Below the pieces are notes generated by a model. The model was not told the DNA's origin, searched no databases, and was given only the letters and a program-made list of their open reading frames with translations. Made by a program: the position numbers and the translations under genes. From contig JAGUYX010000282.1 of assembly GCA_020061145.1 (NCBI GenBank), forward strand, positions 1 to 40,794: DNA of 40,794 nucleotides, given 5' to 3'. This document shows, in pieces, positions 1 to 40,794 of this stretch (the stretch's first letter is position 1; the number at the start of each line of letters is the position of its first letter). This DNA is from Anaerolineales bacterium (GTDB lineage Bacteria; Chloroflexota; Anaerolineae; Anaerolineales; DRKV01).

Positions 1-158
1 ACCCGCGGTTCAAGCAGGTAAAAACGAGTAAACACCCCCGCCAGCAAGATCAGGCTGAAGACAATCGCCTCCCAGCGAATGGAAAAGGATTGCAGTACTG
101 GCATTTCGTGCCATTTCCGCGAGATTTCAGGTGGTATGGCTTGCCGGGTTGTTTGCAT
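1..158 (-). CDS. Membrane glycosyltransferase, Agl23/PMT-like (3' part outside window)
   Basis: Only the first 52 codons lie in the window; the gene continues past base 1. The start ATG (complement of 156-158) overlaps the stop codon of the upstream gene by one base (TAATG), so the two are probably translationally coupled. After a soluble N-tail of about 28 residues comes a hydrophobic helix whose motif (WEAIVFSLILL, then TRFYLLEPRV) closely matches the first membrane helix of the neighbouring glycosyltransferase (WEVVIFALLVM, then SRFYDLGVRV). It is therefore probably a paralogue of that gene, a polytopic enzyme using a lipid-linked sugar donor. The catalytic loop and any C-terminal domain are not visible, so function is inferred only from this similarity and position. 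Confidence 0.7.
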   Translation of the reverse strand, partial: MQTTRQAIPPEISRKWHEMPVLQSFSIRWEAIVFSLILLAGVFTRFYLLEPR

Positions 159-3100
159 TAGGGCACCTGGAAATATTTGATCTGATGAGATCCTGGATCG
201 CTTACCCAAACACCTTTTTCACCGGTGGCAGCGATACCAGCAGGTAGTGAAAACTGGTTTGCCTCACTCCCAAACTCTCCCCAGGTCTGAATGAATTCTC
301 CCTCGAGGGTAAATTGTAGTACACGGAAACCTTCCGGATCGGTAAGATACACATATCCACCGTCAGAAACGGCAATATAGGGTTTGTTGTCCAGAGATTG
401 TCCATACCAGCCATCGATCGGCCAGGTGTTTTCCTGAGTAAAAATATTCTCAGCAGTTTCGACGGCAACCACCACCCGCTGGTTCCAGGTGTCGGCGATG
501 TATACACGCCCATCTGGAGCGACATCCACGCCGACCGGTTCGTTCAGGTTCAGATTGATTACACTTAATGGCTCGCCTGCATTCGTAAACATCACCACCC
601 GTTTATTACCGGTATCGCTGACAAAAACTCTCCCACGGTCATCCACGCTGATTGCGCGGGGTCCCCAGAAAGCATCGGCTGTCTCGCCCTGCCCGAAATA
701 TCCCCAACTGGTGATAAACACGCCTTCAGCAGTGAATTTTTGGATCCGATTGTTCCAGGTATCGGCAACATAAACAAAACCATCCGGCCCAACCGCCACG
801 TCCCAGGGCTCATTAAAGCTGCCGGCTACGGCCGTGCCGCTCAGGCTCGCCTCCGACCCGCTGTAACTTCCCCAGATGTGCAAAACCTCACCCGTGGGCG
901 AAAGATGCTGGATACGGTGATTGTTGGTATCGGCAATATACAGGGAACCATCCGGGGCAATCGCCAGTCCTCGGGGTCCCTGGAAGGAACCGGGATCGCT
1001 GCCCATTCCGCCAAGGACAGTTTCGGCTGCCAGGCTGATTTTTCCTCCAGCATACGGGTCTTCTGGCAGGCTGACGCTGATCGGACTGCTGCCGCGATTC
1101 CATAGCATGGCGCTGATATCTTTACGCACATACATCCGCATGGAACGTGAAGGTTGCCAGTTTGCCAGGCGCATCTCCTGGCCGGTCAACTGGCCGAATG
1201 CGGTGTAATCCCGGTTCAGCCAGATATCCCACAAAGCACTACGCATCGCCGGGTCGGTTATTGCGCCGGTCAAGCGCTCCCAGGTCAGGTCGAAATAATC
1301 CTGTCGCGGCCACCACATGCGGATATATTGGTACTGGTAATAGGAGTCTCGCAACAGCGGTTCAACCCGATCCCAGTTCCGATCGCTGGCGAAAATGATG
1401 GGGTAATCCAGCAATTCTCGCGGTGCATCCGGGCCGTATACCCGGGTGTTGGTAAAATTCCGCAAATACCAGGTCAGCGGCCAGGCAGAGCCGGGGTCAC
1501 CCTGACCATCCGAGTTGTCGAAGGCAATCCCAAGAGAGAGATCGCCATTAATGCGCTCGGAAAGCTCGGTCAGATCCTCAACCAGAATTTTGTTGGATGG
1601 CGCGGAATGTGCGTAAACCATAAATTCAGTTGCTTCGTCGTAACGAATGAAAGCCGCCTGCCAGGCAGCACGGGCAGTGAGAAGAGCCAGTATGGCAAAC
1701 CCCGTCAATAACGCCAGGCGAGCAAATTCCCCTGGGTGCCAGTGCCTTAACAGGTAAAAAAGCACGCCGCCGCTGACCAAGGTAAAGATAATATATGCCA
1801 CGATTCCAGGCATTTCCGGGGGTGCCAGAGGTATGCCAGTCGCCAGGCGTAAAACCAGGTCGAAAGTAGCTCGCAGGCTTCCGGTGAATAAGAATACCAG
1901 TAACAACACCCACAATCCGTTTTGCCGGAATAATCGTTTCCATTGGACGCTTTCGATCAATTGTCCCAGTCCCCAACCTGCCAACAGAATCAATGGCAGA
2001 GTGATATGCACCGTCAGCCAGGGCATTTTTTCACCGGCAATCGTATAGGCGGCCAGGCTGGTTACCGCCCAAAACCCAAAGAGGGCCAGAGCTGGTGCCT
2101 TCTGTGAACGGGTATGAGGGTTAAATGCGTGGTGCTCCGCCTGTTGCATTTGTTGCTCAACTCTATCCCCGGTGTCCTGACCATCCGGAATACTTTCTAG
2201 GGTCTCCGGATTTACCTTTACCAAGGGCATATTGCCTTCTACCGCAGGGATCTCTGCAGGCTCCCTGACTGGCAAACTGAAGAGACGACGAAAGCTAACA
2301 ATTCCGGCTGTCAGGATTGCGCCTAACAAGGGTAAATACTCGTATAAAGGCACCTGCACGAGTAAATAATAGTACCAGGGTTGAGAGCCGCGCTCGACGG
2401 CCTGTTGATCCAGCCAGTAGCCTAACGAGCCAATCAGCCCGGTAAAGAAGCCAGCACCGTACGAAAACAGGGTGGTGTAAAACAAGGTGTAAATACCGTA
2501 AAACACCGCCATGGTTGTCAGAAAAACACGCCAGTTCCACCAGATTCCCAGCCCAATATTGATTATGACAATAGGGATTAACACCGCTGCCGTACGCAGC
2601 ATCCCTTCGGTGCTATAGTCCAATGGGTTCCAACCCAGGTATTTCACCGGAATTGGGGTAAGCTGGGGCAACACTATCAAACCCAACAACATCGCCAGAT
2701 GATAAGCGCGTTCCTGGCGGATGACCGGCAAACCCAAGCCACGTATAGCGCAGAAGATTGCCAGACCAATACTCAAAATGCCGAGAATTTCTGGAAACAG
2801 GGTGAAGAAAGATGGCAGCAGGCTGGCTTCAGCCTCCCCCTGCCTGGCGTTGATCACGCTTGCCAGCAATACCACCCCCAGCATAATCATCCCGCTCAAG
2901 ATCGCCAGTAAAAACGGACGGTAATAGGCTGGTTTGCGCCAGTTCAGACTGGTAACGCGCTGCACCAGGAGCAGAGTCAGGAAGAATAGCGCCTGGGCGG
3001 TATAGATGAAAGCAGTTTCTTTGGCGGTGAAATGGAATGCAGTGGCGGCCGCCAGGTATACCAGGTACCGGGTTTCGCCCTTTTCCAGATAGCGTAGAAT

Positions 3101-3589
3101 CGCCCACAGCGCAATCAGCCCAAACAGCACCACCAGGGACTCATTGCGCGCATAACGCCCGTAATAAAGCATAAAAGGCGAAATGATCATCAGGAAAGTG
3201 GTTACCAGGGTGCCCGTTTTCCCCAGGTAAGGGCGGAATTTCCATAAAAAAATGATGCCCAGAACGCTTGCCAGGGCATGAGGAATTCGCCCGGCCAGAT
3301 CATTATCCCCAAACAATGTATAACTGAGCGCCATAAGGTGAAATTGTAGGGGACCATGGGTCAGGGGGGTATGCGTATAGCCGTTGCCACGATAAAACTG
3401 CCAGGAAAAATAGGTGTGCTGGGTTTCATCGTGACTCATCACCCGGACGCCTAAATCGTAAAAACGCGAGAAAATAGCCAGCATCACCAGAAGAGCAAAG
3501 ATCACCACTTCCCAGGTAAGGTGCTTTTCTAGATATTGGCGAAAAATTAATTTGGGAGGCTCGTTGTTCAGTGGGGGGTTGAGACTCAT
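158..3589 (-). CDS. Polytopic glycosyltransferase (Agl23/TIGR03663-like) fused to an NHL beta-propeller
   Basis: A protein of about 1143 residues with two parts. The N-terminal ~600 residues are a polytopic membrane domain of the PMT/GT39-like superfamily, with an SHDE acidic motif just after the first helix and a YYGRYARNES motif, as in proteins annotated TIGR03663 (flippase-associated Agl23). A soluble region follows. The last ~290 residues are five or six NHL repeats (YIADTNNHRIQ, YVADTWNNRIQ, VSDTGNKRV, YIADTWNQRV), expected to form an extracytoplasmic six-bladed propeller. Family knowledge suggests sugar transfer from a polyprenyl carrier onto a protein or glycan; the acceptor is unknown. 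The start is uncertain: GTG at 3652 and ATG at 3613 are in frame, but ATG 3589 gives an N-tail of the same length as the downstream paralogue. No site has a good Shine-Dalgarno. The stop overlaps the next gene. Confidence 0.85.
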   Translation of the reverse strand: MSLNPPLNNEPPKLIFRQYLEKHLTWEVVIFALLVMLAIFSRFYDLGVRVMSHDETQHTYFSWQFYRGNGYTHTPLTHGPLQFHLMALSYTLFGDNDLAGRIPHALASVLGIIFLWKFRPYLGKTGTLVTTFLMIISPFMLYYGRYARNESLVVLFGLIALWAILRYLEKGETRYLVYLAAATAFHFTAKETAFIYTAQALFFLTLLLVQRVTSLNWRKPAYYRPFLLAILSGMIMLGVVLLASVINARQGEAEASLLPSFFTLFPEILGILSIGLAIFCAIRGLGLPVIRQERAYHLAMLLGLIVLPQLTPIPVKYLGWNPLDYSTEGMLRTAAVLIPIVIINIGLGIWWNWRVFLTTMAVFYGIYTLFYTTLFSYGAGFFTGLIGSLGYWLDQQAVERGSQPWYYYLLVQVPLYEYLPLLGAILTAGIVSFRRLFSLPVREPAEIPAVEGNMPLVKVNPETLESIPDGQDTGDRVEQQMQQAEHHAFNPHTRSQKAPALALFGFWAVTSLAAYTIAGEKMPWLTVHITLPLILLAGWGLGQLIESVQWKRLFRQNGLWVLLLVFLFTGSLRATFDLVLRLATGIPLAPPEMPGIVAYIIFTLVSGGVLFYLLRHWHPGEFARLALLTGFAILALLTARAAWQAAFIRYDEATEFMVYAHSAPSNKILVEDLTELSERINGDLSLGIAFDNSDGQGDPGSAWPLTWYLRNFTNTRVYGPDAPRELLDYPIIFASDRNWDRVEPLLRDSYYQYQYIRMWWPRQDYFDLTWERLTGAITDPAMRSALWDIWLNRDYTAFGQLTGQEMRLANWQPSRSMRMYVRKDISAMLWNRGSSPISVSLPEDPYAGGKISLAAETVLGGMGSDPGSFQGPRGLAIAPDGSLYIADTNNHRIQHLSPTGEVLHIWGSYSGSEASLSGTAVAGSFNEPWDVAVGPDGFVYVADTWNNRIQKFTAEGVFITSWGYFGQGETADAFWGPRAISVDDRGRVFVSDTGNKRVVMFTNAGEPLSVINLNLNEPVGVDVAPDGRVYIADTWNQRVVVAVETAENIFTQENTWPIDGWYGQSLDNKPYIAVSDGGYVYLTDPEGFRVLQFTLEGEFIQTWGEFGSEANQFSLPAGIAATGEKGVWVSDPGSHQIKYFQVP

Positions 3590-3951
3590 AGTATTTTCGC
3601 GGGACTCATCCATCTGAGTATGCTTTACCGCTGGGTTAACACGAAATATCACTAAGAATCAAAGCTGTACCTTTGGTTAGCATGAATTATATTCAGTCTG
3701 CCAAGCACAGCCTGCCCAATTCTACTATACTGTTTTGTGAATGCCGGGGATTCGAGGGAGTCTATGAGGTGGTTGAGGTAACTCAGAATCGACGGATAAA
3801 AATCGGTGTAGCAGACAGCCAGATTCCTCCTCCTGATCGATGTGGTAATTTTCGTGTTTTAAACGATCGCTTTGCTTACCTGACGCCAGGTAATGCCTTT
3901 TCGTACCCTCAGTTTGTATTCCTTGACTATTTGCTTTCTCCCTTAAGGAGA
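3590..3951. other. Intergenic stretch with no gene recognised
   Basis: This lies between the end of rluB and the start of the glycosyltransferase, both on the minus strand. I found no convincing promoter or rho-independent terminator. A short inverted repeat (TCTCC/GGAGA) follows the rluB stop but has no T-run. A plus-strand frame at 3673-3993 starts with TTG, has no ribosome-binding site and runs into rluB antisense, so I do not call it. Confidence 0.5.
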
Positions 3952-4734
3952 TTACCTGCGCCGGTCGCCCTTCTTTGGTCGCCTTGGGGATAGTGCCGGG
4001 CGTGGGGGACGGGAAGGTTTCTTTTTTCCCTTTAAATCAGCCACCTCATCCGCTGTCAGCGATCGCCATTCACCAGGTTTGAGCGCTCCCAGCCATAAAC
4101 TACCCATTCGAACTCGAATGATCTTGACCACCGGTAAACCGAGTTGCGCTCCGGTTTCACGAATCTGTCGTTTACGTCCCTCTTTCAAGATAATTCGTAA
4201 CCAGGCACCCTTACCTGATAGCGACTCAATCCGCACCTGGGCCGGTTCCGTACGATACCCATCCTCCAGCACAACCCCGCGACGCCAGGTTTCAAGCTGC
4301 ATATCATCCGGTTTCCGCGCCACGAGCACTTTGTATTCCTTTTCGTGTCCATACCGCGGGTGCGTCAGCCGGTTGGCAAGTTCGCCATCGTTGGTTAGCA
4401 GCACCAGGCCTTCGCTCTCATAATCCAGCCGGCCGACCGGGAAAACCCGTTCGCTTACCTGAATCAGATCCATTACCGTTTTTCTCGCGTCTGGGGTAGT
4501 TACTGTGGAGAGCACAAAGCGTGGTTTATACAGGGCATAATACACTAATGGCTCGGGCATCTTTAGCGGTATGGTGTCCACCGCGATTTTATCGACCAGT
4601 GGGTCCGCTTTGGCGCCCAGGGTAGCGCGCATTCCATTTACCGTAACACGCCCTGCCTCGATCAATTGCTCACAACTTCGGCGGGAGCCATAACCGGCTT
4701 GCGCCAGAATCTTTTGAACACGTTCTGCAGGCAT
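3952..4734 (-). CDS. rluB: 23S rRNA pseudouridine synthase, RluB/RsuA family
   Basis: 260 residues. An N-terminal S4 RNA-binding domain (VQKILAQAGYGSRRSCEQLI, then GRVTVNG) is followed by the RsuA/RluB-type catalytic domain. The signature GRLDYESEGL contains the catalytic Asp, and HPRYGHEKEY and EGRKRQIRE are further family motifs. The basic C-terminal tail (KKKPSRPPRPAL...) is typical of RluB-like enzymes and may bind rRNA. Family knowledge: isomerises a uridine in helix 89 of 23S rRNA; RsuA-type 16S specificity cannot be excluded from sequence alone. It follows scpB with a 7-nt gap on the same strand, the common scpB-rluB order in bacteria, so the two are probably co-transcribed. Confidence 0.9.
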   Translation of the reverse strand: MPAERVQKILAQAGYGSRRSCEQLIEAGRVTVNGMRATLGAKADPLVDKIAVDTIPLKMPEPLVYYALYKPRFVLSTVTTPDARKTVMDLIQVSERVFPVGRLDYESEGLVLLTNDGELANRLTHPRYGHEKEYKVLVARKPDDMQLETWRRGVVLEDGYRTEPAQVRIESLSGKGAWLRIILKEGRKRQIRETGAQLGLPVVKIIRVRMGSLWLGALKPGEWRSLTADEVADLKGKKKPSRPPRPALSPRRPKKGDRRR

Positions 4735-4741
4735 TTTTTCT

Positions 4742-5317
4742 TTAATCCTTCAACATTGACAGCTCGTCTGGGTCAGGTTCCCCGTTTTGTGTGCTTTCAA
4801 GAGACAGAGGCGGCAATTCTTCCAAAGAACCCAGTCCGAAATGCTGGAGAAAATCCGCCGTAGTTATGTACAAAATGGGTCTACCCGGTCCTTCCGCACG
4901 CCCGGCTTCCTCGATCAATCCCTTGTTTAATAAGCTCCTTAATACCCCATCGCTATTCACGCCACGAATATTATCGATCTGCGGGCGAGTGACAGGTTGC
5001 TGGTAGGCAATGATCGCCAGTGTTTCGAGCGCTGCCTTACTCAGGCGACTGGTGGCATCCAGGCCGAGAAAAAGCTCCACTTCTTCAGAAACTTCAGGCG
5101 CGGTGATCAACTGGTATCTACCCTGATGATTGGAAAGTCGTATCCCTCTGGGCTGCAATTCTAAATTCAATAAAGTCAAGTTTTGCTCCACCTGCTGAAT
5201 GGGTAACTGCACCGCTGCAGCAAGCTGTTGGGCAGAGACGGGCTCGGAGGCGACAAATAACAATGCTTCCAGCCGTGCGGTAAGAGAAGGGGGGGGTATT
5301 TCGACAGGTTCTACCAT
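4742..5317 (-). CDS. scpB: Segregation and condensation protein B
   Basis: 191 residues from ATG 5317; an in-frame GTG at 5329 would add four residues. ScpB is the winged-helix kleisin partner of the SMC-ScpAB complex that compacts and segregates the chromosome in the cytoplasm. Two winged-helix domains are visible. The first has LEALLFVASEPVSAQQLA. The second has the strongly conserved stretch ALETLAIIAYQQPVTRPQI followed by IRGVNSDGVLRSL and GRPILYITT. The acidic Pro-rich tail is typical. scpA, usually just upstream, is absent here; scpB is the first gene of this minus unit and faces away from the lipoprotein gene at 5416. Confidence 0.93.
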   Translation of the reverse strand: MVEPVEIPPPSLTARLEALLFVASEPVSAQQLAAAVQLPIQQVEQNLTLLNLELQPRGIRLSNHQGRYQLITAPEVSEEVELFLGLDATSRLSKAALETLAIIAYQQPVTRPQIDNIRGVNSDGVLRSLLNKGLIEEAGRAEGPGRPILYITTADFLQHFGLGSLEELPPLSLESTQNGEPDPDELSMLKD

Positions 5318-5415
5318 GCTATAATTCACATTCGAATACGACCCTTGAAGGATTAGAAAAAGAGTATTCCACTGGTCGTAAGTCCTTTACGGTTAGATAA
5401 TTTGGAGAACCGGAT

Positions 5416-5964
5416 TTGAAACCTCTTTCCTTTCCCCGATTGTTTTTTTGGTTATTGCCGTTGATATTCGCCGGGATTGCCTGTAACTTTCCTGGTTCAA
5501 ATTCGGATACCGCCAACCAGGCAACCCTGCCTTCTGCTCAGCCCGAAGTTACTTCCCCGTCAACTGAGAACGACCCACCCGGTCAGATTCTCTTCCGGAT
5601 TTCCGAACAGGAATTGACTGAGCTGGTAATCGAGAAGCTAAACAGCCAGGCTGAACCTTTACTGACAGAGCCACAGGTCAGTCTGAGGGATGGTCAGGTG
5701 GTGGTCACTGGTAAGGTTCAACAGGCCGGCTTAAGTCTATCAGCCAGGATGGTTCTGATCCCGTATCTGGACGAATCCGGGGTACCCTACCTGGAGGTTG
5801 ATTCCATGACGTTGGGACCCATCCCGGTACCTCAGGAATTTCAAGACCAGCTCAGCCAGGCTATGAATTCTGCTTTGATCCAGTACTTCGAACAAACAGT
5901 GGGTAACGCGCGCCTGGACTCGATCACCATCAGTGACGGTGAAATGATCATCACCGGGCGTTAA
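5416..5964 (+). CDS. Uncharacterised lipoprotein
   Basis: 182 residues. TTG start at 5416 with GGAG (5404-5407) eight bases upstream. The N-terminus is a lipoprotein signal peptide: hydrophobic helix then IFAGIAC, with the lipidated Cys at residue 23. A Thr/Ser/Pro-rich linker follows (residues 30-55), then an alpha/beta domain with alternating hydrophobic strands (VSLRDGQVVVTGKV, LSARMVLIPYL, ARLDSITISDGEMIITGR). This strand pattern resembles lipid- or polymer-binding folds of the DUF2993/LmeA type, but I cannot assign a family. It would be anchored to the outer face of the cytoplasmic membrane. It precedes a second lipoprotein by 12 nt and is probably co-transcribed with it. Confidence 0.75.
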   Translation: MKPLSFPRLFFWLLPLIFAGIACNFPGSNSDTANQATLPSAQPEVTSPSTENDPPGQILFRISEQELTELVIEKLNSQAEPLLTEPQVSLRDGQVVVTGKVQQAGLSLSARMVLIPYLDESGVPYLEVDSMTLGPIPVPQEFQDQLSQAMNSALIQYFEQTVGNARLDSITISDGEMIITGR

Positions 5965-5976
5965 TCTTACAGCAAC

Positions 5977-7641
5977 ATGAGATTATACCATCCTGCTTCG
6001 TCGCACCCGGATGCTCCATCTATCTCCATGTTTACCCATGGGTTCAATTTGATTCTTCCCGGTTCGCGTTTATTCTTCCTGCTTTTCTCGATGGCGATAT
6101 TGCTAATAGCCTGCGCGCCACAAAAAGCGCCACAGGTAGAAATTCAGGTGAAGATAGAGACAGCCGGGGAGAGTTATTCGGTTACCCTGCCGTTGGGGAG
6201 TACCGTAGAACAGGCGATTTTAGCCAGCGATCTGGAACTGGGGGATCTTGATCGAACAGATCCCCCTTTATACACCGTGTTGACCGATGGTTCTACCGTG
6301 CAAGTGATCCGTGTAGAAGAAGAATTCGAAATCGAAGAGGTGATTATCCCCTACGAATCGCGAACCATCCGCAATGAAGCCCTGACCGAAGGTGAAAGAC
6401 GCCTGGTCCAGGCAGGTGTAAACGGCATCCAGGAAATCACTTACCGCAGAGTTTATGAAGATAACCAGGAAATCTCACGAAATATTGTCAAATCGGTCAT
6501 TCTCCAGGAGGCTGTGCCTGAAATCGTGATGATTGGCTCTCAGAGCCCGTTTGCGCCCGTCGAATTTCCGGGAAGCATCGTTTACCTGGCCGGTGGAAAT
6601 GCGTGGGTGCTGTCTGGTGAGAGTGGTGAACGTACCCCATTAATTACCAGTGGAGACCTGGATGGGCGTGTTTTTTCGCTTTCGCCCGATGGAGAGTGGC
6701 TTTTATTCACGCGCCGCGGGGAAGAAGACACCATCAACACCCTGTGGGTCACCCAGTTGAATGAACCCTACCTTGAGGTCGATCTGAACGTGGAAAATGT
6801 TGTGCATTTTGCAGATTGGATCCCGGATGCGCAACTTCAGGTCGCTTATTCCACGGTTGAACCCCGGGAAATTGCCCCGGGTTGGCAGGCCAATAATGAC
6901 TTGTATCGGATCAGCTTCAGCTCTACCGGTTGGGTATCGGATCCTGAGCTGGTTGTCGATGCCAATGCCGGCGGTGTGTATGGCTGGTGGGGCACGACCT
7001 ATGCCTATTCCGTGAATGGATCTCGACTGGCCTTTGCCCGACCGGATGGTGTCGGCCTGGTCGATTTAGAAACCGGAGAGCTACAAAAAATCCATGACGC
7101 CATTCCCTTGCAGACGTTTGGGGATTGGGCCTGGGTGCCGGGGGTAAGCTGGTCTCCTGATGAAAGTGTTTTGTTTTCCGTCGACCATATACCCCAAACC
7201 GGCAATGGGAATCCCGAGACTTCCCAGGTATTTGACGTGCTGGCGATCCCCCTTGAACTCCAAACCGCCATTCATCTTGTTTCACAATCAGGCATGTTCG
7301 CTTACCCGGTTCCTTCGCCTTTTATGCTCGGTGAAACCGAACCGGGAGCCTATCAAATAGCCTATTTACAGGCGATTTTTCCCATACAATCGGAGACCAG
7401 CCAGTACCTGTTGATGGTGATGGATCGCGATGGTTCAAACCGCCGCCAGTTATTTCCGGAAACAGGCGCCATCGGTCTGGAACCACAGAAACTGGTCTGG
7501 GCGCCTTCGTCAACGGATGGGGAGTTGGAATATCATCTGGCTTTTCTTTATCAGGGCAATTTGTGGCTGTTGAACACTCTCACCGGGGATGCTCGCCAGC
7601 TTACCGGTGATGGTTTGATCAGCCGCATTGATTGGAAATAG
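5977..7641 (+). CDS. Lipoprotein with G5 domain and TolB-like beta-propeller
   Basis: 554 residues. A long N-region precedes a hydrophobic helix ending in ILLIAC, with the lipidated Cys at residue 46; the true start could be a later Met (residue 18 or 39), because no Shine-Dalgarno marks ATG 5977. After the Cys comes a ubiquitin-like DUF348-type strand pattern (residues 50-105), then a G5 domain at about 105-185 (EVIIPYESRTIRNEALTEG, then EITYRRVYEDNQEISR). The remainder is a TolB/WD40-like propeller with repeats such as FSLSPDGEWLLFTRRG, NGSRLAFARPDGVGLVD and MVMDRDGSNRRQLF. G5 domains are known to bind wall glycans and the propeller probably mediates contacts outside the membrane; no enzymatic residues were recognised. 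It sits 12 nt after another lipoprotein. Confidence 0.8.
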   Translation: MRLYHPASSHPDAPSISMFTHGFNLILPGSRLFFLLFSMAILLIACAPQKAPQVEIQVKIETAGESYSVTLPLGSTVEQAILASDLELGDLDRTDPPLYTVLTDGSTVQVIRVEEEFEIEEVIIPYESRTIRNEALTEGERRLVQAGVNGIQEITYRRVYEDNQEISRNIVKSVILQEAVPEIVMIGSQSPFAPVEFPGSIVYLAGGNAWVLSGESGERTPLITSGDLDGRVFSLSPDGEWLLFTRRGEEDTINTLWVTQLNEPYLEVDLNVENVVHFADWIPDAQLQVAYSTVEPREIAPGWQANNDLYRISFSSTGWVSDPELVVDANAGGVYGWWGTTYAYSVNGSRLAFARPDGVGLVDLETGELQKIHDAIPLQTFGDWAWVPGVSWSPDESVLFSVDHIPQTGNGNPETSQVFDVLAIPLELQTAIHLVSQSGMFAYPVPSPFMLGETEPGAYQIAYLQAIFPIQSETSQYLLMVMDRDGSNRRQLFPETGAIGLEPQKLVWAPSSTDGELEYHLAFLYQGNLWLLNTLTGDARQLTGDGLISRIDWK

Positions 7642-7688
7642 AATTTCAATGAAAATAGCTTCAGCCGAAGGTTAAAATTGGGCAAAAC

Positions 7689-7750
7689 GGAGGAAAAATG
7701 CAAATCTTAATTCCCACTGATGTGGAGGAAAAATGCGTATCTTGATCACC
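7689..7750 (+). repeat. Imperfect 35-bp tandem duplication of ribosome-binding site and start codon
   Basis: Two near-copies of a ribosome-binding site plus start stand 35 bp apart: GGAGGAAAAATGC at 7689-7701 and again at 7724-7736. The bases after each ATG are also similar (CAAATCTTAATTCCC against CGTATCTTGATCACC). The second copy starts the uxs gene. The first opens a 15-codon frame. Confidence 0.75.
7698..7745 (+). CDS. Possible 15-codon upstream ORF overlapping the uxs start
   Basis: ATG at 7698 is preceded by a perfect GGAGG with good spacing, and reads [15 protein letters not shown] before TGA at 7743-7745. It overlaps the first 13 bases of uxs in another frame. Ribosomes ending at the TGA would be next to the uxs start, so translational coupling or competition is possible. 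It may equally be a by-product of the local duplication. Its residues MQILIPTD resemble the uxs N-terminus MRILITGA, consistent with a copied 5' end. Confidence 0.35.
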
Positions 7751-8692
7751 GGCGCTGCCGGGTTTTTAGGTTCCCATCTTTGCGATAAATTTATCGCTGA
7801 GGGGCATGCGGTAATCGGGATGGACAATTTCGTCACCGGAAACCCGCAAAACATTGCCCACCTGGCCGGCAACCCTTTATTTTCGTTTATTCGCCATGAT
7901 GTTTCTAATTTTATTTTTGTACCCAGGCCGGTTGATGCAGTGTTACATTTTGCCTCTCCGGCAAGCCCAAACAGCGCCTCCCCCTATGGTTATTTGAATC
8001 TGCCCATCCAGACGATGAAAGCCGGCGCATTAGGCACCCACAATACTCTTGGAGTTGCCCGGGCGCATAAAGCCCGGTTTTTGCTGGCTTCAACCAGTGA
8101 AATTTATGGCGATCCACAGGAGCACCCCCAAACGGAATCGTATTGGGGTCATGTCAATCCTATCGGTCCTCGTTCGGTCTACGATGAAGCCAAACGCTTT
8201 GCCGAAGCGCTGACCATGGCTTATCACCGCACACATGGAATTGATACCCGTATAGTACGGATTTTTAATACCTATGGCCCACGCATGCATATCGATGACG
8301 GGCGTGTGGTGCCCAATTTCCTCAAGCAGGCTTTGTGTGGGGAAGCGCTCACGGTTTATGGAGATGGCACACAGACGCGCAGCTTTACCTACGTGGATGA
8401 CTTAATCGATGGGATTTACCGATTGCTTTTTTCGGCGTACACTGAGCCGGTTAATATTGGCAATGACACTGAAACTTCTATCCTCGAGTTTGCCGAAACA
8501 ATAAACCGCCTGACAGATAATCGTTCCGGAATTACCTTCCAGCCTGCCAAACGGATCGAGGGTGATCCTCAGCGTCGACGCCCAGATATCACCCGTGCAT
8601 GCGAGGTGTTAAATTGGTCGCCATCCACCACCCTGGAAAATGGAATTATCAAAACCATTCCTTATTTCAAAGAAAAACTGGGGGTTTCATGA
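7733..8692 (+). CDS. NAD-dependent epimerase/dehydratase, UDP-glucuronate decarboxylase (UXS) type
   Basis: 319 residues, starting at ATG 7733 with GGAGG nine bases upstream. An extended short-chain dehydrogenase: the Rossmann nucleotide motif GAAGFLG is at residues 8-14, a catalytic-type STSEIYGDP is near 119-127, and YDEAK gives the Tyr-Lys pair. The stretch [19 protein letters not shown] is typical of UDP-glucuronic acid decarboxylases, which make UDP-xylose via a 4-keto intermediate bound to NAD. Other decarboxylase-like epimerases share this motif, so exact product specificity is inferred. The stop overlaps the gtrA start as ATGA, suggesting coupled expression for cell-surface glycan production. 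Confidence 0.85.
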
Positions 8693-9153
8693 TCCTGATC
8701 TATAATTCCCGCGAACGTGGTCGTTTCATGCGCTTTGCCATGGTTGGAGTGATTGGCGCAATTGTTGACTTTGGTGTGATGAATTTGTTGGTTAATTTAT
8801 TTTCTGTCCCGTTTATCATCGCGGGCACAATCTCGTTTATCTGTGCTCTACTGTCGAATTTCACCTGGAATCGATACTGGACTTATCCTGATTCACGCTC
8901 CAAGCAAATTCAAAACCAGATTATCCAATTTATTATTGTAAGCGTCATCGGATTGGTGATCCGTGTGCCGGTATTGGCATTATTGGAGCCGCCTTTTACA
9001 CTGTTGGTGCGGGACCTGGCTTCTGGTTTTGGACAGTCGTCGATCGACCCGGTGTTTATTGCGCATAACCTTACCCTGGCGGTGGCAGTTCTGATCGTCA
9101 TGTTCTGGAATTTTTTCGCCAATCGATACTGGACATACAGTGACGTTGATTGA
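8689..9153 (+). CDS. GtrA-like membrane protein
   Basis: 154 residues from ATG 8689, which overlaps the uxs stop (ATGA). The pattern [20 protein letters not shown] at the N-terminus, [17 protein letters not shown] in the middle and [17 protein letters not shown] at the C-terminus is the GtrA family signature: four predicted membrane helices with two N-RYWTY motifs. GtrA-like proteins are thought to help flip polyprenyl-phosphate sugars across the cytoplasmic membrane for glycan modification. Coupling to a nucleotide-sugar enzyme fits that role; the sugar carried is not known. Confidence 0.88.
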
Positions 9154-9161
9154 AACCTATT

Positions 9162-9650
9162 ATGGGAGAAATGCACCCTGGTAAACCTGTCAGCGCCTCG
9201 CGGATAACAATTTCTCAGTTGATGCAACCCGAACATGCCAATAACCTCGGTAATGTTCATGGTGGCCATATCATGAAACTGGTTGATGAAGCTGGCGCGT
9301 TAGCTTGCATGCGTCATGCCCAGCAAAGGGTGGTGACTGTCGCGCTCGATCAGATGACTTTTCGCCAGCCCATCCGTCTGGGAGACCTGGTGACTCTGAC
9401 TGCAGAGGTATCTTATATCGGACGAACCTCCATGGAAGCCGAAGTACACGTCGAAGCGGAAAACCCCATTACCGGGATACGCACCTTTACCAACAATGCC
9501 TATCTGGTTTACGTGGCGCTGGATGCGGAAGGTAAACCAGTTGAAGTGCCGCCTTTGATCCCAGAAACGGAATATCAGCGCCAGCGCATGGCGGAAGGAA
9601 AAGCACGGCAGGAATATCGCCTGGCGCAATCGCGTCGTCACCAACCCTGA
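9162..9650 (+). CDS. Acyl-CoA thioesterase, hotdog fold (YciA/BACH type)
   Basis: About 162 residues. A cytoplasmic single-hotdog thioesterase that hydrolyses acyl-CoA to free acid and CoA, usually as a hexamer. The family signature is intact: MQPEHANNLGNVHGGHIMK, followed by LVDEAGALA (catalytic acidic residue on the hotdog helix), DQMTFRQPIRLGDL, SYIGRTSMEAEV and NNAYLVYVALD. Possible starts are TTG 9150 (overlapping the gtrA stop), ATG 9162 and ATG 9171. GGGAG lies between the two ATGs and is too close to the second, so the start is ambiguous. The adjacent gtrA may simply share a transcript. Confidence 0.88.
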   Translation: MGEMHPGKPVSASRITISQLMQPEHANNLGNVHGGHIMKLVDEAGALACMRHAQQRVVTVALDQMTFRQPIRLGDLVTLTAEVSYIGRTSMEAEVHVEAENPITGIRTFTNNAYLVYVALDAEGKPVEVPPLIPETEYQRQRMAEGKARQEYRLAQSRRHQP

Positions 9651-9676
9651 CAAAATGAAGGGTAGAATAAAGCCTG

Positions 9677-10864
9677 ATGGACGAAGAACTTTCTGAAGGT
9701 TTAGTCAACCCGGTTCAAGAACCCGCACCTCCACGCTCGCTGAAGGAATTGATCGATCGGGTTACGGGACGCGGCCTGCCAGCAGTGATTGAAGCGGGGG
9801 ACGCTGGCCTGGCGGAAGTGTTACCTTTTCCATTTATGGCTCTCGTTGGGCAACTGGAAATGAAAGTAGCCTTGATGTTAACCCTGATCAACCCGGCAGT
9901 GGGAGGCGTTTTGCTGATCGGCCCTCGCGGAACAGGGAAGACAACCGCGGTTCGCAGCCTGGTGGACCTGCTGCCCGAAGTGCCGCGTAGCCTGTGTCAC
10001 TATGGTTGTATGCCTGAAGATATCGAACTGGATGGGATGGATGCAGTCTGCCCGGATTGTGCCCAAAAATACGCACGTGGAGAAGCTTTGGCGCGTATGG
10101 ATCGGACACGGATGGTGGAATTACCCTTAAATGCCACGCTTACCGATCTTGTGGGTGGTATCGATGAGCGGGCAGTGCTCCATGATCGGATGCGTTTAAG
10201 ACGGGGGATTCTGGCGCATGCCGATCAAAATGTGCTTTATATCGATGAGGTTAATTTGCTCGGAGATGAACTGGTAGATGCTATTCTGGATGCCGCCGCC
10301 CAGGGTATCTATACAGTTCGCAGGGGTATGCTGGCGGCAACTTATCGAGCCAGATTCGTCCTGTTTGGTTCCATGAACCCGGAAGAAGGGCGTTTACGCC
10401 CCCAGATCATGGATCGTTTTGGCTTGCGATTGATTGTGCGTGGATTGCAGAATCCGGACGATAGATATGAAGCTTACCAGCGTTCAATTGCTTACCGGCG
10501 TAACCCACGCCTGTTGATCTCTCAATATGCTCGTGAAACCCAAATTGCCAGGGAAGATATTCAAAACGCCCGCGATAACCTGCCTTTCACCACGATTCCT
10601 CCGCAGGTTTCCCGTTTGGGGCTGGATCTGATTCAAAAGTTGGGGATTGACTCCTTACGCGCTGAGATCAGCCTGTTCGAAGCCGCCCGGGCGTATGCCG
10701 TGGCGGATGGCAGGTTAGAGGTAAACCCGAACGATTTGCGCCAGGTCGCGCCTCTTGCATTAAGATTACGACGTTCCCAATTTATGCAGGATTTTTTTGC
10801 AGAGCGGCAGCTGGAAGAAGAGGAAATTTCAAATACAATAGAGGCTGTTTATCAACGTGGTTAA
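9677..10864 (+). CDS. AAA+ ATPase, magnesium chelatase subunit I (BchI/ChlI)-like
   Basis: 395 residues. Walker A GPRGTGKT at residues 82-89, Walker B VLYIDEVNLL, sensor-type GSMNPEEGRLRPQIMDRFG and the DRFGLRLIVRG arginine region are all of the BchI type. BchI forms a hexameric motor that works with BchD and BchH to put Mg2+ into protoporphyrin IX. No bchD, bchH or other pigment gene lies in the window, so a photosynthetic role is not supported; a co-factor insertase or MoxR-like role with a VWA partner encoded elsewhere is as likely. Four Cys (107, 111, 125, 128, CxxxC and CxxC) between Walker A and Walker B could bind a metal. A UROD-like protein is encoded two genes downstream. Confidence 0.82.
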   Translation: MDEELSEGLVNPVQEPAPPRSLKELIDRVTGRGLPAVIEAGDAGLAEVLPFPFMALVGQLEMKVALMLTLINPAVGGVLLIGPRGTGKTTAVRSLVDLLPEVPRSLCHYGCMPEDIELDGMDAVCPDCAQKYARGEALARMDRTRMVELPLNATLTDLVGGIDERAVLHDRMRLRRGILAHADQNVLYIDEVNLLGDELVDAILDAAAQGIYTVRRGMLAATYRARFVLFGSMNPEEGRLRPQIMDRFGLRLIVRGLQNPDDRYEAYQRSIAYRRNPRLLISQYARETQIAREDIQNARDNLPFTTIPPQVSRLGLDLIQKLGIDSLRAEISLFEAARAYAVADGRLEVNPNDLRQVAPLALRLRRSQFMQDFFAERQLEEEEISNTIEAVYQRG

Positions 10865-10908
10865 GACAGACCTCCCGGTCATGTTTTCTCAAATGAAGGA
10901 GATAAAAT

Positions 10909-11286
10909 ATGGGCTTTTTCCGGCGCAAACCAAAAATCGAAGAAGAGACCCCACCAGATCCCTCCACCTTGCCGGCAGAAACCCCCGCGGATTTCTTTAA
11001 TCGCGGGATGTTTTTTTATTCACATCATCAGTATGACCGGGCTATTCAGGATTTTAATGCTGCCTTACGAGATAATCCGGATCTAATCGATCCAGTCTAC
11101 GGTTTGGGGCTGGTCTATAAAGCTCAGCAAAAATACCCGGAAGCCATCCAGACTTTTACCCGTGTACTCGAGCTTTTAGAAAAAGGAAAAATGGATGACA
11201 ATCCAGACCGTCGTTTGATGCTTACCCGAATATCAAAATCCCATATTCAGAGTCTCGAGCAAATGCTGATGGGAGATAGCCAGTGA
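10909..11286 (+). CDS. Small tetratricopeptide-repeat protein
   Basis: 125 residues, with GAAGGAG seven bases upstream of ATG 10909. A basic, Pro-rich N-tail (MGFFRRKPKIEEETPPD) is followed by about two TPR units (FFNRGMFFYSHHQYDRAIQD and PVYGLGLVYKAQQKYPEAIQ) and a helical C-terminus. No signal peptide or membrane helix. TPRs mediate protein-protein contacts; the partner is unknown. Its stop overlaps the next gene's GTG start (GTGA), suggesting coupling to the UROD-like protein. Confidence 0.85.
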   Translation: MGFFRRKPKIEEETPPDPSTLPAETPADFFNRGMFFYSHHQYDRAIQDFNAALRDNPDLIDPVYGLGLVYKAQQKYPEAIQTFTRVLELLEKGKMDDNPDRRLMLTRISKSHIQSLEQMLMGDSQ

Positions 11287-12257
11287 ATCATCGCTCCCGG
11301 ATGGAGGCCTGCCTTGGGGGTGAAACGCTCGACCGCCCACCAGTAGCCTTGTGGCGGCATTTTCCGGTGGATGATCAAAATCCCGGAAATCTGGCAGCCG
11401 CGACAGTCGATTTCCAGTCTCAATATGATTTCGATTTTGTCAAAGTGACGCCGGCTTCATCATTTTGTCTCAAAGACTGGGGTGTGGAAGATACCTGGGA
11501 AGGTAATAACGAAGGAACGCGGGTTTATCAGCGACGAGTCATCCATCAGCCGGATGACTGGTTAAATCTTAAGCCGCTTGACCCACGGCAAGGCTGGTTG
11601 GGTGCCCAAATCGAATGTCTGAAGATGATCAAATCCAGCCTGCCGGATACGCCAATCATCCAAACAGTTTTTAGTCCCCTCGCGCAGGCAAAAAACCTTG
11701 CCGGTGGAAATCTCCTTCTGGTCCACATGCGCCAGCATCCTGAGGCCGTACAGCAAGGGTTAAAAACCATTACCGAGACAACACGGCGCTTTGTTGAAGA
11801 GGTGATGAACATCGGTGTGGATGGGATCTTTTATGCGGTGCAACATGGGAGTTATGCCCTATTGTCCCGAGAGGAATATATTACCTTTGGGCGTGCCACC
11901 GATCTGGAAATTATCGAGGCGGCTTCCGGTGGGTGGCTGAACCTGCTCCATCTCCATGGCACGGATATTATGTTCGAGCTTTTCCTGAATTATCCAGTCG
12001 AAATCCTGAACTGGCATGATCGGGAAACCCCGCCCTCCCTCGCCGAAGCCCTAGTACAATTTGGCGGTGCAGTCTGTGGCGGTTTACGTCAATGGGAAAC
12101 GATGGTGATGGGTGACCCCGGCCGCGTAAAAACAGAGGCCCTGGCAGCCATAAAGGAAACACGTGGACAACGTTTTATCCTGGGAACAGGATGTGTCACC
12201 CCCATTGTGACCCCACGCGCCAATATTCTTGCAGCTCGCCAAGCGGTTGAATATTAA
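11283..12257 (+). CDS. Uroporphyrinogen decarboxylase (URO-D) superfamily protein
   Basis: 324 residues; GTG start overlapping the TPR stop as GTGA. The overall pattern is that of the URO-D/MtaA TIM barrel: N-terminal RMEACLGGETLDRPPVALW, then VDFQSQYDFDFVKVTP, then GVDGIFYAVQHG, LHLHGTD, LNWHDRET, and a terminal FILGTGCVTPIVTPRANI. True HemE enzymes carry RQAGRY after the N-terminal Pro-Pro; here the position reads WRHFPVDDQ, so haem biosynthesis is unlikely. Related proteins include corrinoid or methyl-group transferases and uncharacterised URO-D homologues. A Cys in the GTGCVTP loop could be a zinc ligand as in MtaA/MtbA, but the full metal set is not evident. Confidence 0.8.
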   Translation: MNHRSRMEACLGGETLDRPPVALWRHFPVDDQNPGNLAAATVDFQSQYDFDFVKVTPASSFCLKDWGVEDTWEGNNEGTRVYQRRVIHQPDDWLNLKPLDPRQGWLGAQIECLKMIKSSLPDTPIIQTVFSPLAQAKNLAGGNLLLVHMRQHPEAVQQGLKTITETTRRFVEEVMNIGVDGIFYAVQHGSYALLSREEYITFGRATDLEIIEAASGGWLNLLHLHGTDIMFELFLNYPVEILNWHDRETPPSLAEALVQFGGAVCGGLRQWETMVMGDPGRVKTEALAAIKETRGQRFILGTGCVTPIVTPRANILAARQAVEY

Positions 12258-12261
12258 ACCC

Positions 12262-12831
12262 ATGCCGGGCGGTTTACGCGTGATTCGCGGGAAAGCAAAG
12301 GGGATGAGACTCCGGTCGGTACCGGGTGACACCACCCGTCCCATCACCGACCGGGTAAAAGAAGCCTTATTTAATATTATCGGCCCGGATATTTTTCAGG
12401 CAACTTTTCTGGATCTATTTGCCGGCACGGGTAGTGTAGGTATCGAAGCGCTCAGCCTGGGAGCCAGGTTTGTGCGTTTTGTGGAGTTCAACCGGTTAGC
12501 ATACGACACCATCAAAGCCAATCTTGCGCATACTCACCTTGAAGTCGGAGCAGAAGTTTTGCGTGGAGATGCTTTTACTTTGCTTGAACGTCCGCCGGAT
12601 ATCGCCTTTGATTACGTTTATATTGCCCCACCCCAATACAAAGGCATCTGGAAGCGCGCCTTAATTGCCTTGGATGCCCGACCAGACTGGTTGGAGGAGG
12701 ATGCCTGGGTCATTGTCCAGATTCACCCCAAAGAAGAAGAGACCCTGGATTTGATTTACCTAAAAGAGTTCGACCGTCGGGTTTATGGCAGTACCTTATT
12801 GTTGTTTTTCCAGCCAGAGGTTGTAAGTTAA
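12262..12831 (+). CDS. rsmD: RsmD-like RNA methyltransferase with altered catalytic motif
   Basis: 189 residues from ATG 12262, four bases after the URO-D-like stop; TTG starts further upstream are possible. The Rossmann SAM-binding motif LDLFAGTGSVGIEALSLGA and the N-terminal GGLRVIRGKAKG, RPITDRVKEALFNI pattern are characteristic of RsmD, the 16S rRNA m2G966 methyltransferase. The usual catalytic (D/N)PP(Y/F) motif reads IAPPQYKG, with Ala at residue 122 (GCC at 12625-12627) where Asp is expected. Activity may be changed, or this may be a lineage variant. It is the last gene before a strong terminator. The usual neighbour coaD is absent. Confidence 0.85.
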   Translation: MPGGLRVIRGKAKGMRLRSVPGDTTRPITDRVKEALFNIIGPDIFQATFLDLFAGTGSVGIEALSLGARFVRFVEFNRLAYDTIKANLAHTHLEVGAEVLRGDAFTLLERPPDIAFDYVYIAPPQYKGIWKRALIALDARPDWLEEDAWVIVQIHPKEEETLDLIYLKEFDRRVYGSTLLLFFQPEVVS

Positions 12832-12838
12832 TCAATAC

Positions 12839-12869
12839 AAAAATCCCCCGTCTGGAGAGGGGGATTTTT
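12839..12869. terminator. Bidirectional rho-independent terminator
   Basis: A perfect 11-bp stem (AAAAATCCCCC at 12839-12849 with GGGGGATTTTT at 12859-12869) and a 9-nt loop. A- and T-runs flank both arms, so it can stop transcription from rsmD (plus) and from the SPFH gene (minus). Confidence 0.93.
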
Positions 12870-12890
12870 ATGTTCTAAATTTGACCGAAA

Positions 12891-13934
12891 TCAACCTTTC
12901 AGGAAATCTTCGACCGCAGACTTACTGATCCGATACGCTGCCCCGATTTTGCGTGCCTTCAGGTCTCCGCTTTCAATGGCTGCGACCACGTCTTCCTCGG
13001 ATACGCGCAGGACTTTTGCAGCTTCTGCAGGAGTCATAACTTCGGGCATGGCCGCCTCACCTGCCCCGGATTGTTGGGCGGCTGCTCCGCCACCGACCTG
13101 GCCGGCAAGAGTCTGGCTGAGCACGTTTCCAATTCCCATCCCTGCGCCGATTCCGGCAGTCAGGCCTGCGCCGCCGCTCGGATTTTGGGCGGCATCCCGC
13201 ATTGCATCCGCTGCCTGGAGCTGGGTGTAAGTGGACAGATCCAGCAAACCCCGCGAGCGTAATTCTTCGATAGAACGCTCCGAAGGTTGCAGGCTGCCGA
13301 TATAAAAACTCTTCAAGGTTATACCTAAAGCGAGGAAATCATCCTGAGCTTTGGAGCGAATGGCCGCGCCTAATTCCTCCGTCATGCTCAACAGGTCGGG
13401 GATGGTGTTGAACTTGATTTCAGTTATCACATCCTGCAACTTGGAGAGCAGCACGGTGCGGAAACGGTCTTCAACATCCCGGGTGCGATAAACACCTTGC
13501 GCCCCAACCACCTGTGTCACAAATTGCTGTGGATCGGATACCTGGAAACTATAGGTGCCAAACCCCTGAACCAGGGCAACGCCTAACCCCATACCCGGTG
13601 TCATGATGACAATTGGTTGAGGCGTACCCCATTTACGATCAACAAATTCACGCACCGAAACAAAATACACTTCTGCAGTGAACGGTGAACGGTCATTGAA
13701 CGCCCGTCCAATGTAATCGATCAACAGCGGCACATTGGCTGTGGTAATGGTATGGCGGCCCGGGCCAAAGACATCCAACGCCCGACCATCTCGCGCAAAG
13801 ATGGCGCGTTGGGATTCGCGAACGATCACCTGCGAACCGATGCGAAAATCGCCCGCACCGGTTTCCGGAAATCGTCGAACGATTTCATCCGCCATTTCAC
13901 TGGCATATTCAATAACATCAAAAATTCTTGCCAT
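12891..13934 (-). CDS. SPFH-domain protein with C-terminal excisionase-type HTH
   Basis: 347 residues; GGAGGAGG lies upstream of ATG 13934. Residues 1-240 form an SPFH domain of the virion-core/YdjI-like group (IVRESQRAIFARDGRALDVF, GPGRHTITTANVPLL, TYSFQVSDPQQFV, then LALGITLKSFYIGSL). A Gly/Ala/Gln-rich low-complexity linker spans about 245-298. Residues 300-347 (MTPAEAAKVLRVSEEDVVAA, then GDLKARKIGAAYRISKSAV) read as an HTH_17/MerR-like excisionase domain, in place of the zinc ribbon or GYF-like tail common in this family. No N-terminal membrane anchor is present, so it is probably cytoplasmic or peripheral. It is co-transcribed with the helical protein 28 nt upstream. Function unknown; a membrane-stress scaffold with a DNA-binding or sensing tail is an inference. 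Confidence 0.85.
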   Translation of the reverse strand: MARIFDVIEYASEMADEIVRRFPETGAGDFRIGSQVIVRESQRAIFARDGRALDVFGPGRHTITTANVPLLIDYIGRAFNDRSPFTAEVYFVSVREFVDRKWGTPQPIVIMTPGMGLGVALVQGFGTYSFQVSDPQQFVTQVVGAQGVYRTRDVEDRFRTVLLSKLQDVITEIKFNTIPDLLSMTEELGAAIRSKAQDDFLALGITLKSFYIGSLQPSERSIEELRSRGLLDLSTYTQLQAADAMRDAAQNPSGGAGLTAGIGAGMGIGNVLSQTLAGQVGGGAAAQQSGAGEAAMPEVMTPAEAAKVLRVSEEDVVAAIESGDLKARKIGAAYRISKSAVEDFLKG

Positions 13935-13962
13935 ATTAGCCTCCTCCAGGACAGGCTAGGGA

Positions 13963-14490
13963 TTATTGGGCAGGGGTTTCGCCCAGAATGACTTCTTTAC
14001 GCCGATCGTAAACTTCAATTGCCTCACGGGTCAAACTGACCAGGTTACGGATGGCTGCAGGTAAACCATCAGAACCGATGGATGCGTTTACGTTATCAAG
14101 GGCGGTATTCAGGCTATCGCTGTACTGCAATAAAGCCAAATCGAATTGATAAAGCCGCTGCAGTTCTTCTGTATTGACGTCGACAGCATCGAACAGACCT
14201 GCATACCCATATGTGGCATGCCGAATTCGGTCCGCAAATGTGCGGGTTTTTATCGCCGCTTCTTCCAGGGCGCCCACATTTTTGAGATCACCTTGAGCGA
14301 CCAAATCCCTTTGGGTGGAGGAGAGCCGTTGGTAGATCTCCTCAAAGCGTTGGGCTACATTTTCTCGCAGCAATTTATCCGCGTCTCGCCGGTTCTGCCG
14401 CTCGAAATATCCTTTGAAGCCGGGAATATAACTCAGAATTTTCTGAATGGGATCCCGATCTGAAAGTACCTTATCCAAGATGTCGCTCAT
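13963..14490 (-). CDS. Helical protein paired with the SPFH gene
   Basis: 175 residues from ATG 14490, which has GGAGG seven bases upstream; a longer reading frame to 14553 runs through the promoter and is not the start. No signal peptide or membrane helix. The protein is almost wholly alpha-helical: an N-terminal conserved-looking stretch KILSYIPGFKGYFERQNRRD, then long amphipathic helices (RFEEIYQRLSSTQRDLVAQG, QRLYQFDLALLQYSDSLNTA) and a C-terminal helix VSLTREAIEVYDRRKEVILG. I recognise no named domain. Immediate linkage to the SPFH gene suggests that the two proteins act together. It is the promoter-proximal gene of the pair. Confidence 0.8.
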   Translation of the reverse strand: MSDILDKVLSDRDPIQKILSYIPGFKGYFERQNRRDADKLLRENVAQRFEEIYQRLSSTQRDLVAQGDLKNVGALEEAAIKTRTFADRIRHATYGYAGLFDAVDVNTEELQRLYQFDLALLQYSDSLNTALDNVNASIGSDGLPAAIRNLVSLTREAIEVYDRRKEVILGETPAQ

Positions 14491-14541
14491 GGGTGCCTCC
14501 TCGATTATGGCAAAGATCATTCTTAATTTTCTGATGGTCCC

Positions 14542-14570
14542 ATTATAGCCCACGAATCAATCGTGGGTAA
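14542..14570 (-). promoter_or_regulatory. Promoter of the SPFH pair with overlapping palindromic operator
   Basis: On the minus strand a perfect -10 TATAAT (14542-14547) sits 17 bp from a weak -35 TTACCC (14565-14570). Between and over them lies a perfect inverted repeat CCCACGA-ATCAA-TCGTGGG (14549-14567). A protein bound there would cover the -35 and spacer, so it is placed to repress. Confidence 0.7.
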
Positions 14571-14610
14571 TAAGTGCATGCTTTCACAAAACAGGATTGA
14601 ACCGGCAAAC

Positions 14611-14640
14611 TTGATTACCATACCTGTCTTGTACTATAAT
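14611..14640 (+). promoter_or_regulatory. Sigma70-type promoter for the class II aldolase
   Basis: TTGATT (14611-14616), 18-bp spacer, then a perfect TATAAT (14635-14640), about 70 bp before the aldolase ATG. It diverges from the SPFH promoter some 40 bp away. Confidence 0.7.
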
Positions 14641-14712
14641 TTTTGTAAATAACATCCGGTTTTTTAGTTTTGCTCTGTTAAAGTCTACGCAAAATAAAAG
14701 TGAGGGTTGCAA

Positions 14713-16134
14713 ATGAACACACAGAGTATTCAAAATTTGGTTCAGGTGGTTAATGGCGCGGTAAAGTTCGAAAATGGCAGGCTAAAAGTCACCTCAGCCT
14801 CTCGATTGAGGGAACAAATCTATCAATGGGTTGAAATCGCAGCTCTGGGCAGTGGGCAGGAGCAGGCAACTGCTCGTTATCTGACCCGCCTGGCTGCCCT
14901 GGAATTGCAGATTTTCCCGGCTTCCATACATGACCTGTATCTGGCGCGAGGCAAGGAACAAATTCGTCCTACCTTTACCACGCCAGCCATGAATTTACGC
15001 GCCTTACCCTTTTTGGCTGCGCGGGCTGTGTTTCGGGTAGCGGATCGCCTTCAAGCAGGGGCGTTTATCTTCGAAATTGCTCGTTCGGAAATGGGGTATA
15101 CCGATCAAAAACCTTCTGAGTATGCCACCCATGTTCTTGCCGCGGCGATTGCAGAGGGATATCAAGGCCCGGTGTTTATCCAGGGAGATCATTTTCAGGT
15201 CTCAGCAAAACGTTATACTACCGATCCCGAAGCGGAATTGCAGGCTGTTAAAGAATTAACCGTTGAAGCGATTGAAGCAGGTTTCTTCAATATTGATATA
15301 GACACATCCACACTGGTGGACTTGAGTAAGCCCACCGTTCCCGAACAACAGGCTGTAAACGCCAGCCTCACTGCCATGTTTACTGCTTTGATCCGTCAGC
15401 GCCAGCCTGATGGCATTACTATATCCGTCGGTGGTGAGATTGGTGAGGTCGGTGGGACGAACTCCACTGAAGAAGAATTGCGGGCATATATTGACAGCTA
15501 TCAACACGAACTGGCACGCCAATCACCGGGAGCCGTTGGTTTGAGCAAAATCAGCATCCAGACGGGCACCTCCCACGGAGGGGTTGTCCTGCCGGATGGG
15601 TCGATTGCCCGGGTATCGGTGGACTTTGAGACCCTGCTGCGCCTTAGCCGGATTGCTCGCCAGGAATATGGTATGGGTGGAGCCGTGCAACATGGCGCCT
15701 CCACCTTGCCAGAATCAGCGTTTAACAAGTTTGTGGAATCCGAAGCTATCGAAGTTCACCTGGCAACGAACTTCCAGAATATTTTATACAATCACCTTCC
15801 GGTGGATTTACGCGATGAGATGTACGCATATCTGGATCGAAATCACAGTCATGAGCGGAAAGCAGATCAGACAGATGAGCAGTTTTATTACAAAACTCGA
15901 AAGCAAGCCCTGGGACCATTTAAACGCGAATTGATGCATATGCCTGAGCAGGTACTGGATAGCATTGCTTCTGCCTGGGAAAAGCAATTTATTGGATTGT
16001 TCGAGCGTCTGGGGGTTGCCGATACTCGCCGTTATATCGACGAATTCATTTTACCGGTCCATGTACAGCCAAAACTGTCAAACTACCTGGACTCAGGAGA
16101 AACAACTGAGGAAGTAAGTGATCTGGCAGATTAA
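14713..16134 (+). CDS. Class II (zinc) fructose/tagatose-bisphosphate aldolase-like protein, long form
   Basis: 473 residues, starting at ATG 14713 behind GTGAGGG. The class II ketose-bisphosphate aldolase barrel is recognisable from VFIQGDHFQ (metal-binding His after the Asp), TISVGGEIGEVGG, IQTGTSHGG and VQHGASTLPESAF. These supply the zinc ligands and phosphate-binding loops that cleave or form C6 ketose bisphosphates. At 473 residues it is much longer than ordinary FbaA/GatY proteins (about 285-360), with an extra N-terminal helical region (1-95) and a C-terminal extension (after ~380) rich in Lys, Glu and Tyr. Substrate is not determined: fructose-1,6- or tagatose-1,6-bisphosphate, or another phosphorylated sugar. 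It has its own promoter. Confidence 0.8.
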   Translation: MNTQSIQNLVQVVNGAVKFENGRLKVTSASRLREQIYQWVEIAALGSGQEQATARYLTRLAALELQIFPASIHDLYLARGKEQIRPTFTTPAMNLRALPFLAARAVFRVADRLQAGAFIFEIARSEMGYTDQKPSEYATHVLAAAIAEGYQGPVFIQGDHFQVSAKRYTTDPEAELQAVKELTVEAIEAGFFNIDIDTSTLVDLSKPTVPEQQAVNASLTAMFTALIRQRQPDGITISVGGEIGEVGGTNSTEEELRAYIDSYQHELARQSPGAVGLSKISIQTGTSHGGVVLPDGSIARVSVDFETLLRLSRIARQEYGMGGAVQHGASTLPESAFNKFVESEAIEVHLATNFQNILYNHLPVDLRDEMYAYLDRNHSHERKADQTDEQFYYKTRKQALGPFKRELMHMPEQVLDSIASAWEKQFIGLFERLGVADTRRYIDEFILPVHVQPKLSNYLDSGETTEEVSDLAD

Positions 16135-16226
16135 AACATTTCTGCGCCAGGGTAGAGAAATTTCCGCGTTTTTTTGGGCAACTTTACGTATAACTGGATA
16201 AGAACGATTAATCACTGGAGGTAACC

Positions 16227-16454
16227 ATGTCTGCCAATCCCCAAAAACGGACTCCCTGGTTTTTATGGCCTTTCGTTGCTCTATGGAATTTACTGACCTG
16301 GATTCTGGGACTGACGGGTCGATTGATTGCTGCGGTGCTTGGTCTGGTTTTGATGATTCTGGGCGTCATATTGACCGTAACCGTCGTGGGCGCTCCTCTG
16401 GGTATCCCCCTGGCGATTTTCGGATTACTCTTGATGATCCGTAGCATTTATTGA
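16227..16454 (+). CDS. Small two-helix membrane protein
   Basis: 75 residues; GGAGG lies seven bases before ATG 16227. A short polar N-tail (MSANPQKRTPW) precedes two hydrophobic helices, roughly residues 13-48 and 50-71 (LVLMILGVILTVTVVGAPLG, then IPLAIFGLLLMI). No catalytic or cofactor motif, and no assigned family. It has a strong terminator 10 bp after its stop and probably shares the aldolase transcript across a 92-bp gap. Confidence 0.75.
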   Translation: MSANPQKRTPWFLWPFVALWNLLTWILGLTGRLIAAVLGLVLMILGVILTVTVVGAPLGIPLAIFGLLLMIRSIY

Positions 16455-16463
16455 GACAGCGAA

Positions 16464-16492
16464 AAAAGACCGGTGTATAAGACCGGTCTTTT
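16464..16492. terminator. Bidirectional rho-independent terminator
   Basis: An 11-bp perfect stem AAAAGACCGGT (16464-16474) with ACCGGTCTTTT (16482-16492), 7-nt loop GTATAAG, with A- and T-runs on either side. It separates the convergent small membrane gene and NERD-like gene. Confidence 0.92.
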
Positions 16493-16509
16493 ATTTCTTT
16501 ACTGCGATT

Positions 16510-17202
16510 TCATCCCAATTGCTCTTGAATTTTCTTAACTCTGGGAAGGGGAACGGGTTTAGTCTTGGCTTCTTTACGGATAAATTCCTTCAGTTTTTTC
16601 GCATGGACAGCCGGTAAAGGCGCTTCGGGGTGTTCTTCGATATCTGCGTTTTCATTCGTTAAAACCAGGACAGCTGAGACGGGCAGATTGTTCACTTCGT
16701 TCAATTGTCGCTGAAGGTATTTATACATTTCATCGATCTCAGCCGGGGCTTCCAGATCCGGGCGTCCCAACCCTTCCTGGGCGAATATTTTCAAATACGC
16801 CTGGAGAATTCCACCTCCTTTTTGGTGCCAACGCCCTTTTTCGAAAACAAATTTCCCACGTTGATGCCGGGGAATTAACACCCATATCCCCGCCGGACCG
16901 ACCAGCAGGTGAGAAGTGGGTGTACTGTAATGATATAGAGTATAGTTAGCATCCAGACCTTTCAAGGCTGCATCCAGATGCTCATCCGGTCTGGGGCGTC
17001 TGCCCCAGCGATTGCTAAAATAAATCCCGATCTGTGAAAAGGTAAATCCGACCAGCAGGGCTACCATCGACCAGACGAACAAATCTGTCCGGCTGAAACT
17101 GATGATCATCCCGACTACCAGAACAGCAAGACCCGCCAGACTGGTAATCTGGCCTACCCGGGCATTACGTTTAATCAATTTTTCGTTAGTGACAATTTGC
17201 AT
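16510..17202 (-). CDS. Membrane protein with NERD-like (nuclease-related) domain
   Basis: 230 residues. Two membrane helices at about 20-38 and 42-62 (LAGLAVLVVGMIISF, then FVWSMVALLVGFTFSQIGIY) precede a soluble domain. That domain starts LDAALKGLDANYTLYHYSTP and continues SHLLVGPAGIWVLIPRHQRG, a pattern like NERD domains in which a restriction-endonuclease-like core holds the GPxGIwvl motif. A basic tail (KLKEFIRKEAKTKPVPLPRV) ends the protein. The catalytic residues of the nuclease fold are not clear, so enzymatic activity is unproven. It follows fabF by 9 nt on the same strand. Confidence 0.72.
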   Translation of the reverse strand: MQIVTNEKLIKRNARVGQITSLAGLAVLVVGMIISFSRTDLFVWSMVALLVGFTFSQIGIYFSNRWGRRPRPDEHLDAALKGLDANYTLYHYSTPTSHLLVGPAGIWVLIPRHQRGKFVFEKGRWHQKGGGILQAYLKIFAQEGLGRPDLEAPAEIDEMYKYLQRQLNEVNNLPVSAVLVLTNENADIEEHPEAPLPAVHAKKLKEFIRKEAKTKPVPLPRVKKIQEQLG

Positions 17203-17211
17203 GAATTTTTC

Positions 17212-18465
17212 CTATGGGGTGTCGGTATATCTTTTCAGGATTACACAGGCGTTTTGCCCTCCCAGGCCAAACGAATTGGACAAGGCATATTGAATGATCA
17301 TTTCGCGCGCTGTATTCGGCGTGTAATCCAGGTCGCATTCGGGATCCGGTGTTTCATAATTGATCGTCGGTGGAATGATTCCCTGGTGAATAGCCAGCGC
17401 GCAGACGATGGTCTCCAATGCTCCGGCAGCACCCATCGGATGTCCGATCATTGACTTTGTCGAGCTGATCGCCAGACGGTAGGCGTGTTCTCCAAATACC
17501 TGTTTGATGGCGAAGGTTTCTCCCGGGTCGTTCAGCGGAGTAGAAGTGCCATGGGCATTAATATAATCAATCTGTTCGGGTGAAATGCCGGCGTCTTGTA
17601 ATGCCCAGTTCATCGCCCGAATCGGCCCGGACGAATTGGGGTGAGGGGCGGCAACGTGGTAAGCATCTGAGGAGCTGGCATGCCCTAATACTTCTGCATA
17701 TATCCGGGCGCCACGTGCCAGCGCATGCTCGAGACTTTCCAAAACCAGTGCGCCAGAGCCTTCTGAGAAAACAAAACCTTCGCGGTGGGCGTCGAATGGG
17801 CGCGAAGCGCGCTCCGGTTGATCGTTAAAACTGGTTGGCAAAGCCCGCATAGCAGAAAAACCTGCGATGGCATACTCCTGGATCAGCGCTTCTGTACCCC
17901 CGACGATTACCACATCTGCTGCGTTCCGCCGGATCAGTTCGGTGCCTTCACCCACTGCCTGTGTCCCTGTGGCGCAGGCGGTGGTGATGGTCGAGCTTGG
18001 TCCCAACACCTGAAAACGTTCGGTAATCAAGAAGGCGGGCAAATTAGGGATAGAGGCAGGCAGCATAAATGGATTGGCTCGCGCCGCTCCATTAGAGCGG
18101 ATATGTTGAATTCCCTCGTCTGCGCGATCGAGACCGCCCATCGCTGTACCAAAAACCACCGCAGATCTTTCTGGATCGGGCATGTAGCCGTTGTATCCCG
18201 CATTTTTCATTGCTTGAGTGGCAGCGCCAAGCGCCATTTGAGCGCAGCGAGAAGCACGTCGTGCTTCCTTACGCTCCATGTAATCTTCCGGATCAAAATC
18301 AGGGACTTCACCTGCGATCTGGCAGGGTAAATCGCTGGCATCGAATTGGGTGATGCGCCGGATGCCTGAGCGTCCGGCAAGCAATCCTTCCCAATAGGAA
18401 TCTAAACTTGAGCCCAGGGGAGAGATCGCTCCCAGGCCAGTTATCACGACACGTCGTTCCTTCAT
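17212..18465 (-). CDS. fabF: 3-oxoacyl-[acyl-carrier-protein] synthase II
   Basis: 417 residues, normal for FabF. The thiolase-fold ketosynthase catalyses the condensation of malonyl-ACP with acyl-ACP in fatty-acid elongation. The Cys-His-His triad is intact: Cys in TITTACATGTQAVG, His in INAHGTSTPLND and His in STKSMIGHPMGAAGALE. The Gly-rich C-terminus SNSFGLGGQNACVIL is also typical. Its ATG overlaps the plsX stop (ATGA), so plsX and fabF are coupled, linking phospholipid initiation to chain elongation. fabH, fabD, fabG and acpP are not in the window. Confidence 0.96.
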   Translation of the reverse strand: MKERRVVITGLGAISPLGSSLDSYWEGLLAGRSGIRRITQFDASDLPCQIAGEVPDFDPEDYMERKEARRASRCAQMALGAATQAMKNAGYNGYMPDPERSAVVFGTAMGGLDRADEGIQHIRSNGAARANPFMLPASIPNLPAFLITERFQVLGPSSTITTACATGTQAVGEGTELIRRNAADVVIVGGTEALIQEYAIAGFSAMRALPTSFNDQPERASRPFDAHREGFVFSEGSGALVLESLEHALARGARIYAEVLGHASSSDAYHVAAPHPNSSGPIRAMNWALQDAGISPEQIDYINAHGTSTPLNDPGETFAIKQVFGEHAYRLAISSTKSMIGHPMGAAGALETIVCALAIHQGIIPPTINYETPDPECDLDYTPNTAREMIIQYALSNSFGLGGQNACVILKRYTDTP

Positions 18466-19481
18466 CCTTTTTCCTCTACCTTATCTACTTCTAACCTGCT
18501 TTGTATTGCTTCACGTAAAGCAACCAATAAGTTCGCGGCTACCGCATTTCGGGCGACTCCAATGGCATTTACCAGGGCGCGCGCATCGGATCTGCCATGT
18601 CCGACAAAAACCAACCCATTAACTCCTAAGAGCGGTGCAGCGCCGACCTCTGCCGGATCCAGCATTTTTCGAATTTTCGTAAATGCTGGTTTGACCAGCA
18701 TACCTCCCAGCTTGGTGCGTGTGCTGGTCATAATTTCTTCGCGGAGGATTTCGGTAATCAAACTGGCGACGGCTTCGCTGGATTTTAACAGGATATTGCC
18801 TGTAAATCCGTCCATGACCACAACATGCGCTTCTCCGGCGAATAATTCTTTACCTTCTACGTTGCCAATGAAGTTCAGATTGCTGGTTTCCATTAAGGGG
18901 TAGGTTTCTTTGATTAATGTGTTTCCTTTTCCGGCTTCTTCTCCGTTCGACAACAGACCAACCCGAGGGTTAATCACCCCCAGTACTTTTTCGGCATAAA
19001 CTGAGCCCATCTGGGCAAACTGGAGCAAGTATTCCGGTTTGCAATCTACATTGGCGCCGATATCGAGCACGACCGCGTGTCCGGTGCGCACCGGGAATAA
19101 GGCTGTCAGCGCAGGCCGCTTGACCCCGCGAATTCTCCCCAGGCGGAAAAGGGCTGTCGCCATGGCTCCACCGGTATTTCCGGCTGTGACAAAGGCATCT
19201 GCTTCACCTGTCCGTAACAGTTCGATGCCCACCGCCATAGAAGTTCCCGTTTTCCGCCGGGCGTTTTCTGCGGGTTTATCATCCATTTCAAATACCTCGG
19301 GTGCATGCACAACCCGGACCGCCGAGGTATTTCCCTCCATCGCTGCCAGACGCGGAGATATCAACTCCTCGTTGCCCACAAGGAAAATTTCTTCCCCATA
19401 TAGAGCCGCAGCCTGGACGGCAGCTTGAATTTCTGGCTCAGGGTGGGTATCACTACCCATCGCATCCAGCACGATACGCAT
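18462..19481 (-). CDS. plsX: Phosphate acyltransferase PlsX
   Basis: 339 residues from ATG 19481. An adjacent ATG three bases upstream is possible; AGGAG lies 4-7 bases before the two ATGs, whereas a longer frame to 19607 runs through the tRNA region. PlsX makes acyl-phosphate from acyl-ACP, the first step of the PlsX-PlsY phospholipid route, as a peripheral membrane dimer. Conserved features seen are RIVLDAMGSDTHPEPEIQAA, AFVTAGNTGGAMATALF, TALFPVRTGHAVVLDIGANV, GNTLIKETYPLM, VVMDGFTGNILLKSSE and GAAPLLGVNGLVFVGHGRSD. The stop overlaps the fabF start. A tRNA-Leu gene is transcribed divergently some 97 bp upstream. Confidence 0.95.
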   Translation of the reverse strand: MRIVLDAMGSDTHPEPEIQAAVQAAALYGEEIFLVGNEELISPRLAAMEGNTSAVRVVHAPEVFEMDDKPAENARRKTGTSMAVGIELLRTGEADAFVTAGNTGGAMATALFRLGRIRGVKRPALTALFPVRTGHAVVLDIGANVDCKPEYLLQFAQMGSVYAEKVLGVINPRVGLLSNGEEAGKGNTLIKETYPLMETSNLNFIGNVEGKELFAGEAHVVVMDGFTGNILLKSSEAVASLITEILREEIMTSTRTKLGGMLVKPAFTKIRKMLDPAEVGAAPLLGVNGLVFVGHGRSDARALVNAIGVARNAVAANLLVALREAIQSRLEVDKVEEKG

Positions 19482-19537
19482 CATGTTCTCCTGGTTTGAA
19501 TGTCTGGTGGTGATCGATGTGTCAGAAAGTGCTCGAC

Positions 19538-19565
19538 TTGACAGGAATGCGTAGCCGATTATAAT
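19538..19565 (+). promoter_or_regulatory. Consensus sigma70 promoter of tRNA-Leu
   Basis: Perfect TTGACA (19538-19543), 16-bp spacer and perfect TATAAT (19560-19565), 12 bp before the first tRNA base. Such full-consensus promoters are expected for stable RNA genes. It lies within the plsX upstream region. Confidence 0.88.
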
Positions 19566-19577
19566 ACCAAAGACTTT

Positions 19578-19659
19578 GCGCTGGTGCTGGAATTGGCAGA
19601 CAGGCATGGTTGAGGGCCATGTGCCGCAAGGCGTGTGGGTTCAACTCCCACCCAGCGCA
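19578..19659 (+). tRNA. tRNA-Leu (anticodon GAG)
   Basis: An 82-nt class II tRNA. The acceptor stem GCGCTGG (19578-19584) pairs with CCAGCGC (19652-19658), with discriminator A. The anticodon stem is CATGG/CCATG with loop TTGAGGG, giving GAG (19612-19614), which reads CUU and CUC Leu codons. A short variable arm GCCGCAAGGC and the T arm GTGGG-TTCAACT-CCCAC are present. CCA is not encoded (CCT follows). Confidence 0.93.
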
Positions 19660-19676
19660 CCTGTTCAAACGAAGGT

Positions 19677-19711
19677 AATGCCGCTTCCTCCTGGGAGCGG
19701 CATTTATTTTT
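19677..19711 (+). terminator. Rho-independent terminator of tRNA-Leu
   Basis: AATGCCGCT (19677-19685) pairs with AGCGGCATT (19696-19704) around a 10-nt loop; a T-rich tract follows to 19711. It is 17 bp after the tRNA. Confidence 0.85.
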
Positions 19712-19723
19712 AACTCACAACAT

Positions 19724-19762
19724 GAGCTGGCGAGAATCCCCAGGGGGAAATCTAGCCAGCTC
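19724..19762. repeat. Inverted repeat downstream of the minus-strand remnant
   Basis: GAGCTGGC (19724-19731) and GCCAGCTC (19755-19762) form a perfect 8-bp stem, with a C-run/G-run pair inside the 23-nt loop. No T-run follows in either direction, so it may be a decayed terminator of the remnant at 19783-20225. Confidence 0.45.
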
Positions 19763-19782
19763 AGACAGGTGGGCGGAAAATG

Positions 19783-20225
19783 TCAGTTTGCGTATATCAA
19801 TGTGCCTATGGCAAAAATGGTGAAAGTGTTGGCAGTGACGCTGGCTTTGCCAGAGAGATCATCCTGCTTATTCTCGAGCCAATCCCATTCCTGGTAAATT
19901 TCGTTCGTGCCATCGTTGTCTTTATCTTGGATGACATCGATATAGTCATACTCATCGCCGTAGTTATACGCCGGCTGTAGAACAGATCGAGCGGCACGGC
20001 TTCGCCTTCTGCCACAGTGGTGTTATCGCCGGTTTCATAAACCACGAAGAACATGGATGGGCCGCGTGGGGCATCATCGATATACGGAGTCACGCCGAGC
20101 CCCAGCAGATCGGAGACGACCAGATTTTTCAAACCACCGCTGGGTGTGTAGCGTGGATCCAGCACGGTAACCTCGTTGCCAGTCCGCTGGGAGACGTTGC
20201 GCGCTTGATTGAATACTTTGGGATT
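19783..20225 (-). pseudogene. 5'-truncated, frameshifted remnant of a hypothetical protein gene
   Basis: A minus-strand reading frame can be followed from the junction near 20225 (KVFNQARNVSQRTGNEV, then LDPRYTPSGGLKNLV, PYIDDAPRGPSMFFVVYETG, AEGEAVPLDLFYSRR) to about 19970. There the frame breaks. A one-base insertion restores RYNYGDEYDYIDVIQDKDND, then GTNEIYQEWDWLENKQDDLS and VTANTFTIFAIGTLIYAN, ending at TGA 19785-19783. The shifted frame stays open for nearly 60 codons and looks like real protein, whereas the unshifted frame turns Ser/Met/Lys-rich. The 5' end is lost: an in-frame TAA stands just upstream of the junction and no start with a ribosome-binding site is seen. I do not recognise the family. 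Either decay or a sequencing error could explain the frameshift. Confidence 0.72.
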
Positions 20226-21081
20226 TGTTTATCTATCCCTGGGAGATTATGAAAAATGCCAGTTTTATTTTGAACAAAGTTTAGCGATGTCCAGCCAGAT
20301 GGGCGAGGCTTATACCAGGCTGTACCTGAATGGGTTAACCCCATTGCACCAAAATCCGGATCATCTGGGCCATGACTATCTGGCGTATCTGCGTATCTTT
20401 AAAAGTCATTCCGATTATCACGGAACCTTTCGCGTTTTAATAAACCTGGGAGATTTGGCGTTGTTTCGGGGAGACTATGTTCAGGTGGAAGGGTATTATG
20501 CGTCTGCCCAATCGCAGATCAATATGTTGGGAACGGGTTGGGCAAGCTCACCGATTTTCCAGAAATACGCCGAAGTTGCCCGAAAACGTGGGGAGCTGGA
20601 ACAGGCGGTAAATTATTGTTTTGCCAGCCTGGAGATCGCTCAACAAAGTGGCGATTTGCGACGAATCAGCACGGTTTTGAGTAACCTGGGCGAATTGACC
20701 TGCATGGAAGGTGAGTGTAAACGTGAGGCTCAGTACCATGACCAGGCGGTCCGGCTAGCCTTGGAGACGGGCTCATTCCCACTGGTGCTTTCTGCACTTG
20801 TTGCCATTGCTCGTTGTTATGCTTCCGCAGGGGATGGGCAGCATGCACGCCAGTTATTGAATACCATACTGGCACATCCAGCCTGTGGGCAATATACACA
20901 TGCAGTCGCCGTAGGCATGTTGAAAGACCTGGAAATGGAGTGAGACCATTCCACTGAAAAATCACATGAATACCACGAGCTATTTCTTAGCCCAAATATT
21001 CAACGATTGGTCGATGAGCTGGTTGATGAGGGGATGAAAGATCTGCAACAGGCGCAGTTGCGTTCGCTGATGGGCGGTTAA
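20209..21081 (+). pseudogene. 5'-truncated TPR region of a regulator-like protein with in-frame TGA
   Basis: The reading frame opens right after a TGA at 20206-20208 and begins in the middle of a TPR helix pair (LGFVYLSLGDYEKCQFYFEQ), with no ribosome-binding site. At least four further TPR-like helix pairs follow (VLINLGDLALFRGDYVQVEG, YAEVARKRGELEQAVNYCFA, VLSNLGELTCMEGECKREAQ, VAIARCYASAGDGQHARQLL). This is the style of the C-terminal region of large LuxR/SARP-type regulators; the sensor, ATPase and DNA-binding parts are missing. TGA at 20941-20943 ends the first open part, but the same frame then stays open for 45 codons (FLSPNIQRLVDELVDEGMKD, QQAQLRSLMGG) to TAA 21079-21081, as expected of a nonsense mutation near the original C-terminus. 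Confidence 0.7.
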
Positions 21082-21089
21082 CCAACGAT

Positions 21090-22838
21090 TTATTCCACCT
21101 GAGATTCTGGCGAAGGCAAATCGGGATTCAGGGCTTCGGCCGGATAAGTTCGAACTCGATTTCTCCCCGAGTGTTTGGAAAGATATAAAGCCTGGTCTGC
21201 CAGGTCAATCAGCTCACCCAGGGAGGTTGATTTTGTCGTCATCCGGGTGCAGCCCAGGCTGATCGTTATCCGCGTTTCCCCTTTACTGGTTTTCAGAACG
21301 GATTGTTCGACGGCGATCCGTAATCGCTCGGCAACCTGGATTGCCTGGAAAATATCTGCTTCTGGCAAAAGAATCGTAAATTCATCCCCACCCTGCCGAC
21401 CGATCAGGTCAACGCGGCGGATTTTGCGCAACATGATTTCTGCCACCTGCTGCAAAACCTGGTCGCCGGCTACATGTCCCAAACTGTCGTTGACCGTTTT
21501 GAAAAAATCGATATCGAGCGAAATGATCGCCAGCGAGCGGTGAAAACGTCGAGAAGCCTCAAACAGGCGCTCGCCGATCTCCATCAGGCCGCGCCGGTTA
21601 TACAGATTGGTCAGTGTATCAGTTATCGCCAGCTTTTGCACTTTTTCATGCAATTGGGCATTGCGTAAAGCCAGGGTCGCGGTATCTGCAAAGCTGGTCA
21701 GCACGATCAGGTCGTTTTCATCGAACGCATTGGGTTGGCTGGATGCCAGGTATAATGCTCCAAATACCACTTCATCGGCAATCAGTGGTGCGGTAATGAT
21801 TGACCGCGTGCCATTTGCATCGAAAATTTCAATTTGGTCTTCCCCAGAAAACTGGGTTTGAACATCTTGAATCAAAAGTGGCTGTTTGTTTTCCACTACC
21901 CGGTTAATCAGGCTGCGGCGTGTGCGGGCATAATAACGCTGGATGCGTGGATCGGTAAATCCATGCATGGCGCGCATCTCCAGCTGCCCGGTTTCCGGAG
22001 CGATCATATGCAGGGTGCCTTTTTCGGCAGCCGGGATAGCGCGATTAAGAATATCCAGGATCTGGCTGAGCAAATCATCCAGGTTGATGGTTGAAATCAG
22101 GGCGTTGGTGGCTTCGGTTAATGCCTGGAGCTGGCGCACACGCTTTTCGACCTGCTCTTCAGCGCTTTTTCTGCGGGTTAATTCACTCTCCAGGTTGGCC
22201 AGCGCGTTTTTATGAGCTGTAGTGCGTTGTTGGATTTCCCGCTCGAACTGTTGCATTAACGTCTGAGCCAATATTTTACTTCCGGCAGCCATACCGAATT
22301 GTTGAGCTGCCAATTGAATCAACTCCAGATCCTGCGGATGCCATTCATACCCATCCTCAACATGTTCGATGCCCAAGAGCCCCCACCAATCCTGGAAGTA
22401 AAACACAGGTACCAATACAAGATTGTTAACATAAGCAGGGATCAGCCGGTCCTGTTCGATGGGTTGACTGAATTTTTCGATAATGACTTCCCCACGGGCC
22501 AAACGCGGTTCATAATTTGCGAAACTGCTTAGCGTATAAGGAAGTGGTTCGATCAATCCACTGGATGTCGTCGAGGGGATACCCTCGGCACACCATTCAG
22601 CAAACGGCTCCAGGCTGTTCAACCCTTGAGGGTTGGTGACATTTCGGGTGATATAAATCCGGGCGGCATTCACGGATCGGCCGAGCCCGGCGAGACTGGT
22701 CGTAACCGCTTCGAAAAGTTCTGGCGTCTCGCGAAAAATCACGGGCAAAGCCAGCATACTTGACAGCAGGTCCGACTTTGCAGATGCAGAATTTTTCTGC
22801 CCTGACTTGTAGTCACGCTCAGGCGGTCCATCCGCCAA
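21090..22838 (-). CDS. Diguanylate cyclase with two GAF domains
   Basis: About 582 residues; the TTG at 22838 has only a weak upstream purine tract, so the start could lie slightly downstream. Domain order: N-terminal GAF-like sensor (about 30-195, with LVPVFYFQDWWGLLGIEHVE), a coiled coil (about 205-245), a second GAF domain (about 250-400, TLHMIAPETGQLEMRAMHGF, FGALYLASSQPNAF), then GGDEF (about 410-570). The active site is intact: GGDEF at 483-487 within GRQGGDEFTILLP, preceded by an RxxD inhibitory site (RRVD) five residues upstream. Such enzymes make cyclic di-GMP from two GTP in the cytoplasm and are product-inhibited. The ligands of the GAF domains are unknown. It stands alone next to the decayed patch. 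Confidence 0.93.
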   Translation of the reverse strand: MADGPPERDYKSGQKNSASAKSDLLSSMLALPVIFRETPELFEAVTTSLAGLGRSVNAARIYITRNVTNPQGLNSLEPFAEWCAEGIPSTTSSGLIEPLPYTLSSFANYEPRLARGEVIIEKFSQPIEQDRLIPAYVNNLVLVPVFYFQDWWGLLGIEHVEDGYEWHPQDLELIQLAAQQFGMAAGSKILAQTLMQQFEREIQQRTTAHKNALANLESELTRRKSAEEQVEKRVRQLQALTEATNALISTINLDDLLSQILDILNRAIPAAEKGTLHMIAPETGQLEMRAMHGFTDPRIQRYYARTRRSLINRVVENKQPLLIQDVQTQFSGEDQIEIFDANGTRSIITAPLIADEVVFGALYLASSQPNAFDENDLIVLTSFADTATLALRNAQLHEKVQKLAITDTLTNLYNRRGLMEIGERLFEASRRFHRSLAIISLDIDFFKTVNDSLGHVAGDQVLQQVAEIMLRKIRRVDLIGRQGGDEFTILLPEADIFQAIQVAERLRIAVEQSVLKTSKGETRITISLGCTRMTTKSTSLGELIDLADQALYLSKHSGRNRVRTYPAEALNPDLPSPESQVE

Positions 22839-23130
22839 CCTGGACTTTGTATGTGCTTCGATAGTACACTCCGCGCTTCAGATCCGATTCGACCGTTAGA
22901 CCTGGGTGATATTCTCCTCAGCGAGTACACACCAGTGTAAATATACTTTAGCACACCCTAACTATAAGAAGTGATCACCAATTTTCTGATATTACAGTAA
23001 TTTTACCTGTAAATGACGCCAGTATATCTTTGCACTTATAACATAATTTTAATCGAGAATGCTAAGGGTTTTGAATCACTCACCAGGTTTCCCTAATATG
23101 ATTGAGGAATCTTCCCTGATGGATAAAACA
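22839..23130. other. AT-rich intergenic region, no gene recognised
   Basis: Between the diguanylate cyclase and the tRNA-Gln terminator. TATA-like hexamers occur but none has a well-spaced -35. A short palindrome TTTACCTGTAAA lies near 23005. The minus-strand 71-codon frame over 22739-22954 overlaps the cyclase gene and reads as noise. Confidence 0.45.
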
Positions 23131-23162
23131 CACTCGCCCCGGTTTTTAGTCCGGAGCGAGTG
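23125..23162 (-). terminator. Rho-independent terminator of tRNA-Gln
   Basis: Read on the minus strand, CACTCGCTCCGG pairs with CCGGGGCGAGTG (12 positions with one G-T pair; 23131-23142 and 23151-23162), 8-nt loop, followed by a T-rich tract. It begins 8 bp after the tRNA. Confidence 0.85.
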
Positions 23163-23170
23163 ATCGTAGG

Positions 23171-23241
23171 CTGGGGGCGAAGGATTCGAACCTCCACATA
23201 CGGATTCAGAGTCCGCTGTCCTACCGTTAGACGAGCCCCCA
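23171..23241 (-). tRNA. tRNA-Gln (anticodon CTG)
   Basis: A 71-nt cloverleaf on the minus strand: acceptor TGGGGGC pairs with GCCCCCA, discriminator G. The anticodon loop is CTCTGAA, giving CTG (complement of 23207-23209), which reads CAG. The T arm is GGAGG-TTCGAAT-CCTTC with one G-T pair. CCA is not encoded (CCT follows). Placed directly after gltX. Confidence 0.93.
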
Positions 23242-23271
23242 ATGATTGTGGTTTCCTGCAATCGGGTCGGT

Positions 23272-23300
23272 ATTCTACCATGCCAGGCAGGTTATGGCAA
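23272..23300 (-). promoter_or_regulatory. Promoter of tRNA-Gln
   Basis: On the minus strand TTGCCA (23295-23300), 17-bp spacer, TAGAAT (23272-23277), about 30 bp before the tRNA and just after the gltX stop. The tRNA can thus be made independently of the upstream operon. Confidence 0.75.
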
Positions 23301-23307
23301 GGCACGT

Positions 23308-24801
23308 TCAGGCAGGCACATCTAATGCCTCAAGCGCCTGCTTGATACGCTTCATTACCATATCCTTACCGATTATCTCCATGCTTTCGAATAAAGGTGG
23401 GCTGACTCGCTGACCAGTGACCGCAATTCGCAGGATGCCAAACAACTGCCCGGCTTTCAGGTTTAGCCTCTCGGCTAAATTTCGCAAGGGTTCCTCTGCT
23501 GAGGTCGGAGAAAGCTCCGGTAACGCTTCCAGGATTTGCTCTGCCGCTTTAAGCGCCTGTGCGGATTCCGCAGGTGTCATGTTCTTGCCCACCAGCTCAG
23601 CCGGATCGAGAGATAGCTCTTCTCGAAAGAAGAAACCCGCAATCTCTGGCGCTTCATCCAGTGTGGTAATCCGCTCCTGTATCAGGGGAGTGATTTTTTT
23701 CAGCCGTTCGAAATCCGGTTCCAGCCCTGCCGAGAGGAAGAAGGGCAGGATCCGCTGAGCCAGATTATCGGGTGGCAGATTGCGGATATGCAGCCCATTA
23801 AAATGATCGAGTTTTGAAAAATTGATCGCAGCCGGTGCGGGATTCAGGCGCTCCAGGCTGAATTTTTCAATTAAATCTTCCAAGGTGAAAAATTCAGTAT
23901 GATCGTCATAACTCCAACCCATCAAAGCAATCCAGTTGTTGACCGCCTCCGGCAGGTACCCCAGCCCCTTCAGATCTGAAAGAAAAATCGAAAAACCATC
24001 CTGTTTGAGCAATTCGGTATCCCGTTTGCTCATTTTCCCTTTCCCCGAAGGTTTCAGAAAGACAGACAGATGAACCCAGATTGGTTCCTGCCAGCCCAAT
24101 GCGCGGTAAATATGCACGTGCAGTGGAAAGGTCGGCAGCCATTCAGAGCCTCGCAGGACATGGGTGATCTGCATTAAGTGGTCGTCAACCATGGCAGCCA
24201 GGTGATACAACGCCAGACCATCCGATTTGACGATGATGTAGTCATCCAGGTTTTTGTTCTCGACAGTGATCGGTCCGCGCAATAAATCTACACCGGTGAT
24301 CGAACCCGTGTGTGGCATTTTGAAGCGAATCACATGGGCTTCACCGTCATTAACCCGTCGACGAGCTTCCTCAGAACCGATGTTGCGGCACAGCCCATCA
24401 TAGCGGGGTGGTTCTTTACGCTTTTGCTGCTCCTGACGAACGTGCGCCAGGCGTTCAGGACTGCAAAAGCAATAATAGGCAAAACCTTCATTAACCAGTT
24501 GTTGGGCGTATTGCTGATAAATGTGTTTTCTTTCCGATTGGCGGTATGGGGCAAAAGGACCCCCAACATCCGGTCCCTCATCCCATTCAAGACCCAACCA
24601 GCGCAGGCTGTCCATTAATTCCTGCTCAGCCCCAGGAACGTAGCGTTTCTGATCGGTATCTTCGATCCGTAATATGAATTGTCCTCCGGTCTGGCGGGCG
24701 ATGAGATAATCGTACAGAGCAGTACGACCGCTCCCCAAATGGGTGCGGCCGGTGGGGGAGGGAGCGAAACGAACCCTGGCCGGTGTTGTGTTTTGCTTCA
24801 T
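23308..24801 (-). CDS. gltX: Glutamyl-tRNA synthetase
   Basis: 497 residues. Class Ic aminoacyl-tRNA synthetase that charges tRNA-Glu, and tRNA-Gln too if non-discriminating. The HIGH-type motif appears as PSPTGRTHLGSGRTALYDYL and the KMSKR loop as GKMSKRDTELL. Further landmarks are RIEDTDQKR, YYCFCSPERL (zinc-site Cys), DDYIIVKSDGLALYHLA and VLRGSEWLPTFPLH. The C-terminal helical anticodon-binding domain is full length. It follows rodA by 13 nt and is the last protein gene of the mre-min cluster; the next gene is tRNA-Gln. No glnS or gatCAB is in the window, so discrimination cannot be judged here. Confidence 0.96.
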   Translation of the reverse strand: MKQNTTPARVRFAPSPTGRTHLGSGRTALYDYLIARQTGGQFILRIEDTDQKRYVPGAEQELMDSLRWLGLEWDEGPDVGGPFAPYRQSERKHIYQQYAQQLVNEGFAYYCFCSPERLAHVRQEQQKRKEPPRYDGLCRNIGSEEARRRVNDGEAHVIRFKMPHTGSITGVDLLRGPITVENKNLDDYIIVKSDGLALYHLAAMVDDHLMQITHVLRGSEWLPTFPLHVHIYRALGWQEPIWVHLSVFLKPSGKGKMSKRDTELLKQDGFSIFLSDLKGLGYLPEAVNNWIALMGWSYDDHTEFFTLEDLIEKFSLERLNPAPAAINFSKLDHFNGLHIRNLPPDNLAQRILPFFLSAGLEPDFERLKKITPLIQERITTLDEAPEIAGFFFREELSLDPAELVGKNMTPAESAQALKAAEQILEALPELSPTSAEEPLRNLAERLNLKAGQLFGILRIAVTGQRVSPPLFESMEIIGKDMVMKRIKQALEALDVPA

Positions 24802-24814
24802 AAAACTCCTTCGA

Positions 24815-25960
24815 TCAAAATTCCAGCGCTTTGTGACGCAGCATCACACTCTGAACCAGACCGATGCCGATCAACATGGAGAGCAAGGCGCTGCCTCCAT
24901 AACTGACGAAGGGCAACGGCAGGCCGGTTACCGGCAAAAGGTTCAGGTTCATACCCATATTGACAATCGCCTGGAAAGCCAGCCAGGCACCCACCCCATA
25001 ACAGATGAGCGCGCCAAACGTGTCACGCGCCAGGCGGGCAGCGCGAAAGATGCGGAAGATGATAAAAAATAACAGGCTCATCATCGTAACCGTGCCGACA
25101 AATCCAAATTCCTCAGCCATGCTGGCATAAATAAAATCCGACCAGCGCACTTTGAGAAAACGGAGCTGAGTTTGGGTTCCCTGCCCATAACCTTTGCCAA
25201 ACAATCCACCTGAGCCGATGGTAATGCGTGCCTGGTTAACATTATAGGTTTCACCATAACTGGCTTCTTCTTCAGGGAAGACAAACTGGGTAATACGTTG
25301 TACCTGGTATGGCTTGATGATTGAGTCCTCATTCACCACGTTGGGGTTTAATAACACCGGGATGCTGACCGCAATTACAACCACACCGATGCCAACAGCG
25401 GAAAGCAGATATTTAATCTTCAAACCGCTTGCCCATAACTGAGCAAACCAGATGACCAGTATCACGATCGAGGTGCTGAGGTTCGGTTGGAGCAAAATCC
25501 AGCTTACGATTCCCATGGTAATCAGCAAACTGCGTCCAATCCAGGATAACTCTGCTAATTTATCCTGATTGCGTGAGAAAAATTCAGCCAGCACCAGGAT
25601 CATCACGATTTTGGCGACTTCAGATGGCTGAAATAGAATGCCAAAAAAGCCGGTCTCAAACCAGCGGGCGGACCCAAAAAAAGCGGCGCCGACGACGAAT
25701 AACACACCCAGGATGATAAACATCAAGATATATAACGTGCGGCTCATCGAGGCCCACAGGTGGTAATCGATCGAGGCGATGATCAGGCTGCCGATCAGCC
25801 CTGCGCCGGCAAAAATTAATTGCCGTTGAACCAGGTCGAGTTCTACCAGCTCAATGTTATTGGCGACCGCTGAGCGAATCATGGCGATCCCAAATATCGT
25901 CAGGATCACCACTGCGCCGATCAGCCAGAAGTCATAGTGCTTCCAATTAACGTGTTCCAT
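24815..25960 (-). CDS. rodA: Rod-shape peptidoglycan polymerase RodA (SEDS family)
   Basis: 381 residues with about ten membrane helices. SEDS glycosyltransferases polymerise lipid II into glycan strands; RodA works with PBP2 in lateral wall elongation. Family landmarks: ARWFETGFFGILFQPSEVAK (the conserved RW...QPSE loop), ILLQPNLSTSIVILVIWFAQ, ITIGSGGLFGKGYGQGTQTQ, DFIYASMAEEFGFVG and TGLPLPFVSYGGSALLSMLI. The Asp of DFIYASMAEE is the expected catalytic residue. FtsW or SpoVE cannot be wholly excluded by sequence, but clustering with mreBCD and mrdA points to RodA. Confidence 0.93.
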   Translation of the reverse strand: MEHVNWKHYDFWLIGAVVILTIFGIAMIRSAVANNIELVELDLVQRQLIFAGAGLIGSLIIASIDYHLWASMSRTLYILMFIILGVLFVVGAAFFGSARWFETGFFGILFQPSEVAKIVMILVLAEFFSRNQDKLAELSWIGRSLLITMGIVSWILLQPNLSTSIVILVIWFAQLWASGLKIKYLLSAVGIGVVVIAVSIPVLLNPNVVNEDSIIKPYQVQRITQFVFPEEEASYGETYNVNQARITIGSGGLFGKGYGQGTQTQLRFLKVRWSDFIYASMAEEFGFVGTVTMMSLLFFIIFRIFRAARLARDTFGALICYGVGAWLAFQAIVNMGMNLNLLPVTGLPLPFVSYGGSALLSMLIGIGLVQSVMLRHKALEF

Positions 25961-26045
25961 ACCTCAATCTTAACCGATTCTTTGCCAGGGATATTTTGCG
26001 TGACAGGAATGTCCGGGCTTGCTACACTTTAGCATAATCGCAAAT

Positions 26046-26309
26046 TCAGGACCGAGTGCGCGCCGACCGCAAGGGGATGTCTGCCACAAGGCGTTGTTCA
26101 CGTCCTTCCTGAGCCATCTCTATCGTAACCGCTTGTGGATCGATATCGATATATTTCGATATTACCCCGATCATTTCATCCTTAAGATTTGCCAGTGCGG
26201 CAGGCGTCAGATCGGTGCGATCATGAATCAAGACAAGTTTTAACCGTTCCTTCGCCTGACCGGCGCTTTTTGGTTGACGACCTAAGAAACGTGACAGCCA
26301 ATCTCCCAT
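26046..26309 (-). CDS. minE: Cell division topological specificity factor MinE
   Basis: 87 residues, typical length. An N-terminal amphipathic membrane-targeting segment (MGDWLSRFLGR) is followed by the contact-helix/beta region KERLKLVLIHDRTDLTPAAL, which stimulates MinD ATPase, and the dimerisation domain (IGVISKYIDIDPQAVTIEMA). MinE drives MinCD away from mid-cell. The minD stop is 3 nt upstream, so the genes are coupled. Confidence 0.94.
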   Translation of the reverse strand: MGDWLSRFLGRQPKSAGQAKERLKLVLIHDRTDLTPAALANLKDEMIGVISKYIDIDPQAVTIEMAQEGREQRLVADIPLRSARTRS

Positions 26310-26312
26310 GCC

Positions 26313-27116
26313 TCAGGCGCCTCCTGCGCGGAATAATTTACCGAATCGACCAAACAAACCGTTATTTTCATCCAAATCCAGAAAAGGCACCTGCTCGCCC
26401 TGTAAGCGACGGGCAATATTACGAAAGGCGGTCCCGGCTTTATTTTTTCCATTCATTACCACCGGTACGCCGCGATTGGTGCTGACCACTACTTCTTCGT
26501 CCTCAGGGACAATTCCGATTAATTCAATCGCCAATAATTCGACCACGTCTTCGGTGGAAAGCATTTCACCGCGTTTTACCATATTTGGCTTGAGGCGATT
26601 GATAATCAAACGCGCAGGTCCTTTTTCTTCCGCCTCAACCAGCCCAATAATGCGGTCTGCATCGCGCACCGACGAAACTTCCGGATTGGTAACCACAACT
26701 ACCATATCAGCTGCAGCAATAGCGTTCCGAAAACCGCGTTCGATTCCAGCCGGTGAATCGATCAAAATCCAATCAACTTCGTTGCGCAGCTCATCACACA
26801 GACGTACCATATCACTGGGGGAGACGGCGCTTTTATCCCGGGTTTGCGCAGCGGGGATCAAATACAATTCGGGCAGGCGTTTATCGCGGATCATTGCCTG
26901 GCGCAATCTGCAGCGGCCTTCGACTACATCCACGAGGTCATATACAATCCGGTTCTCCAGACCCAAAACCACGTCCAGATTGCGTAAACCAATATCCGCA
27001 TCGATACATGTAACTTTTAATCCCTCCGCAGCCAGGGCAACAGCCAGATTTGCGGTGGTGGTTGTTTTTCCTACGCCTCCTTTACCGGAGGTTATGGTGA
27101 TTACCTTTGCACTCAT
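26313..27116 (-). CDS. minD: Septum site-determining ATPase MinD
   Basis: 267 residues from ATG 27116, preceded by AAGGTAGG; a longer frame upstream overlaps minC and is not used. The deviant Walker A (P-loop) motif is SGKGGVGKTTTTANLAVALA near residues 9-28. Switch regions are VTCIDADIGLRNLDVVLG and DWILIDSPAGIERGF. A C-terminal amphipathic membrane-targeting helix NGLFGRFGKLFRAGGA is present. MinD binds ATP, dimerises on the membrane and recruits MinC to block FtsZ assembly. It lies between minC and minE in the order minC-minD-minE. Confidence 0.96.
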   Translation of the reverse strand: MSAKVITITSGKGGVGKTTTTANLAVALAAEGLKVTCIDADIGLRNLDVVLGLENRIVYDLVDVVEGRCRLRQAMIRDKRLPELYLIPAAQTRDKSAVSPSDMVRLCDELRNEVDWILIDSPAGIERGFRNAIAAADMVVVVTNPEVSSVRDADRIIGLVEAEEKGPARLIINRLKPNMVKRGEMLSTEDVVELLAIELIGIVPEDEEVVVSTNRGVPVVMNGKNKAGTAFRNIARRLQGEQVPFLDLDENNGLFGRFGKLFRAGGA

Positions 27117-27135
27117 TTGCCTACCTTTTGTGGGT

Positions 27136-27813
27136 TCATTTCCCTTTCGGATTCCAGGTTTCGACCTGAATCTGTCCTTCAATCCAGCGTGCCAATTCGG
27201 GCAAGGGCTTCCCTTTTTTTCGGGGTGGAATGAAAATTTGCCCTGCAATGCGGAGCTGAGTAGGCGAGAGATCCAGGGCGCATACCACCGCCTCCCGGTT
27301 CCCATTCGCTCCGGCATGCACCATGCCGCGTAATCGACCCCAGACAACCACATCTCCTCCGGCAATAATCTCTGCCCCTGGGTTCACATCTCCGATAATG
27401 ACCACATGCCCGCTCTGTTCCATGCTGAAACCGGAGCGCAGGGTACGGCGGACCAGGACAGCCGCATCCCCACTCAATGTGGTATCCATCCGTGAAACGG
27501 TACGTTCTGGCGCAGGTCGAGAAATGCGGGTTGCCAGACCAAGTGTTTGCGCCGTTTCCTGAGTACGTGGGGAATCGGAGACCACACACCATAATGTCAG
27601 ACCGCGCTCAGAAATCTGGTCACGTAATAAACCCATTTCGGCGGCCTTGATAATCTGGTTGCCCACATCCAGCGCCAGGCGAGCGCCTTTCAAAAAATCA
27701 GCCTGTTGATCGAGGTGTGAGATCAACGCTTTTTGCGATTCTCCCCACTCTTCGTCGCGCAGGGTGATGAGCAGGCCTTCTTTGATCCCTTTGATCTGGA
27801 TCGTTGCTGTCAT
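27136..27813 (-). CDS. minC: Septum site-determining protein MinC
   Basis: 225 residues from ATG 27813; longer in-frame starts would run into mrdA. The N-terminal FtsZ-inhibiting domain (TATIQIKGIKEGLLITLRDE, GARLALDVGNQII) and the C-terminal beta-helix (TLRSGFSMEQSGHVVIIGDV, VNPGAEIIAGGDVVVWGRLR, GMVHAGANGNREAVVCAL) are both complete. MinC is the effector that destabilises FtsZ polymers away from mid-cell and binds MinD through the beta-helix. It starts 61 bp after the mrdA stop. Confidence 0.94.
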   Translation of the reverse strand: MTATIQIKGIKEGLLITLRDEEWGESQKALISHLDQQADFLKGARLALDVGNQIIKAAEMGLLRDQISERGLTLWCVVSDSPRTQETAQTLGLATRISRPAPERTVSRMDTTLSGDAAVLVRRTLRSGFSMEQSGHVVIIGDVNPGAEIIAGGDVVVWGRLRGMVHAGANGNREAVVCALDLSPTQLRIAGQIFIPPRKKGKPLPELARWIEGQIQVETWNPKGK

Positions 27814-27874
27814 TCGTGACCGGTATCCGGGGACAATTTCCCGCCGATTATAGCATGGACATTCCGCAGCTTCA

Positions 27875-29974
27875 TCAAGGATTGCCCAGGGCGATATCGA
27901 TTGCTCGTAACTGGAAGTAATATTCAATCACACGGCGCACAATGGGGCCGGCGATACGTGCACCTTCACCACCGTTATATACAAACGCAACGACCGCGAT
28001 TTCTGGATCGTCGTACGGAGCGTAAGCCACAGTCCAACCGTGGGTAGGCCAATTGCCCGGCACGCACAGGTTTTTTCCCTGGGCAATACTATCGCAATAT
28101 TCAGCCGTGCCGGTTTTCCCGGCTGCGGCAATATCCACATCGACGAATTCGTCTTCCAGGGTGCCCCGGGTAACCGCACCGCGCATACCTTCCTGCACAG
28201 CTTCAATCACCGCAGGATCGACGGTCTTGTATTCACCCGTTGGACGACAGCTACTTCCCACGCTCTGGGTGGGTGCCATCTCGGCAATTACCGGGTCACG
28301 GGTGATGTCCCACTTGACTTCAGGTTGGAAAGGCCGGATGACATTCCCTTCACCATCCAGCACTTCTCGCAAGATAGTGGGTTGCACCAGAACACCATCG
28401 TTCGCAATTGTGGCTGCCGATAGCAGCACCTGTAATGGAGTGGATAAGACATAACCCTGACCCACGGATGCCAGGTAGGTATCGCCGGTAGACCAGTTCT
28501 GACCCTGGTAAATTCGTTTCCAGGTGGGGTCTGGGATCAGACCATCCTCCTCACCCGGTAATTCAATCCCGGAAATAGCGCCATAGCCCATTGCTTCAGC
28601 ATAGGCTCCCAGCCGGCAGACCCCCAGCCCCTCGGGAATTTCGGTCTGATACCCCCCTCCCAGCTTATAAAAACAGACGTTGCTCGAATTAGCGATACAA
28701 TCCACAAAGGTAATTTTGCCGAAACCGCCCTGTTCCCGGTTCCAGTCCACAAATTCTTTAGCGCGCCCCGGATCATTGGCGAAATACTTCTCAGTCAGGG
28801 TGATGACACCCGGCGCATCGATTACCTGGTCCAGGGTAACCACATCTTCATTTAAAGCGCCTACTGCAGTGACCAGCTTGAAAACCGACCCGGTAGGTCT
28901 TTCTGCCTGGATAGCATGATTGAGCAATGGCTCTCGCCCATCCGACTGAAGTTGCTCGAGGTAATAAGCCGGAATAAAGCGCGCCATACGATTGTTTTCA
29001 TAACTGGGCCAGGAAACCATCGCCAGTATCTCGCCGGTTTTGGGGTTCATGGCGATGACCACTCCAGAAGTGGCCCGAATCCCGGTGGGTGAGATCAGGT
29101 TGAGGGCATCGATTTGTTGAATCAGAATGGTTTGGGCAGCCTGCTGCAGACGGGTATCTAGGGTTAAACGTACATTATTTCCCGGTGTTGATGATACAGG
29201 TGGCAACAGATCACGCAATACCTGTCCGGCGACGTCCGTTTCCACCACGCGGAGTCCGTTTGTGCCCAGCAGGTACTCTTCCAAGGAGAGTTCTACCCCG
29301 GCATAACCGACTTTATCCCGGTTAGAAACCAGACCTTGTTCCTGGTAGAGGCTCTCAAACTCAGCGGGAATGGGTCCCAAATACCCGACGACGTTTGAGG
29401 TTAGCTCACCGGTAGGATAATCCCTGATCGGTTCGATCTCAACGCTCACACCCGGTATATCGCTTGATTTTTCCATCAATATACGTGCTGTGGTTTCATC
29501 GATATTGCATTTCACCCGCACTGGCGAAAAGGGAAAAGAAGTTTCCGCATAATCGGCAATCTGGGCAATGCCATGCTCGGATGTACAGGGCACATACGGA
29601 TTTTCGAGGGTTATCGCGTTTAAGTTCACCGGCATGTCGATTAACCGGGATAATGTTCGAAATACTTCCTGAGTAGAACCTTCATCGTCAGGCAGATTGG
29701 ACGCCGTGATCACAACATTATAGGATGCGATGTTGCGCGCCAGGATCGTTCCGTTGCGATCCAATATGATGCCACGTGGAGCGGGGATGTTGATTTCTGT
29801 TGTACGGTTGTCTTCAGCAGCCACAACATACCGACTCCCCTCGATCACCTGGAGAATGAACAATTGCAGGGTGAAAACCAGAAAAACCAACCCCACTGCA
29901 CCGGCAGCAAGATAGATGCGCCAGGTGGGGATATTGTTATGTAACGCAGGGTTACGGTCCGAGCTATGACTCAT
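27875..29974 (-). CDS. mrdA: Penicillin-binding protein 2 (elongasome transpeptidase)
   Basis: 699 residues from ATG 29974, chosen because GGAG stands at good distance before it; ATG 29992 has none. One N-terminal membrane helix (about 24-46, YLAAGAVGLVFLVFTLQLFI) anchors a periplasmic protein with a dimerisation domain (about 55-250) and a transpeptidase domain. Catalytic motifs are complete: SxxK in RPTGSVFKLVTAV, SxN in ANSSNVCFYKLGGG and KTG in AAGKTGTAEYCD. It cross-links peptidoglycan in lateral growth together with RodA. Six Cys in the exported part (for example CTSEHGI, VKCNID, VDCIANSSNVC) is more than usual and may indicate disulfides. Confidence 0.95.
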   Translation of the reverse strand: MSHSSDRNPALHNNIPTWRIYLAAGAVGLVFLVFTLQLFILQVIEGSRYVVAAEDNRTTEINIPAPRGIILDRNGTILARNIASYNVVITASNLPDDEGSTQEVFRTLSRLIDMPVNLNAITLENPYVPCTSEHGIAQIADYAETSFPFSPVRVKCNIDETTARILMEKSSDIPGVSVEIEPIRDYPTGELTSNVVGYLGPIPAEFESLYQEQGLVSNRDKVGYAGVELSLEEYLLGTNGLRVVETDVAGQVLRDLLPPVSSTPGNNVRLTLDTRLQQAAQTILIQQIDALNLISPTGIRATSGVVIAMNPKTGEILAMVSWPSYENNRMARFIPAYYLEQLQSDGREPLLNHAIQAERPTGSVFKLVTAVGALNEDVVTLDQVIDAPGVITLTEKYFANDPGRAKEFVDWNREQGGFGKITFVDCIANSSNVCFYKLGGGYQTEIPEGLGVCRLGAYAEAMGYGAISGIELPGEEDGLIPDPTWKRIYQGQNWSTGDTYLASVGQGYVLSTPLQVLLSAATIANDGVLVQPTILREVLDGEGNVIRPFQPEVKWDITRDPVIAEMAPTQSVGSSCRPTGEYKTVDPAVIEAVQEGMRGAVTRGTLEDEFVDVDIAAAGKTGTAEYCDSIAQGKNLCVPGNWPTHGWTVAYAPYDDPEIAVVAFVYNGGEGARIAGPIVRRVIEYYFQLRAIDIALGNP

Positions 29975-30016
29975 ACCTATACTCCATACCATACAGGAGA
30001 AAAAAATCCGAATCCA

Positions 30017-30517
30017 TTAAATTTCCAGTTCGCGGGGAAATAACCAGCTTGCCAGGTCACTCATCACTACATAGGCAGGTAAGGCGAATAATAAGTTAAG
30101 CAGAGTGCTGGGTAATAATACCTGAAAAAAAGAAATCGACAACGGTAATGAGATCCCGGACAGGGTTAAAACACTCCATGAAAACCCCAGGGTGATCAGG
30201 GTGCCCAGTATTGTGGCAACCAGCATCGCCAGGAAAGGCACCTGCCAGACCCGGTTGCGTAATGACAGGGCGATACCTGTCGCAAGCAAATACCCGATCA
30301 AGGGAATGCCAATCGGTAATGCGGTGACTATGTTAAGCAGCAAACCGCCCATGACTGCCCACACTATAGCATTGTTCACCTTTGGTTGCAGCGCCCAGGC
30401 AAGCAATACCAGCAAGATCAAATCGGCTGAACCGTGTAACAGGTTGACCTGGCTGACAATCGCCGATTGAAATACCACCAGAATCGCAAGTAAAGGAAAA
30501 GCCAGCAGGGTAGCCAT
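30017..30517 (-). CDS. mreD: Rod shape-determining protein MreD
   Basis: 166 residues with five predicted membrane helices (ATLLAFPLLAILVVFQSAIV, VNLLHGSADLILLVLLAWAL, ALPIGIPLIGYLLATGIALS and others). MreD sequences are weakly conserved; the assignment rests on size, topology and position 2 nt after mreC and before mrdA. It is thought to link MreC and the cytoplasmic MreB filament with the PBP2-RodA complex. Confidence 0.85.
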   Translation of the reverse strand: MATLLAFPLLAILVVFQSAIVSQVNLLHGSADLILLVLLAWALQPKVNNAIVWAVMGGLLLNIVTALPIGIPLIGYLLATGIALSLRNRVWQVPFLAMLVATILGTLITLGFSWSVLTLSGISLPLSISFFQVLLPSTLLNLLFALPAYVVMSDLASWLFPRELEI

Positions 30518-30519
30518 GC

Positions 30520-31374
30520 TTATTGGCCTCCTGTTTCCGGAGGAGGAATAAGCGGCGAGAAGTCGATGGGTTGAAAATTGGTGATAACCAGTACGATTGA
30601 GAGGTTATTAAAATCCACAACAGGTTGTACGGAGGCCTGTTGAAATAAATCATAATCCCTTTTCCGCACACCGGTCACCTGACCGACCAAAATATCTGGC
30701 ATGTAATTTCCACCCAATCCCGAGGTCAATACCAGATCGCCGGTCTGGATGGCAACGTCCTGGGGGATCAAATCCAGGGATATGTCCCCGGTTAACGAAC
30801 CGGATAGCACACCTTCTGCCTTAGCTGGATTGATCACCACGTTAACCAGGATCCCCGGGTCGGTAATTAGTTGAACCCGCGCGGCATTGGCGGTAACCGC
30901 AGCGATCTTGCCAACCAGCCCCTGGTCGGTAACCACCGGCATGCCTCGCCTGAGTCCGTCTTCTGAGCCACGATTAATGATCACATAATGTAAAAATGGA
31001 CTCGGGTCACGCCCGATGACCGTGGCAGCCAGATATTCATTCTGTGGATTGGCGCTGGCGAAATCCAGCAGAGCGGTTAATACCTGCACTTCCCCAATCT
31101 GCCTTTGCTGGTCGAGTATTTGTGCCTGGAGGCGGGCGTTCTCGCTTTTCAGTTGCTCATTCTCCTGACTTAAGCGCGCCACATCGCGCGGCGCTGTCAG
31201 GAAACTGTTTAACGCCTGGTACCGCTCGGCGAACCAGGCTTGAAGCGAGATGAATGGGCTGAGAGTAAGGTTAAATATGGGGGAGAGAAACCCGCTTAAT
31301 GCCAGTAAGAGGAGACCCACCACGACCAGGGTGATCACCACACTTTGCAGTGAGCGAAACGATCCAGAATTCAT
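30520..31374 (-). CDS. mreC: Cell shape-determining protein MreC
   Basis: 284 residues. A membrane helix near 10-40 (VVITLVVVGLLLLALSGFLS) is followed by a coiled coil (about 62-100, VARLSQENEQLKSENARLQA) and the periplasmic beta-domain with typical motifs: AATVIGRDPSPFLHYVIINR, GLRRGMPVVTDQGLVGKIA, RVQLITDPGILVNVVI and VLTSGLGGNYMPDILVGQV. MreC bridges MreB and PBP2 and activates the latter. It lies 63 bp after mreB and almost touches mreD. Confidence 0.93.
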   Translation of the reverse strand: MNSGSFRSLQSVVITLVVVGLLLLALSGFLSPIFNLTLSPFISLQAWFAERYQALNSFLTAPRDVARLSQENEQLKSENARLQAQILDQQRQIGEVQVLTALLDFASANPQNEYLAATVIGRDPSPFLHYVIINRGSEDGLRRGMPVVTDQGLVGKIAAVTANAARVQLITDPGILVNVVINPAKAEGVLSGSLTGDISLDLIPQDVAIQTGDLVLTSGLGGNYMPDILVGQVTGVRKRDYDLFQQASVQPVVDFNNLSIVLVITNFQPIDFSPLIPPPETGGQ

Positions 31375-31437
31375 AAAGTACTTTCAACAAAACTGCCGAT
31401 GTACCCGACAGCAGGGTTTACCTTCAATCACAAGGGT

Positions 31438-32505
31438 TCAAGAATGGCGTGTGCTGCCACGCTCTAATCCTACCAGTAATTCCTTTAATACGTCAAAGTC
31501 TTCCAGGATCATACCTGCGCCTCGGGCAACACAACTCATCGGTTCTTCGGCTATCCAGGTACGGATATGTAACTCATCCGTCAAACGGCGATCCAATCCT
31601 TGAAGCAATGCGCCGCCCCCGGCCAGGCAGATACCGGTTTCCATCAGGTCAGCAACGATTTCCGGTGGAGATTCGTCCATGGCGTCCTTCACGGTGTCCA
31701 CGATAGTTTGTACCGAGCTGGAAATGGCTTCACGAATTTCCACCGAGGACACTTCTACAGCCTCCGGCAATCCAGTCACCAGATTTCGGCCACGCAACGA
31801 CATCGTCTTTTCCTGGTTCAGGTGGTAAGCGGAGCCGATCTGGATTTTCGCCTGTTCGGCCATACGCTGACCAATCAGCAGGTTATATTTATTGCGCATA
31901 AACTGGATAATATCTTCATCCAGTTCGTCTCCTGCGACGCGTAAAGAACGTGAAACGACCACACCTCCCATGGACATCACGGCCACTTCGGAAGTGCCGC
32001 CGCCAATATCGACAATCATGCTCCCGCGAATTTCGGCGATGGGTAGACCTGCTCCCAGGGCAGCTGCCACCGGTTCTTCGATCAGGTAAGTTTCCCGCGC
32101 TCCAGCAGACATAGAAGCATCGTATACTGCGCGTTTCTCCACTTCGGTGACGCCAGAGGGAATGCCAATCACCACACGCGGCCGCGGAACGGGCACAATG
32201 CTTTGCTGATGAGCTTTTCCGATAAAGTATTCGAGCATTGCCTGGGTGATTTCAAATTCGGATATCACGCCATCACGTAATGGCCGAATTGCCATTATAT
32301 TGGCCGGGGTGCGCCCGACCATCTCTTTTGCCTCCGCGCCAATGGCTTTTGGTTGACGTGTACGTTTGTCAATCGCAACCCAGGAAGGTTCGTTGATCAC
32401 GATTCCTTTGCCGCGCACATTCACCAGGGTATTGGCGGTGCCCAGGTCAATTCCGATATCGAGTGAAAAATACCCCAACAACCAGTTTAGGGGATTAAAA
32501 GCCAA
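31438..32505 (-). CDS. mreB: Rod shape-determining actin homologue MreB
   Basis: 355 residues. TTG start at 32505 with AGGAG seven bases upstream. Actin-fold ATPase that polymerises along the inner membrane to direct lateral wall synthesis. Phosphate-binding loops are intact (DIGIDLGTANTLVNV near 17-31, and MIVDIGGGTSEVAVMSMGG), as is the adenosine region ICLAGGGALLQGLDRRL. An amphipathic N-terminus (MAFNPLNWLLGYF) can bind membrane. First gene of a long minus-strand cluster through mreC, mreD, mrdA, minC, minD, minE, rodA and gltX. Confidence 0.96.
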   Translation of the reverse strand: MAFNPLNWLLGYFSLDIGIDLGTANTLVNVRGKGIVINEPSWVAIDKRTRQPKAIGAEAKEMVGRTPANIMAIRPLRDGVISEFEITQAMLEYFIGKAHQQSIVPVPRPRVVIGIPSGVTEVEKRAVYDASMSAGARETYLIEEPVAAALGAGLPIAEIRGSMIVDIGGGTSEVAVMSMGGVVVSRSLRVAGDELDEDIIQFMRNKYNLLIGQRMAEQAKIQIGSAYHLNQEKTMSLRGRNLVTGLPEAVEVSSVEIREAISSSVQTIVDTVKDAMDESPPEIVADLMETGICLAGGGALLQGLDRRLTDELHIRTWIAEEPMSCVARGAGMILEDFDVLKELLVGLERGSTRHS

Positions 32506-32635
32506 ATAAGAGCTCCTGTGTTGATAATCTATTTGTTGGTGTGATGAGCCGTCCCCACGGATTCGGTAAATTTACCCATCGCCCATGCACACTCCTGGAG
32601 AGCTGATCATCTTGTTTTGTGAAAATCAACACGCT

Positions 32636-32665
32636 ATTATACCAAATCCAACTCGAGTATATCGA
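32636..32665 (-). promoter_or_regulatory. Likely promoter of the mreB cluster
   Basis: On the minus strand a perfect TATAAT (32636-32641) lies 18 bp from a TCGATA -35 (32660-32665, 4 of 6 to consensus), about 130 bp before mreB. No other good candidate is seen upstream of mreB. Confidence 0.6.
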
Positions 32666-32707
32666 AAATTATTCTTCTTGTGGTAAACCCGGGTATCGGG
32701 GTCATTC

Positions 32708-32744
32708 AACCGATTTAACATAATTTTGATTTTTAACATCGGTT
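32708..32744. repeat. Inverted repeat upstream of the aapJ promoter
   Basis: AACCGAT (32708-32714) and ATCGGTT (32738-32744) form a 7-bp inverted repeat with an AT-rich 23-bp gap, ending 5 bp before the -35 of the transporter promoter. A regulator-binding site is possible but unproven. Confidence 0.4.
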
Positions 32745-32749
32745 AACAC

Positions 32750-32778
32750 TTGTCTGTGATTGAAATTTTCCCTATAAT
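32750..32778 (+). promoter_or_regulatory. Sigma70-type promoter of the amino-acid transporter operon
   Basis: TTGTCT (32750-32755), 17-bp spacer and a perfect TATAAT (32773-32778). Transcription would begin near 32785, leaving a leader of about 245 nt before aapJ. Confidence 0.75.
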
Positions 32779-32784
32779 AAATGG

Positions 32785-33031
32785 ACACTTAAGGCTTTCA
32801 CGACAGTATCGGGTCAGGCAGAGTAGTGTGGAACTGAAATCATGGGGGTCTGGTTAATGTTCCCCTCGCCTCACCGGGAAGGAGGTATGGGTCCGCAGAT
32901 TCTCAGACAGTTCCGTTCAGGCGGACCGCCATGACATGGCTTAAAAAATACCTGAAACATTTGGCAGTTTGTCCGCGCAGTCTATTGGTTAATTAACTAC
33001 ATGCAACCCAATCTAATGGAGGAAGAAGGAT
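32785..33031 (+). promoter_or_regulatory. Long structured 5' leader of aapJ
   Basis: An untranslated leader of about 245 nt with three successive hairpins: TTCCC/GGGAA (32860-32880), GGTCCGC/GCGGACC (32890-32896 with 32921-32927) and GCCAT/ATGGC (32928-32940). No known riboswitch consensus and no T-box sequence was recognised, and no U-run terminator follows. An AAGGAGG at about 32879-32885 lies too close to an ATG to be a normal start. Confidence 0.5.
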
Positions 33032-34135
33032 ATGGAGAAGAGATACTTCGCAATCGTGAGCGTATTGTTTGTACTAGGTTTGTTGCTCACTGCCTGTGCC
33101 GGTGCAGCCCCTCAACAGCCTGCTGAAACCCCGGTGGAAACCACAGAAACCGAAGAGCCACCGCCCGCGCCAGCGGGATTTGGCCAGACCCTCCAAACCG
33201 TCACCAATCGTGGACGGCTGATTTGCGGGGTTAACTCTCAGGTGCCTGGTTTTGGCTTTGTGGACGCCGATGGTAACTATTCCGGCTTCGACGTCGACTA
33301 TTGTAAAGCCATTGCGGCAGCCATTTTCGGCGACCCGACCGCGGTTGAATACCGTCCGGTTACTGCGACGGAACGGTTTACAGCCTTGCAATCTGGTGAA
33401 ATTGACGTATTGATCCGGAATACCACCTGGACCTTTACCCGCGACACCGAATTGACCGGTAACTTCGTCGCCACGACTTTCTATGATGGTCAGGGTATGA
33501 TGGCTCCGGAAGATTCGGGTATTACCACCCTGGAAGATCTGGAAGGCGGCACAATTTGCGTTCAGACCGGTACAACGACTGAACTCAACCTGGCGGATGT
33601 GTTTGCTGCGCGGGGAATCTCCTATACCCCCGCAGTCTATGAAGATGCAGATGGCACCTTTGGGGCATATGCTGAAGGTCGTTGCGATGCCGTCACGACG
33701 GATAAATCAGGCCTGGTGGCTCGCCGCTCTGCCCTCCCTGATCCTGAAAATCACGTGATCATGGATGTTACCATGTCCAAAGAGCCATTGGGACCGATGG
33801 TGCGCCATGGGGATGACCAATGGTTTGATATCGTGCAATGGACCGTGTTTGCTACCTTCGCCGCAGAAGAATATGGGGTGACTTCGGCCAATGTGGATGA
33901 TGTGCGCGCCAGTACGGATAATCCCGAAATTCGCAGGCTACTAGGCGTCGAAGATGAGTTGGGCACCAAGGTCGGTTTGTCCAACGAATGGGCTTATAAC
34001 ATCATCAAGATGGTAGGCAATTACGCTGAAATCTACGACCGCAATCTTGGCCCAGATACGCCCACTTACATTCCACGCGGTTTGAACAGCCAATATACCG
34101 ATGGTGGAGTGCTCTACGCGCCTCCGTTCCGATAA
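33032..34135 (+). CDS. aapJ: General L-amino-acid ABC transporter, substrate-binding lipoprotein
   Basis: 367 residues; GGAGGAAGAAGG precedes ATG 33032. A lipoprotein signal with LLTAC (Cys 22) and a Pro/Glu/Thr linker precede a family 3 solute-binding domain. Landmarks: RGRLICGVNSQVPGFGFVDA, YSGFDVDYCKAIAAAIFGDP, YRPVTATERFTALQSGEIDV, RNTTWTFTRDTELTGNFV and GTICVQTGTTTELNLADVFA. The last three are characteristic of the AapJ/BztA group, which binds a broad range of L-amino acids (glutamate, glutamine, aspartate and others). It is the first gene of the aapJQMP operon and would sit on the outer face of the membrane. Confidence 0.92.
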   Translation: MEKRYFAIVSVLFVLGLLLTACAGAAPQQPAETPVETTETEEPPPAPAGFGQTLQTVTNRGRLICGVNSQVPGFGFVDADGNYSGFDVDYCKAIAAAIFGDPTAVEYRPVTATERFTALQSGEIDVLIRNTTWTFTRDTELTGNFVATTFYDGQGMMAPEDSGITTLEDLEGGTICVQTGTTTELNLADVFAARGISYTPAVYEDADGTFGAYAEGRCDAVTTDKSGLVARRSALPDPENHVIMDVTMSKEPLGPMVRHGDDQWFDIVQWTVFATFAAEEYGVTSANVDDVRASTDNPEIRRLLGVEDELGTKVGLSNEWAYNIIKMVGNYAEIYDRNLGPDTPTYIPRGLNSQYTDGGVLYAPPFR

Positions 34136-34216
34136 GCTGTTGGTTATGATATGACTTAGCGGTTCTCACCGGCAATTTGCCAGCGAGATCGCAGACGAAA
34201 GGTCAGGATAAACTTT

Positions 34217-34251
34217 GCCTGGTCTGTGTAGAAATAATGCACAGACCAGGC
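34217..34251 (+). repeat. Stable hairpin between aapJ and aapQ
   Basis: A perfect 12-bp stem, GCCTGGTCTGTG (34217-34228) with CACAGACCAGGC (34240-34251), and an 11-nt loop. The tail TTAACC is not a strong U-run. Such hairpins after binding-protein genes commonly protect the upstream mRNA or partly stop transcription, so that more binding protein than permease is made. Confidence 0.7.
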
Positions 34252-34380
34252 TTAACCACCTCCCGCGGGAAACTCCGCCATTTTCTGTGGGATGAACCTC
34301 CATTATGCAATCCGCGAAACTAAATCGAATGTGTTTGGCATTGTGAAAATCGAATCATTGAACTGGACAGGAAAAACCAC

Positions 34381-35562
34381 ATGCAAGATTCCGTAGCCGG
34401 CAACCGGTTGGTGGCCTTTTTTCGGGATGAGCGTGTTTTACGAGTTTTGGCGCAAATCCTTGCGGGTTTGCTCTTGCTCGGTTTGTTTTATTTTTTGGGC
34501 GCCAACATGGTTTCCAACCTGCAACGTCAGGGAACACGCCTGAGTTTTCGTTTTTTTACCCAAAATTCCGGTTTTGATATTGCGGAATCTTTAATCGAAT
34601 ACAGCCGTACAAGTACGTATGTGCGGGCTTTTACCGTAGGCTTTTTGAATACTGTCCTCGTCAGCAGTCTGGGTATTGTATTCTCGACCATCCTGGGTGT
34701 GATTGTTGGTGTGGCGCGTATTTCGAGCAATTTCCTGGCGAACCGTATTGCCAGGATATATATCGAAATTTTACGTAACATCCCCTTGCTGGTATTGCTG
34801 GTCTTCTGGTACCGGGCGGTTTTCCTTAAGTTGCCGCGTGTAAACAATGCCATTATCCTGCCGGGACCGGTTTATCTAACCAATCGCGGCCTGGGTGTGC
34901 CCTGGGGTATCCCCACGGTTACCTATGACATTTTCCTGATTTTTCTCGGGGCTGGTTTACTGGCAGGTATTTTGATTGCAATTTCCGCCATACGGCGAGG
35001 CCGCCAAACCGGACGGATGCCCATCTGGTTGCCCTGGAGTCTCCTGGCTATCCTGTTATTCGGAGTGGTGGGCTGGTTTGTTTTGCCGCAACCACCCCTG
35101 ACCCTCGACTCCCCCTTCGTGGGAGGGCTTAATATGTCCGGCGGAAAAATCCTTTCCCCGGAATTTATGGCTCTGCTCTCCGGCCTGGTCATTTACACCT
35201 CCGCTTTTATTGCCGAGGTTGTGCGCGCCGGAATTCAAGCAATTTCACGCGGGCAGGTTGAAGCGGCGAGCGCCCTTGGTTTTTCGCCTTTTCAGACCTT
35301 GCGATTGGTCATCTTCCCACAGGCTTTACGGGTAATCATCCCGCCTCTCACCAGCCAATATTTAAATCTGACCAAAAACTCCTCCCTGGCGGTTGCCATT
35401 GCCTACCCGGATTTATTTTATGTCTCCAGTACGATCATCAACCAGAGCGGTAGAGCTGTGGAAATGATCTCACTGGTGATGCTGACGTATTTAATTACCA
35501 GTCTGATCACTGCGTTATTCATGAACTGGTATAACAATCGCATTCGGTTGGTGGAGCGGTAA
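34381..35562 (+). CDS. aapQ: General L-amino-acid ABC transporter, permease (AapQ type)
   Basis: 393 residues. A polytopic inner-membrane permease of the His/Glu type. The N-terminal helix is followed by the permease core with GFLNTVLVSSLGIVFSTILG, YIEILRNIPLLVLLVFWYRA and the EAA-like cytoplasmic loop EAASALGFSPFQTLRLVIFP that contacts the ATPase. The long region between the two (residues ~160-255, containing extra helices) is typical of AapQ/BztB, which are longer than HisQ. The Shine-Dalgarno before ATG 34381 is weak. aapM begins 2 nt after the stop. Confidence 0.92.
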   Translation: MQDSVAGNRLVAFFRDERVLRVLAQILAGLLLLGLFYFLGANMVSNLQRQGTRLSFRFFTQNSGFDIAESLIEYSRTSTYVRAFTVGFLNTVLVSSLGIVFSTILGVIVGVARISSNFLANRIARIYIEILRNIPLLVLLVFWYRAVFLKLPRVNNAIILPGPVYLTNRGLGVPWGIPTVTYDIFLIFLGAGLLAGILIAISAIRRGRQTGRMPIWLPWSLLAILLFGVVGWFVLPQPPLTLDSPFVGGLNMSGGKILSPEFMALLSGLVIYTSAFIAEVVRAGIQAISRGQVEAASALGFSPFQTLRLVIFPQALRVIIPPLTSQYLNLTKNSSLAVAIAYPDLFYVSSTIINQSGRAVEMISLVMLTYLITSLITALFMNWYNNRIRLVER

Positions 35563-35564
35563 GC

Positions 35565-36776
35565 ATGAACATATCCCGTACGCAAACCACCAATGTGCTC
35601 CCTCCCCCGATTGAACGTTTTACTCTGCTCGGCTGGTTGAAGAAAAACCTGTTCGGTTCCTGGGTTGACACCCTGGTTACCCTGTTCAGCATTGGATTTG
35701 TTTATTTTGTTACTGCCACATTCTTGCGTTGGGCATTTCAGACCGCCCAATGGGAAGTGATCGCGGTCAATCTGCGCCTGTTTATCATCGGGCAATACCC
35801 ATTAGCCGAAGCCTGGCGCATCTGGCTTGGAGTTCATCTCATCGCCGCCTTGATCGGGCTCACCTGGGCGTTATATGTCCGGGAGATCAGCAATATTTTG
35901 GGTATCGGGTTGCTGGTCGTACCCTTGTTGCTGGCTTTGATCGATTTTTCGCTATTCAATCGCCTGAATCTTATTGGTCTTTCCCTGGTTGGCCTGGCAG
36001 GTTGGTTTATTGGGCGCAAGCGTACAGCCGCGATTCGGCGGATTTCAGTCTGGAGCTGGGTGCTGATCTTTCCGATATTCATCCTGCTGGTGCGCGGGCT
36101 GTTTCCACAGGGTGAAGTGCTGCCGGTCGTCACCTCCAACCTGTGGGGCGGCTTGCTGCTCACCTTTTTGCTCACCGTGGTGGGGATCGTGTTTTCTTTC
36201 CCCCTGGGTGTATTGCTCGCCTTAGGCAGGCGAAGTGAATTGCCCATTCTGCGCACCATCAGCATTATCTATATCGAGGTGGTGCGCGGTGTGCCCCTGA
36301 TCACCATCCTGTTTATGGCTCAATTTATGCTGCCGTTGTTTTTACCGGGCGGATTAACCCTGGATCGGGTGTTACGGGCCATGGTGGGCATCACCTTATT
36401 CAGCGCGGCATACCTGGCGGAAAATGTTCGCGGCGGATTGCAGGCGATTCCGCATGGGCAATACGAAGCGGCGCACGCTTTGGGGCTGAGCGGTTATCAG
36501 ACCATGGTATTGATCGTTCTGCCCCAAGCCTTGCGGGCAATCATCCCGATCCTGGTGGGCCAGTTTATCTCGCTGTTCAAAGATACCTCCCTGGTCGCCA
36601 TTGTGGGTTTATTCGATCTGTTGGGTATCTCTGATGCCATCCTGGCGCAACCCAATTTTATCGGTCGCCAGGCCGAAGTATATGCTTTTATTTCTCTGAT
36701 TTATTTTATCTTCAGCTATAACATGTCTTTCGTCAGCCAGCGCCTGGAAAAGAGCCTGGGTGTGGGCGAACGGTAA
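35565..36776 (+). CDS. aapM: General L-amino-acid ABC transporter, permease (AapM type)
   Basis: 403 residues. Second permease of the complex, with about eight to ten membrane helices. Conserved stretches: [60 protein letters not shown] and the EAA loop continuing [20 protein letters not shown]. As in AapM/BztC, there is a large N-terminal extension relative to HisM. It pairs with AapQ to form the channel and is followed by aapP after 10 nt. Confidence 0.92.
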
Positions 36777-36786
36777 GGAGCCATAC

Positions 36787-37545
36787 ATGACCAATAACCA
36801 GAAAAATGGCGGTCCGATCATTATTTGCCGGGACATTCATAAATGGTATGGGCATTTTCACGCCCTGCGCGGCATAAATATGGAGGTTAACAAGGGCGAG
36901 GTGATTGTCATCTTTGGCCCATCGGGGTCGGGAAAATCTACATTTATCCGTACATTAAACCGGCTGGAAACGCATCAACGCGGTCAGATTATCGTGGATG
37001 GGATCGAATTAACCCACGATGTGCGCCATATCGAAGCCATTCGCAGTGAAACCGGTATGGTTTTTCAGCAATTCAATCTATTTCCCCACCTGACGGTGAT
37101 GCAAAATATCACCCTGGCGCCGATTTATGTACGTAAATGGCCCAAGAAAAAGGCAGAGGAGATTGCCCAACAACTTCTGGAGCGGGTGGGAATACCCGAA
37201 CAGGCAAATAAATACCCGGGGCAGTTATCCGGCGGTCAGCAGCAGCGTGTGGCGATTGCCCGGGCGCTGGCCATGCAACCCAAAATCATGCTCTTTGACG
37301 AACCCACCTCGGCGCTCGATCCAGAAATGATCAAAGAGGTGCTGGATGTGATGACCGAGCTGGCGCAAAGCGGGATGACCATGCTGGTGGTGACGCATGA
37401 GATGGGTTTTGCCCGCGCAGTCGCCAAGCGCATGTACTTTTTCGATCAGGGGCAGATTGTGGAAAGCGGCACACCGGACGATATTTTTTACCACCCCACG
37501 GAAGAGCGCACCAAGCTGTTTCTGTCTCAGATCCTTTCGCATTAG
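36787..37545 (+). CDS. aapP: General L-amino-acid ABC transporter, ATP-binding protein
   Basis: 252 residues from ATG 36787, preceded by AAGGAG; a longer frame overlaps aapM and is not used. Walker [21 protein letters not shown]-loop [22 protein letters not shown] signature [19 protein letters not shown], Walker [14 protein letters not shown] and H-loop [13 protein letters not shown] are all intact. It powers amino-acid import through AapQ-AapM in the cytoplasm. It is the last gene of the operon; no strong terminator is visible before the glmS promoter. Confidence 0.95.
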
Positions 37546-37559
37546 CCACTCGTATGTAG

Positions 37560-37590
37560 TTGGCGAGATAATCCCTGCATGCGGTATAAT
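37560..37590 (+). promoter_or_regulatory. Probable promoter of the glmS transcript
   Basis: A perfect TATAAT (37585-37590) with TTGGCG (37560-37565) at a rather long 19-bp spacing. It would start the transcript near 37597, about 50 nt before the ribozyme cleavage site. Confidence 0.5.
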
Positions 37591-37639
37591 GGCGTCATTC
37601 TGAATAAGCGGGAGGTGCTGGCGGTCGATCTGAATATCG

Positions 37640-37895
37640 GCAGGTAAAGCGCATGGCTTTGTATGGGGGCAGCAAAACAAAGTGACGAGGATGAGGGTTC
37701 CCCAATGCGAGTTGGGGTTAACCGGGTACGGTGCAGGTTCCCCGCCTGTGCCCCGGGAAAATCGAAAGATCAGCGGAAGCCCTCCGGGTGAGCCACCACC
37801 CGCAACCAGGCCAGGTTCCAGAACAATGTGTTCAATCCCGGGCAGCGAAACCCTTAATTTCGGCTCCGCGGGGTCAGAGACACTGCGAGTGGCAT
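37640..37895 (+). ncRNA. glmS ribozyme: Candidate glmS glucosamine-6-phosphate ribozyme
   Basis: Located in the 5' leader of glmS and matching the conserved core of the self-cleaving glmS ribozyme in the right order. AAGCGC with cleavage expected between A 37648 and G 37649; a stem GGCTTTG (37655-37661) against CAAAG (37678-37682); TGACGAGG (37683-37690); GAGGG (37693-37697) pairing with CCCTC (37780-37784); ATCGA (37761-37765); AGCGGAAGCCCTCCGGG (37772-37788). Known ribozymes read UCGGCGGAUGCC where this has TCAGCGGAAGCC. Glucosamine-6-phosphate acts as cofactor and cleavage lowers glmS expression. An unusual ~58-nt insert follows GAGGGTT. The 3' boundary (P4 region, CCAGG to about AGACACTGCG) is approximate. 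Confidence 0.8.
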
Positions 37896-38048
37896 CCAGA
37901 GTGTAACTTTCCTATTAATCACAAGCCTGTACCGGGCAGGCAGTCGATTTTTTGCCTGTGGTGAATACTCCTGGTCAGGATTCCATCTGCCTTCTATAGA
38001 TGATCCGCATTTGATCGGGCAGAAAAGAAATTCGGAGGAAACCGGACG

Positions 38049-39890
38049 ATGTGTGGAATCGTCGGATATATCGGCCCGCAGGATGCCATGCCCATCATCC
38101 TGGGAGGGCTAAAACGCCTCGAATACCGGGGTTATGATTCGGCCGGGTTGGCCATTTTGCAAAACGCGCATATTGAAGTCCGCCGGGATGCCGGTAAGCT
38201 GGAAAAGCTGGTCTCCCTCGTCCAGCAAGACCCTGTTTACGGTCATGTGGGGATCGGACATACCCGCTGGGCAACGCATGGCGAGCCGAATGCGCGTAAC
38301 GCCCACCCGCACATGGGTGCAACCGGTGAAGTGGTGGTCGTACACAACGGCATTGTGGAAAATTTCCTGGAACTGCGCGATGAGCTATCCGCCGAAGGGG
38401 TACAGTTCAAATCCGATACGGACACCGAGACGATCGTCCACCTGGTCGAACGTTATATGGATAGCGGTCTGGACCTGGTGAACGCTGCCAGGCAAACCTT
38501 CCACCTGTTGCGCGGTCACCAGTCCGTGGTGTTGATGTCCTCGCGTGAGCCGGATAAAATCGTCGCCGCCCGCCTGGGAAACGCGGGTGGGGTGGTAGTG
38601 GGTTTTGGAGACGGCGAGATGTACATTGCCTCTGACCTCCCGGCCATTTTGGAACATACCCGGCGTATGGTTTTTCTGGAAAATATGCAAATGGCAACGG
38701 TCAGCCGGGAAGGATTGATTCTGGAAACAATCGACGGCGAAGCACTGGACTATGAAATCCAGAATGTTCAGTGGGACCCTGTGGCGGCGGAAAAGGGGGA
38801 ATATCGCCACTTCATGCAGAAAGAAATCCACGAGCAGGTACGCTCGCTGACCGATACCATTGCCGGAAGGGCAGATTTCGATCAGGGACGGATTTATTTG
38901 CCCACCCTGAACCTGGACCCTGACACTGCCCGGAGGATTCGGAAAATCATTATTACCGCCTGCGGAACAGCCTTTCATGCCGGGCTGGTGGGCAAGATCC
39001 TGATCGAGCGGATCGCGCGTATCCCGGTAGAGGTAGATATCGCCTCGGAGTTTCGTTACCGCGACCCGCTGGTCGACGAAAGCACGGTGCTGATCGCCAT
39101 CAGCCAATCTGGCGAAACCGCGGATACCCTGGCTGCCATGGCGGAAGGACGTCAACGTGGCGCTACCCTGTGGTCGATTGTCAATGTGATTGGCTCACAG
39201 GCCATGCGTATCTCGGATGGCTTTATCTCGATGCAGGCTGGCCCTGAGATCGGGGTGGCCTCGACCAAGGCCTACACGGCGCCCTTGATCGATTTATATA
39301 TGCTGGCGGTTTATCTGGCCGACTTGCGGGGGACACTCTCCTCAGGTGAACGATTCAAACTGGTCCAGGATTTACGCCTGGTGCCGGATCTCGCCGGTCG
39401 TTGCCTGGAAGTCGAGCCGCAAATCGAAAAAATCGCCTCCCGGCTCGTAGAAATTTCCCACAGCCTGTATCTCGGGCGGGGAATCAATATGCCCACTGCT
39501 TATGAAGGCGCATTGAAGCTTAAGGAAATTTCCTATATTCATGCCGAGGGATACCCTGCCGGGGAGATGAAACATGGGCCGATTGCTCTGGTTGACCGCG
39601 ACATGCCGGTCGTGATCATCGCCCCCGAGGATATGTGGTATGAAAAAATGTTCAGCCAGATCGAGCAAACCCGGGCACGTGGCGGGCCGGTGGTGGCGGT
39701 CGCCACAGAGGGAGACGCCCTCATCCCGGGTGTGACCGACCAGATTCTGTGGATTCCGCCCACGCCGTGGATGTTAAGCCCGGTGACCACGGTGATCCCT
39801 CTGCAATTGCTGGCTTACCATATCGCGGCCCTGCGCGGTCTGGATGTCGACCAGCCGCGCAACCTGGCGAAAAGCGTAACTGTGGAATAG
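38049..39890 (+). CDS. glmS: Glutamine-fructose-6-phosphate aminotransferase (isomerizing)
   Basis: 613 residues, full length; GGAGG lies about eight bases upstream of ATG 38049. Makes glucosamine-6-phosphate from fructose-6-phosphate and glutamine, the entry step to peptidoglycan and other amino-sugar polymers. The Ntn-hydrolase glutaminase domain begins with the catalytic Cys after Met (MCGIVGYIGPQDAMP) and contains GIGHTRWATHGEPN and VVHNGIVENF. Two SIS isomerase domains follow (ACGTAFHAGLVGK, ISQSGETADTLAAM, IGVASTKAYTAPL, YLGRGINMPTAYEGALKLKE, EGYPAGEMKHGPIALV), with the C-terminal DVDQPRNLAKSVTVE. Control by the upstream ribozyme is predicted. Confidence 0.97.
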   Translation: MCGIVGYIGPQDAMPIILGGLKRLEYRGYDSAGLAILQNAHIEVRRDAGKLEKLVSLVQQDPVYGHVGIGHTRWATHGEPNARNAHPHMGATGEVVVVHNGIVENFLELRDELSAEGVQFKSDTDTETIVHLVERYMDSGLDLVNAARQTFHLLRGHQSVVLMSSREPDKIVAARLGNAGGVVVGFGDGEMYIASDLPAILEHTRRMVFLENMQMATVSREGLILETIDGEALDYEIQNVQWDPVAAEKGEYRHFMQKEIHEQVRSLTDTIAGRADFDQGRIYLPTLNLDPDTARRIRKIIITACGTAFHAGLVGKILIERIARIPVEVDIASEFRYRDPLVDESTVLIAISQSGETADTLAAMAEGRQRGATLWSIVNVIGSQAMRISDGFISMQAGPEIGVASTKAYTAPLIDLYMLAVYLADLRGTLSSGERFKLVQDLRLVPDLAGRCLEVEPQIEKIASRLVEISHSLYLGRGINMPTAYEGALKLKEISYIHAEGYPAGEMKHGPIALVDRDMPVVIIAPEDMWYEKMFSQIEQTRARGGPVVAVATEGDALIPGVTDQILWIPPTPWMLSPVTTVIPLQLLAYHIAALRGLDVDQPRNLAKSVTVE

Positions 39891-39927
39891 ATTGAGTCGC
39901 CAAACCTGGCAAAATGAAATTCTCCTG

Positions 39928-39984
39928 ACAGGTCTGGAAGTGCAGGTTTTTACGTACCAGTTATAATGGCAACTCCAGACCTGT
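39928..39984 (+). terminator. Long-loop inverted repeat after glmS, possible terminator
   Basis: ACAGGTCTGGA (39928-39938) and TCCAGACCTGT (39974-39984), a perfect 11-bp stem with a 35-nt loop, followed by TTTGTCC. It could end glmS transcription. The loop holds a TATAAT (39962-39967), so the same repeat may instead bracket the promoter of the next gene. Confidence 0.5.
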
Positions 39985-40015
39985 TTTGTCCTGTATATTC
40001 AGGAGGTAAGACCAG

Positions 40016-40794
40016 GTGTTTTCCCCCGCCGGGATATCGCGCCGGATCCGCAAGCTGCTGTTGCTCCTGACATTCTGTGCCGTCGGTTTATCGCCTGCTT
40101 TCTCCGTCTATGCCAGAGACGAAAACCCCTGGCTGAGTACGGATTACTCACTCGCCCAGGATGGGTTCTTCTCCACGCCCGTCGCGGTAGCTTTCATGCC
40201 GTTGGAAGACGAAGAATTTATCCTGCGCCGCCAGTACCCGCAGAAATACTCCGCCCCCATTCTTTTGCCAGACCTGCGTATCCTGCCGCCCAGCGACCTG
40301 CGCCTGGTGCTGGAAACCCGTCGCGGGCGAAAATTCCTCTACTTCAGCACGACTTTTTGGAATCGCGGGCCGGGACACCTGGAATTGCAAGGTATTCGCG
40401 ACCCTGAAGCAGAGACGATTGAAGTCCGCCAGTATGTTTATCGTGCGGATGGCAGCCAGGTGGAGCGAGAAGCCGGTCTGTTTGCTTTTCACCCGGAACA
40501 CGGGCACTGGCATTGGGATGGATTCGGTCGTTACCAGGTCTGGTCTGTGGACGCGCATAACCAGTTAGACGTGGTGGTCGCCGCCAATCAAAAAGTGGGA
40601 TTCTGCCTGCGCGATATTCACCGGCATCCGCAAAAACAATTATCCGACTCGCCCGAGCTGGATTTCCATGTCCCGGTACGCCCGCAATACGATACCTGTT
40701 ACTGGGAACGACAGGGATTATCCAGCGGCTGGACGGATTATTACCGTTCTAATCTGCCCGGTCAGTATGTGGAAATCTCTCACCTGGAGGATGG
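40016..40794 (+). CDS. Secreted lysyl-oxidase-like copper amine oxidase (3' end outside window)
   Basis: 259 codons are visible. GTG start at 40016 with AGGAGG (40001-40006) nine bases upstream. A Sec signal peptide (RRIRKLLLLLTFCAVGLSPA, then FSVYA, cleavage near residue 33) precedes a domain like the lysyl oxidase family (PF01186). The copper motif HPEHGHWHW has His at 159, 162, 164 and 166 (vertebrate LOX: HSCHQHYH). NQKVGFCLRD matches the LOX segment with the lysine of the lysine-tyrosylquinone cofactor (Lys 193 here), and RQGLSSGWTDYYRSNLPGQY matches the segment with the cofactor tyrosine (Tyr 243). Family chemistry is oxidative deamination of peptidyl lysine or amines with release of H2O2. 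The bacterial substrate is unknown. The frame is still open at the window edge. Confidence 0.85.
   Translation, partial: MFSPAGISRRIRKLLLLLTFCAVGLSPAFSVYARDENPWLSTDYSLAQDGFFSTPVAVAFMPLEDEEFILRRQYPQKYSAPILLPDLRILPPSDLRLVLETRRGRKFLYFSTTFWNRGPGHLELQGIRDPEAETIEVRQYVYRADGSQVEREAGLFAFHPEHGHWHWDGFGRYQVWSVDAHNQLDVVVAANQKVGFCLRDIHRHPQKQLSDSPELDFHVPVRPQYDTCYWERQGLSSGWTDYYRSNLPGQYVEISHLED

Follow-up and report, generated by a model that had tools for sequence, protein, structure and literature searches.

Lysyl oxidases (LOX) are a family of enzymes that cross-link collagen in animals. An open reading frame at the end of a contig from an Anaerolineales bacterium resembles this family, which raises the questions of whether the gene belongs to it, whether its product keeps the residues for catalysis, and what such an enzyme would act on outside a bacterial cell.

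The gene and its position on the contig

The window, meaning the whole stretch of DNA analyzed here, is one entire contig (C10, 40794 bases), and its 3' end is the end of the contig. The assembly holding it comprises 3.15 Mb in 325 contigs and is 92% complete. The reading frame (40016..40792, forward strand) begins with GTG at 40016 and is open at its 3' end at the last base of the contig. The LOX gene is therefore cut by the contig end and is present here without a complete C-terminus. A comparison with L003, a complete relative of 285 aa, suggests that the window protein lacks some 50-55 residues at its C-terminus. In their C-terminal part, complete relatives show a G-x-Y...E...N segment. 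The missing 3' end was not found on any other contig of the assembly in a family-profile search, and a genome-wide search of the same assembly gave no second LOX copy. The features of the locus are collected in Table 1.

Table 1. Features of the LOX locus and its surroundings (positions in the window)
Feature	Position	Strand	Basis or remark
mreB, mreC, PBP2, rodA	24.8-32.5 kb	opposite to LOX	domain search; 7-15 kb away
Amino-acid ABC transporter, before the glmS-like gene	33.0-37.5 kb		domain search
glmS-like gene (SIS + glutamine amidotransferase domains), next upstream of LOX	38.0-39.9 kb		domain search
Hairpin between glmS-like and LOX genes, then short T run	39927..39985	+	folding: 12-pair outer stem, -26.2 kcal/mol, z -3.25
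Ribosome-binding site AGGAGG, 9 bases 5' of GTG	40001..40006	+	sequence
LOX-like gene, 5' part, 259 codons	40016..40794	+	sequence, ORF call, PF01186, alignment
Signal peptide-type N-terminus, residues 1-34, no lipobox	40016..40117	+	composition, hydropathy; cleavage site by eye
Copper-site motif H159-P-E-H162-G-H164-W-H166	40490..40513	+	alignment; profile match to 5ZE3
Lys193 in NQKVGFC, lysine tyrosylquinone (LTQ) lysine position (LOX K320, LOXL2 K653)	40592..40594	+	alignment, 5ZE3 match
Tyr243 in QGLSSGWTDYY, LTQ tyrosine position (LOX Y355, LOXL2 Y689)	40742..40744	+	alignment, 5ZE3 match

The intergenic hairpin was missed by a consensus terminator scan; its loop exceeds the length that the scan permits. 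Its form suggests a terminator, and the LOX gene thus probably has its own transcription. The same intergenic region yielded no sigma-70-like promoter.

Membership of the lysyl oxidase family

Every sequence test that was run assigns the window gene to the lysyl oxidase family. A hit to PF01186, as anticipated in the preliminary description, was obtained with the truncated protein at 21.2 bits (cut-off 20.4, E 2.5e-4) and is its sole Pfam match. The match spans only positions 77-162 of the 204 in the profile, and a low score is expected from the truncation and divergence of the protein. The complete relative L003 scores 43.4 bits (E 3.9e-11). No NCBIfam family matched the window LOX protein. 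In a contig search, a profile of relatives matched the window gene at 1.1e-61, a value that expresses consistency rather than independent proof, since this profile contains the window gene itself. When a profile of 11 relatives was compared with all PDB sequences, human LOXL2 (5ZE3) was the sole significant match (E 5.9e-18), with WIWHDCHRHYH falling on HxxHxHxH, HKASFC on K193VGFC and GCWDMY on GWTDYY.

Matches to the window protein are present in 8 of 61 genomes, its own genome counted, and one of these is weak and interrupted by stops. The six good relatives come from the same order and are 37-44% identical, with E-values down to 1.6e-53. The outcome of contig scans depended on the query, as a three-sequence alignment retrieved 20 loci and the single window protein none. 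Across the phylum, a PF01186 search found LOX in 16 of 400 genomes, indicating that the gene is sporadic. In the tree, the window protein and L003 form a pair (support 99/97) inside prokaryotic LOX; the nearest named relative, from the Anaerolineales MAG JABWBV010000004.1, is paired with the window protein there. The placement of the gene in the LOX family, already made in the preliminary description, is thus supported by the profile, the alignment, the structure model of a relative (described below) and the tree.

Copper and cofactor residues

The copper and LTQ residues named earlier (H162, H164, H166, K193 and Y243) are correctly numbered and align with the copper and LTQ segments of 5ZE3. 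The three histidines correspond in the alignment to LOXL2 His626, His628 and His630, and H159 corresponds to LOXL2 His623 and LOX His289. In an alignment of 28 Chloroflexota sequences, K193, C197, C228 and Q250 are invariant, while H162, H164, H166, D241 and Y243 are found in 27 of the 28. The sole exception is L030 (L030:1414-2490, genome G444), in which the three copper histidines and the LTQ tyrosine are gone and the lysine is kept. The joint absence of all three histidines and the tyrosine is expected if these residues act together. This protein is likely an inactive LOX paralogue, judging from its sequence; its genome also has the residue-intact LOX copies L018 and L026.

Two further histidines of the human enzyme, His652 and His637 of LOXL2, are without a counterpart in the window protein, which has Q192 and R172 instead. 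In LOXL2, the His652Q substitution lowers LTQ to below 50% (PMC9694262). In the precursor structure of human LOXL2 (5ZE3), the cofactor residues Lys653 and Tyr689 are 16.6 A apart (PMC9694262). A large distance between Lys193 and Tyr243 in a model, which the preliminary description took as a refutation, is therefore no argument against LOX membership.

The first histidine of the copper region (human H289) has been described as absent from bacteria by Grau-Bove et al. 2015 (PMC4448552). In contrast, the window protein has H159 at this position with identical spacing. Of the 46 tree proteins, 34 have the residue: the human one, the window protein and 32 of the 44 remaining prokaryotic sequences, although part of this set was retrieved with a pattern containing the first histidine and is biased for it. 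Its carriers in the tree belong to the Chloroflexota, Verrucomicrobiota, Acidobacteriota, Actinomycetota, Myxococcota, Bacteroidota and Thaumarchaeota. Of the Chloroflexota loci selected by PF01186 without the pattern (L010-L030), 20 retain the copper motif, and the first histidine is found in 8 of these. The reported absence of this residue from bacteria is therefore not general. In LOXL2, the His623Q substitution leaves LTQ at under half of normal (PMC9694262).

Export and structure

The window LOX protein is predicted to be secreted, as supported by the composition and hydropathy of its N-terminus. The signal peptide proposed in the preliminary description is seen as a signal-type segment at residues ~8-34, with RRIRK, a hydrophobic run and a putative cleavage site placed by eye at SVYA|RDE; no other 15-mer of the protein is as hydrophobic as residues 14-28. 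Beyond residues 1-34, a beta-rich domain follows. The confidence of the structure model is low up to about residue 60, and the residues between the signal peptide and this point could, as a guess, be a linker or a propeptide. The N-terminal segment of HTU-LOX, the lysyl oxidase of the archaeon Haloterrigena turkmenica, is known to inhibit that enzyme (PMC6452851).

Most of the domain is modeled with confidence in the window protein: the block means for residues 81-200 and for residues 221-259 exceed 90. A fold search with this truncated model gave no significant match and did not retrieve 5ZE3, presumably owing to the absence of the last strands. The AlphaFold2 model of L003, which is complete and 42% identical to the window protein, has a pLDDT of 86 and matched 5ZE3 at E 3.8e-10 with a probability of 1.00.

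Genomic neighborhood and background

The neighbors of the gene had been described as envelope genes, and this holds in part: the glmS-like gene adjoins the LOX gene and the mreB-mreC-PBP2-rodA cluster lies further off, but an amino-acid ABC transporter is also among the neighbors. None of the gene types adjacent to LOX in the window recurs beside LOX in the loci examined from the nearest relatives. A conserved upstream gene was considered through the closest relative, L033, whose ~610-aa upstream neighbor is of the prolyl oligopeptidase type and is unrelated to the glmS of the window. In L034 and L035, the LOX neighbors are DUF1501 and endonuclease/phosphatase genes. A link with the envelope is thus possible through the export of the protein and the wall-binding domains of other family members only.

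Elsewhere in the window, a 1164-aa protein (158-3652, reverse strand) combines a mannosyltransferase-type membrane domain (PF13231) with NHL repeats, a protein of 554 aa (5977-7641, forward strand) that has one G5 domain is possibly a surface protein, and a 475-aa protein (14707-16134, forward strand) is a divergent class II aldolase type that also weakly resembles GatZ/KbaZ.

The genome has a heme-copper oxidase (COX1, three matches) and an SCO1-type copper protein, indicating a capacity to respire O2 and to handle copper. A tie between LOX and aerobic life in general was considered and rejected, as COX1 occurs in 14 of 16 LOX-bearing genomes versus 335 of 400 overall, which is no enrichment.

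Lysyl oxidases in other Chloroflexota

Multiple LOX proteins of the phylum carry additional domains. Fusions of a metallo-beta-lactamase fold (PF13483) with LOX are seen in three Chloroflexota proteins (L034:6963-8630, L035:7023-8690 and L036:6969-8663). LOX is also joined to cell wall-binding repeats (CW_binding_2, E 1.1e-53; L020:505-2205, G162), to bacterial SH3 domains (L011:1114-3381, G304), to a glucose/sorbosone dehydrogenase domain (L022:1408-3273, G145) and to a bacterial Ig domain (L013:928-2649, G317). In addition, a LOX gene on a MAG contig binned as Patescibacteria (L037, JAMCZG010000014.1) groups with the Chloroflexota in the tree, and either transfer or a binning error could account for this placement.

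Proposed function and alternatives

Taken together, the window gene very probably encodes a secreted primary-amine oxidase of the lysyl oxidase family that depends on copper and LTQ. The export signal, the family and the residue positions are supported by this analysis, as is the fold of the close relative L003; from human LOX and LOXL2 and from archaeal HTU-LOX we infer that the protein binds copper, forms the cofactor and turns over substrate. By analogy with these enzymes, the signal peptide would export the protein and His162, His164 and His166 would bind Cu(II). Copper and O2 would then oxidize Tyr243 autocatalytically, and its coupling to Lys193 would give LTQ, the quinone of which would oxidize primary amines to aldehydes with release of NH3 and H2O2. 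Its activity would most likely be a broad oxidation of primary amines outside the cell, both free amines and exposed lysines, as for HTU-LOX.

What such an oxidase would be used for can be read in different ways. A mainly nutritional or competitive role, in which environmental amines, peptides or amine-bearing antibiotics are deaminated to ammonia and H2O2, is a realistic reading, if somewhat short of probable. It agrees with the oxidation of many primary amines, aminoglycosides and polymyxin by HTU-LOX (PMC6452851), but no amine-catabolic genes adjoin the LOX gene in the window.

The preliminary description had instead proposed that lysines of surface proteins are oxidized, leading to cross-links that stiffen the envelope or the biofilm matrix. 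This is compatible with the same LOX chemistry and differs in the substrate, and as the main role of the enzyme we consider it doubtful. The signal peptide fits such a role, as do the Chloroflexota proteins with CW_binding_2 and SH3 domains, which are probably located at the cell surface. However, the visible part of the window protein has no anchor or wall-binding domain, the genes adjoining it do not recur next to the LOX genes of relatives, and no collagen-family protein scored above the cut-off in the genome (best 24.4 versus 27.2 bits). Moreover, HTU-LOX accepts small amines of many kinds, and its inhibition by BAPN left the growth and osmotic sensitivity of the host unaffected (PMC6452851). 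A wider form of the idea is improbable on present grounds: a family of LTQ enzymes in the Chloroflexota, part of them anchored in the wall through cell wall-binding repeats or SH3 domains, would act on lysines in the surface proteins of these bacteria and modify or cross-link them. If true, a type of chemistry known from the animal matrix would operate in a bacterial envelope.

It is very improbable that the protein has kept the LOX fold but lost the enzyme function and now serves as a binding protein akin to CARDB-type beta domains: the L003 model weakly resembles CARDB domains (3idu, E 0.02) and the phylum has one paralogue, L030, without the active-site residues, but the window protein retains all five cofactor and copper residues, which hardly vary across the family.

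Comparison with known systems

The amine oxidase proposed here shares with human LOX and LOXL2 the HxxHxHxH copper spacing, an LTQ lysine in a similar segment (HKASFC in 5ZE3, NQKVGFC in the window), an LTQ tyrosine in a QGxxxGxxDxY segment and, in the complete relative L003, the same fold, at ~21% identity between LOXL2 and the L003 model in the structural alignment. Besides the two LOXL2 histidines that it lacks, the window protein differs in having, in the part seen, only two cysteines past the signal peptide (C197 and C228), and no scavenger-receptor or proline-rich N-terminal region.

Among prokaryotes, Grau-Bove et al. 2015 described bacterial LOX homologues in five listed groups, the Chloroflexota not among them, and almost only simple architectures (PMC4448552). 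The window protein has the same simple-architecture LOX domain with three histidines, lysine and tyrosine, and in addition the first histidine. A search of the available literature for lysyl oxidases of Chloroflexi or Anaerolineae returned no paper.

HTU-LOX is an active, BAPN-sensitive and copper-dependent amine oxidase (PMC6452851). It is likewise prokaryotic, with a LOX domain that is preceded by a hydrophobic signal sequence and a short N-terminal stretch, and has the same hyperconserved histidines, lysine and tyrosine, a comparison made by published description rather than by direct alignment (PMC6452851). It belongs to another domain of life, and its activity is known, whereas the window protein is known from sequence. 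With prokaryotic LOX known since 2015 and an archaeal LOX shown to be active in 2019, the window gene is a sound further example. The new points are modest: LOX in the Chloroflexota, fused architectures in this phylum and a first histidine that is more widespread. They bring a phylum outside the published list into an enzyme family that is known but poorly understood, and the varied architectures, with wall-binding, SH3, sugar-dehydrogenase and metallo-beta-lactamase-fold domains, offer handles on the role of LOX in prokaryotes.
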